From IMG/VR virus record IMGVR_UViG_3300032086_000691, positions 1 to 38,393 of that record: 38,393 bases of DNA, one strand, 5' to 3'. The translations under genes and the position numbers were made by a program. The notes below the pieces were generated by a model. It had not been told where the DNA came from and did not search any database. It was given only the letters and a program-made list of their open reading frames with translations. Source of the stretch: a virus. Positions 1 through 38,393 of this stretch are shown one piece after another; within the stretch, counting starts at the first letter, position 1; each line of letters begins with the position of its first letter.

Positions 1-55
1 TCCGATCTATAATCATACTATCCCATATAGTCAAGTATTAAATGTAAATTAATTT

Positions 56-77
56 AGTTGTATACAACTTTTTTTTA
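56..77 (+). promoter_or_regulatory. 14-bp palindrome plus T-tract (operator or weak terminator)
   Basis: AGTTGTATACAACT at 56-69 is its own reverse complement and is followed directly by a run of T. As RNA it would form a 5-bp stem with a TATA loop and a U tract, like a weak intrinsic terminator. As DNA it could be an operator. The core TTGTATAC recurs once just after the capsid terminator at 11459-11466, also at a transcription-unit boundary. The function is inferred only from the structure. Confidence 0.3.
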
Positions 78-156
78 CAACCTATGGTTCACGGCCCCCC
101 AAACTTGGGGTTACTTGCAGCATTATCTGTTCACGTTTTGTTCCAACGCCCCCCCG

Positions 157-175
157 CCCCCCTAATATTGGGGGG
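157..175 (+). promoter_or_regulatory. GC-rich hairpin, C6-TAATATT-G6
   Basis: A perfect six-pair C/G stem encloses the seven-base AT loop TAATATT, directly upstream of the terminase. No T run follows, so it is not a standard intrinsic terminator. It may be a packaging or cleavage-site structure, or a transcription or processing signal. The role is unknown. Confidence 0.4.
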
Positions 176-244
176 ACGGTCAGCAGTACAGTCGTGTCGT
201 GTCGTTGGGTTGATAAATTCATTGGCATATATTATCGTTCGGGT

Positions 245-1735
245 ATGGAGAACACAGCCAGCCTAGAACTACTGCCTGACGACGTGCTCAAGGAAATCTA
301 CCTGCTTGAGGAGCAGGCGAAACGTCTTGAGATGCGTGACAAAGCGCAAGAAGACTTCATGTCATACGTCCACCATGTCTATGAGAACTTCATAGAGGGG
401 ACCCATCATAGAATCATAGCTGAAAAGCTAGAGCGTATCGCAAACGGTGATTTAAAAAGACTGATTGTGAATATGCCACCCCGACATTCTAAATCAGAAT
501 TTGCATCCTATCTCATGCCGTCCTGGTTTCTTGGCAGGAACCCCAAGTTAAAAATCATTCAGGCTACCATGAATACCGAACTTGCTGTAAGATTCGGGAG
601 AAAGGTCCGAGACCTGATCGCCGACCCGGTATATCGGGAGGTCTTTCCCAACACGGACCTTAAACAGGATAGCCAAGCTGCTGGTCGGTGGGAGACTAGC
701 GTCGGCGGGGAATATTTCGCAGCAGGGGTGGGAGCGGCGATGACTGGTCGTGGCGCAGACTTGCTTATCATTGATGACCCGCACTCGGAACAAGATGCTT
801 TGTCCACGACTGCTTACGATAATGCGTATGAGTGGTACACTTCGGGTCCTAGACAGAGACTCCAGCCGGGTGGCAGCATAATTATTGTTCAGACCCGGTG
901 GTCAAAGAAGGATATCACGGGCAGGTTACTGTCTGCACAGGCCAAAGATGTAATGGCTGACCAGTGGGAAGTTGTAGAATTTCCTGCGATTATGCCGTCG
1001 GGGGAACCATTATGGCCTGAGTTTTGGCAAAAGGACGAGCTTCTCAAGGTCAAAGCTTCGCTGTCCGTGGGCAAATGGAATGCGCAGTGGCAACAAAATC
1101 CTACGTCCGAAGAAACCGCGATGGTCAAGCGGGAGTGGTGGAATGAGTGGGAAGAAGACGATGTTCCAGATTTAGACTACATAATTCAGTCGTATGACAC
1201 CGCGTATTCAAAGAAAGAGACCGCTGACTACTCTGCGATTACGACGTGGGGTGTGTTCCGTCCGTACAGAAACGGGGAAGAACATCTGATATTGCTGGAT
1301 GCAAAGAAGGGTCGGTGGAATTTTCCAGAGCTTAAAACCATAGCGAAAGAAGAGTTTGAGTATTGGGACCCAGAGTTGATGTTGATTGAGGCAAAAGCGT
1401 CTGGTCAACCGTTGGCGGATGAAATGCGGTTACTGAACCTCCCTGTTGCGACCTTTGCCCCCGGTCGTCGGAAGGGTGGGGGAGGTCTGGACAAGACAGC
1501 GCGTATGCATATTGTTTCGCCTATTTTTGAATCGGGCAAAGTGTGGTATCCTTCTGGGGAGAAATTTGCCGACGAAGTCATAGAAGAGGTTGCATCATTT
1601 CCTAATGGCGACCATGATGACTTTTGTGATAGTATGACAATGGCATTGATGCGCTTTCGCCAAGGCGGGTTTGTCAGGCTTGATGGCGAAGAGTTTGAAG
1701 ACGATTACATTCCAAGAAAGCGGGAATATTACTAA
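245..1735 (+). CDS. terL: Terminase large subunit (packaging ATPase and nuclease)
   Basis: This is the DNA packaging motor: an N-terminal ATPase pumps DNA into the prohead through the portal and a C-terminal RNase H-like nuclease cuts the concatemer. In the 496-residue product I see a Walker A-like PPRHSKS (78-84), Walker B LLIIDDP (173-179), a coupling-like QTRW (216-219), and nuclease acidic residues in SYDTAYS (D318), IEAKASG (E382) and NGDHDDF (D456, D458, D459). The length is normal for the family. I chose the ATG at 245. An in-frame GTG at 194 would add 17 residues of uncharacteristic sequence, and neither start has a strong ribosome binding site. The stop overlaps the portal start (TAATG), so the two genes are probably translationally coupled. 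Confidence 0.95.
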   Translation: MENTASLELLPDDVLKEIYLLEEQAKRLEMRDKAQEDFMSYVHHVYENFIEGTHHRIIAEKLERIANGDLKRLIVNMPPRHSKSEFASYLMPSWFLGRNPKLKIIQATMNTELAVRFGRKVRDLIADPVYREVFPNTDLKQDSQAAGRWETSVGGEYFAAGVGAAMTGRGADLLIIDDPHSEQDALSTTAYDNAYEWYTSGPRQRLQPGGSIIIVQTRWSKKDITGRLLSAQAKDVMADQWEVVEFPAIMPSGEPLWPEFWQKDELLKVKASLSVGKWNAQWQQNPTSEETAMVKREWWNEWEEDDVPDLDYIIQSYDTAYSKKETADYSAITTWGVFRPYRNGEEHLILLDAKKGRWNFPELKTIAKEEFEYWDPELMLIEAKASGQPLADEMRLLNLPVATFAPGRRKGGGGLDKTARMHIVSPIFESGKVWYPSGEKFADEVIEEVASFPNGDHDDFCDSMTMALMRFRQGGFVRLDGEEFEDDYIPRKREYY

Positions 1736-4122
1736 TGGCACTACCACCAACAGCAGTAGAAATGGCTATGGGTCCCGGCGGTCCGGCTATGACAGCAGAA
1801 GAACAAATGACCGAGGTCCAAGTACCGACAGGCGAGATGCTTCCAGAGGGTATCATGCTTGCAGGTGATGAGGAGATGGTTGAGGTTCAGGCAGAAGTTT
1901 ACGACCACAATGCGAACTTGGCTGAAGTATTAGACGACTCGATCCTCGGAACTTTGTCCTCGGACCTTGGTGGTAAGGTAGATGAAGACCAGTCTTCTCG
2001 TGAAGATTGGGAAGAAGCTATTTCCAAGGGCCTGACGCTTTTGGGGATAAACTATGAAGAGCGGAACGAGCCTTTCATGGGGGCTTCTGGTGTAACTCAT
2101 CCGTTGTTATCGGAGGCGGTTACACAGTTTCAGGCACAGGCTTACAAGGAAATGCTGCCGCCGGGTGGTCCTGTGAAGACACAGATTATAGGACAGCAGT
2201 CCAAAGAAGTTGAAGATCAGGCCCAGCGGGTCAAGGACTTCATGAATTATCAGGTTACAGAGGTGATGGAAGAGTATGATCTGGATACAGACCAGATGCT
2301 TTTCTATTTGCCGATTACAGGTTCGACGTTCAAGAAGGTATACTTCGACCCGATGAGACAGAGGGCTGTGTCGAAGTTTGTACCTGCGGAAGATTTGATT
2401 GTGCCGTACAGCGCGACAGATTTACAGACTGCCGAGCGGTACACACATGTAGTTCGCATGAGCGAGAACGATATCCGAAAGCTACAAGTAGGAGGTATAT
2501 ATCGTGACGTATCACTCTCAGCTACTGAAGATGAAGAGGCTGATTCAACAATACGGGGTAAGGCTGATGATATCCAGGGTCTCCGTCCGGGTTACTCTGA
2601 TGAGATGTTTACAATCCATGAAATCCATGTCGATTTGGACCTTGAGGGATTTGAGGATATGGATGAGATGGGTGAGGCGACAGGGATTAAGTTGCCTTAC
2701 ATCGTTACAATGGACGAAGGTTCCGGGCAGATTTTGTCAGTCGTTCGTAACTGGCGTGAGACGGATATACTCCGCCGCAAGCGTCAGTTCTTTGTTCATT
2801 ATAAGTTTCTTCCTGGTTTTGGTTTTTATGGCTTTGGCCTACTTCATATGATAGGAGGGCTGTCTCGTGCAGCAACTTCAATACTACGCCAGCTTATTGA
2901 TGCTGGAACTCTCTCAAATTTACCAGGCGGTTTCAAGGCTCGTGGTGTTCGCATTCGCAATGATGATGAGCCTGTTAATCCTGGTGAGTTCCGCGATCTT
3001 GACGCTCCTGGTGGCGATATTCGTAACGCCATTATTCCTTTGCCTTACAAAGAACCATCTGGAACGCTTGCCCAACTTCTGGGAGTTGTTGTTGACTCTG
3101 GTAGAAGATTTGCACAAGTGGCAGACTCAAAGGTCGCTGACGTTAATTCGCAAGCTCCAGTCGGCACAACAGTGGCTCTCATCGAGCAAGGCTCAAAAGT
3201 AATTAGCAGTATTCACAAGCGGCTGCACTATGCACAGAAAAATGAATTCCGGCTGCTTGCTGAAATCTTTTCTCTGAATCCCGTGCCATATCCTTACATG
3301 ATTGGACCAAATATTCCTCCTGAGATTATGGCGCAGGATTTCGACGGGCGGGTAGACGTTCTCCCAGTATCCGACCCGTCGATCTTTTCTATGGCGCAGC
3401 GGCTGTCGTTGGCACAGACACAACTTCAGTTGGCGCAGGCTGCACCGCAGATGCACAACATGTATGAAGCCTATCGGCGTATGTATGATGCACTGGATAT
3501 CAAGAATATTGACAGCATTCTGCCCCCGCCACAGCCACCACAGCCTATGGACCCCGGCATGGAAAACGCAAACGTACTGTCCGGTCAGATGGTTCAGGCG
3601 TTTCCAGAGCAGGATCACATTGCACACATCCGTGTTCATGCTGCCATGCTGCAACAGCCATCCACCGCAGCCAACCCGCAGGCATTTATGATGTTACAGT
3701 CTCACGTTCAGCAACATGTGGCGATGCATGCTCGTGACTTGGTGCAAGAGATGTTTAACGGCGTAATGCAAGAAGCACAGGCTCGTGGTGAGATGATACC
3801 ACAGATTGACCCTGCTGCTCTTGAAGCTGCTGTTGCACAGCAGATTGCTGATACCACAGAGGAGTTGGCTCCGGTTCTAACTCCACCACAGCAACCTGAC
3901 CCGCTTGTTGCTATCCGTCAGCAGGAACTGGAGAACGATACGCAAGAGATTCAGCGCAAGGCGATGAATGATGCGATGGACTTCCAGATTGATCAGGCTC
4001 GGTTGATGCAGGCGTACGAATTAGCGCAGAAGCGTCAGCAGTTGCAGGAGCAGATTGCTGAAGACCGTAACTTGGTCAACGTATATAGAATAGATACACA
4101 AGCTAACTTGAAGAGGCAATAA
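1735..4122 (+). CDS. Portal protein (large, podovirus type)
   Basis: This would form the dodecameric channel at the unique capsid vertex that docks terminase and later the tail adaptors. The 795-residue length, acidic N-terminus, mixed alpha/beta core (about 85-560) and long Gln/Ala-rich helical C-terminus (about 600-795) fit the large portals of P22/N4-style podoviruses. The position directly after terL, sharing a TAATG overlap, is the strongest support. The core contains GASGVTHPLLSEA (about 117-129) and PAEDLIVPYSATD (about 217-229), segments I associate with marine phage portals. The C-terminal helices could form a barrel reaching into the capsid. The function is inferred from context and family resemblance, because no single catalytic motif marks portals. 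Confidence 0.87.
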   Translation: MALPPTAVEMAMGPGGPAMTAEEQMTEVQVPTGEMLPEGIMLAGDEEMVEVQAEVYDHNANLAEVLDDSILGTLSSDLGGKVDEDQSSREDWEEAISKGLTLLGINYEERNEPFMGASGVTHPLLSEAVTQFQAQAYKEMLPPGGPVKTQIIGQQSKEVEDQAQRVKDFMNYQVTEVMEEYDLDTDQMLFYLPITGSTFKKVYFDPMRQRAVSKFVPAEDLIVPYSATDLQTAERYTHVVRMSENDIRKLQVGGIYRDVSLSATEDEEADSTIRGKADDIQGLRPGYSDEMFTIHEIHVDLDLEGFEDMDEMGEATGIKLPYIVTMDEGSGQILSVVRNWRETDILRRKRQFFVHYKFLPGFGFYGFGLLHMIGGLSRAATSILRQLIDAGTLSNLPGGFKARGVRIRNDDEPVNPGEFRDLDAPGGDIRNAIIPLPYKEPSGTLAQLLGVVVDSGRRFAQVADSKVADVNSQAPVGTTVALIEQGSKVISSIHKRLHYAQKNEFRLLAEIFSLNPVPYPYMIGPNIPPEIMAQDFDGRVDVLPVSDPSIFSMAQRLSLAQTQLQLAQAAPQMHNMYEAYRRMYDALDIKNIDSILPPPQPPQPMDPGMENANVLSGQMVQAFPEQDHIAHIRVHAAMLQQPSTAANPQAFMMLQSHVQQHVAMHARDLVQEMFNGVMQEAQARGEMIPQIDPAALEAAVAQQIADTTEELAPVLTPPQQPDPLVAIRQQELENDTQEIQRKAMNDAMDFQIDQARLMQAYELAQKRQQLQEQIAEDRNLVNVYRIDTQANLKRQ

Positions 4123-4580
4123 TGGCTGGCATAGCAGGTTTACTCACTCAACTACAATCGGCGTTTGATACGACGAATCAACAGTTAACTCAAAGTCTGG
4201 ATAGAATCAGGCTGTTGGAAGAACAGGCTAGGCAAACTTCTCAGCCCTTTCAACAAACTATTGGTGGTTCGGTGCAAGCAACTCCAGGCCCCGCTGATGG
4301 TTCAGCCCAACCGGGTTTCAGTGCTGAACCAGGCACCCCACCTGGTCTAGGACAGATAGAAGGTGGTTTTGACAACAGAGTCCCTATTTCTACAATGCCC
4401 ACCCCGCCAATGTTCGGTGGTGGGAGGTTTCCTGGTTCGGGAGGTTTCGGAAGATTTCCCGGTTTCTTTAACGGTAACCAACCTGTGCGCATCCCTTTTG
4501 GTAGCTTTGGACAACCACAACGTCCAGCATTTGGTGGGTTAGGCACAATGTTCGGCAATATTTTTAGGGGTAGAATGTGA
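4122..4580 (+). CDS. Gly/Pro/Phe-rich hypothetical protein
   Basis: I do not recognise this 152-residue protein. The first 45 residues form a likely helix or coiled coil rich in Gln and Leu (TNQQLTQSLDRIRLLEEQ). The rest is low complexity and rich in Gly, Pro, Phe and Gln, ending in an FGG/FPG/FRG-type tail, so it is probably disordered. It starts in a TAATG overlap with the portal and is followed two bases later by a membrane protein. It may be a minor virion or head-associated protein, but nothing in the sequence fixes a function. Confidence 0.75.
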   Translation: MAGIAGLLTQLQSAFDTTNQQLTQSLDRIRLLEEQARQTSQPFQQTIGGSVQATPGPADGSAQPGFSAEPGTPPGLGQIEGGFDNRVPISTMPTPPMFGGGRFPGSGGFGRFPGFFNGNQPVRIPFGSFGQPQRPAFGGLGTMFGNIFRGRM

Positions 4581-4581
4581 T

Positions 4582-4962
4582 ATGTTTCAGGCTCTTATTG
4601 GACCCATTGCTTCACTGGCTGGATCGTTTGTTGAGGGTCAGGTATCCAAGCAAAAAGCGAAAGCAACTCTTGCGCAAACTGAGGCGGAAGCGAAAGCGGA
4701 GATAATGAAGACAGCAGCCACTCACGATTCCAAGTGGGAATTGATTATGGCTGAGTCTACAAAATCCTCAATCAAAGATGAAATAGTCACGGTGATTATA
4801 CTGATTCCCGTAATTTTAGTTTTCATTCCGGGCATGGAACAGGTGGTCAAGAATGGCTTTGATCGTTTGAATGAGCTACCGGACTGGTATCAATATTTGG
4901 TTTTCCTTGTGTGCAGTGCCGCACTAGGAATAAAAGGACTGGACAAGTTCAGGAAGAAGTAA
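4582..4962 (+). CDS. Holin-like membrane protein
   Basis: The 126-residue product has an N-terminal amphipathic Ala/Lys/Glu helix (about 18-62) and two clear hydrophobic spans, about 68-84 (VTVIILIPVILVFIP) and 104-118 (YQYLVFLVCSAALGI), ending in a basic tail. Proteins of this shape in marine phages are often annotated as holins, which form the inner-membrane lesion that times lysis. The next two genes also encode small membrane proteins, which supports a lysis-related cluster. No endolysin is seen beside it. Alternative: a membrane-interacting virion factor. An upstream AGGGGTAG can act as the ribosome binding site. Confidence 0.65.
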   Translation: MFQALIGPIASLAGSFVEGQVSKQKAKATLAQTEAEAKAEIMKTAATHDSKWELIMAESTKSSIKDEIVTVIILIPVILVFIPGMEQVVKNGFDRLNELPDWYQYLVFLVCSAALGIKGLDKFRKK

Positions 4963-5159
4963 TGGTATTTGATCATTCACAACGTACAACAGAAGAACAG
5001 GCGAGAAAGAATCGTGGCAGAGATAACAATGGAAAGATTTCTCAAGTGGAAGATACTACCCCGCTTGATGATGATTGGGATGTCAATATCCGCTTGGCGG
5101 GTAGTGGAGTGGTTCATGGGATTGCCAGACCCTACTGCTCAACAGGCGGCTCTAGTTAG
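4962..5159 (+). CDS. Possible overlapping small ORF (65 aa)
   Basis: An ATG in a TAATG overlap with the preceding stop, preceded by AGGAAGAAG at a suitable distance, opens a 65-residue hydrophilic reading frame (MVFDHSQRTTEEQ...). It overlaps the first 131 bases of the holin-like gene in another frame. I do not recognise the product. The translation signals are better than those of the holin-like gene, so this may be a real small protein, a leader that controls holin translation, or coincidence. Reported with low confidence. Confidence 0.3.
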   Translation: MVFDHSQRTTEEQARKNRGRDNNGKISQVEDTTPLDDDWDVNIRLAGSGVVHGIARPYCSTGGSS

Positions 5160-5220
5160 TGTCGTAACGGGCGTTTTAGCTGGTGCTTTTGCAGTTTGGC
5201 TCAACCACGAGAAGAGCTAA
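5029..5220 (+). CDS. Small two-span membrane protein, putative holin
   Basis: From ATG 5029 the product is 63 residues with two hydrophobic segments (about 9-29 and 39-58). They are separated by LPDPTAQQAALVSVVTG, a loop I associate with a conserved family of small marine-phage membrane proteins thought to be holins. It ends in a short charged tail (NHEKS). The start is uncertain: in-frame GTG 5014 and TTG 4969 would add 5 or 20 polar residues, and a good AGGAAGAAG sits upstream of 4962. It lies directly before the coiled-coil membrane protein at 5221 with no gap. The role in lysis is inferred from topology and neighbours. Confidence 0.72.
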   Translation: MERFLKWKILPRLMMIGMSISAWRVVEWFMGLPDPTAQQAALVSVVTGVLAGAFAVWLNHEKS

Positions 5221-5616
5221 ATGCCCAAACTGAGTGAAAATACGGAAGTAGCACTGCCACTTCGTAACATCATTTCTATGGTTGCCGCTGCATCTTTAGC
5301 AACTTTTGCCTATTTTTCGATTATCGAAAGATTAAATACCATTGAGACCAACATCACGATGATGAAATCTGATTTGGAGCATAACACAGAATTTCGCATT
5401 AAATGGCCCCGTGGTGAAATGGGTAGCCTGCCAGCAGACTCAGAACAATTTATGTTGATAGAACACCTTGCCCAGCAACTTGATGAACTATCTAAGCAGA
5501 TAGATGAAGGTCGTGCTCCACATGACCAGCAGCAGAAGCTTACGTTAGACTTTTATGAAAAGCGCATAAGTAATCTTGAACAGAACATAGAGAAGTTGCG
5601 AAACGGTGATCACTAA
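5221..5616 (+). CDS. Membrane-anchored coiled-coil protein (lysis accessory?)
   Basis: The 131-residue protein begins with a short polar segment, then one transmembrane helix (about 16-34, NIISMVAAASLATFAYFSII), then a mostly helical, coiled-coil-like exported or periplasmic part (about 38-131) rich in Glu, Gln and Leu. This N-in, long helical tail topology resembles an inner-membrane spanin or hemolysin XhlA-like protein. The gene follows two holin-like membrane genes without a gap, so a shared lysis role is plausible. Spanin identity is not proven, because I see no partner lipoprotein with a lipobox. Its end overlaps the next gene by about 10 bases. Confidence 0.7.
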   Translation: MPKLSENTEVALPLRNIISMVAAASLATFAYFSIIERLNTIETNITMMKSDLEHNTEFRIKWPRGEMGSLPADSEQFMLIEHLAQQLDELSKQIDEGRAPHDQQQKLTLDFYEKRISNLEQNIEKLRNGDH

Positions 5617-5824
5617 AACAATGACATTGTTGCTGTATCTGAGCGGTGGTATCATAGAGCACACCGGGCCTATGAACATGTCTGAGTGTTTGAAGATGAA
5701 ACGTCAGATAGAACGTAACGGTTGGAAAGACAGGAAAGACACACGTTATTCCTGTGAGAAACGTCAGGTTGAAGTGGCTGTTGGCATTGATGGCAAAGAG
5801 TATATTGTAAAGCTGGTTGACTAG
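5606..5824 (+). CDS. Small hypothetical protein
   Basis: The 72-residue frame starts with GTG at 5606; an ATG at 5621 would give 67 residues (MTLLLYLSGGIIEHTG...). It has a short hydrophobic N-terminus, which might be a weak export signal or just a beta strand, two cysteines (in MSECLK and YSCEKR) and a C-terminal beta-like stretch (VEVAVGIDGKEYIVKLVD). The cysteines could pair if it is exported. I do not recognise a family. The overlap with the upstream membrane gene suggests co-translation and perhaps an envelope-related role. Confidence 0.6.
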   Translation: MITKTMTLLLYLSGGIIEHTGPMNMSECLKMKRQIERNGWKDRKDTRYSCEKRQVEVAVGIDGKEYIVKLVD

Positions 5825-5848
5825 AAAAAAATAGTGTAGGATAGGAAC

Positions 5849-6325
5849 ATGGTTAGAATTAAACAGTTTGCTGATGACCTTGGCATTTCATACAACGAAG
5901 CAAAGAAGTTGGTTGATATGGGAAGAAACAAACAAGATTCTGGCAGTGACGCGCTTGATAAATCTCGTGCTCGTATGAAGAAGCGTCTTGACAAAATGAA
6001 GCAAGACCAGAAGGAAGCCGATCGCATTGCGAATGAGGACACAAACATGGTGTTAAAAGCTAAAAATGGCAAAGCTGCCACCGCTCCTGTTGAAGGTGAA
6101 ACTCCAAGCGGTGCGCGCAAATACATTCCTAAAAAAGGTGGGACTCGTTTCGCTCCAAAAGTTCCTATGATGGAAGAAGTGGATCCCAATGTAATGTTAG
6201 GCAAAGGCAAAAAGTTGAAGCGTCGTGGCGATGACAAAGAGGTTATCAAAGCCGCTGACGGTGCTTTTGTCCGTGGCATGGGCCGAGCTTACATGGGTAA
6301 CCCTAGAGCAACAAAGTTGAGATAA
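5849..6325 (+). CDS. Lys-rich protein with IF2-N-like helical head
   Basis: In this 158-residue basic protein the first 25 residues (VRIKQFADDLGISYNEAKKL) look like the small helical module found at the N-terminus of initiation factor IF-2 and in some DNA-binding proteins. The middle is a charged helix followed by a flexible Lys/Pro segment. The end (GAFVRGMGRAYMGNPR) carries a GAFVRGMGRA motif I associate with small marine-phage structural-region proteins. It may bind nucleic acid or sit in the virion, but there is no direct evidence for either. A good ribosome binding site (AGGATAGG) precedes the ATG, and the stop overlaps the next start (TAATG). Confidence 0.72.
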   Translation: MVRIKQFADDLGISYNEAKKLVDMGRNKQDSGSDALDKSRARMKKRLDKMKQDQKEADRIANEDTNMVLKAKNGKAATAPVEGETPSGARKYIPKKGGTRFAPKVPMMEEVDPNVMLGKGKKLKRRGDDKEVIKAADGAFVRGMGRAYMGNPRATKLR

Positions 6326-7503
6326 TGTCTTACAACGATCCCTTTGAAAGTGAAGGCACTGCTGGCACCGTCAACTTTGATGCTCCTGCTGGTAGTGGAA
6401 GATATGATAGTAGCGGTTTTAGTAGCGACAGCAGCGACAGCGGTAGCCCGACCTTTACTCGTGGAAAACCAGGGTCTCGTGGCGGCACTCAAATTTCAGG
6501 CAATACAATCTACGGCGGACAAATAATTAGTGATAAAACACTTGGTCGTAGTTATGATTTTGAAAGCGAGGATTATCAGAAATATTTAGATGCTACAGGT
6601 CGTAGCATGCAAAACCCCTATGGTGACACTGGACTGTTTAGTGGCATTTTTGGTGCAGACAAAGTATACTATAACCTTGACCCTACTACAGCTAAAAATA
6701 TCTTAGACGCAGGTTTTGATAGGTACAACGATTTTTTAGGACAAGACAGTATTTCTCAAAACAGAGGTTTTGGTAAGCTGTTTGGTGGTCCTGAAGGGGA
6801 GATGACAGCACAGGGCGAGGTTCGTGCACAAGTCCCAGAAACAACAACCGCAGCAAGTCTTTTAAGCTCTATCATACCGGGCGCAAGTTTTCTTCCCACT
6901 CCGGGCACAACATACGCTCCTATGGGAAGTACGAGTTACGACCCAGAGCGAGATCCAAGCGCAAATCAGGATCTAAGAAGTGGTCCTTTTAGTTTGTTAA
7001 CAGATGCTTTGTCTAAAGGTAGAGAATTTATTTCTGATAGATTGAACCCTCTTCCTGATGCTCCGCCGTCTCGTCCACGAGCACCAGTTCAAGAAACAAG
7101 AAGGGACATCATAGATACAAGAACTCCTGCCCCGCTGACACCAGAACAAGAAGTTGCACAAATGGCAATGTACGAAGCTGAACCTTTGTACCCAAACATG
7201 ACCAACTATGGTAAAAGAGACCCTGATTCTCTCCCTGCCACACTGTCTGCGGGTGATTTTATTTTTTCAGATTCTGATCCTCCCCTTCCCCCTGCCACAC
7301 TGTCTGCGGGTGATTTTGTTTTACCAAGCGGTGAGGTAATAAACACCAACAGAAGCTCTTTTAGTGGTTCTATTTTAAAAGACATTGTAGATGGAAATCT
7401 TTTTGAAACAGACTTTCTTGGTGGGCAGCTTAAATTTAGTCCTAAGTTTGATTTAAAACGTGGGTTTACAGGTGGCAATATTCAATTTAAAAAACGGTTC
7501 TAA
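6325..7503 (+). CDS. Hypothetical protein with duplicated LSAGDF motif
   Basis: This 392-residue protein is not recognised. The N-terminal 60 residues are Gly/Ser-rich and probably disordered, and the middle has aromatic and Gly-rich patches. Near residues 304-333 there are two copies of LPATLSAGDF/PPATLSAGDF, encoded by a 28-bp perfect direct repeat. The motif resembles the ARLSDGEFVLTA box in the protein at 30389-31258, a feature I associate with marine phage virion proteins. This suggests a virion-associated or assembly role, but that is inference. It begins in a TAATG overlap and stops three bases before the Cys-rich gene. Confidence 0.72.
   Translation: MSYNDPFESEGTAGTVNFDAPAGSGRYDSSGFSSDSSDSGSPTFTRGKPGSRGGTQISGNTIYGGQIISDKTLGRSYDFESEDYQKYLDATGRSMQNPYGDTGLFSGIFGADKVYYNLDPTTAKNILDAGFDRYNDFLGQDSISQNRGFGKLFGGPEGEMTAQGEVRAQVPETTTAASLLSSIIPGASFLPTPGTTYAPMGSTSYDPERDPSANQDLRSGPFSLLTDALSKGREFISDRLNPLPDAPPSRPRAPVQETRRDIIDTRTPAPLTPEQEVAQMAMYEAEPLYPNMTNYGKRDPDSLPATLSAGDFIFSDSDPPLPPATLSAGDFVLPSGEVINTNRSSFSGSILKDIVDGNLFETDFLGGQLKFSPKFDLKRGFTGGNIQFKKRF
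7233..7317 (+). repeat. 28-bp direct repeat inside the 6325 gene
   Basis: Two identical 28-base copies (7233-7260 and 7290-7317) lie 57 bases apart, exactly 19 codons, so both encode the same peptide, PATLSAGDF. Exact identity at the DNA level indicates a recent duplication or selection for the motif. Confidence 0.95.
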
Positions 7504-7505
7504 AA

Positions 7506-7859
7506 ATGAAAATAGAAATTAAATTAATACCAGACGGGCTTGACCTTGCAAAAGAAATACAGGACGGAACTCCTGTAGACCAAATGCAGGACGCATGTCC
7601 TATTGCTACACAAGACGTTGAGACAAATGAAGAGAACCAGCGTTTTGCAATCAAGGACCATCAATACGGTCCAGCGATTAACCCGGAGGAAAGCTGTGGT
7701 GTTTGCGCGGCTTTTAATATTAGTCCCGAAATGCAGCAGTGTATGAAGGACGAAACTGGCGAAGTGGGCTATTGCCAGTCATTGAAATTTATGTGTTCAG
7801 CGGCTAATTCATGCTCTATCTTTGCTCCCGGCGGACCAATGACAGGCATGGATGATTAA
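7506..7859 (+). CDS. Seven-cysteine small protein, possible metal or Fe-S binder
   Basis: The 117-residue protein has an acidic, ordinary N-terminal half and a C-terminal half carrying C64-x2-C67-x11-C79-x10-C90-x6-C97-x5-C103, plus C31. Spacing with CGVC first, then GYC, FMC and NSC resembles small metal or iron-sulfur proteins such as high-potential iron-sulfur proteins. That family normally has four cysteines with wider spacing, so identity is not established. A disulfide-rich fold is the alternative. No signal peptide is visible. It lies between structural-region genes and overlaps the next start (TAATG). A cytosolic redox or zinc role is inferred only from the cysteines. Confidence 0.72.
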   Translation: MKIEIKLIPDGLDLAKEIQDGTPVDQMQDACPIATQDVETNEENQRFAIKDHQYGPAINPEESCGVCAAFNISPEMQQCMKDETGEVGYCQSLKFMCSAANSCSIFAPGGPMTGMDD

Positions 7860-8068
7860 TGGATATCGTAGATTTTATAACAAAGTATCAAAAAGTCTTG
7901 AATAATCGTATAGAAGACATTAGTGTTTCTATAACCAGTGGTAGTATTACTGATATTGAAGACTACCGCGCAAGAGTCGGTGAAATACAGGGTGTCACCT
8001 TTGCTCTTGATGAACTGAAGACCCTGCTGACAAAGGCAAAATATATCAATGACGTTGATAGTACCTGA
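7859..8068 (+). CDS. Small conserved helical protein
   Basis: The 69-residue, mostly helical protein (MDIVDFITKYQKVLNNRIED...) contains YRARVGEIQGVTFALDELKTLL, which I associate with a small conserved gene found beside head genes in marine phages. It has no cysteine, membrane span or catalytic motif. It starts in a TAATG overlap with the Cys-rich gene and its end overlaps the co-chaperonin gene by 20 bases, so all three are probably translated together. It could be a head assembly helper, but the function is unknown. Confidence 0.72.
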   Translation: MDIVDFITKYQKVLNNRIEDISVSITSGSITDIEDYRARVGEIQGVTFALDELKTLLTKAKYINDVDST

Positions 8069-8474
8069 GTACGTTCTCGCGCAACGCGAAGCGAAAGCAA
8101 AGGCCGAAAAGGCCGCAAAAGAAAAATCCCTGACAGAAAGAATTCCACAGCCCACTGGGTGGCGCATACTTGTTATGCCGTACATGGGCCGTGAGAAAAC
8201 TGATAGTGGGATTTACGTTCCTGATCAATCAAGAGAGCGCGAGGCTCGTGCTACTGTCGTAGCTTATGTGGTTAAGGTAGGCCCGTTGGCGTATCAAGAC
8301 CCAGATAAGTTTGGTGGTGAAGCCTGGTGTAAAGAAGGTGATTGGGTGTGTATTGGACGCTACGCTGGTTCTCGATTCCAGATTGAGGGTGGCGAAGTGA
8401 GAATTATCAATGACGATGAAGTCATTGCAACCATCGTTGATCCTGACGATATTAAAACGTATGGAGCGGCATAA
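8049..8474 (+). CDS. GroES-like co-chaperonin (Cpn10)
   Basis: This would be the lid of the host GroEL folding chamber, probably to help fold the capsid protein, as T4 gp31 does. In the 141-residue product a charged N-terminal helix (about 10-32) precedes a GroES-like beta domain (about 37-135). GWRILVMPY (37-45) matches the first strand, MGREKTDSGIYVPDQ (46-60) matches the mobile loop with a GIYVP contact like the GroES IVL tripeptide, KEGDWVCIGRYAG (95-107) matches the KVGD strand, and NDDEVIATI (121-129) matches the end. No GroEL gene is visible, so it would use the host's. It sits directly before scaffold and capsid genes, where such a helper is expected. Confidence 0.83.
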   Translation: MTLIVPEYVLAQREAKAKAEKAAKEKSLTERIPQPTGWRILVMPYMGREKTDSGIYVPDQSREREARATVVAYVVKVGPLAYQDPDKFGGEAWCKEGDWVCIGRYAGSRFQIEGGEVRIINDDEVIATIVDPDDIKTYGAA

Positions 8475-9370
8475 TGTCCACCGACGCATTGCAGCAAGAA
8501 GCTGAAGAAAAAGAAATTGTTTTAGAAGAAACTGAAGAAGAACAGGAACAGTCCGAAGTTCAGGTTGCTGAAGAGCAGTCAGAGTCCGAAGAGCAGCCAC
8601 AAGCTGCTAACGAAGATGAGCTTCAGGAATACTCCAAGAATGTTCAGCAGCGAATTAGCAAGCTAACAAAAAAGTATCGTGATGAAGAAGCACAGCGTTT
8701 AGCGGCGGTTGAGTTTGCTGAAGCTGTGAAGAAACAGAATGACGAACTTAAACAGCGTTTAAGTGCCTTAGACCAGTCATATACATCAGAGTTTGGCACA
8801 CGAGTTGATTCTCAAATCGAAGCCGCCAAGCAAGCTTATCAAAAAGCTTATGATGACGGCGATGCCGAAGCTATGTTTGAAGCTCAAAAGAATCTCAGCA
8901 AATTGGCTTTGGATCAAGCGCAGCTTGAACAGGCGAAAAAAAGACAAGAAAAAGCTGAACAGGTTGCAGAAGCTCAACCTGCTGCTCAACCACAACAGTC
9001 AAAACCACAACCACCTGATCCAAAGGCAGAGGCATGGGCACAGAAGAATGAGTGGTTTGGTGCAGATCAGACCATGACTTATGCTGCTTTTGGAGTGCAT
9101 AGGCAATTAATTGAGGATGAGGGATTTGACCCACAGTCCGATGAGTACTATAATGAACTTGACAATCGCATGAGGAAAGAGTTTCCGCACAAGTTTGCGG
9201 CACCTACCAAGGGCGATACAGGACCCAGAGTCGCTTCTGCTGAGTCCACGGCCTCACGGTCGAAGTCAACTAAGGGGCGCAGAACAGTCAAGCTGACTCC
9301 GTCGCAGATAGCGATAGCAAAGCGGTTGAATGTTCCGCTCGAAGAATACGCTAAGTATGTTAAGGAGTAA
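8474..9370 (+). CDS. Capsid scaffolding protein
   Basis: Scaffolds fill the prohead, guide capsid assembly, and leave or are cleaved before packaging. The 298-residue product shows the usual layout: a very acidic Glu/Gln N-terminus (1-50), a long coiled coil (about 52-170), a Gln/Pro-rich flexible part (about 160-180), and a basic C-terminal region (RSKSTKGRRTVKLTPSQ... then AKRLNVPLEEYAKYVKE), which in this class of protein binds the capsid subunit. It lies upstream of the major capsid gene and overlaps the co-chaperonin stop (TAATG). No protease is seen, so removal may be by exit rather than cleavage. Confidence 0.85.
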   Translation: MSTDALQQEAEEKEIVLEETEEEQEQSEVQVAEEQSESEEQPQAANEDELQEYSKNVQQRISKLTKKYRDEEAQRLAAVEFAEAVKKQNDELKQRLSALDQSYTSEFGTRVDSQIEAAKQAYQKAYDDGDAEAMFEAQKNLSKLALDQAQLEQAKKRQEKAEQVAEAQPAAQPQQSKPQPPDPKAEAWAQKNEWFGADQTMTYAAFGVHRQLIEDEGFDPQSDEYYNELDNRMRKEFPHKFAAPTKGDTGPRVASAESTASRSKSTKGRRTVKLTPSQIAIAKRLNVPLEEYAKYVKE

Positions 9371-9374
9371 GAGA

Positions 9375-9842
9375 ATGGCTGATTCAACAAAAAGAGTTTC
9401 ACGGGACTCACAAACTCGTGCAAAGTCCACAAGGCGTAAGCCGTGGACACCACCTTCCAAGCTAGAGGCTCCAGAGCCACCAGCAGGGTACTCACATCGT
9501 TGGATTCGTACATCCCTTCGGGGGGAAGACGACACAATGAACGTATCCTCTAGATTGCGGGAAGGATGGGAACCTGTTCGTGCTGATGAATATCCTGAGT
9601 TAGCGGGTCGTTACCCAACAATTGAGGATGGAACACACGCAGGTGTTATTGGGGTTGGTGGCCTAATGTTGGCACGAATCCCAGAAGAAACGGTAGAAGA
9701 ACGAACTGAATATTTTCGGGAGCAGACCCGCACACAAATGGATGCCGTGGATCAAAATCTTATGAGGGAACAACATCCCTCAATGCCTATTCATAATGAA
9801 AGGCAAAGTCGTGTATCATTTGGGGGCAAGGATAAAACCTAG
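9375..9842 (+). CDS. Conserved capsid-neighbour protein
   Basis: From ATG 9375 the product is 155 residues. An upstream in-frame ATG at 9330 lies inside the scaffold gene and lacks a site, whereas AAGGAG precedes 9375, so 9375 is preferred. The first 25 residues are strongly basic (STKRVSRDSQTRAKSTRRK), followed by WTPPSKLEAPEPPAGYSHRWIR and a core containing DGTHAGVIGVGGLMLARIPEE. I associate this family with marine phages, beside the capsid gene, but with no assigned role. A basic tail next to the scaffold suggests contact with DNA or scaffold. Possibilities are a minor head protein or a head completion factor. Confidence 0.78.
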   Translation: MADSTKRVSRDSQTRAKSTRRKPWTPPSKLEAPEPPAGYSHRWIRTSLRGEDDTMNVSSRLREGWEPVRADEYPELAGRYPTIEDGTHAGVIGVGGLMLARIPEETVEERTEYFREQTRTQMDAVDQNLMREQHPSMPIHNERQSRVSFGGKDKT

Positions 9843-9869
9843 CCTTCTTAACTTGACAAGGAGTAAGCA

Positions 9870-10484
9870 ATGGCAAATGTTAATGTTGCCTTCGGCCTAA
9901 AGCCGATTAATACCGCTGGTAGCACTCCTGCTACTTCCGGTACTAATGCATACTTTATTGACAGCGGCGCAAGCGCGATCTTTCAGGGTTCAATAGTTAA
10001 GTGCGACAATGGCGGTGAAATCGTCATTAGTTCTGCTACTGGTGACACCGAAGCTCCTCTTGGCGTTTTTGCTGGCTGTGAGTATGTATCCTCAACCACA
10101 GGTAAAAAAGTATTCTCAAATACATGGCCTGGGTCAGGTGCGGACACAAACTTCGACATTATCGGATTTGTGTACGACAACCCAATGCAGCGTTATGTAA
10201 TTGCAACAGATGCTACATTTACTAATAGAGCCACTGCCATAGCTGCTATTTTTGAAAATACGCAGTTAGATAGTGGTGCAAGTGGTAACACAACCACAGG
10301 CATTTCCAGTGCAAAGATGGATGTCGCAACTCTTGACTCATCAAATGCTTCTCTTCCTTTGAAGATTGTTGGCATTCAAGACGACGTTGAGAACGAAGAC
10401 TTCACTGCTGCTGGCATTCCTATGATTGTGATGCTTAACAATCACGCACTGCTTCAGGCTGATTCTGAAGCGGCAATTTCGTAA
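9870..10484 (+). CDS. Structural protein, putative head decoration
   Basis: The 204-residue, beta-rich, Ser/Thr/Gly-rich protein (MANVNVAFGLKPINTAGSTP...) has no catalytic motif. It lies 13 bases before the major capsid gene, has a strong ribosome binding site (AAGGAG), and looks suited to high expression. Its place and composition fit a capsid decoration or cement protein. I associate the N-terminal segment with virion proteins of uncultured marine phages. It could also be a minor head component. Confidence 0.72.
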   Translation: MANVNVAFGLKPINTAGSTPATSGTNAYFIDSGASAIFQGSIVKCDNGGEIVISSATGDTEAPLGVFAGCEYVSSTTGKKVFSNTWPGSGADTNFDIIGFVYDNPMQRYVIATDATFTNRATAIAAIFENTQLDSGASGNTTTGISSAKMDVATLDSSNASLPLKIVGIQDDVENEDFTAAGIPMIVMLNNHALLQADSEAAIS

Positions 10485-10497
10485 GGGAGTGTAGGTA

Positions 10498-11409
10498 ATG
10501 GCTATTTCTAGAGCACAACTCGCCAAAGAACTAGAGCCTGGTCTTAACGCTCTGTTCGGCATGGAATATGGTCGCTACGAAGGTCAGCATTCTGAAATCT
10601 TTGACACCGAGTCATCTGACCGGGCGTTTGAAGAAGAGGTAATGCTGTCAGGCTTCGGCGCGGCTCCCGTGAAAAATGAAGGTACAGGCGTATCATTTGA
10701 TGATGCGAATGAAGCATACACTGCTCGTTACAACCACGAGACAGTGGCAATGGCCTTCTCAATCACTGAAGAAGCTGTGGAAGACAATCTGTACGATCGT
10801 CTGGCTTCACGCTATACTCGTGCACTTGCACGTTCTATGGCTCACACCAAGCAGGTTAAAGCTGCGGCTATCCTGAACAACGCATTTACTGCTGGCGCAT
10901 CTGCTGGTGGTGACGGTGTTGCTCTGTGTGACGCATCTCACCCGCTGACATCAGGTGGCACATTTGCCAACGAACCATCAACTGCTGCTGATTTGAACGA
11001 AACTTCTTTGGAAGACGCTCTGATTAACATCGCTGGTTTCGTTGATGAGCGTGGCCTGATCATCGCTCTTCGCGGCATGAAGCTAATCATTCCACGTCAG
11101 CTTCAGTTTGTTGCGGAACGTCTGATGGTTTCCAATCTTCGTGTTGGCACAGCAGACAACGATGTAAACGCACTCAAGTCAATGGGCATGCTGCCCGAAG
11201 GTTATGTAGTCAACGACTACCTGACAGACACTGATGCGTTCTTCATCAAGACAGATGCACCAAACGGCCTCAAGCACTTTGAGCGTACTGCACTGTCAAC
11301 AGCAATGGACCCAGACTTCGACACTGGTAACATGCGCTTCAAGGCTCGTGAGCGTTACAGCTTCGGCTTCTCTGACCCACGTTGTGTGTTCGGTTCACCC
11401 GGCGCGTAA
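10498..11409 (+). CDS. Major capsid protein (HK97-fold, Mu gpT-like)
   Basis: This would be the main shell subunit. The 303-residue product resembles Mu gpT-type capsid proteins: an N-terminal arm, then EAYTARYNHETVAMAFSITEEAVEDN (about 75-100), LARSMAHTKQVKAAAILNNAF (about 109-130), GDGVALCDASHPL (about 138-150) and IIPRQLQFVAERL (about 198-210), ending in a Gly-rich tail. There is no obvious propeptide or protease. The upstream genes (co-chaperonin, scaffold, decoration-like) and the strong terminator that follows fit the most abundant late protein. A ribosome binding site (GGGAG) precedes the ATG. Confidence 0.92.
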   Translation: MAISRAQLAKELEPGLNALFGMEYGRYEGQHSEIFDTESSDRAFEEEVMLSGFGAAPVKNEGTGVSFDDANEAYTARYNHETVAMAFSITEEAVEDNLYDRLASRYTRALARSMAHTKQVKAAAILNNAFTAGASAGGDGVALCDASHPLTSGGTFANEPSTAADLNETSLEDALINIAGFVDERGLIIALRGMKLIIPRQLQFVAERLMVSNLRVGTADNDVNALKSMGMLPEGYVVNDYLTDTDAFFIKTDAPNGLKHFERTALSTAMDPDFDTGNMRFKARERYSFGFSDPRCVFGSPGA

Positions 11410-11428
11410 GGTTAGAAACATCTTTTTC

Positions 11429-11456
11429 AAAGGGCGGGTATTCACCCGCCCTTTTT
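11429..11456 (+). terminator. Intrinsic terminator after the major capsid gene
   Basis: A perfect 11-bp stem, AAAGGGCGGGT (11429-11439) and ACCCGCCCTTT (11444-11454), encloses the loop ATTC and runs into a T tract. This is a textbook Rho-independent terminator, the strongest in the window. It sits 20 bases after the capsid stop and separates the head module from the tail module, which implies a separate promoter or partial read-through downstream. Confidence 0.93.
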
Positions 11457-11480
11457 TATTGTATACTTAGATATCCCTGA

Positions 11481-11499
11481 CAGCCGCATGGTGTGGCTG
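11481..11499 (+). promoter_or_regulatory. Leader hairpin before the TTG-start gene
   Basis: CAGCCGCA and TGTGGCTG can form an eight-pair stem with one G-U pair and a TGG loop. The right arm GGCT could instead pair with AGCC at 11505-11508, so two alternative folds are possible. It lies between the terminator and a strong ribosome binding site (AGGAGAT). It may influence translation of the next gene or transcript processing; the role is unproven. Confidence 0.3.
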
Positions 11500-11524
11500 A
11501 CACTAGCCGAGACAGGAGATAAAA

Positions 11525-12007
11525 TTGGCTAATACTACATTTAACGGTCCCGTCCGTTCAGAAAACGGATTCAAGACAATCATCAAGAACTCCACAACTG
11601 GTGCTCTTACCAATGAAATGACTTTGTCTACCTACAGCACTTCAATTACAATTGCTGCAACAGGCACAGAGCATAAAGAATCATCTATTGGTATCCCATC
11701 CAACTTCATTCCTATGGGTGTTGCCATCACAGTAACAAGTGCCGCAGCAAATGCTGTAAACTTGGTTGACATTGGCACAGATGCAGACACAGATGGTTTC
11801 GTAGACGGCGTCACAGTTGCTATCAACTCAACAGGCTTTAAGGGCTTCTTCCCTTGTAATGGTGTGCTTGGCATGTCTGGCGGAACAACTACCGCTGCTA
11901 CAGAGACTGCTGACGAAGTTGAAGTTGTGATTTCTGGTGCAGCAGGCGCTGGTGGCGTTGTCGCTCTGAAGTTCTTTGGTATTGCTTCTGATTCACCAAC
12001 TGCTTAA
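11525..12007 (+). CDS. Structural protein, TTG start
   Basis: The 160-residue, Thr/Ala/Gly-rich beta protein begins ANTTFNGPVRSENGFKTI, a segment I associate with marine phage virion proteins. The start is TTG at 11525, supported by an ideal AGGAGAT six bases upstream; no better in-frame ATG is nearby. It is the first gene after the terminator and heads the tail module. It has no catalytic motif and one Cys. It is probably a minor capsid or neck protein, judged from position and composition only. Confidence 0.78.
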   Translation: MANTTFNGPVRSENGFKTIIKNSTTGALTNEMTLSTYSTSITIAATGTEHKESSIGIPSNFIPMGVAITVTSAAANAVNLVDIGTDADTDGFVDGVTVAINSTGFKGFFPCNGVLGMSGGTTTAATETADEVEVVISGAAGAGGVVALKFFGIASDSPTA

Positions 12008-12019
12008 TAGGAGGCTGAT

Positions 12020-12289
12020 ATGGCTGGTCCAGTAAAAGCCTACAACGCCACAGGAACAGGCGCTGTAGGTCCGGGTCGCTCACGCATTAAGCAGATTGTC
12101 ATGTACGCAACAGGTGCTGGCGCATTTACAATTACCGACGGTAACGGTGGTTCCACTCTTCTGACACAGAAGTTTCCTTCTGGTCAGAATGTTTTGAACA
12201 TTCCGGGCGACGGTGTCATCGCAGAAAGCGGTGTATATGTAAGTGCTATCTCAGGAACTGGCGCGGAACTGACAGTTTTCTTGGCATAA
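12020..12289 (+). CDS. Small structural protein
   Basis: The 89-residue Gly/Ala/Thr-rich beta protein (MAGPVKAYNATGTGAVGPG...) has a ribosome binding site (AGGAGG-like, TAGGAGGCTGAT) just upstream. Short, hydrophilic and free of cysteine, it resembles small virion proteins such as decoration or connector subunits. It sits between two other structural genes. No specific function can be read from it. Confidence 0.72.
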   Translation: MAGPVKAYNATGTGAVGPGRSRIKQIVMYATGAGAFTITDGNGGSTLLTQKFPSGQNVLNIPGDGVIAESGVYVSAISGTGAELTVFLA

Positions 12290-12293
12290 AACA

Positions 12294-13094
12294 ATGTCTG
12301 TCTACGAGATAAGATCTATTAGCCAAGTCGGCACGAGTGAGCCGTTTGAGCTACAGATTTCTCGTGGGCAGATTTCTGGACACAACTTTGTTCATAAGTT
12401 TGGTTACAATCCTGTGATTGGCGTAAACGATGAAACCTTATGGACACAAGGTGGTGTGTATGTTTATCCAACCACAGCTTCTACGATGTATATATCAAGC
12501 AGTTCAACTGCCGACACTGCGGCAGGCACAGGAGCAAGAACTGCAACCGTTTCTGGGTTAGATGCTAACTTTATTGAAATAAGCGAAACCGTTTCTTTGA
12601 ATGGACAGGCAGGCGTTCAGCTTAATGGTGCCTTGAATTGGTATCGAGTAAACCGCGTAATTGTAAACACAGCAGGTTCGGGGGGTGCTAACGCGGGTGT
12701 ATTGTATGTAGGAACTGAAGCAACACCCACAGGCGGCGTTCCTACAAACAAATACGCAACAGTAGCGATAGGTGATAATCAAACTCTAATGTGTGTTTGG
12801 ACAGTCCCGAGTGGATACACGGCGTACCTTCATCAAAAAGATGTGTCTGCATCTTCTTCTGCTGGGAAGTTTGCTATTTTTTCTTTGATAAGTAGACCAA
12901 AAGACGGAGTTTTTAACGTAAAGGACAGAGTTTTGCTGGCGAACACCAGCACAGCTATATCTTACTGGAATCCCATTCCTTTCTCAGAATGCACTGATAT
13001 TGAGGTTCGTGCAGCAGCAGACACTGCTGGCGGCACAATTACCGCATCAGCTACTCTTGATTTAACGTATATCAAAAACAAGGGGCCTCTGTAA
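12294..13094 (+). CDS. Virion structural protein
   Basis: The 266-residue beta-rich protein begins MSVYEIRSISQVGTSEPFEL and contains repeated Gly/Thr/Ala-rich strands, consistent with a jelly-roll-like or beta-sandwich virion subunit. I associate this family with uncultured marine phages, just after the capsid genes. Its last base overlaps the next start (TAATG). Possible roles are a head-surface or neck protein. Confidence 0.72.
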   Translation: MSVYEIRSISQVGTSEPFELQISRGQISGHNFVHKFGYNPVIGVNDETLWTQGGVYVYPTTASTMYISSSSTADTAAGTGARTATVSGLDANFIEISETVSLNGQAGVQLNGALNWYRVNRVIVNTAGSGGANAGVLYVGTEATPTGGVPTNKYATVAIGDNQTLMCVWTVPSGYTAYLHQKDVSASSSAGKFAIFSLISRPKDGVFNVKDRVLLANTSTAISYWNPIPFSECTDIEVRAAADTAGGTITASATLDLTYIKNKGPL

Positions 13095-13363
13095 TGGCGA
13101 CAAAAAAGAAAAAATCTGTTAGTCTATCAGTGAAGCGTGGTGAGAAGCTTCCCGCCTCCAAAGGCGCAGGACTCACGGCCAAGGGCCGTGCTAAATACAA
13201 CAGGGCTACAGGCTCTAAGTTGAAGGCACCACAGCCTGGTGGTGGCAAGAGACGCACGTCTTACTGTGCGCGGTCCAAGGGCCAAATGAAAATGCATAAC
13301 GTTAACTGTAAGAAAACACCGAAAAAGCGTATTTGCGCTGCACGGCGGAGATGGAAGTGTTAA
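13094..13363 (+). CDS. DUF6321-like small basic protein
   Basis: The 89-residue, strongly Lys/Arg-rich protein contains AGLTAKGRAKYNRATGSKLK (about 25-44), then RRTSYCARSKGQMKM (about 52-66), and ends ARRRWKC. This set resembles DUF6321, a small family of unknown function in phages and giant viruses. Four Cys (SYC, VNC, RIC, WKC) could bind a metal. It opens a cluster of tiny basic proteins. Binding DNA inside the head or acting on host nucleic acid are both possible; neither is shown. Confidence 0.78.
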   Translation: MATKKKKSVSLSVKRGEKLPASKGAGLTAKGRAKYNRATGSKLKAPQPGGGKRRTSYCARSKGQMKMHNVNCKKTPKKRICAARRRWKC

Positions 13364-13593
13364 ACGTGAACAGTCTTATCGGCGGAGCAACGCTAGGGTT
13401 TATAGGCTGGATAGCCTTTTCTGTGGTTGATTTGAAGACCGAGACTGCTGTTATAGCGGTTAAGGTGGATCAGAACCATAAGATGTTGGCTGAACTTTGG
13501 GACTATTATTTACAGGAGAGGGTCAATGGCGATATCGCGTGGGTCACTCGCAAGCCAGATATCCAAACCACCGCAGAAACGAAAGTGGAGTAA
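13351..13593 (+). CDS. Small single-span membrane protein
   Basis: From ATG 13351 (site CGGCGGAG) the product is 80 residues; GTG at 13366 and ATG at 13333 are alternatives. A short N-terminus precedes one transmembrane helix (about 9-27, LIGGATLGFIGWIAFSVV), then a helical tail (KVDQNHKMLAELWDYYLQE) and a polar end. This resembles small phage membrane proteins such as XhlA-like or lysis accessory proteins. Its start overlaps the DUF6321-like gene by 13 bases, and its end overlaps the 50-residue basic protein by 68 bases. Confidence 0.62.
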   Translation: MEVLNVNSLIGGATLGFIGWIAFSVVDLKTETAVIAVKVDQNHKMLAELWDYYLQERVNGDIAWVTRKPDIQTTAETKVE

Positions 13594-13678
13594 GAAACGC
13601 AAGGCAAAAATAAATTGCAAGCGTCCGCGTGGGTTTAGTGAAAAAGCGCACTGTGCAGGTAGAAAGAAAAAGAAATGA
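13526..13678 (+). CDS. 50-residue basic microprotein (GFSEKAHCAGRKKKK tail)
   Basis: This is a complete short gene with an excellent ribosome binding site (AGGAGAG). The product is very basic, with two cysteines in INCKRPRGFSEKAHCAG. I associate the NCKRPRGFSEKAHCA motif with tiny Lys-rich proteins of uncultured marine phages. It overlaps the membrane gene by 68 bases at its start and the next gene (13675) by four bases (ATGA), typical of translational coupling. The function is unknown; DNA or RNA binding, or metal binding through its cysteines, are possibilities. Confidence 0.78.
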   Translation: MAISRGSLASQISKPPQKRKWSKKRKAKINCKRPRGFSEKAHCAGRKKKK

Positions 13679-13947
13679 GTAAAAAAGATGCATGCTATCA
13701 CAAGGTTAAGGCAAGATATAAGGTCTTCCCGTCGGCGTACTCAAGCGGGGCCATCGCCAAGTGCAGAAAAGTCGGTGCTTCCAATTGGGGCAACTCAGCA
13801 AAGAAAGCCGATGGTGGCATACTCGACCAAAAGCCCAAACGCGCCTTCAGAGGAAAAGCCGTCAGAGGGACAGCAGTGGCGCGTGGATGTGGTGCTGTAA
13901 TGAATCGTAGACGTAAAAGAACAAAGGGGGCGGTAACGCAGTCGTAG
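13675..13947 (+). CDS. Basic Cys-containing small protein
   Basis: The 90-residue basic protein has a clear N-terminal block, DACYHKVKARYKVFPSAYSS, then GAIAKCRKVGASNWG (about 25-39). I know this pattern as a recurring one in marine phage and giant-virus small proteins. The second half is Lys/Arg/Gly-rich and probably disordered (KRAFRGKAVRGTAVARG). It overlaps the microprotein at 13526 by four bases. The role is unknown; the charge suggests nucleic-acid contact. Confidence 0.78.
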   Translation: MSKKDACYHKVKARYKVFPSAYSSGAIAKCRKVGASNWGNSAKKADGGILDQKPKRAFRGKAVRGTAVARGCGAVMNRRRKRTKGAVTQS

Positions 13948-14391
13948 ATGGATCCTGTTACATTAATCGCCACCGCCACAACTTCATATCAGGCGATTAA
14001 AAAAGGATTCGCCCTCGGCAAAGAAGTGACATCAATGTCAAAAGACATTGGTAAGCTTATGGGTGCCATAGGCGAAATTAAAGAGGGGCATGAGAAGGCA
14101 AAGGGTAGGCGGTTTGGTAGTGTAGAAGAAGAAGCTTTACACACTTACGCTGCAAAAAAGAAGGCAGAAAAGATGGAAGCAGAGCTTCGTAACTTCTTGG
14201 TTGCCAATTATGGATTTAATGCTTGGAGAGATGTGCTAAAAGTACAAGGTGATTTACGAAAAGAACGACAGGCAAGGAAAAGAAAACGAGAGCGTTTGAT
14301 AGAAGCAATTATGGAATGGACATTAGTGTCGGTTATAATTGCTATGTTAGTTGGATTAGGAATATTTATAATTGTAAGTATTAAAGGCTGA
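13948..14391 (+). CDS. Coiled-coil protein with C-terminal membrane anchor
   Basis: The 147-residue protein is helical and highly charged over about 20-118, with VEEEALHTYAAKKKAEKMEAE and a basic KERQARKRKRERL. It ends in one hydrophobic span (about 122-145, WTLVSVIIAMLVGLGIFIIVS). The basic patch just before the span fits an inside-positive, tail-anchored topology. I associate this family with marine phages. It may be a lysis or membrane-docking factor, or a virion protein that inserts during infection. It begins directly after the preceding stop. Confidence 0.73.
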   Translation: MDPVTLIATATTSYQAIKKGFALGKEVTSMSKDIGKLMGAIGEIKEGHEKAKGRRFGSVEEEALHTYAAKKKAEKMEAELRNFLVANYGFNAWRDVLKVQGDLRKERQARKRKRERLIEAIMEWTLVSVIIAMLVGLGIFIIVSIKG

Positions 14392-14401
14392 TGGGAAGAA
14401 T

Positions 14402-14680
14402 ATGGCTGTTAGAAAAACAAAAGCTGGTCTTGCTCTCAAACGATGGTTTAAAGAAGACTGGAAGGACGTTCGTACGGGGAAAGCGTGTGGCAGACGCAAA
14501 GGTGAAAAACGGGGTACTCCATATTGTCGCCCCTCTAAGAGGGTTTCTAGCAAGACACCCAAAACATCCAAAGAGATGACGGCTACAGAAAAACGTAGTA
14601 GGATATCACAGAAGAAGCGATTAGGTCAGCCTGCTGGTAAGCCACGTCGCGTTAAGTCATTAAGAAGGAAGAAGAAGTAA
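14402..14680 (+). CDS. DUF5872-like basic protein
   Basis: The 92-residue Lys/Arg-rich protein contains GLALKRWFKEDWKDVRTGK (about 9-27), CGRRKGEKRGTPYCRPSKRV (about 29-48), then KTPKTSKEM. LKRWFKEDW and the CRPSKRVSSKTPKT stretch resemble DUF5872-type proteins. Two Cys in C-x13-C spacing could bind zinc, but this is not a standard finger. It starts with a GGGAAGAAT site 11 bases after the previous stop, and its own stop overlaps the next gene (TAATG). The role is unknown, with nucleic-acid binding likely from charge. Confidence 0.76.
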   Translation: MAVRKTKAGLALKRWFKEDWKDVRTGKACGRRKGEKRGTPYCRPSKRVSSKTPKTSKEMTATEKRSRISQKKRLGQPAGKPRRVKSLRRKKK

Positions 14681-14853
14681 TGGCAAAAGAGTTTCCTGAT
14701 TTAACAGGTGATGGCAAGGTCACAAAAAAAGACATTTTAAAAGGTCGCGGCGTTCCCGGTTTCAAAAAGGGTAAGTTTATGTGTGCCCCGCGTAAGCTAG
14801 AAGCTGGCGCAATGGAAATGCCGAAAAGAAATGGACGTAAAAGAAGAGCTTGA
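14680..14853 (+). CDS. 57-residue microprotein with EF-hand/dockerin-like loop
   Basis: This short complete gene is coupled by TAATG to the DUF5872-like gene. Near its start, DLTGDGKVTKKD (7-18) follows the D-x-(N/D/T)-x-D-G-x-V-T-x-x-D order of an EF-hand or dockerin calcium loop, with Thr at the second ligand position. The rest is basic and Gly-rich (LKGRGVPGFKKGKF, then NGRKRRA). The loop suggests Ca binding, but only one half-site is present, so pairing with another copy would be needed for a full hand. It overlaps the next gene by 23 bases. Confidence 0.78.
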   Translation: MAKEFPDLTGDGKVTKKDILKGRGVPGFKKGKFMCAPRKLEAGAMEMPKRNGRKRRA

Positions 14854-15352
14854 ACAGTGGATTGTTGAGGAGCTTAGTGTTCCTGACCCAGATTTAAACA
14901 ATATCTGGCCCTGTCCATACGCAAAGAAAGCTTGGTTCGAGAACCAAGTAAAGGTAATCGAAACAGAAGATGACTTCTGGGACGTTGTAAACGAAGAGGT
15001 TGATAATTTTAATGACGACTATGAGGTTGTCATTGTGGCACAGCAAGAACCGTTTTGTGAGTATGAGGATCTTGAAGTCTCATGTATGGCACTAAACAGA
15101 TGGTTTGCGCAAAAGGGAATGAACATCTGGCTGTTGTCGTTTCAACACGACATAACTATGGTGTTTATACAACGGTTGTCAAAACTTGATGATGCAAGTG
15201 CAAAGCTGCTGAAAAAAGGTTATTATGACAACTATGATGATGATGACTTTGACAACCTAATAGCCGAGCGTTCGGCAAGGAGATTATACGATGCCAGGAA
15301 TGATGCGTGGAAAAAAGAAGCCCATGAGAATGATGCGGGGCGGTGCGGCTAA
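14831..15352 (+). CDS. Acidic conserved protein of unknown function
   Basis: The 173-residue acidic protein (many Asp/Glu, with a DDDDF stretch) stands out among strongly basic neighbours. WPCPYAKKAWF (about 26-36) and a predicted alpha/beta segment FAQKGMNIWLLSFQHDITMVFIQRLSKL are notable. I do not recognise a family. Being strongly acidic beside basic microproteins, it might bind or neutralise them; this is a guess. Its last 62 bases overlap the repeat microprotein at 15291 in another frame, so its C-terminal end is dictated partly by that repeat. Confidence 0.72.
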   Translation: MDVKEELEQWIVEELSVPDPDLNNIWPCPYAKKAWFENQVKVIETEDDFWDVVNEEVDNFNDDYEVVIVAQQEPFCEYEDLEVSCMALNRWFAQKGMNIWLLSFQHDITMVFIQRLSKLDDASAKLLKKGYYDNYDDDDFDNLIAERSARRLYDARNDAWKKEAHENDAGRCG

Positions 15353-15431
15353 AAAGCCCATGAGAATGATGCGTGGTGGTGCTGCTAAGAAACCTCTAAG
15401 AATGAAGCGCGGCGGATCGGCTAAGAAGTAA
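15291..15431 (+). CDS. 46-residue Met/Arg/Gly repeat microprotein
   Basis: The gene has a perfect AAGGAG site before its ATG. The product is MPGMMRGK followed by three copies of a 12-residue unit KKPMRMMRGGAA (the third is KKPLRMKRGGSA) and KK. It has no cysteine and is strongly basic with many Met. I associate such Met/Arg/Gly tails with tiny proteins of uncultured marine phages. DNA compaction, RNA binding or a role in ejection are possible. It overlaps the acidic gene in a different frame, and its stop is directly followed by the adaptor gene. Confidence 0.78.
   Translation: MPGMMRGKKKPMRMMRGGAAKKPMRMMRGGAAKKPLRMKRGGSAKK
15315..15422 (+). repeat. Three 36-bp in-frame tandem repeats
   Basis: Units at 15315-15350, 15351-15386 and 15387-15422 each encode a 12-residue basic unit; the first two are nearly identical and the third has diverged. 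Copy number could vary by slippage in related phages. Confidence 0.93.
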
Positions 15432-16100
15432 ATGGCAACTTCAGGCTCAACAGACTTCGACCTCGACGTAGCTGAGATAATCGAAGAAGCATATGAGCGG
15501 TGTGGACTTGAGGTTCGCACCGGGTATGATGCCAAAACAGCACGTCGTTCTATGAACCTGATGTTTGCTGACTGGGCTAATCGTGGTCTTAACTTGTGGA
15601 CAGTAAAGCAGGCGACGCAAGCTTTAACACAGGGCACTGCTACTTACACGCTTGATGCTAACCACACAGACCTTCTTGAGGTTTCACTTCGGCGCAGCGG
15701 TGTAGATCAGGAACTTACGCGCATGTCGCGTGGGCAGTATCTAGGCTTGCCAAACAAAACAACACAAGGAAAACCAAGTCAGTATTACTTCAACAGACAA
15801 AGTGCTCCGCAGATTACTTTGTGGGCTACTCCAGAAAACTCAACCGACACACTTGTGTATTACTATGTAAAGCGGATTGAAGACGTAGATACGTTAGCCA
15901 ACACGACTGACGCACCGTTCCGGTTCCTGCCTTGCATGGTTGCAGGCTTGGCGTATTACCTGTCAATTAAAAGAGCACCAGAGCGGGTGCAGCTTTTAAA
16001 GTCTGTGTATGAAGAAGAGTTCCAACGCGCAGCGGATGAGGACGAAGATAGAGTACCGTTGAAGTTACAGCCTAGTATTTCTTATCTTCGGGTAAACTAA
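15432..16100 (+). CDS. Head-tail adaptor (P22 gp4-like / connector)
   Basis: This would bind the portal after packaging and lengthen the channel toward the tail. The 222-residue product begins with a helical domain, LDVAEIIEEAYERCGLEVRTG, then RRSMNLMFADWANRGLNLWTV (about 40-60). Together these resemble the N-terminal fold of P22 gp4 and related podovirus adaptors. A beta segment and a C-terminal helix (KRAPERVQLLKSVYEEEFQRA) follow. The gene sits between the basic cluster and the tail genes and overlaps the next start (TAATG). Family placement is by resemblance only. Confidence 0.77.
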   Translation: MATSGSTDFDLDVAEIIEEAYERCGLEVRTGYDAKTARRSMNLMFADWANRGLNLWTVKQATQALTQGTATYTLDANHTDLLEVSLRRSGVDQELTRMSRGQYLGLPNKTTQGKPSQYYFNRQSAPQITLWATPENSTDTLVYYYVKRIEDVDTLANTTDAPFRFLPCMVAGLAYYLSIKRAPERVQLLKSVYEEEFQRAADEDEDRVPLKLQPSISYLRVN

Positions 16101-16678
16101 TGGCTAGATACGCATCTGGAAAATATGCTTACGGTATATCAGACCGTTCTGGTTTTCGTTATCGTCTTGCTGACATGATAACGGAATGGAACGGTCTTAA
16201 AGTAGGTCCAGATGAGTATGAGCCAAAGCACCCACAGTTAGAACCCATATCCCCTGGTTCAGACCCACAAGCACTTTTTGAACCCAGACCAGACACAAGC
16301 ACAGAGGTGGCTGTTCAAAGGCTTTTGATAAAAAACCCGTTCCAATCAGGTTCTCCGGGTTCTCCGATAATTACGGTGTTTGAACCTTCTCATGGTCGCA
16401 GCACATCAGATGCTGTTGCTTTTCGTAAAGTGGAGGCGTTTGATGGATTTTCAGAAGCTAGTCTTGAAAAAGCTACAGGATATACAATTACAGTTGTCGA
16501 TGCTGATTCGTACACAATCACCATCGTCGGAGGTGAAACAGCAACAATCGGTAACGCACGAGGCGGCGGTGACAATGCGACCTCTGGGCCGGGGACTGCT
16601 GCTGCAACAACAGCATCGACCTTTGATGCGACAAATGTTACACTCGATTCGGCAACTAAGACTTTTGACGAGGGCTAA
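16100..16678 (+). CDS. Virion structural protein
   Basis: The 192-residue protein opens MARYASGKYAYGISDRSGF, then RLADMITEWNGLKVGPDEYEPKHPQLEP (about 22-49). I associate this with a conserved family in marine phage neck or tail modules. The second half is Ser/Thr/Gly/Ala-rich and ends in a threonine-rich low-complexity tail. It lies between the adaptor and cupredoxin-like genes. It may be a minor neck protein or a plug; nothing decisive is visible. Confidence 0.72.
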   Translation: MARYASGKYAYGISDRSGFRYRLADMITEWNGLKVGPDEYEPKHPQLEPISPGSDPQALFEPRPDTSTEVAVQRLLIKNPFQSGSPGSPIITVFEPSHGRSTSDAVAFRKVEAFDGFSEASLEKATGYTITVVDADSYTITIVGGETATIGNARGGGDNATSGPGTAAATTASTFDATNVTLDSATKTFDEG

Positions 16679-17329
16679 ATGGCAAAACAAACAGTAGGAA
16701 TTGGCTCTGCCGCAAACGATGGCACTGGTGATACTCTGCGTGATGGCGCAGATAAGATTAATGATAACTTCACCGAAATTTACAATGCGTTGGGTGATGG
16801 CACCACATTAACGGATATTATTAACGCCTCTGGTTTACTTGATGTAAGTTCTGGTGCAAACAAAATTGTTTTTTATTACGCTGCTTTGACTGATTTACCA
16901 AGCGCATCAACCTATCATGGTGCAGTCGCCCATGTTCATGCAACTGGTGGTCTGTACTTTGCTCATGGTGGCAATTGGATACGTTTAAACGATGAGGTCA
17001 GTGGCCCGACAACCACATACACAACAACGGGGGCTACGGGTTCTGCCTACACTTTTTCTGGGCCAGGTGCTACTGCTGGCAACAACCCTAACTTTACCTT
17101 TTACAAAGGTCACACATATTTAATTGACAACTCTTCTTACGTCAGCAGCCACCCTTTGCAAATACGAACATCTTCTGGTGGCTCTGCTTTTACAACAGGA
17201 GTTACGGATAACTACAACAGCACCTCCGGGCTAACTCAGTTCATTGTGCCACACGAGCCTAGTGACACTTCGTTAGTTTATCAGTGTACTGTTCACAGCA
17301 GCATGGTTGGAAACATAACAATAGTATAG
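16679..17329 (+). CDS. Structural protein with cupredoxin-like C-terminal domain
   Basis: Of the 216 residues, the N-terminal part (about 6-38, VGIGSAANDGTGDTLRDGAD...NFTEIYN) is a recurring phage virion-anchor pattern. The middle (about 64-106) contains AHVHATGGLYFAHGGNW. The C-terminal domain (about 120-216) carries H158 in SSHPLQI and C203-x2-H206-x2-M209 in YQCTVHSSM, matching the His-Cys-His-Met order of type I copper sites (plastocyanin has C-x2-H-x4-M). So a cupredoxin fold and perhaps copper binding are likely. Copper binding is inferred, not shown. The site might also be used only structurally. Confidence 0.72.
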   Translation: MAKQTVGIGSAANDGTGDTLRDGADKINDNFTEIYNALGDGTTLTDIINASGLLDVSSGANKIVFYYAALTDLPSASTYHGAVAHVHATGGLYFAHGGNWIRLNDEVSGPTTTYTTTGATGSAYTFSGPGATAGNNPNFTFYKGHTYLIDNSSYVSSHPLQIRTSSGGSAFTTGVTDNYNSTSGLTQFIVPHEPSDTSLVYQCTVHSSMVGNITIV

Positions 17330-17341
17330 TGAGCAGGTAAC

Positions 17342-17989
17342 ATGTCTTTTACATACGCACAACTCAAACAAGCTATCCAAGATTTTGCAGAAAACACGGA
17401 AACATCTTTCGTCACCAACCTGCCCGTGTTTATTCGTGGTGCAGAAGATCGTATCTTCACACTTGTTGACCTTGAGTTGTTTCGTAAGAACGCCACGTCT
17501 GCGTTAACAAATGCTGACCCATACCTGTCTGTTCCTACAGACTACCTTGCGCCGTTTTCTTTTCAAATTACAACAGCGTCGAACAAAGTATTCTTAGACT
17601 TTAAGGATGTAAACTTTGTTCAGCAGTATTCCATAGACACAGGCGCAAACGCTAGACCAAAATACTACAGTATTTACGACGTGGATAATTTTATTGTTGG
17701 CCCTACTCCAGACAGCAATTACACAGTAGAGCTACATTATTACTATAGACCAGCTAGTATCACTGCTGGGCTTGATTCAGCAACATCGTGGTTGAGCGAA
17801 AACGCCCCTAACGCTCTTCTTTACGGCTCACTTGTGGAAGCGTATACTTACATGAAAGGTGAGCAGGATATGATGCAACTGTACGAACAAAGGTTCGCGC
17901 AGGAGATTCAGCGTTTGAAAGACTTGGCGGAAGCTAGAGAAAACTCAGACGCTAATCGTAGGGGCTTACCTGATAGGCCAAGGACTTAG
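17342..17989 (+). CDS. Phage adaptor protein (SU10-adaptor-like)
   Basis: The 215-residue protein starts MSFTYAQLKQAIQDFAENTE and contains FIRGAEDRIFTLVDLELFRKN (about 30-50), then a beta region (about 60-130) and a C-terminal helical part (SLVEAYTYMKGEQDMMQLYEQRFAQE). This resembles the adaptor family seen in Escherichia phage SU10 and many podoviruses, which binds portal or nozzle. Two adaptor-type genes (this one and 15432) fit a short tail built from stacked rings. A ribosome binding site, GAGCAGG, lies upstream. Confidence 0.8.
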   Translation: MSFTYAQLKQAIQDFAENTETSFVTNLPVFIRGAEDRIFTLVDLELFRKNATSALTNADPYLSVPTDYLAPFSFQITTASNKVFLDFKDVNFVQQYSIDTGANARPKYYSIYDVDNFIVGPTPDSNYTVELHYYYRPASITAGLDSATSWLSENAPNALLYGSLVEAYTYMKGEQDMMQLYEQRFAQEIQRLKDLAEARENSDANRRGLPDRPRT

Positions 17990-17998
17990 GAGTAACAA

Positions 17999-18427
17999 AT
18001 GGCAACAAGTAACGCAGCAACCACTTACCTTGAGAATAAAATACTTAGTTTTATTTTTAAGAATAATGCTGGTTCATTCGCAACACCGGGCGACAGCATA
18101 TATGTTGGCTTGGCAACAGCAGTTTCTGACGCAGAGGCTGGTTCATTAACAGAAGCAACTTTTGGTTCGTATGCACGACAGCAAGTGACCGCAGCTAACT
18201 GGACACTAGCCTCCGCAAGTACGGATCAACAGACAGTTACCAACGCAGCTAATATTGAGTTTCCGGCATCAACTGGAACCAGTAACACTGTGACACATGC
18301 ATTTATTGTAGATGCGGCCTCAAGCGGTAACATTCTGTTTGTCGGTGCATTGGATGCAAACAAGACTATTGCTACGGGGGATATCTTCCGTATCAACGCT
18401 GGGAATCTTACAATCGAGTTGAAGTAA
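17999..18427 (+). CDS. Tail-fibre-type structural protein
   Basis: The 142-residue beta protein (MATSNAATTYLENKILSFIF...) contains DSIYVGLATAVSD and FGSYARQQVTAANWT, followed by INAGNLTIEL at the end. I associate this order of segments with a family of phage tail or baseplate-like structural proteins. A strong AGGAGT precedes the start. It begins the long receptor-binding region. It might connect adaptor and fibres. No enzymatic motif is present. Confidence 0.72.
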   Translation: MATSNAATTYLENKILSFIFKNNAGSFATPGDSIYVGLATAVSDAEAGSLTEATFGSYARQQVTAANWTLASASTDQQTVTNAANIEFPASTGTSNTVTHAFIVDAASSGNILFVGALDANKTIATGDIFRINAGNLTIELK

Positions 18428-18807
18428 TGGCTCTTGTTCTGAAAGACCGCGTGAAAGAAACAACAACCACAACGGGCACTGGCACATATACGCTTGCTGG
18501 TGCGGTAGGTGGTTTTGAGGCATTTAGTCAAATAGGTGATGGTAACACTACCTATTATTCTTGCACGGATGGAACCGACTTTGAGATAGGTATTGGAACC
18601 TATACTGCATCTGGTACAACCTTGGCCCGTACCACAATTTTGCAGTCTAGCAATTCCGATAATGCTGTTAGTTGGTCAGCAGGCACCCGCACCATCTTCT
18701 GTACGTTGCCAGCAGAGAAGATGATATTTAATGACGCGAGTGGAACCGCGCAGAACTTTACAGAACAAGACCCGAATGCGTTGGCATTCGCAATAGCATT
18801 GGGATAG
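18427..18807 (+). CDS. Tail structural protein
   Basis: The 126-residue protein (MALVLKDRVKETTTTTGTGTYTLAGAVGGF...) carries SQIGDGNTTYYSCTDGTDFEIGIGTYTASGTTL and RTIFCTLPAEKM. I associate this arrangement with a conserved beta-domain protein of phages, which would act in the tail or fibre base. Two cysteines are separated widely. It overlaps the previous stop (TAATG) and is separated by four bases from the next gene. Confidence 0.76.
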   Translation: MALVLKDRVKETTTTTGTGTYTLAGAVGGFEAFSQIGDGNTTYYSCTDGTDFEIGIGTYTASGTTLARTTILQSSNSDNAVSWSAGTRTIFCTLPAEKMIFNDASGTAQNFTEQDPNALAFAIALG

Positions 18808-18811
18808 AAAA

Positions 18812-19141
18812 ATGGCTAACGCATTTAAAACATTTACAGACACCGCAGTGGGGACAGCCAACGCAGATGTTTATACCTGCCCCAGCGCGACAGAAACAAC
18901 AATCATCGGCTTGAACATTGCCAACATATTGGCGGTTTCAATCACGGTAAACGTACAGCTAATCAATAACGATGGCGACAATGTGCATATTGTAAAGTCA
19001 GCCATTGTCCCTGTTGGTTCGTCACTGGTAGCAGTTGGTGGCGACCAGAAGATTGTGATGAATGCTTCTGACATCTTGAGGATAACAGCAAGTCAAGCAT
19101 CAGCGGCGGATGTAACACTGTCTGTTCTGGAGATTACCTAA
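18812..19141 (+). CDS. Small tail/fibre structural protein
   Basis: The 109-residue beta-rich protein has the segments TIIGLNIANILAVSITVNVQLI and SSLVAVGGDQKIVMNASDILRI, resembling a small beta-sandwich. It is hydrophilic at its ends with one Cys. I associate small proteins like it with marine phage tail modules, but with no assigned function. It sits directly before the first receptor-binding array gene, overlapping its start (TAATG). Confidence 0.73.
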   Translation: MANAFKTFTDTAVGTANADVYTCPSATETTIIGLNIANILAVSITVNVQLINNDGDNVHIVKSAIVPVGSSLVAVGGDQKIVMNASDILRITASQASAADVTLSVLEIT

Positions 19142-19689
19142 TGGCGTTAAGTACCATAGGTGCAAATCAAATAGCTTCAATTACTTCTGCGGCTATGCCT
19201 ACTGGTTCTGTGTTGCAAGTGCAACGCACTCAGTTTACTGGCACAAATACTGTATCTGGTTCTGCTGGTGCTGATCTTGTTGTATCAGATTTGACAGTAA
19301 ACATCACTCCTATTTCTACGTCTAGCATTATTAGAATTGATGCAATGGTCAATGGCGAATGGTCTAACCAAGCCGGAAGTTATCAAAGCGTTTGGTTTTT
19401 CTTTAGAGATAGTACAAAATTGTCTCATGCAACAGCGGGTAATAGGCCAACAGGCATTATGATGGGAACTGGAATTACTTATGATGTACAAAATGCCGAC
19501 TCTACACCAGAACACGTTACCTATTCTTATTTTGATTCACCTAGCAGCACATCTCAAATAACATATAAAGTAGGTTTTAACCAAACTGCTGGTTATAGTT
19601 GGTATTTGAACAGAACTGTAGGTGATACAGATACTGCTTCTTATGAAAGAGGTACATCTTTTATTAGCGTGACGGAGATAGCTGGATAA
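19141..19689 (+). CDS. Receptor-binding/fibre protein, family A (copy 1)
   Basis: The 182-residue beta protein (family A here) contains PTGSVLQVQRTQFTG (about 20-34), NITPISTSSIIRI (about 58-70), YSYFDSPSSTSQITYKV (about 127-143), YLNRTVGDTD (about 154-163) and ends SVTEIAG. Three other genes (20625, 22386, 23873) share these landmarks. Beta-rich fibres ending in a conserved jelly-roll-like domain are typical host-recognition proteins. Its stop overlaps the family C gene that follows. It may form a trimeric spike, but binding specificity cannot be read. Confidence 0.75.
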   Translation: MALSTIGANQIASITSAAMPTGSVLQVQRTQFTGTNTVSGSAGADLVVSDLTVNITPISTSSIIRIDAMVNGEWSNQAGSYQSVWFFFRDSTKLSHATAGNRPTGIMMGTGITYDVQNADSTPEHVTYSYFDSPSSTSQITYKVGFNQTAGYSWYLNRTVGDTDTASYERGTSFISVTEIAG

Positions 19690-20615
19690 TGGCATACATC
19701 GGCGCACAACCAAATAAACAGTTAACGAAGACAACGAGCCAGTCCTTCAACGGCACAGGTTCGGCGACCGCGTTTACACTTAACCGCGCCGTGAACACTG
19801 GTGAAGAGCTAGAGGTATTTGTTGACAACGTGCAGCAGGAGCCTGGATCTGGTAAGTCATACACAGCCACAGGAACTACCTTGACGTTTGACGAAGCCCC
19901 GCCGTCTGGTACGGGTAACGTGTACGTTATATATCGTGGTCAGGCAGAAGTAACAACACGGCTGGAAGCACCAGACCTTTCTATTACAACGGCAAAGATT
20001 GTTGACGCAAATGTAACCAATGTCAAGATAGACACAATGGCGGCAAGCAAGTTGACAGGTGCATTACCAGCTATAGATGGGTCTGCACTTACTGGTCTTA
20101 GCAGTACTAATGTCAAAGAGCAACTTGCTATGATATGCGATGGTCAAAACTACACTGTTTCTAGCGGAACTTACACTCCTACAAATGTTACTGCGGTACA
20201 AGAATTAACGACTAGCTACGTTACTGTAACTGGTTCTGAAATTTCATATACCCCACCATCAGGAACAACTTGCGTAATATACGATTTTCATTGTCAGTTT
20301 GCTTTTAAAGATGCCAATGGTATTGCCCATTTTAGGTTTTACATTGATTCAGATGAAGTGACAAATCAAAGGCTAAATATAAGTGGGCAATATCCAGAAG
20401 TAATGCAAAGTTTAAGGTATGTAATTCCTATTGGCGGCACAGCAAGCACCGCAACTGGTAGACAAGCTACATGGACATCAGCAAAAACTCTTAAAATTCA
20501 ATCAAGAGAATATGGTTCATCAAATGAAGGAAGACTTCATAGCACTGTTTATTTTGATGGCATTGGAACTAATACCTTTCATCAGCCTAATTTAATTATT
20601 ACGGCTTTGGGATAG
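19689..20615 (+). CDS. Fibre protein, family C head plus variable tip (copy 1)
   Basis: The 308-residue protein's N-terminal half (1-90) contains TSQSFNGTGSATAFTLNRAV, VDNVQQEPGSGKSYTATGTT and LTFDEAPPSGTGNVYVIYRG, the anchor domain shared with the gene at 21140. A Ser/Thr/Ala-rich linker (about 95-135) leads to a different C-terminal beta domain (TPPSGTTCVIYDFHCQFAFK, IAHFRFYIDSDEVTN), so this looks like a swapped tip. The gene starts in a TAATG overlap with family A copy 1. The role is probably host binding. Confidence 0.76.
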   Translation: MAYIGAQPNKQLTKTTSQSFNGTGSATAFTLNRAVNTGEELEVFVDNVQQEPGSGKSYTATGTTLTFDEAPPSGTGNVYVIYRGQAEVTTRLEAPDLSITTAKIVDANVTNVKIDTMAASKLTGALPAIDGSALTGLSSTNVKEQLAMICDGQNYTVSSGTYTPTNVTAVQELTTSYVTVTGSEISYTPPSGTTCVIYDFHCQFAFKDANGIAHFRFYIDSDEVTNQRLNISGQYPEVMQSLRYVIPIGGTASTATGRQATWTSAKTLKIQSREYGSSNEGRLHSTVYFDGIGTNTFHQPNLIITALG

Positions 20616-20624
20616 GAGTTTGAA

Positions 20625-21140
20625 ATGCCATTAAGCAAAATTAAAACAAACTCTTTGGCAACTGGTGCTGTAGGTACAAGTCAGTTAGCAACTGGTGCGA
20701 TTACCTCTGCGGTTATGCCTACTGGTTCTGTTATACAGGTCGTACAAGGTAGCACAACAACGGCTTCGTCTCACAGTTCGACTACGACTCTCACTGACAC
20801 TAATCTTTCTGCATCAATAACACCTTCATCAGCATCAAATAAAATTCTCGTGACAATACAGCAACATTGTTATTGTTTAAGATACGGCGGAACAATAGTT
20901 ATTCTAAGAGGAAGCACCAATATTTCAGCGGTAACAGATACCTATCAACAGTATATAAATCCCGGAACAAATGCATCTTTCAGATGGTATACTACACAAA
21001 GTCAATTAGATAGTCCTAATACTACAAGTGCAGTTACCTATAAGACACAGGCGAAGTCCTATGACGCTAGTAACCCACTAGAGTGTCAAAAAAGCGGCCG
21101 TTGGACTAGCTTTATTACTTTGATGGAAATAGTTGGATAA
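20625..21140 (+). CDS. Receptor-binding/fibre protein, family A (copy 2)
   Basis: The 171-residue family A member has VMPTGSVIQVVQGSTT, SITPSSASNKILV, LDSPNTTSAVTYKT and ends TLMEIVG. It matches copy 1 at DNA level around its conserved head (29 of 31 bases over 20701-20731 against 19181-19211) but has diverged in the middle. The first 22 residues (LSKIKTNSLATGAVGTSQLAT) look like an anchor. It is followed by family C copy 2 in a TAATG overlap, repeating the A-then-C order seen just upstream. Confidence 0.75.
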   Translation: MPLSKIKTNSLATGAVGTSQLATGAITSAVMPTGSVIQVVQGSTTTASSHSSTTTLTDTNLSASITPSSASNKILVTIQQHCYCLRYGGTIVILRGSTNISAVTDTYQQYINPGTNASFRWYTTQSQLDSPNTTSAVTYKTQAKSYDASNPLECQKSGRWTSFITLMEIVG

Positions 21141-21868
21141 TGGCATATATAGGCATAGACCCAAATGTAGGCGATATAACCTTTCAAAGGTTTACGGGTG
21201 ATGGAAGCGCAACTGCGTTTACGTTGGCACAAAGCGTTGTTAGCGGTGAGGCACTAATTGTAACAATCGGTAACGTAGTGCAAGAGCCGGGTATAGGCAA
21301 GGCATATACCGCGCAAGGAACAACACTAACCTTTTCTGCCGCTCCAGCTAATGGCGATGTAATTACTGTACGCTTCTTTGGTCGTGCCGTAGACCAGCCT
21401 ACCAGCTTTGCAATGCAGTTGTTTAAGTATACAGCAACAGCAAGCCAAACCGCGTTTACAGGTGCGGATGCTAACGGTGCGATACTGGCCTTCTCTGGTA
21501 ACGATGTAGACGTATATCTAAACGGTGTGCATCTTGATAGTTCAGACTTTACCGCCAGCAATGGCGATACGATCACACTTGGTTCTGGTGCAACGGTAAA
21601 CGATGAGTTAGTTATCCGCGCCTTCCGCGCCTTTACTGTGACTGATACAGTTAGCAAGTCCAGCGGCGGTACGTTTGCGGCTGAGATTACAGCGACACAG
21701 TTTCAGACTACAAACACCACGGTTGATACTGCTGTATTCCGCACCAATGGACAAAGTGTCAGTGAAGATACTACAATAGCATCAACCAAGAACGCATTGG
21801 CGATTGGTCCTCTGACCATAAGCTCATCAACTACAATTACCGTTAGCGGTAATCTGACAATACTGTGA
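21140..21868 (+). CDS. Fibre protein, family C (copy 2)
   Basis: The 242-residue protein begins MAYIGIDPNVGDITFQRFTGDGS and contains IGNVVQEPGIGKAYTAQGTT and TFSAAPANGDVITVRFFG, matching the head of the 19689 protein. The middle has another such beta unit (TGADANGAILAFSGNDVDVYLNG). The end is Thr/Ser-rich (TISSSTTITVSGNLTIL). This looks like an array of beta repeats in a fibre shaft. No enzymatic motif was found. Confidence 0.75.
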   Translation: MAYIGIDPNVGDITFQRFTGDGSATAFTLAQSVVSGEALIVTIGNVVQEPGIGKAYTAQGTTLTFSAAPANGDVITVRFFGRAVDQPTSFAMQLFKYTATASQTAFTGADANGAILAFSGNDVDVYLNGVHLDSSDFTASNGDTITLGSGATVNDELVIRAFRAFTVTDTVSKSSGGTFAAEITATQFQTTNTTVDTAVFRTNGQSVSEDTTIASTKNALAIGPLTISSSTTITVSGNLTIL

Positions 21869-21875
21869 GGCACGG

Positions 21876-22382
21876 ATGGCTTCGATACTAAATGTAGACC
21901 AGATAAGAACTGCGGCAGGCACAAGTGCCATGACGTTTGATAGCGGTGGTCGGGTGACTCAGCCAACTAAACCAATTTTTTATGCTACTGCTGATAGCAC
22001 TATCAGTTTGACAACTAGCTACGCTGAAATTACGGCTTTTAGCAACGCTCATGTAAATGTGGGAAGTCACTACAATACATCAACAGGCAGATTTACCGCA
22101 CCTGTTGCAGGGGTTTATAATTTTGGTGTTAATTCCATCGGCAATGCTGTCGATACCGTTTACAGATTTAGACTTTATAAAAACGGAAGCAGCCTGAATA
22201 ACTATGAATATAGAATACAAACAGAGGGCGGTTCTTATGGCACAAATGGTGAGTTTTGTGTGGTCACTTCTTTGAGTGCATCTGATTACATTTCAATTTT
22301 TGCAAAATCTGATAATGGCACAGACGCCTATTCTGACAGCAATTTTAGATACACCTATTTTCGTGGAGAACTGGTGGGTTAA
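21876..22382 (+). CDS. Fibre tip with C1q/TNF-like domain, family B (copy 1)
   Basis: The 168-residue protein starts with SILNVDQIRTAAGTSAMTFD and a GGRVTQPTKPIF segment, then NVGSHYNTSTGRFTAPVAGVYNFG (about 62-85), a core feature of C1q-like trimeric beta domains. It continues to a beta C-terminus (SNFRYTYFRGELVG). C1q-like domains in phages are plausible receptor or glycan binders. The gene at 22931 has the same layout. Confidence 0.76.
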   Translation: MASILNVDQIRTAAGTSAMTFDSGGRVTQPTKPIFYATADSTISLTTSYAEITAFSNAHVNVGSHYNTSTGRFTAPVAGVYNFGVNSIGNAVDTVYRFRLYKNGSSLNNYEYRIQTEGGSYGTNGEFCVVTSLSASDYISIFAKSDNGTDAYSDSNFRYTYFRGELVG

Positions 22383-22385
22383 GTC

Positions 22386-22934
22386 ATGTCAACATTATTT
22401 GTAGATACAATAAATGAGAAGACCACAAACAACGGAGTGGAGATTCCGGGTCATGTGTTGCAGGTGCAACAGACAGTTTTTAAAGACACTTTCTCAACTG
22501 CCATTGGCCCTAATTTTGCTGAAGTTACAGGACTGAGGTGTAATATCACACCCAAGTCAACTAGCAGTAAAATTTTAATAAGGTTTTCTTTATGTCTGGC
22601 TACACAATACTTTACATTTAGGGGAAGAATTTTAAGAGACGGAACGCCTATTGACGATGCGTTGGGCAACCAGCGCGGTTCTAACAGAAAGCGAGTTACC
22701 TTTGATTATTGTCAGTATTATAGCGGGAACAGCACACAGTATGATATGATAGCAGGGGTAGTTGAATATTTAGACTCCCCTTCTACGACCAGTGCTGTTC
22801 AATACAGTATAGACATTGGTGGTTTTAGCACATCGTATCCTGTTTACGTTAATAGAACTCATAACGACCTTGATGGAACCAGTTACAATGGCACTCCTAT
22901 TTCAACAGTCATTTTAACGGAGATTGGCGGATGA
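22386..22934 (+). CDS. Receptor-binding/fibre protein, family A (copy 3)
   Basis: The 182-residue family A member has IPGHVLQVQQTVFKDT, NITPKSTSSKILI, LDSPSTTSAVQYSID, YVNRTHNDLDG and ends ILTEIGG. The N-terminal STLFVDTINEKTTNNG differs from copy 2, so heads and tips may be exchanged independently. It overlaps the next start by four bases (ATGA) and sits between the two C1q-like genes. Confidence 0.75.
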   Translation: MSTLFVDTINEKTTNNGVEIPGHVLQVQQTVFKDTFSTAIGPNFAEVTGLRCNITPKSTSSKILIRFSLCLATQYFTFRGRILRDGTPIDDALGNQRGSNRKRVTFDYCQYYSGNSTQYDMIAGVVEYLDSPSTTSAVQYSIDIGGFSTSYPVYVNRTHNDLDGTSYNGTPISTVILTEIGG

Positions 22935-23464
22935 CCAGCATATTAAAAGTCACCGAGATCCAAGACCCAACGAACTCGAACAGTGCGCTAACGATTGATA
23001 GCAGTGGACGCATTAATACACCTGCCAGACCTTTATTTAGAGTTGGTATGACAACTACTACTTCAGGTTCAACTGGCGGTATAATTATATTTGACACTGT
23101 TAAAAACAATGTTGGTAATCATTACAATACTAGCACAGGTATTTTTACCTGTCCTGTTGCTGGATTTTATCAATTTGGGCATAGCATCTTATTTCAAGAT
23201 GTAGCTACTTCAGATGACAGTATTCATACTTATTACAGGGTAAACAGTAATTCAGCTACTGGTTATCTTTTTGACCGAGCAGATGGGTTAGATGCAAATG
23301 GCTATTCAGGCGTAGGCGGTTATTTAAATTCTAGAGGTAATGGTTTAATGCATCTCGCGGTTAACGATACGGTTGACTTGTATTTTACCTGCACTGGTTC
23401 AATTCAAATTCATGGAAACTCGAATTCAAATTGGAGTCAGTTTTACGGATATTTGATAGGTTAA
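22931..23464 (+). CDS. Fibre tip with C1q/TNF-like domain, family B (copy 2)
   Basis: The 177-residue protein has the same order as the gene at 21876: SILKVTEIQDPTN, LTIDSSGRINTPARPLF, then NVGNHYNTSTGIFTCPVAGF (about 62-81), and ends WSQFYGYLIG. The core loop differs from copy 1, which is expected for distinct binding specificities. Likely homotrimeric. A good ribosome site is not obvious; coupling to the ATGA overlap probably drives translation. Confidence 0.75.
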   Translation: MTSILKVTEIQDPTNSNSALTIDSSGRINTPARPLFRVGMTTTTSGSTGGIIIFDTVKNNVGNHYNTSTGIFTCPVAGFYQFGHSILFQDVATSDDSIHTYYRVNSNSATGYLFDRADGLDANGYSGVGGYLNSRGNGLMHLAVNDTVDLYFTCTGSIQIHGNSNSNWSQFYGYLIG

Positions 23465-23467
23465 ATC

Positions 23468-23869
23468 ATGGCATCAGTAACAGAAGCAATCTTAGCGCTA
23501 GACCCAAACTGTCAGTTTGTACTGCGTGGCGAACCTACAGACGCGATTAGTTTTAACGCGGCCTTTAGTCTTGTAGTTGGCGTGGACAAAGCTAATGATA
23601 CAGCAATTCTATCCGATGACCCAGATGATTGGGAAAGGGCTGGGGTAACATGGGGTACGGTCAAAACAAAACTAAATGAGCTTAACGAACTAGAGCCAAT
23701 GAAGCTGCTCCGCGAGGAGCGCAACCGCCGTATCGCTGAAACAGATTGGTGGGCATCGTCTGACCTTACCATGTCCGCAGAACGCACAGCCTATCGTCAA
23801 GCACTGCGAGATATAACTAAAACATACTCATCACTTGACGATGTGGTGTGGCCTGATAAGCCGGAGTAA
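23468..23869 (+). CDS. Tail fibre assembly chaperone-like protein
   Basis: The 133-residue protein has a C-terminal half (about 75-133) containing LLREERNRRIAETDWWASSD, LTMSAERTAYRQALRDITKT and a VWPDKPE end. I associate this with the phage tail-assembly chaperone family (Phage_tail_APC). Proteins of this sort fold or attach fibre subunits and are not usually in the finished virion. It lies inside the receptor array, so it may serve several of its neighbours. Confidence 0.78.
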   Translation: MASVTEAILALDPNCQFVLRGEPTDAISFNAAFSLVVGVDKANDTAILSDDPDDWERAGVTWGTVKTKLNELNELEPMKLLREERNRRIAETDWWASSDLTMSAERTAYRQALRDITKTYSSLDDVVWPDKPE

Positions 23870-23872
23870 GCT

Positions 23873-24538
23873 ATGAGTAACGCCCGTAATCTTGCTAATC
23901 TGTTAGGTACAAGCACTAAAGTTCCATCTTCCAAACAGCCTGCTGGTTCTGTTCTGCAATGTGTAACAACAAATTATCCAGATGATTTTATATTTAGTTT
24001 GAGTTCTTCGGGCAACACATCAGACAACGGCAAAATGGAGATTGTTACAGGATTAAATTGTTCTATTACACCTACGTCAACAAGTAGCAAAATACTTTAT
24101 CAGGCCACAATTTATTTTGGTGGAACCTCAATGTATGACTTTGGTTATCATATAATTAAAAATGCTACATCAACAACCGCAACTACAAACGCTACAGATA
24201 CCTCTCCTTGTGGCGGTTCTTATCTTACTGATTCAAGTGGTAATGCCATAAGAGGACAAGCATCAAATAGTAACCCCAGAAGTACGGGAGTTGCAAATTT
24301 TTACCAGACAGTAAGCTCTGCTGCTAACGTTACATATATGATAGTTCCAATCAGCATGATTTTACTTGACCATCCTAATACAACATCGCAAATCACTTAT
24401 AATTTTGGTGTTACTTATTATAATTGGGCATCTTCCTCATTTTATATAAATCGGTCAAACCAGAACCAACAGGCTGGTTCAAACCTATATGACACTAACC
24501 CTGTTAGTACTGTTACCTTAATGGAAATAGCTGGCTAA
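23873..24538 (+). CDS. Receptor-binding/fibre protein, family A (copy 4)
   Basis: The 221-residue protein is the longest family A member: PAGSVLQCVTTNYPDD, SITPTSTSSKILY, LDHPNTTSQITYNF, YINRSNQNQQAG and end TLMEIAG. The head (SNARNLANLLGTSTKVPSSKQ) is unlike the others. A Thr/Ser-rich insert (about 100-140) lengthens it. It starts after the chaperone and overlaps the next start (TAATG). Confidence 0.75.
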   Translation: MSNARNLANLLGTSTKVPSSKQPAGSVLQCVTTNYPDDFIFSLSSSGNTSDNGKMEIVTGLNCSITPTSTSSKILYQATIYFGGTSMYDFGYHIIKNATSTTATTNATDTSPCGGSYLTDSSGNAIRGQASNSNPRSTGVANFYQTVSSAANVTYMIVPISMILLDHPNTTSQITYNFGVTYYNWASSSFYINRSNQNQQAGSNLYDTNPVSTVTLMEIAG

Positions 24539-25257
24539 TGTTCGGCGAACTGTCCATATCAGAAAACCCGCTTGCCACTCAAGGCATTGTGCTTTTTGGG
24601 TCTGAATCGCTTGACGCAAACTTCACACAGTCAACAGACTTATCCGCCATACTCAGCGGTAGTATGTCGGTTGATGCTTTCTTTTCAAAGGTGTCCGCAG
24701 CGGCAGGGACGCTAGTCGCTGAAATAGAAATTACATCTGACTTTACACAGACTACACAAGGGCTGCGATTTGCTACAGGCGTGGCTGACTTAGATTTTCA
24801 GTTTGACCAGACAACAGCAGCGAACTTTACAGCCTCTGGTGACGCATCAGTTGATGCTAACTTCACACAGACAAGCACCGCAATCAAAGTAGCCTCTGGC
24901 GTAGCTCAAGTGGACTTTAACTTCACACAGACATCTGCTGCCATTGCTATACTTTACTTGCTTAGTGACCAAACAGCACAATTCGACTACGACCCACTAG
25001 GTGGTTTGCTACTTAGAACAGGACTGAGCATGGATTCTCAGTTCGACATTACGCAGGCTTTGGGCGGGTTTTTGCGCTTTGCCGCGCAGACAATGGACTC
25101 TGTGTTTATTATGACAGCAGATGGTGCTATACTCTGGGTACAGGTTGACGCAAGTGGCACACCAGAAAGTTGGACACAGGTCACGCACACAGGCGATAGC
25201 TGGACCGAAATAAACGCAGGCACATCGTCTGAAACATGGACAAATAAGGTGGTATAA
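24538..25257 (+). CDS. Repeat-rich tail protein (F-T-Q-T beta repeats)
   Basis: The 239-residue protein is built of about eight diverged 18-22 residue units, of which the clearest are SLDANFTQSTDL, ASVDANFTQTSTAIKVA and AQVDFNFTQTSAAIAIL; weaker ones include LDFQFDQTTA and MDSQFDITQAL. It ends in a Trp-rich tail (SWTQVTHTGDSWTEI, then ETWTNKVV). Regular hydrophobic alternation predicts a beta-solenoid or beta-sheet shaft. It may form a stalk bearing the fibres. No enzymatic motif was found. Confidence 0.72.
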   Translation: MFGELSISENPLATQGIVLFGSESLDANFTQSTDLSAILSGSMSVDAFFSKVSAAAGTLVAEIEITSDFTQTTQGLRFATGVADLDFQFDQTTAANFTASGDASVDANFTQTSTAIKVASGVAQVDFNFTQTSAAIAILYLLSDQTAQFDYDPLGGLLLRTGLSMDSQFDITQALGGFLRFAAQTMDSVFIMTADGAILWVQVDASGTPESWTQVTHTGDSWTEINAGTSSETWTNKVV

Positions 25258-26052
25258 ATGGCAAGTACCTACACAGATTCTAGCGGTATAGAAAAACCAG
25301 GCTCTGGCGAACAAGCTGGTTCTTGGGGCGAAACCGTAAACGAAAATTTTGATATCATTGATCGTAACTTAGCTGGGTTTAAAAATCTTCAGTTAGACGG
25401 AACTTCTAGTAATTTAAGTGTTACTGACGGGGCTAAATCTGAAGGTCACTATAAAGTTTTGTATTTAACCGCAGGAACCATTAGTGGCACTCACACCATT
25501 ACACTTCTTCCAAACGACAAATCTAAACTGTATCTAGTTTCTAATACAACATCACATTCGGTTGTGTTTACACAAGGCAGTGGCAACAATGTTACTATTT
25601 TAGCGGGAGCCTCTGCTTGGATATATAGTGATGGCATAGGTTCAACCGCAAATGTTCGTGTGCTTCCGTCCGATCTTGTCGGCGACGTAACTCCTCAGCT
25701 TGGAGGAAATTTGGACGTTAATGGAAACTCGATTGTCTCTACCAGCAACGGAAATATTAACATTACACCCAACGGCACAGGCACAGTTGCTATATCCAAA
25801 TTGCAAGCAGCAAGTCTAAATTACCCAACGGCTGACGGAACAAACGGTCAGTATCTACAGACAGACGGTTCAGGCACTCTAAGCTTCTCTACTGTTCCAA
25901 TTAGCGGCAGCACTTTTACACTAGGTAGCTGGACTATAAGTGTGGTTAGTAATGAGTTGGTGTTTAGCTACAGTGGTACTGGTAAAGCCAAAATAAAAAC
26001 TACAGGAGAAATTGTTTCTCTGGATGATGTAACTGCATTTGGAACTATATAA
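25258..26052 (+). CDS. Tail fibre/structural protein
   Basis: The 264-residue protein begins ASTYTDSSGIEKPGSGEQAG, then GETVNENFDIIDRNLAGF, the sort of N-terminal attachment sequence common in fibres. The centre is beta-rich, and GDVTPQLGGNLDVNGNSI (about 142-159) followed by NINITPNGTGTVAISK is a well-known fibre shaft pattern. Probably part of the receptor-binding apparatus. It starts directly after the previous stop. Confidence 0.77.
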   Translation: MASTYTDSSGIEKPGSGEQAGSWGETVNENFDIIDRNLAGFKNLQLDGTSSNLSVTDGAKSEGHYKVLYLTAGTISGTHTITLLPNDKSKLYLVSNTTSHSVVFTQGSGNNVTILAGASAWIYSDGIGSTANVRVLPSDLVGDVTPQLGGNLDVNGNSIVSTSNGNINITPNGTGTVAISKLQAASLNYPTADGTNGQYLQTDGSGTLSFSTVPISGSTFTLGSWTISVVSNELVFSYSGTGKAKIKTTGEIVSLDDVTAFGTI

Positions 26053-26054
26053 TT

Positions 26055-26774
26055 ATGCCTATTCCTGCTTCTGGCGCGATAAGTTTTTCTGACATTAGAA
26101 CTGTATTTGGTGGTAGTGCGCCTGATGGTTTGTCTGAATACTATAAAGGTGGTGGTCTTGTTACAGATAACGCGACCACTGGTAACGTACCTACAAGCGG
26201 GGCTATAAGTTTTGGTGATTTCAGAAGCAGTTCAGGTAGTAGTAACAGAAATATAGCTTTTTCTATGCGATATGATGTTGGCCCCGGTAGGTTCTCTGGG
26301 GTAGGCTTGGCGGCAAGTGATTCAGTAACAGGCACTCCATACAGCTACGGGGCTAATGTTTCTGGTAGTAACCCATATTATTACCAACCAGTGTTCCGAG
26401 CAGGAACAGGCTATGTTACATCTTTAAGTTTCTCTGTTCAACAAAACGAAGATACTGCATACAATGACCCTCATGTAATTTTGTACGGCGGCACAGATAG
26501 TTCAAACGTAACAACCGAGGTTTATAAATGGCTTGCGTATCAAAATGGGTCAACTGGTGGTGGTTTAAGTCATGTTCTCACTTTTAATGCCAATGGAAGT
26601 ATTAGTGGCATAACTTCTTCAACGATTATTTTTACGGTTACAAGTTTATATTATTCAAATGTAAACTCAAACCATAGATGGTATAGATTTGCTGCAAGAG
26701 CACCTTCAAGCATTGGTAAGCAAGGTAGTATGATTGATTTATCAGGTTTAACTTCACAAGCGCAACCTACATAG
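26055..26774 (+). CDS. Tail protein with duplicated SGAISF motif
   Basis: The 239-residue protein has an N-terminal part with IPASGAISFSDIRTVFGG (about 3-20), GLSEYYKGGGLV and a second PTSGAISFGDFRSSSG (about 46-61), a duplicated unit I associate with phage tail proteins. The rest is a beta-rich domain with many Tyr, Ser and Gly, likely a binding tip. It is the last gene before the nozzle-like gene. Confidence 0.74.
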   Translation: MPIPASGAISFSDIRTVFGGSAPDGLSEYYKGGGLVTDNATTGNVPTSGAISFGDFRSSSGSSNRNIAFSMRYDVGPGRFSGVGLAASDSVTGTPYSYGANVSGSNPYYYQPVFRAGTGYVTSLSFSVQQNEDTAYNDPHVILYGGTDSSNVTTEVYKWLAYQNGSTGGGLSHVLTFNANGSISGITSSTIIFTVTSLYYSNVNSNHRWYRFAARAPSSIGKQGSMIDLSGLTSQAQPT

Positions 26775-26781
26775 GTGGCAC

Positions 26782-29700
26782 ATGCCGTTAACAAAATTAC
26801 AATTTAAACCGGGGATTAACAGAGAGGTCACTTCGTATTCAAACGAAGGGGGCTGGCGCGACTGTGACAAGATTAGATTTCGATTTGGCTATCCTGAAAA
26901 AATGGGTGGTTGGTCCAAGTATACTAGCAGTACTTACTTAGGCACAGTTCGTGCCCTTCACAACTGGATAGCATTAGATGGTTCTGACTATTTAGGGTTA
27001 GGGTCACATGTTAAGTACTATATTGAAGAGGGTCAAAACTTTAACGACATAACTCCAGTAAGAACCACGACTTCCGCAGGAGACGTGACTTTTACCGCTA
27101 CTAACAACTCTAACGTAATTAAAGTAACAGACATTTCACACGGTGCAGCGCAGAATGATTTTGTAACTTTTTCTGCGGCTGAGTCTTTAGGTCCAAATAT
27201 TACAGCAGCTTTACTTAATGCAGAACATCAAATCACTGCGGTACTAGATGCGGATAATTATGAAATCACATTAACCGCAACAGCAAATACAACTGGAGTA
27301 AGGCAAACAACGCTTGCTGGTACTTCTGCTGGGGCAGCTACGCACACTGGAAAAACACAAAGCGCAACAAGCGGCAGTGGAACAGGGGCGGAGTTTACTG
27401 TAGTTGCAGGTTCCTCAAATTACACATCTGTTACTGTAACGAACATAGGCACGGGCTATGCAGTAAATGATACAATAACCATTCCAGGGACTTCTCTCGG
27501 CGGTTCTTCTCCAACCAATGATTTAACAATTACAGTAACTTCCCTTGACGGGGATGTTTTAGACGGGGCAACCACTGGTATCAAAACCATGTCAATTACC
27601 AGTCAGGTTGTTCAAGTAAGTTCAGTTTTGGGACCTACTACAACAGACCCCACTGACGCTGATGCAGTATCTGCATTTAATCCTGCTGAAAACAGCAATC
27701 CTGTAAAAACAGTAAGTGTTACCTCTGGAACCTCTACAGGCAGTGCTACGTTTACAAACGTAACAGGAACGTCGTCTGGTGGAGGCAGTGGGGCTAAATT
27801 TACTATTACAACAGATGGTTCCGGTGGATATACTGTAGATGCGGTCACAGATGGTGGGGATGGTTACGACGTAAATGAAAACATAACAATTTTAGGGACA
27901 AGTCTTGGCGGGGCAACAACAGCGAATGATCTTGTTTTAAACATAACTGCTGTCGAAGCACATACTTTTGATTTAACTGTTGTTAACGCAGGAAATGGGA
28001 CAGGGTTTACCGCAAACTTTACTCAAAATACTATCGGTTTTAGCACTGTTATTACTCAAAGCTCTCCAACCGTATTACGAACATTTCAATTTAACTACAC
28101 TTTTAACGGAGCAAACTCTGTAAGTGACGGAGGAAGTGGGTACAGAGTAGGTGACACTTTCACCCTTACACTGTCAATGGGCGTAGGTTCCGGCACTTTC
28201 ACAAACAAAACATTTCAAGTAGACAGTCTTGTGAACAACACTGTGGCAGAATATCAAGTAAATGTAGGGTTAGATACAACGGTTGGGGGCACAGGTTGGG
28301 GAGCAGGGCAATACTACGGGGTTACCTCTGGTGCTTTACAGACGACCTTGAACGAAGGTGGAACTCTTAGCTCCTCTGACACCACAATTACACTGACGGA
28401 CACTACTGGCATAGTTGCCAGTGATGTAATCTTAATAGACAATGAGCTTATACTTGTGGGCGGCGTATCAAGCACTGGTGTCAAAACAGTGGGGTCTTTA
28501 ACATCTTCTGGCGGATCGGCTGGGTCAGCCACGCATACAGGTAAAGTTCAAGCAAGCACAAGCGGCAGCGGCACAGGCGCAGAATTTACTGTTGTTGCAG
28601 GAGCATCGACTTACACGTCCGTCACCGCGACCACCGCTGGAAGTGGTTACGCAGTTGGAGATACAATTACAATAGCTGGCAACACGTTAGGTGGGGCAAC
28701 TCCTCTGAATGACCTGACCTTTACGATTACAGCGGTTACAAATGACTTGACGGGATGCACAAGAGGTTACGCAGGAACTCTAACAAACTCCAACGTCAAT
28801 ACTTTCGGTCCGACTGTAGCTGCAACTCATGCTGACGGTTCTGTTGTGCGGTTAGCAAAGGGAAACACTGACTCGATTAACGATTTTGCAGGGTGGGGGG
28901 ACGCTGCGTCTGGTGGTGTAACAACCACAGGTCAAATACGTTTATGGTCACACGATAATCTTGGTGAAGATTTACTTCTTAACCCAAGAGATGACCAAAT
29001 ATATTACTGGGACAAAACAAACACGCTTTCAAATCGGGCTGTTAGGTTGAACACATTAACTCCGTCCGCAGGGTTTTTTAAAAGAAGTGTTCCTACAAAA
29101 TGTAAACAGGTTTTGGTGTCGGATAGAGACAGGCATGTAATTGCTTTTGGCTCAGACGGTATTAATACAAGCTCCTCTGCTACAGATGGAAACGGTATAC
29201 AGGACCCACTTCTTATCCGCTTTTCTAATCAAGAAGACCCGTTAGACTGGTATCCCACCGAGGACAATACTGCGGGGGATTTGCGCTTGGGTTCGGGTTC
29301 TACCTTCATGCAAGCCGTTGAAACAAAACGTGAGATACTGGTGTGGACGGACACTGCTCTTACATCTATGCGATTTATTGGTCCGCCATTCACTTTTGGT
29401 TTACAGCAACTGTCCAGTAACATTACAATTATGAGTCCAAACGCTGCTGTAGCGACAGAAGATTTTGTTTTCTGGATGGGTCTTGATACATTCTATGTCT
29501 ACGCTGGTCAGACACAAACACTGCCCTGCTCAGTGAAAGACAAAGTGTTTTTAGATTTTAACTTAGAACAGAGAAGCAAAGTAATTGCTGGTATTAACTC
29601 TGAGTTTAGCGAAGTAACATGGTTCTACCCATCAGCTAACGGGGCAGACAACGACCGTTATGTTACTTACAACTATAGCGAAAAAGTGTGGTACTTTGGT

Positions 29701-30159
29701 ACGCTTGAAAGAACAGCATGGTTGGACCGTGGAACTCGGACCTTTCCTTTAGCTACTGGAAACAACTATCTTTACAACCACGAGCTTGGCTATGATGATG
29801 ACGGTTCTGCCATGACTTCTTTTATTGAGTCAGCAGCAATAGACATTGGTGATGGCGACAGGTTTTCATACTTACGAAAAGTCATACCTGACTTAACTTT
29901 TGACGGGTCGACAGACTTATCTACCCCGCAAGCCACGTTTACGGTTAAGGCACGCAACAATCCGGGAGCGGACTTTGACAACACGCAGTCTGGTACAACC
30001 AGCCGCACACAAACAACACCAGTAGAAAAGTTTACAGAACAGCTAGACCTAAGAGTTCGTGGACGTTCCTTTGCACTTCGTGTAGAATCAAATGCATTAG
30101 GGTCTAAATGGAAGCTGGGTAGCCCTCGTGTAGACATAAGGCAGGATGGTAGAAGATAA
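26782..30159 (+). CDS. Large tail nozzle-like protein (P22 gp10 / T7 gp12 analog)
   Basis: This would form the tube or hub at the end of the short tail. The 1125-residue protein begins LTKLQFKPGINREVTSYSNE and GGWRDCDKIRFRFGYPEKMG. The C-terminal half (about 660-1125) has a beta-propeller-like run with VLVSDRDRHVIAFGSDG, ATEDFVFWMGLDTFYVYAG and SKVIAGINSEFSEVTWFYP, which resembles DNA-stabilising nozzle proteins of podoviruses. Between them, residues about 186-653 carry three diverged repeats (see repeat feature). It is followed by a small gene in a TAATG overlap. Its function is inferred from position and family resemblance. Confidence 0.78.
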   Translation: MPLTKLQFKPGINREVTSYSNEGGWRDCDKIRFRFGYPEKMGGWSKYTSSTYLGTVRALHNWIALDGSDYLGLGSHVKYYIEEGQNFNDITPVRTTTSAGDVTFTATNNSNVIKVTDISHGAAQNDFVTFSAAESLGPNITAALLNAEHQITAVLDADNYEITLTATANTTGVRQTTLAGTSAGAATHTGKTQSATSGSGTGAEFTVVAGSSNYTSVTVTNIGTGYAVNDTITIPGTSLGGSSPTNDLTITVTSLDGDVLDGATTGIKTMSITSQVVQVSSVLGPTTTDPTDADAVSAFNPAENSNPVKTVSVTSGTSTGSATFTNVTGTSSGGGSGAKFTITTDGSGGYTVDAVTDGGDGYDVNENITILGTSLGGATTANDLVLNITAVEAHTFDLTVVNAGNGTGFTANFTQNTIGFSTVITQSSPTVLRTFQFNYTFNGANSVSDGGSGYRVGDTFTLTLSMGVGSGTFTNKTFQVDSLVNNTVAEYQVNVGLDTTVGGTGWGAGQYYGVTSGALQTTLNEGGTLSSSDTTITLTDTTGIVASDVILIDNELILVGGVSSTGVKTVGSLTSSGGSAGSATHTGKVQASTSGSGTGAEFTVVAGASTYTSVTATTAGSGYAVGDTITIAGNTLGGATPLNDLTFTITAVTNDLTGCTRGYAGTLTNSNVNTFGPTVAATHADGSVVRLAKGNTDSINDFAGWGDAASGGVTTTGQIRLWSHDNLGEDLLLNPRDDQIYYWDKTNTLSNRAVRLNTLTPSAGFFKRSVPTKCKQVLVSDRDRHVIAFGSDGINTSSSATDGNGIQDPLLIRFSNQEDPLDWYPTEDNTAGDLRLGSGSTFMQAVETKREILVWTDTALTSMRFIGPPFTFGLQQLSSNITIMSPNAAVATEDFVFWMGLDTFYVYAGQTQTLPCSVKDKVFLDFNLEQRSKVIAGINSEFSEVTWFYPSANGADNDRYVTYNYSEKVWYFGTLERTAWLDRGTRTFPLATGNNYLYNHELGYDDDGSAMTSFIESAAIDIGDGDRFSYLRKVIPDLTFDGSTDLSTPQATFTVKARNNPGADFDNTQSGTTSRTQTTPVEKFTEQLDLRVRGRSFALRVESNALGSKWKLGSPRVDIRQDGRR
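27337..28738 (+). repeat. Diverged internal repeats in the nozzle-like gene
   Basis: About 205-base segments at 27337-27540 and 28516-28738 encode similar peptides (ATSGSGTGAEFTVVAG..., GYAV[N/G]DTITI, LGG..P.NDLT). A third, weaker copy spans roughly 27715-27950. Many differences are synonymous, so the duplication is old and the protein form is conserved. Boundaries are approximate. Confidence 0.85.
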
Positions 30160-30389
30160 TGTCAAGTAATCAGGTTGCACCACCAAGGCTTCCAGAACCA
30201 CCGATCGAGTATACACAACAGTATATGGCGGATCTTGTGCGTTCTATACAGGTATTTATTGAACAGGAGCGTAATCCGGGTGAGATGCGAGGGACTAAAC
30301 TAACGCTGACGGACTTGCCTACTTCAGCGACGGGCCTTGAAACTGGGTCCTTGTATAACGACAGCGGAACTGTGAAGGTCGTAACGTAA
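30159..30389 (+). CDS. Small conserved virion-region protein
   Basis: The 76-residue protein (SSNQVAPPRLPEPPIEYTQQ...) has VRSIQVFIEQERNPGEMRG, then LTLTDLPTSATGLETGSLYND and ends VKVVT. I associate this compact pattern with marine phages, between nozzle and ejection proteins. It is coupled to both neighbours by TAATG overlaps. It may be a needle, plug or assembly factor; the role is unknown. Confidence 0.78.
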   Translation: MSSNQVAPPRLPEPPIEYTQQYMADLVRSIQVFIEQERNPGEMRGTKLTLTDLPTSATGLETGSLYNDSGTVKVVT

Positions 30390-31258
30390 TGGGTCTATTT
30401 AAATCATTCAAAAAAATGCTGGCTCCTATTGGTGGGGTTGTTGGGTTTGCTCTTGGTGGCCCAATGGGCGCGGCCCTTGGATCTGGAATTGGATCTCTTG
30501 CGGGTGGTGGAGATGTAAAGGATGCTCTTCTTGCGGGGGCTTTGGGCTATGGTGCAGGTTCTTTTGCTAAAAGTGCAGGATTTGGGTTGGGGTCCGGCGG
30601 TGGTATAGGTAGCTTGCTTCCAAGTTACGAAGGCACATCTATGCTTGGCATGGGCAGTCCGCTATCCGCTGTAAAAACTGGAGCGGGAGGTCTGCCGATA
30701 GGACCGGGCGGCATACCTAGTGTTGACATGGCAGCTAAAGAAGCAACTAAAGGTAAAGGCATTCTTTCAATGTTCGACGATATGAGTATGGGCACAAAAC
30801 TTGGGTTGGGTGCTGGCGCGTTAGCACTTGCTGGCGGCATGTTTGGTGAAGAAGAGGAAGAAGAAAAAGGTTTCAGCTACGCAGACACAGGACCGGGCAA
30901 AGTTAAGGGCACACTTGTGGGCAGGTCTGGAAAAAGGTATGATATGGATGACCCTACGGATATGAAACAATATGCAGATGAACTTAGAGAACTTCAGGAT
31001 CCAGGGTACAATTACTACACTGACCCATATCGGCCTGTTGCTCGTTCTTCTGGGTATGCTCATGGTGGGGATGTACATGCAGGCGGTGGTGAGGTTGACG
31101 GACCGGGCACAGGAACGTCAGATTCTGTGCCAGCAAGACTCTCTGACGGGGAGTTTGTTTTAACAGCCAAGGCTGTTCGAGGTGCAGGCGGTGGCGATAG
31201 AGATATCGGTGCCGCACGTTTATATGATATGATGTCAGACTTAGAGGCGACGGGCTAA
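30389..31258 (+). CDS. Internal virion protein with glycine-zipper head and DGEFVLTA box
   Basis: The 289-residue protein's head (about 12-60) is a run of Gly/Ala small residues (GGVVGFALGGPMGAALGSGI), a glycine-zipper pattern typical of membrane-active ejection proteins. Residues about 153-160 are a run of Glu. The C-terminal part has GGGEVDGPGTGTSD, then SVPARLSDGEFVLTAKAVRG and GGGDRDIGAARLYDMMSDL, a box I have seen in many marine phage virion proteins. It probably crosses membranes at infection. The same LS-x-G-(D/E)-F motif occurs at 6325-7503. Confidence 0.76.
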   Translation: MGLFKSFKKMLAPIGGVVGFALGGPMGAALGSGIGSLAGGGDVKDALLAGALGYGAGSFAKSAGFGLGSGGGIGSLLPSYEGTSMLGMGSPLSAVKTGAGGLPIGPGGIPSVDMAAKEATKGKGILSMFDDMSMGTKLGLGAGALALAGGMFGEEEEEEKGFSYADTGPGKVKGTLVGRSGKRYDMDDPTDMKQYADELRELQDPGYNYYTDPYRPVARSSGYAHGGDVHAGGGEVDGPGTGTSDSVPARLSDGEFVLTAKAVRGAGGGDRDIGAARLYDMMSDLEATG

Positions 31259-32082
31259 TGTCAAAACAAACAGTAGAACAGATAACAAGACTTGCTCCTT
31301 TTCAGGAGCAGTTTCTAAAAGACATTTTTGCGCAGGCAGAGGCTCTTCGTGGTACACAACAACCGTACTCGCCGCAGCAACTAGCTGAATTATCCGATGC
31401 GCAGAACCGAGCAATAGCATTAGCAGATGCGGGTATTGGTGGGTATCAGCCGTACCTTGACCGGGCGGCTCAGTTTGCAGGCCCCGGCGGTGCGCAACAG
31501 TTTATGAACCCATACGAGAATCAAGTTGTCCAACAGACAATGAAGGACATTGCTCGTGAAGGACAAAAAGCACAGCAGCAACTTGCAGGACAGGGCGTAG
31601 CTTCTGGTGCTTTTGGAGGTTCTCGATTTGGTGTCGCACAGGCAGGGTTAGCTGGTAAAACACTGGAGCAGCAGGCACGTTCTGCTGGTCAAATAAGACA
31701 GGCTGGCTTTCAACAAGCACAACAGGCTGCACAAAACGCTGCCCGTTTACAGGCCGGACTTGGTCAGGCGCAACAACAAATGTATGGTCAGGACATTAAT
31801 CAGCTTCTGGGTATTGGTAGTCTGCAACAGCGTCAGCAGCAGGCTGGCTTTGATGTTGCCAGAGCCAATGAACTGGCACGACAGGCTCTACCGTATCAGG
31901 AAATTGGCTTCTTATCGGATCTCTTTCGTGGTGTACCAGCGTTGCAGTCAACTATGCAAACAACTTCGGCTCCGAGTCCGAGCCTTGGCTCACAACTTCT
32001 CGGACTCGGTATCGCGGGTCTCGGTGCTGCTGGTCAGGCTGGTAGCTTTGGTAACTTGTTCGGTGGCTTTGGGGGTGCATAA
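31258..32082 (+). CDS. Internal virion / ejection protein, Gln/Ala-rich
   Basis: The 274-residue protein is mostly helical and Gln/Ala/Gly-rich, with FMNPYENQVVQQTMKDIARE (about 82-101), SGAFGGSRFGVAQAGLAGKT and a Gly-rich tail (SFGNLFGGFGGA). This matches the class of short-tailed phage proteins ejected with DNA (as in P22 gp7/gp16/gp20 or T7 gp14-16 in role, not sequence). It sits between two similar genes in TAATG overlaps. Confidence 0.76.
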   Translation: MSKQTVEQITRLAPFQEQFLKDIFAQAEALRGTQQPYSPQQLAELSDAQNRAIALADAGIGGYQPYLDRAAQFAGPGGAQQFMNPYENQVVQQTMKDIAREGQKAQQQLAGQGVASGAFGGSRFGVAQAGLAGKTLEQQARSAGQIRQAGFQQAQQAAQNAARLQAGLGQAQQQMYGQDINQLLGIGSLQQRQQQAGFDVARANELARQALPYQEIGFLSDLFRGVPALQSTMQTTSAPSPSLGSQLLGLGIAGLGAAGQAGSFGNLFGGFGGA

Positions 32083-34061
32083 TGAACAACGAAGTCTTAC
32101 GTCGTAAAATGTTCCGCACTGTACTGGCGGATTCTCGTGCTCCAGCCGGGATCCTCGCATCTTCGCCTGAGATGGTAGATACTGTAAGTCGTCGTGCAAA
32201 CGGCGGACTTGAAGCTCGTAGAAGACTTGCAGGGCAGCAGTTTATGAGACAGTTTGCTGGCATGCCTGAAGGTAGCAGCAAACCTGACTACGTTATGAAA
32301 CCAGTTTTTGATGCTGCAAGGTCAGCAGGTCGTGCGGTAGAATCTTACTTAGAAGTCTTAGAACGTGTCAAGAATCTTCCGTACAACCAACAGGTGGAAG
32401 AGCTTACAAAAGCTGGTTACGGAGCTACAATAGGTCCTGATGTTCCTGATTTCTTATCTCGAACAGGAGACGCAGCCAAACAACGAATAGGTGCAGACAT
32501 TGAGCAAACCAAGCAAACGCTTGGTAAAGTTCTTGCACCAGGGGCAGATAAGCCTGTTATTGACGCAATACAAAGCGGCATTGTTTCTGTTAAAGATGCA
32601 CTAGGATTAATTGGTCCAGCAGATGCTGGTATGCCTGGGGGTGAGGCTCCTGTTAAAAATAGAACGCCTTTGTCTGCAACTGATTTAGTTGTTCCAACAG
32701 ATAACGATGAGTTCGGTAACATTGCTCCAGATGGCACAATGCCAACAAACGTAGTACCAGACAACGTAGGGTCAGAAACGACGGCAGCGGAAGAGCTTGC
32801 TGAAAATCAAAACATTGCTGCCGCAGCAAACAAGGAGATTAACGCCTCTGATAATCCTAAACAAACAACTTTAAACATCAGTGATACTGTGTCAAAACTT
32901 AGAAGCAATCTTGATGCAGCTTTAACGGGTGGAAAACCTACTAACAAAATTAATCCCAAGCAGGGAGAGAAGGACAGCACCTTTGCCGCTTTTGCAGGAA
33001 AACTAGCGGAAAGAGCTACACCTGACGAAGTAGACCTTGAAGCCATAGACAAACTGGTGAAAGAAACTGTTGGCTTTGATCCTGATCAGGCAAAGGAAGA
33101 CAGGAAAGGCGCGTTTTGGAACGCAGTAATTACGGCAGGTTTGTCAATAGCTGCGGGTGAAAGTCAGAATGCTTTGACAAATATTGCAAAGGGCCTTGGC
33201 TTTGCGTTTGATCAGTATGGCAAACGTATAGGTGAGCTTACAGCGCAAGAAAGAGAAGATCAAAAAGAGGCACGTCGTCTTCGTTTTGATTTAATTCAAA
33301 GTGAGAAGCAAGCAAACATCGCTAAAGCTGCTGCTGATGACGCTTTCAATCAAAGACAGATTCAAAACATGATGGACTTTGAAAAAACTAAAGATGAGAA
33401 AGCCTATAGAGAAGCAACACTAGCTAATCAAAACGCACAAATAAGAAGCAACTTTGAAATAAATGCCATAACATTACTTCAAAAACAAAACTTTCAAGAT
33501 CAAAGTTTAGAGATACAACGAGACACATTAAACGAAACCATTAGAAAAAATATGTTGCCTGATAGCGAGACGGGTAAACTGTTACTAGATACTGGAATGG
33601 CTACAGTTAATGACGACGGTGTTCTTGTTTTAAATGAGAAAGGCCAGGAGGCTTTACCTGAAGGTTTTCTTGTTAACTTCGTTCAAGACTTTGCTAAAAA
33701 AGAAACCGCTCTTTCTACCTCAACAGGTAAAGTTGCTGTTCCAATACAACAAGCAGCCGCTTTAACTAGAGTTTTAGAGGGCAGGCCACAGCCAGGAGAT
33801 AGAGAACTGGCTATGTCAAGTGAGGCATATAAAACAGCGGCTAAAGATCAGTACGGAGCGTCACCAGAAGATATATTTGCTTTCTTAGGAGCGAACCAGT
33901 CCGCACTGGGTGGTGAGGTTTCAGGCACAGATACACCATTCAGAAGCATTCCTGAGTTTGATGTTGCGCCAGATGGTCAGACTTTAGCAGCTTTAGCTAA
34001 AGCAGGAGTTACTCAAGTTAAAGTTGGCGGAAAAACCTTTCCTATAGTGCAATCAAATTAG
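32082..34061 (+). CDS. Internal virion / ejection protein (659 aa)
   Basis: The first 50 residues are basic and helical (RRKMFRTVLADSRAPAGI..., DTVSRRANGGLEARRRLAG), a long acidic linker is likely disordered (about 210-310), then a coiled coil starts around GFDPDQAKEDRKGAFWNAVI and AFDQYGKRIGELTAQEREDQ (about 336-450). A short amphipathic stretch, AVITAGLSIAAGESQNALTN, may touch membranes. Size and position point to the ejection set. No lytic transglycosylase motif is recognised. Confidence 0.75.
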   Translation: MNNEVLRRKMFRTVLADSRAPAGILASSPEMVDTVSRRANGGLEARRRLAGQQFMRQFAGMPEGSSKPDYVMKPVFDAARSAGRAVESYLEVLERVKNLPYNQQVEELTKAGYGATIGPDVPDFLSRTGDAAKQRIGADIEQTKQTLGKVLAPGADKPVIDAIQSGIVSVKDALGLIGPADAGMPGGEAPVKNRTPLSATDLVVPTDNDEFGNIAPDGTMPTNVVPDNVGSETTAAEELAENQNIAAAANKEINASDNPKQTTLNISDTVSKLRSNLDAALTGGKPTNKINPKQGEKDSTFAAFAGKLAERATPDEVDLEAIDKLVKETVGFDPDQAKEDRKGAFWNAVITAGLSIAAGESQNALTNIAKGLGFAFDQYGKRIGELTAQEREDQKEARRLRFDLIQSEKQANIAKAAADDAFNQRQIQNMMDFEKTKDEKAYREATLANQNAQIRSNFEINAITLLQKQNFQDQSLEIQRDTLNETIRKNMLPDSETGKLLLDTGMATVNDDGVLVLNEKGQEALPEGFLVNFVQDFAKKETALSTSTGKVAVPIQQAAALTRVLEGRPQPGDRELAMSSEAYKTAAKDQYGASPEDIFAFLGANQSALGGEVSGTDTPFRSIPEFDVAPDGQTLAALAKAGVTQVKVGGKTFPIVQSN

Positions 34062-34070
34062 GGGTTTCGC

Positions 34071-37000
34071 ATGGCTGAATTTAAACTAGGGCCTGCGCTG
34101 GAAGATTCTACAGGGGGTTTTTCATTAGGCCCCGCCTTGGAAGAAGAGCAGAAAGAAACTACCACACCGACCACAGGGAGTTTTTCATTAGGCCCCGCCT
34201 TGGAAGAAGAAGAGTATGAAGGTGTGGCGCAAGAGTTCTTTGAGGGCGTTGGTTCTGGTCTCATAGGCATACCACAGGGAATCTTGGAACTCGGTGCTTC
34301 GGTCGTGGACCTTGCGGCTGACACCGACTATGCATCTTCTGTTACTGACGCTGCCAACAAGCTGCGCGATGCCGCAGGTATTGACCCCGTTGGTCTGGTC
34401 GGTAAAGGCACAGAAGTAATTACTCAATTTGTAATACCCGGTCTTGGTGCAGCCAGCGCGGTAAGCAAAGCCAGTAGGTTTAGTAAAGCTGGCAGACTTC
34501 GCAAGGCAGTCAAAGATGGTCAGATAGTTTCCAAACAAACACCTACAACCATTCGACCCTCAGCAAAGTCTAGTCCTACAAGAGACCTGACACAGGGCGA
34601 GAAACTAGCTTTGGGGGCACAACAGGTTGCTGCCGCAGGTCTTGCAGATGCGGTGGTTGCAACAGATGGTATTACAACAATTGGTGATTTCTTTGAAGGT
34701 GGTCCTACACAAACAAACCAAGAGATTGGTCTTTCAGGTAGAGAAGAAGCCCTGCGCAGGTTAGGCAACAAACTTAAAGTAGGATTTGAAACTGGTACAA
34801 TTGCTACCGTTGCCCCCGTAGCTATAGCCGGGACTGTTGCAACAACAGGAAAAGTATTAACTGAGACACCTATTCTAAGAGAAGCGGTCAGAGGAACGGC
34901 TACCGGAGTCAGGTCTGCTGGAAGAAAAGTTTCTGAGGGTCTGCAAAACATTGAAGCCAGACGTGCGTTAGGGCAGCAACAAAACATTGTTGCTGACAAG
35001 TTGGCTGATATAGCTTCCGTGTTCCGCTATCGTGGGTTCATGCCAGAAGAAGTCGCAGAGGCACGACTGCTTGTTACAGGACAGACTGATGCAATCATCA
35101 AGACTGCTAAGAACATTCTTGGTTCTATGGATAAAGAAATAAACAAGGTCTTGAAAGAAGCAGACAAGGTTTCAAATGGTGCAAGTCCTTTAACCAAACA
35201 AAGTATGTTTAACAACATCGAAGAGTTTATGACCGCTCCGACACAACAGATGCGGGACCGTGCTATTGCAGAGCTTCCAGATAATGTTGCTGAACAGGCC
35301 AAGAACATGCGCGGTCTTATTCAGTCTTTGAATAAGAATGTTTTAGAAAGTGACTTCTTAAAAAGAATGGATGATTTAAATCCAAAAGAATCTGCACGAT
35401 TAAGAGGTGAGATAAACAAAAACATAAACACTTATCTCCGCAGGCGTTATCAATCTTTTGAAGTAAAAAACTACACTCCTACAAACGAAGCGTTTGAAAA
35501 AGGTGTTGCTGGTTTTCAACAAAGTCCAGCAGCAACTCTTGAAGAGTTGTCAAAGATTATCAATAAAACTGCCGACCCTGCTGAACGGCAGGACCTTTTG
35601 CGTCAGTTTGGTATGAGAGAAACTATGTCTCCTGAACTTGATAAAGGACTTATCTTTGAATTTGTAGACCCTAGCAACATTACTAGAGCAGCAGCGGAAA
35701 GAGCGGCAAGAAACTTCTTACAAAACAACACAAGAAAAGTGGGAAGCGGCAAACTCGGTAACTCCTCAAGAGTAGCAGACCACAGGATAAACGCAAAGCT
35801 GTTTGCAAATAGAGCAAACCTGCCAAAGTTTAAGCGTGAACTATTGGGTGAGATTACAGATCCAAAAGAAAGTTTTCTTGGAACTGTAGCTGACTTAGCA
35901 GAGTTTAAAGCTGTAGATGATTACTTCTCAAGGATTCGTCTTTTAGCTACACAGAGAAAAGCTGATGGTTCATTAGCTAATCCAGGAATAGCTCAACTGT
36001 TTAGAGACACAACACAAATGTCTAAAGCAGAGAAGGATGACCTTATCGAAGCTGGATACAAGATATTAGACGCTGACACCACACCTCAAGGCACAAAACT
36101 AAAGCTAGATGAGGGAGACTTTGGATCTCTTCGCGGCTTTGCTGTGCCCGATAAGATATCTCAAGACCTAACAAGACTTGTTATCGGAGACCAAGGTGTT
36201 CTAGGTAATGCTATTAGATCTACCTATTCGGGTTTTCTTAGAGTTAAAGGTGCTACACAATTTGGTAAGACGGTCTTGTCTCCAATCACTCAACTTAGAA
36301 ACGTAACCACAGCTTCATTGTTTGCTCTTGCACAAGGCAATATAGGTAGAGGTGCGAATCTTGGTGAGTCAGTTCGACTGGTTTATGACAATTTGTTTAC
36401 TGGCGTGGCACCGGAACAGGCAGCGCGAACTTTTTCTGAGCTACAAGAACTTGGAATTATTGGCACACAGGCACAGCTTCGAGAACTGCAAGACCTAATT
36501 CAAAAAGGTTTTGGTTATGGTGTGGAGGAAATCAACGGCATACCTGTTGGCAGAAAGTTTGGTAGTAAATTTACAGACAATCAGTTGGGAGCTTTTGTAG
36601 GAAACCTGGGTAAGAAAGCTGAGAATCTATACCAAGCAGGGGACGACATATGGAAGATATACAACTTTGATTTTGAACTAAACAAGTTGAAAAACGCATA
36701 TCGTAAGGCAGGATTAACTGACGATGCAATCGTCGCTGACTTGGTAAAACGTCGTGGCATAACCGTCACTGGTGAAGAGACAGCCGAAAGACTTCTACGA
36801 GAAGAAGCTGCTCGTATTGTCCGCAATACAGTGCCAAACTACAACATGGCACCAGAGGCAATAAGAACATTACGTCGGGCACCTGTTGGTAACTTCATAG
36901 CTTTTCCGTATGAGATTCTTAGAACAGGGGCAAACACAATTGCTCGTGGTGTGGATGAGTTAGCAAGTGAGATACCAGAAATTAGACAGATTGGACTGCG

Positions 37001-38366
37001 TCGATTAACTGGTGCTATCACAACATTTGGTGCGTTACCCGCAGGGATGTCTGCGCTGGCATACGAACTGTCGGGTGTTAGTGAAGAAAAAATGAAAGCG
37101 TATCAGCGGTCACTGGGACCTCGTTGGGAAAAGAACGCAAGGCTCTTGCCCACAGGCATAGATAAAAAAACTGGCCTGCCCACATATATAAACTATAGCT
37201 ATTCTAATCCATACGACATGTTAGAAAAAATAGCTATTGCTGCCATCAACGGGGCTGAAGAAGGACGGCTGCAAGGTAAGAGCGGTGCAGAAATTACTTT
37301 AAAGGCAGCAAATGACTCACTCGCTGAACTGTTTGCTCCATTCACCGAAGAGGCAATTATTACTGCAAAGATTCGTGACGTGCTTGATCCAGCCACAGAT
37401 GTAATTGGTTTTCGTCAGGCAGGACAACTTACTGGCGGACGCGGGGGTCAGACACAAACAGGCGCAAGGGTGTATAATCCAGAAGATTCTGTGGGGGATA
37501 AGTTTGGAAAAAGCTTTCTTCATGTATTAGATGGTTTGCTTCCGTCCGTCATACCTGTGGACGTTCGCTCTGGTGAACTCGAAGCTAGTCGCTTTGCTCG
37601 TGGTTTTGTAAACGGTCTTAACTTAGAAGAGACTGTTGGCATTTCATCTGTGGATAGAATGAAGAGAGAAAGAGAACTGTCTTCGGAATTAGCTCGTGCT
37701 TTTACAGGCATTACCGAAATGCCCATTGAACCAACTGGTTTGAAGTTCAGAGGTTACGAGATTGCTGAAGCTAGAAAAGATGCAAACAATATATTTACAG
37801 CGGTTTCAAACAGAGCTAACGCAACACCACAAGATTTTATAAACGCATACAGAGCGGCTAACGAGGCAAACTTTAGAATTCAACGAGAGCTTTTTAACAT
37901 TGTTAATGATATGAAAACTCTTGGCATGAACAAAAGACAAATTGCTACTCAGCTAAGAGCAGCTAGAGTTTCTGGAAGACAACTAAGTGCTACCTTGTCA
38001 GGGAAGTTTATTCCTGTGAACGTAAGTAGAACAGTTCAGAAAAACATTTTTGACAACGATTTAAGAAGTCAGTTTCCTGTAAAAGAGATAGCAAAAATTA
38101 GAAAAGAATATGCTGGCAAACCTCTGGCGGTGGAAACAAAAGAACCTCAACCTGAAGTATCAGTCGAGCCAGTACAACAACCAGTTGCAGCAACCGCAAC
38201 TCCTCCGGCGGTAGCGCAAGCGGGGGCCGCTCCTGCCCAAACAACGGCGGCTCCCGCACCTACTTCACAACCACAGAGCAGTGGTGGTATACTTCCATTA
38301 CTTTCCGGCGGCAATCCAATCGATGCGCTGAAGAACTTACAGATTTTCCAAAGGACACAACCATGA
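34071..38366 (+). CDS. Giant internal virion / ejection protein (1431 aa)
   Basis: The N-terminal 45 residues carry three LGPALE-type units. A hydrophobic helix region (about 60-140) follows, with GSGLIGIPQGILELGASVVD and FVIPGLGAASAVSKASRFSK. The middle is helical with charged repeats. KTVLSPITQLRNVTTASLFA (about 740-760) is a segment I associate with large marine phage internal proteins. The C-terminal 70 residues are Pro/Ala/Gln-rich and disordered. This fits the largest ejection proteins (T7 gp16 in role). No peptidoglycan hydrolase motif was recognised. Its stop overlaps the next ATG (ATGA). Confidence 0.77.
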   Translation: MAEFKLGPALEDSTGGFSLGPALEEEQKETTTPTTGSFSLGPALEEEEYEGVAQEFFEGVGSGLIGIPQGILELGASVVDLAADTDYASSVTDAANKLRDAAGIDPVGLVGKGTEVITQFVIPGLGAASAVSKASRFSKAGRLRKAVKDGQIVSKQTPTTIRPSAKSSPTRDLTQGEKLALGAQQVAAAGLADAVVATDGITTIGDFFEGGPTQTNQEIGLSGREEALRRLGNKLKVGFETGTIATVAPVAIAGTVATTGKVLTETPILREAVRGTATGVRSAGRKVSEGLQNIEARRALGQQQNIVADKLADIASVFRYRGFMPEEVAEARLLVTGQTDAIIKTAKNILGSMDKEINKVLKEADKVSNGASPLTKQSMFNNIEEFMTAPTQQMRDRAIAELPDNVAEQAKNMRGLIQSLNKNVLESDFLKRMDDLNPKESARLRGEINKNINTYLRRRYQSFEVKNYTPTNEAFEKGVAGFQQSPAATLEELSKIINKTADPAERQDLLRQFGMRETMSPELDKGLIFEFVDPSNITRAAAERAARNFLQNNTRKVGSGKLGNSSRVADHRINAKLFANRANLPKFKRELLGEITDPKESFLGTVADLAEFKAVDDYFSRIRLLATQRKADGSLANPGIAQLFRDTTQMSKAEKDDLIEAGYKILDADTTPQGTKLKLDEGDFGSLRGFAVPDKISQDLTRLVIGDQGVLGNAIRSTYSGFLRVKGATQFGKTVLSPITQLRNVTTASLFALAQGNIGRGANLGESVRLVYDNLFTGVAPEQAARTFSELQELGIIGTQAQLRELQDLIQKGFGYGVEEINGIPVGRKFGSKFTDNQLGAFVGNLGKKAENLYQAGDDIWKIYNFDFELNKLKNAYRKAGLTDDAIVADLVKRRGITVTGEETAERLLREEAARIVRNTVPNYNMAPEAIRTLRRAPVGNFIAFPYEILRTGANTIARGVDELASEIPEIRQIGLRRLTGAITTFGALPAGMSALAYELSGVSEEKMKAYQRSLGPRWEKNARLLPTGIDKKTGLPTYINYSYSNPYDMLEKIAIAAINGAEEGRLQGKSGAEITLKAANDSLAELFAPFTEEAIITAKIRDVLDPATDVIGFRQAGQLTGGRGGQTQTGARVYNPEDSVGDKFGKSFLHVLDGLLPSVIPVDVRSGELEASRFARGFVNGLNLEETVGISSVDRMKRERELSSELARAFTGITEMPIEPTGLKFRGYEIAEARKDANNIFTAVSNRANATPQDFINAYRAANEANFRIQRELFNIVNDMKTLGMNKRQIATQLRAARVSGRQLSATLSGKFIPVNVSRTVQKNIFDNDLRSQFPVKEIAKIRKEYAGKPLAVETKEPQPEVSVEPVQQPVAATATPPAVAQAGAAPAQTTAAPAPTSQPQSSGGILPLLSGGNPIDALKNLQIFQRTQP
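34117..34210 (+). repeat. 31-bp direct repeat encoding FSLGPALEEE
   Basis: Identical 31-base copies at 34117-34147 and 34180-34210 lie 63 bases (21 codons) apart, in frame, near the start of the 1431-residue gene. A diverged third copy (FKLGPALED) lies just upstream around 34080-34106. The exact DNA identity of two copies suggests recent duplication. Confidence 0.95.
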
Positions 38367-38393
38367 AATCAACAACCATAGATCAGCTACGTC
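38363..38393 (+). CDS. Partial gene start, truncated at window end (possible lysozyme)
   Basis: ATG at 38363 overlaps the stop of the giant protein (ATGA) and has AAAGGA upstream. Only MKSTTIDQLR is visible. An IDQLR-type beginning is seen in some phage lysozymes, and an endolysin would be expected since none was found elsewhere, but ten residues are too few to assign a function. Confidence 0.45.
   Translation, partial: MKSTTIDQLR

Follow-up and report, generated by a model that had tools for sequence, protein, structure and literature searches.

A predicted amicyanin-type copper site in a cupredoxin-tipped virion protein of a pelagiphage-like podovirus

In amicyanin, copper is held by H53, C92, H95 and M98, i.e. 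with a C-x2-H-x2-M arrangement of the last three ligands (PMC12723479). In phage tails, HxH motifs have been tied to iron in T4 gp37 (PMC11705849). Mass spectrometry of virions of the cyanophage S-SCSM1 detected 45 phage proteins (PMC9602691). We found no description of a cupredoxin or a copper site in a phage virion or tail in the open-licence literature. Here we analysed a window of 38,393 nucleotides, positions 1 to 38,393 of the IMG/VR virus record IMGVR_UViG_3300032086_000691. Its capsid protein is 72.8% identical to that of HTVC023P and its terminase 59.5% identical to that of HTVC027P, and for both proteins these Pelagibacter phages are the closest. One of its genes encodes a protein of 216 amino acids for which a first-pass annotation had proposed a virion-anchor head and a copper-site pattern in a C-terminal beta domain. 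The ATG of this gene directly abuts the stop codon of the preceding gene. The features of the locus are as follows.

16100..16678, + strand: upstream neighbour (phrog_28581), a conserved flank of the insertion, directly upstream in relatives
16679..17329, + strand: cupredoxin-tipped virion protein, 216 aa, an open frame with a phrog_677 profile match
16685..16858, + strand: N-terminal anchor domain of the T4 gp9/gp10 type, residues 3-60 (PF07880; T4 gp10, 2fl8_A)
16862..16990, + strand: middle beta module, residues 62-104, with the HxH motif H85-V-H87, from sequence and modelled with low confidence
17012..17326, + strand: C-terminal cupredoxin domain, residues 112-216 (AlphaFold, Foldseek, hhalign)
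17108..17110, + strand: G144, the invariant glycine of the domain, invariant across phage copies and the masked-profile set
17150..17155, + strand: H158, the predicted first copper ligand, and P159, invariant in 41 diverse domains
17279..17281, + strand: Y201, second-shell Tyr of the Y-x-C motif, invariant
17285..17287, + strand: C203, predicted copper ligand, 205/205, TGC and TGT both used
17294..17296, + strand: H206, predicted copper ligand, 205/205, CAT and CAC both used
17303..17305, + strand: M209, predicted axial copper ligand, 205/205
17342..17989, + strand: downstream neighbour, an SU10-type adaptor (PF24175, E 4.3e-28)

The proposed virion-anchor head is borne out by profile matches. 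Residues 3-60 match PF07880 (T4_gp9_10_N) with an E-value of 2.5e-9 and 37.9 bits, above the curated cut-off of 25 bits, and the PDB matches of the head are T4 gp10 and gp9, with chain 2fl8_A at E 4.6e-7 over residues 3-43. The whole protein matches phrog_677 (baseplate wedge tail fiber connector) with 161 bits in two stretches, the best of which covers residues 100-216. In the middle module, an HVH motif of the HxH type at 16931-16939 is found as YHGxxAHVHA in 57 of 57 distinct close relatives.

In HTVC023P and HTVC027P the two neighbour genes adjoin, with no cupredoxin gene between them. Both neighbours directly flank the cupredoxin gene in 64 of 80 close relatives, and a contig end cuts 12 of the other 16. 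The gene is therefore an accessory insertion among tail genes and, since it is absent between the same neighbours in the two Pelagibacter phages, dispensable for this virion type. Elsewhere in the window, the tail genes include two C1q-domain proteins (PF00386; 21876-22382 and 22931-23464), a Cpn10-like gene (PF00166; 8049-8474) lies between the portal and capsid genes, and 7506-7859 encodes a 117-residue protein that has seven Cys and matches no Pfam family.

H158 and C203-x2-H206-x2-M209 follow the ligand order of a type 1 copper site, and all four positions were verified in the translated open reading frame. C203 is the sole Cys of the protein and M209 its sole internal Met. In shuffles of the protein's own residues, the pattern H-x(30-75)-C-x2-H-x2-M arose 27 times in 200,000. 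The first-pass annotation had noted that the Cys-His-Met spacing is shorter than in plastocyanin, which is correct, and had taken this as a hint of a purely structural site; that second point falls, because amicyanin, itself a genuine type 1 copper protein, has the identical C-x2-H-x2-M spacing, which rules out short spacing as a sign of a structural-only site.

Conservation of the four predicted ligands was assessed in several sets of relatives. One of our search patterns included Cys, His and Met, and the resulting ascertainment bias was countered by ligand-free queries and by a ligand-masked profile. Eighty close relatives fetched with patterns free of all four ligand residues keep C-x2-H-x2-M without exception (80/80). 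A ligand-free query, consisting of the part of the domain that ends before the first ligand, retrieved 80 loci containing 112 domains; the motif is present in 110 of these, and the other two are gp10 copies lacking the whole site. With the four ligand columns masked, the profile found 205 distinct homologous domains, 204 of which have all of H-C-H-M, the conservation that the first-pass annotation had asked to be checked. In the one remaining domain, which belongs to a cellular protein, the alignment has a gap at the first His, so that the H158 column is His in 204/205 and the C203, H206 and M209 columns are each complete at 205/205. Among 41 diverse phage domains, which span 33-90% identity to the window domain, the invariant columns are G144, H158, P159, Y201, C203, H206 and M209. 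Third codon positions at the ligand His and Cys vary freely between CAC and CAT and between TGC and TGT; this synonymous turnover indicates that selection maintains the ligand residues.

A paralogous domain in cyanophage gp10 occurs in two states. All four ligands are present in 9 distinct sequences and none in 46 distinct sequences, and no partial site was seen among the copies aligned at all four columns. A His that sits in the Met column of some gp10 copies was not scored as a ligand. This all-or-none pattern suggests that the four residues form a single unit, as those of a metal site would, although it may stem from few evolutionary events. The gp10 copies also show that the fold persists in the absence of the metal site. 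The proximal tail fibre of S-CAM1 (L372:766-3021) has Y-x-C-x2-H-x2-M at residue 199 and the remaining domain at 233-303, like a permuted cupredoxin. S-CAM1 was rejected as a case of Cys-His-Met loss, as the Y-x-C-x2-H-x2-M segment precedes the remaining domain.

The AlphaFold2 model of the C-terminal domain is a confident beta-sandwich (pLDDT 87.5, pTM 0.81), with strands that include E61-64, E99-104 and E111-116 in the numbering of the domain model, to which 99 is added for protein numbering. H158 is placed immediately ahead of a strand, C203 where a strand ends, and H206 and M209 in the following loop. Outside the domain, before residue 108, the model of the full-length protein gives no useful information. 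In a Foldseek search of the PDB, all 50 of the 50 matches listed were cupredoxins or multicopper proteins, with modest TM-scores of 0.37-0.49. The modelled domain is in line with the cupredoxin-like fold proposed at first pass, with the ligands predicted at canonical cupredoxin positions. Cyanophage gp9 and the proximal subunits of long tail fibres are among the viral matches, with TM-scores of about 0.8.

Profile comparisons point the same way. Against solved structures, the phage domain profile matches wild-type amicyanin with an E-value of 1.5e-3 and amicyanin variants with 5e-4, and amicyanin is among its best single-domain matches. PF00127 (plastocyanin/azurin) is matched by 18 of 41 phage relatives and TIGR02657 (amicyanin) by 15 of 41. 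The window's own sequence reaches no Pfam or NCBIfam cupredoxin model; only its relatives and the profile do. In hhalign, the phage domain aligned to PF00127-positive cellular proteins with 97.6% probability, and still with 92.9% when the ligand columns were masked on the phage side. The homology to cellular blue-copper proteins seen in these alignments holds whether or not the ligands are masked. Two narrower assignments were rejected. TIGR02657, for amicyanin proper, does not match the window member (best relative, E 8.3e-5), nor does TIGR02656, for plastocyanin PetE proper (best relative, E 1.5e-3).

The cupredoxin domain is widespread in marine phages, in gp9 connectors and long tail fibres. 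It is modular in many fibre and connector proteins, and one protein can have as many as four copies. Among cultured cyanophages, the domain occurs in syn9, S-SSM5, S-SCSM1, P-HM2 and P-SCSP2. In S-SCSM1 it is carried by the long tail fibre proximal subunit, annotated ‘(virion protein)’; the membership of this subunit among the 45 proteins of the virion is taken from the record annotation. P-HM2 encodes a large protein in which two cupredoxin-like domains are combined with a subtilisin-like stretch (L083:937-6252). In Synechococcus phage S-SCSM2R, a gene named ‘PetE’ (L368:4800-5306) encodes a fibre-type protein of 168 residues that carries this cupredoxin domain; the gene is adjacent to one for a peptidase S8 and another annotated FhaB. 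This ‘PetE’ is likely to be a virion protein under a wrong name and not a plastocyanin of photosynthesis. A narrower pattern scan of genome contigs returned the usual cupredoxins of cells and a single contig (L263:1893-5306) of a Gammaproteobacteria MAG in which the cupredoxin domain occurs twice in its phage-type form; this is probably phage sequence within the MAG.

In our best explanation, which we hold to be probable, the window encodes a small virion protein that is fixed to the tail by its gp9/gp10-type head and displays a cupredoxin domain with an intact, copper-binding type 1 site of the amicyanin type. As a prediction, a copper-binding virion domain is well supported. The T4 gp9/gp10-type head would fix the protein to the tail of a HTVC023P-type (pelagiphage-like) podovirus, and the C-terminal domain would be displayed with a predicted type 1 site formed by H158, C203, H206 and the axial M209. 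The site likely binds copper. Phages assemble in the cytoplasm, which contains little free copper, and the metal would for that reason probably be taken up outside the cell, after lysis. With less certainty, the metal may lock the exposed binding module and so keep its shape at the host surface; alternatively, and again less certainly, it may be directly part of the host contact. Electron transfer by the site is possible. The strict retention of the axial Met and the metal-free fold in gp10 together argue mildly for a role beyond folding.

A more restricted version of this explanation is that the metal, either copper or else zinc or Cu(I) taken up inside the cell, is a structural lock only, in a rigid spacer or a glycan- or protein-binding module with no redox function. 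We give it somewhat less than an even chance. Like structural modules, the domain is found again and again in fibres and connectors, in up to four copies per protein, phage assembly takes place where free copper is scarce, and type 1 sites are able to bind other metals. However, the gp10 fold persists without the site, so the metal is unneeded for folding there, and the axial Met, the weakest ligand, is kept as strictly as the others while not being obviously required structurally. A redox-active copper that exchanges electrons with host-surface or released components, by which the virion would sense or use redox conditions, would fit the complete H-C-H-M set, the amicyanin loop length and the Y-x-C motif, and the relatives of the site are electron carriers. 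Yet no partner or acceptor was seen, and we regard this role as unlikely.

By analogy with iron, virion copper could also act as a Trojan horse, that is, as a lure for host copper uptake or as a copper carrier. The precedent of iron in tail fibres and the HxH hypothesis (PMC11705849) speak for such a role, as does the accessory insertion of the gene between conserved tail genes, where host-interaction genes often lie. The predicted site, however, would lie inside the beta sandwich and not in a surface HxH cluster, and we rate this role as slightly less probable still than the redox one. That the residues are a chance pattern or a relic and form no metal site deserves hardly any weight. It draws on the window sequence alone falling below database thresholds, against which stand the masked-profile conservation, the synonymous codon turnover, the all-or-none loss and the fold match; a chance pattern as such is ruled out by the shuffles and the masked-profile conservation. 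The reading we prefer remains that of a tail-fixed virion protein with a copper-binding cupredoxin domain.

The fold at this locus is a known one in a new setting, and the site is conserved through marine phage tail proteins. A far-reaching extension, which we consider doubtful, is that marine phage virions carry blue-copper centres in tail and baseplate proteins and that the copper helps to recognise or act on the host surface in a redox- or copper-dependent infection step. We found no precedent for such a step in the literature. If the prediction is true, the tails of marine phages are metalloproteins, with consequences for infection, for virus particles as ligands of copper in seawater and for the debate about the iron Trojan horse. 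There is a practical consequence for annotation, as a fibre-type cupredoxin labelled PetE, as in S-SCSM2R, could be miscounted as a photosynthesis gene. The cultured cyanophages with the domain make the copper prediction testable now.

Among known systems, amicyanin (TIGR02657; PDB 1aac) has the same ligand order and the same C-x2-H-x2-M loop as the window domain. Amicyanin is a free electron carrier, whereas the window domain is joined to a gp9/gp10 head in a phage virion protein. The first His is followed by Asn in amicyanin but by Pro (P159) here, and by Pro in nearly all relatives. Plastocyanin PetE (PF00127) has the superfamily, the fold and the ligand types in common with the window domain, but its loop is longer than C-x2-H-x2-M and the window domain is located in a virion protein. 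The closest annotated relatives of the window protein are the cyanomyovirus gp9 proteins (phrog_677), which share both the head and the C-terminal domain. These proteins are about 410 residues long with a longer middle, and belong to T4-like myoviruses rather than to a HTVC023P-type podovirus; we found no description of their C-terminal domain as a cupredoxin in the literature. T4 gp9 and gp10 (PF07880) have the N-terminal anchor in common with the window protein, and the solved T4 proteins match only its N-terminal 40-50 residues. The HxH iron-binding tail fibres (T4 gp37) of the Ferrojan or Trojan horse hypothesis likewise place metal in a tail protein of marine phages, as is predicted here, while the window domain differs from them in its metal site, its fold and its predicted metal.
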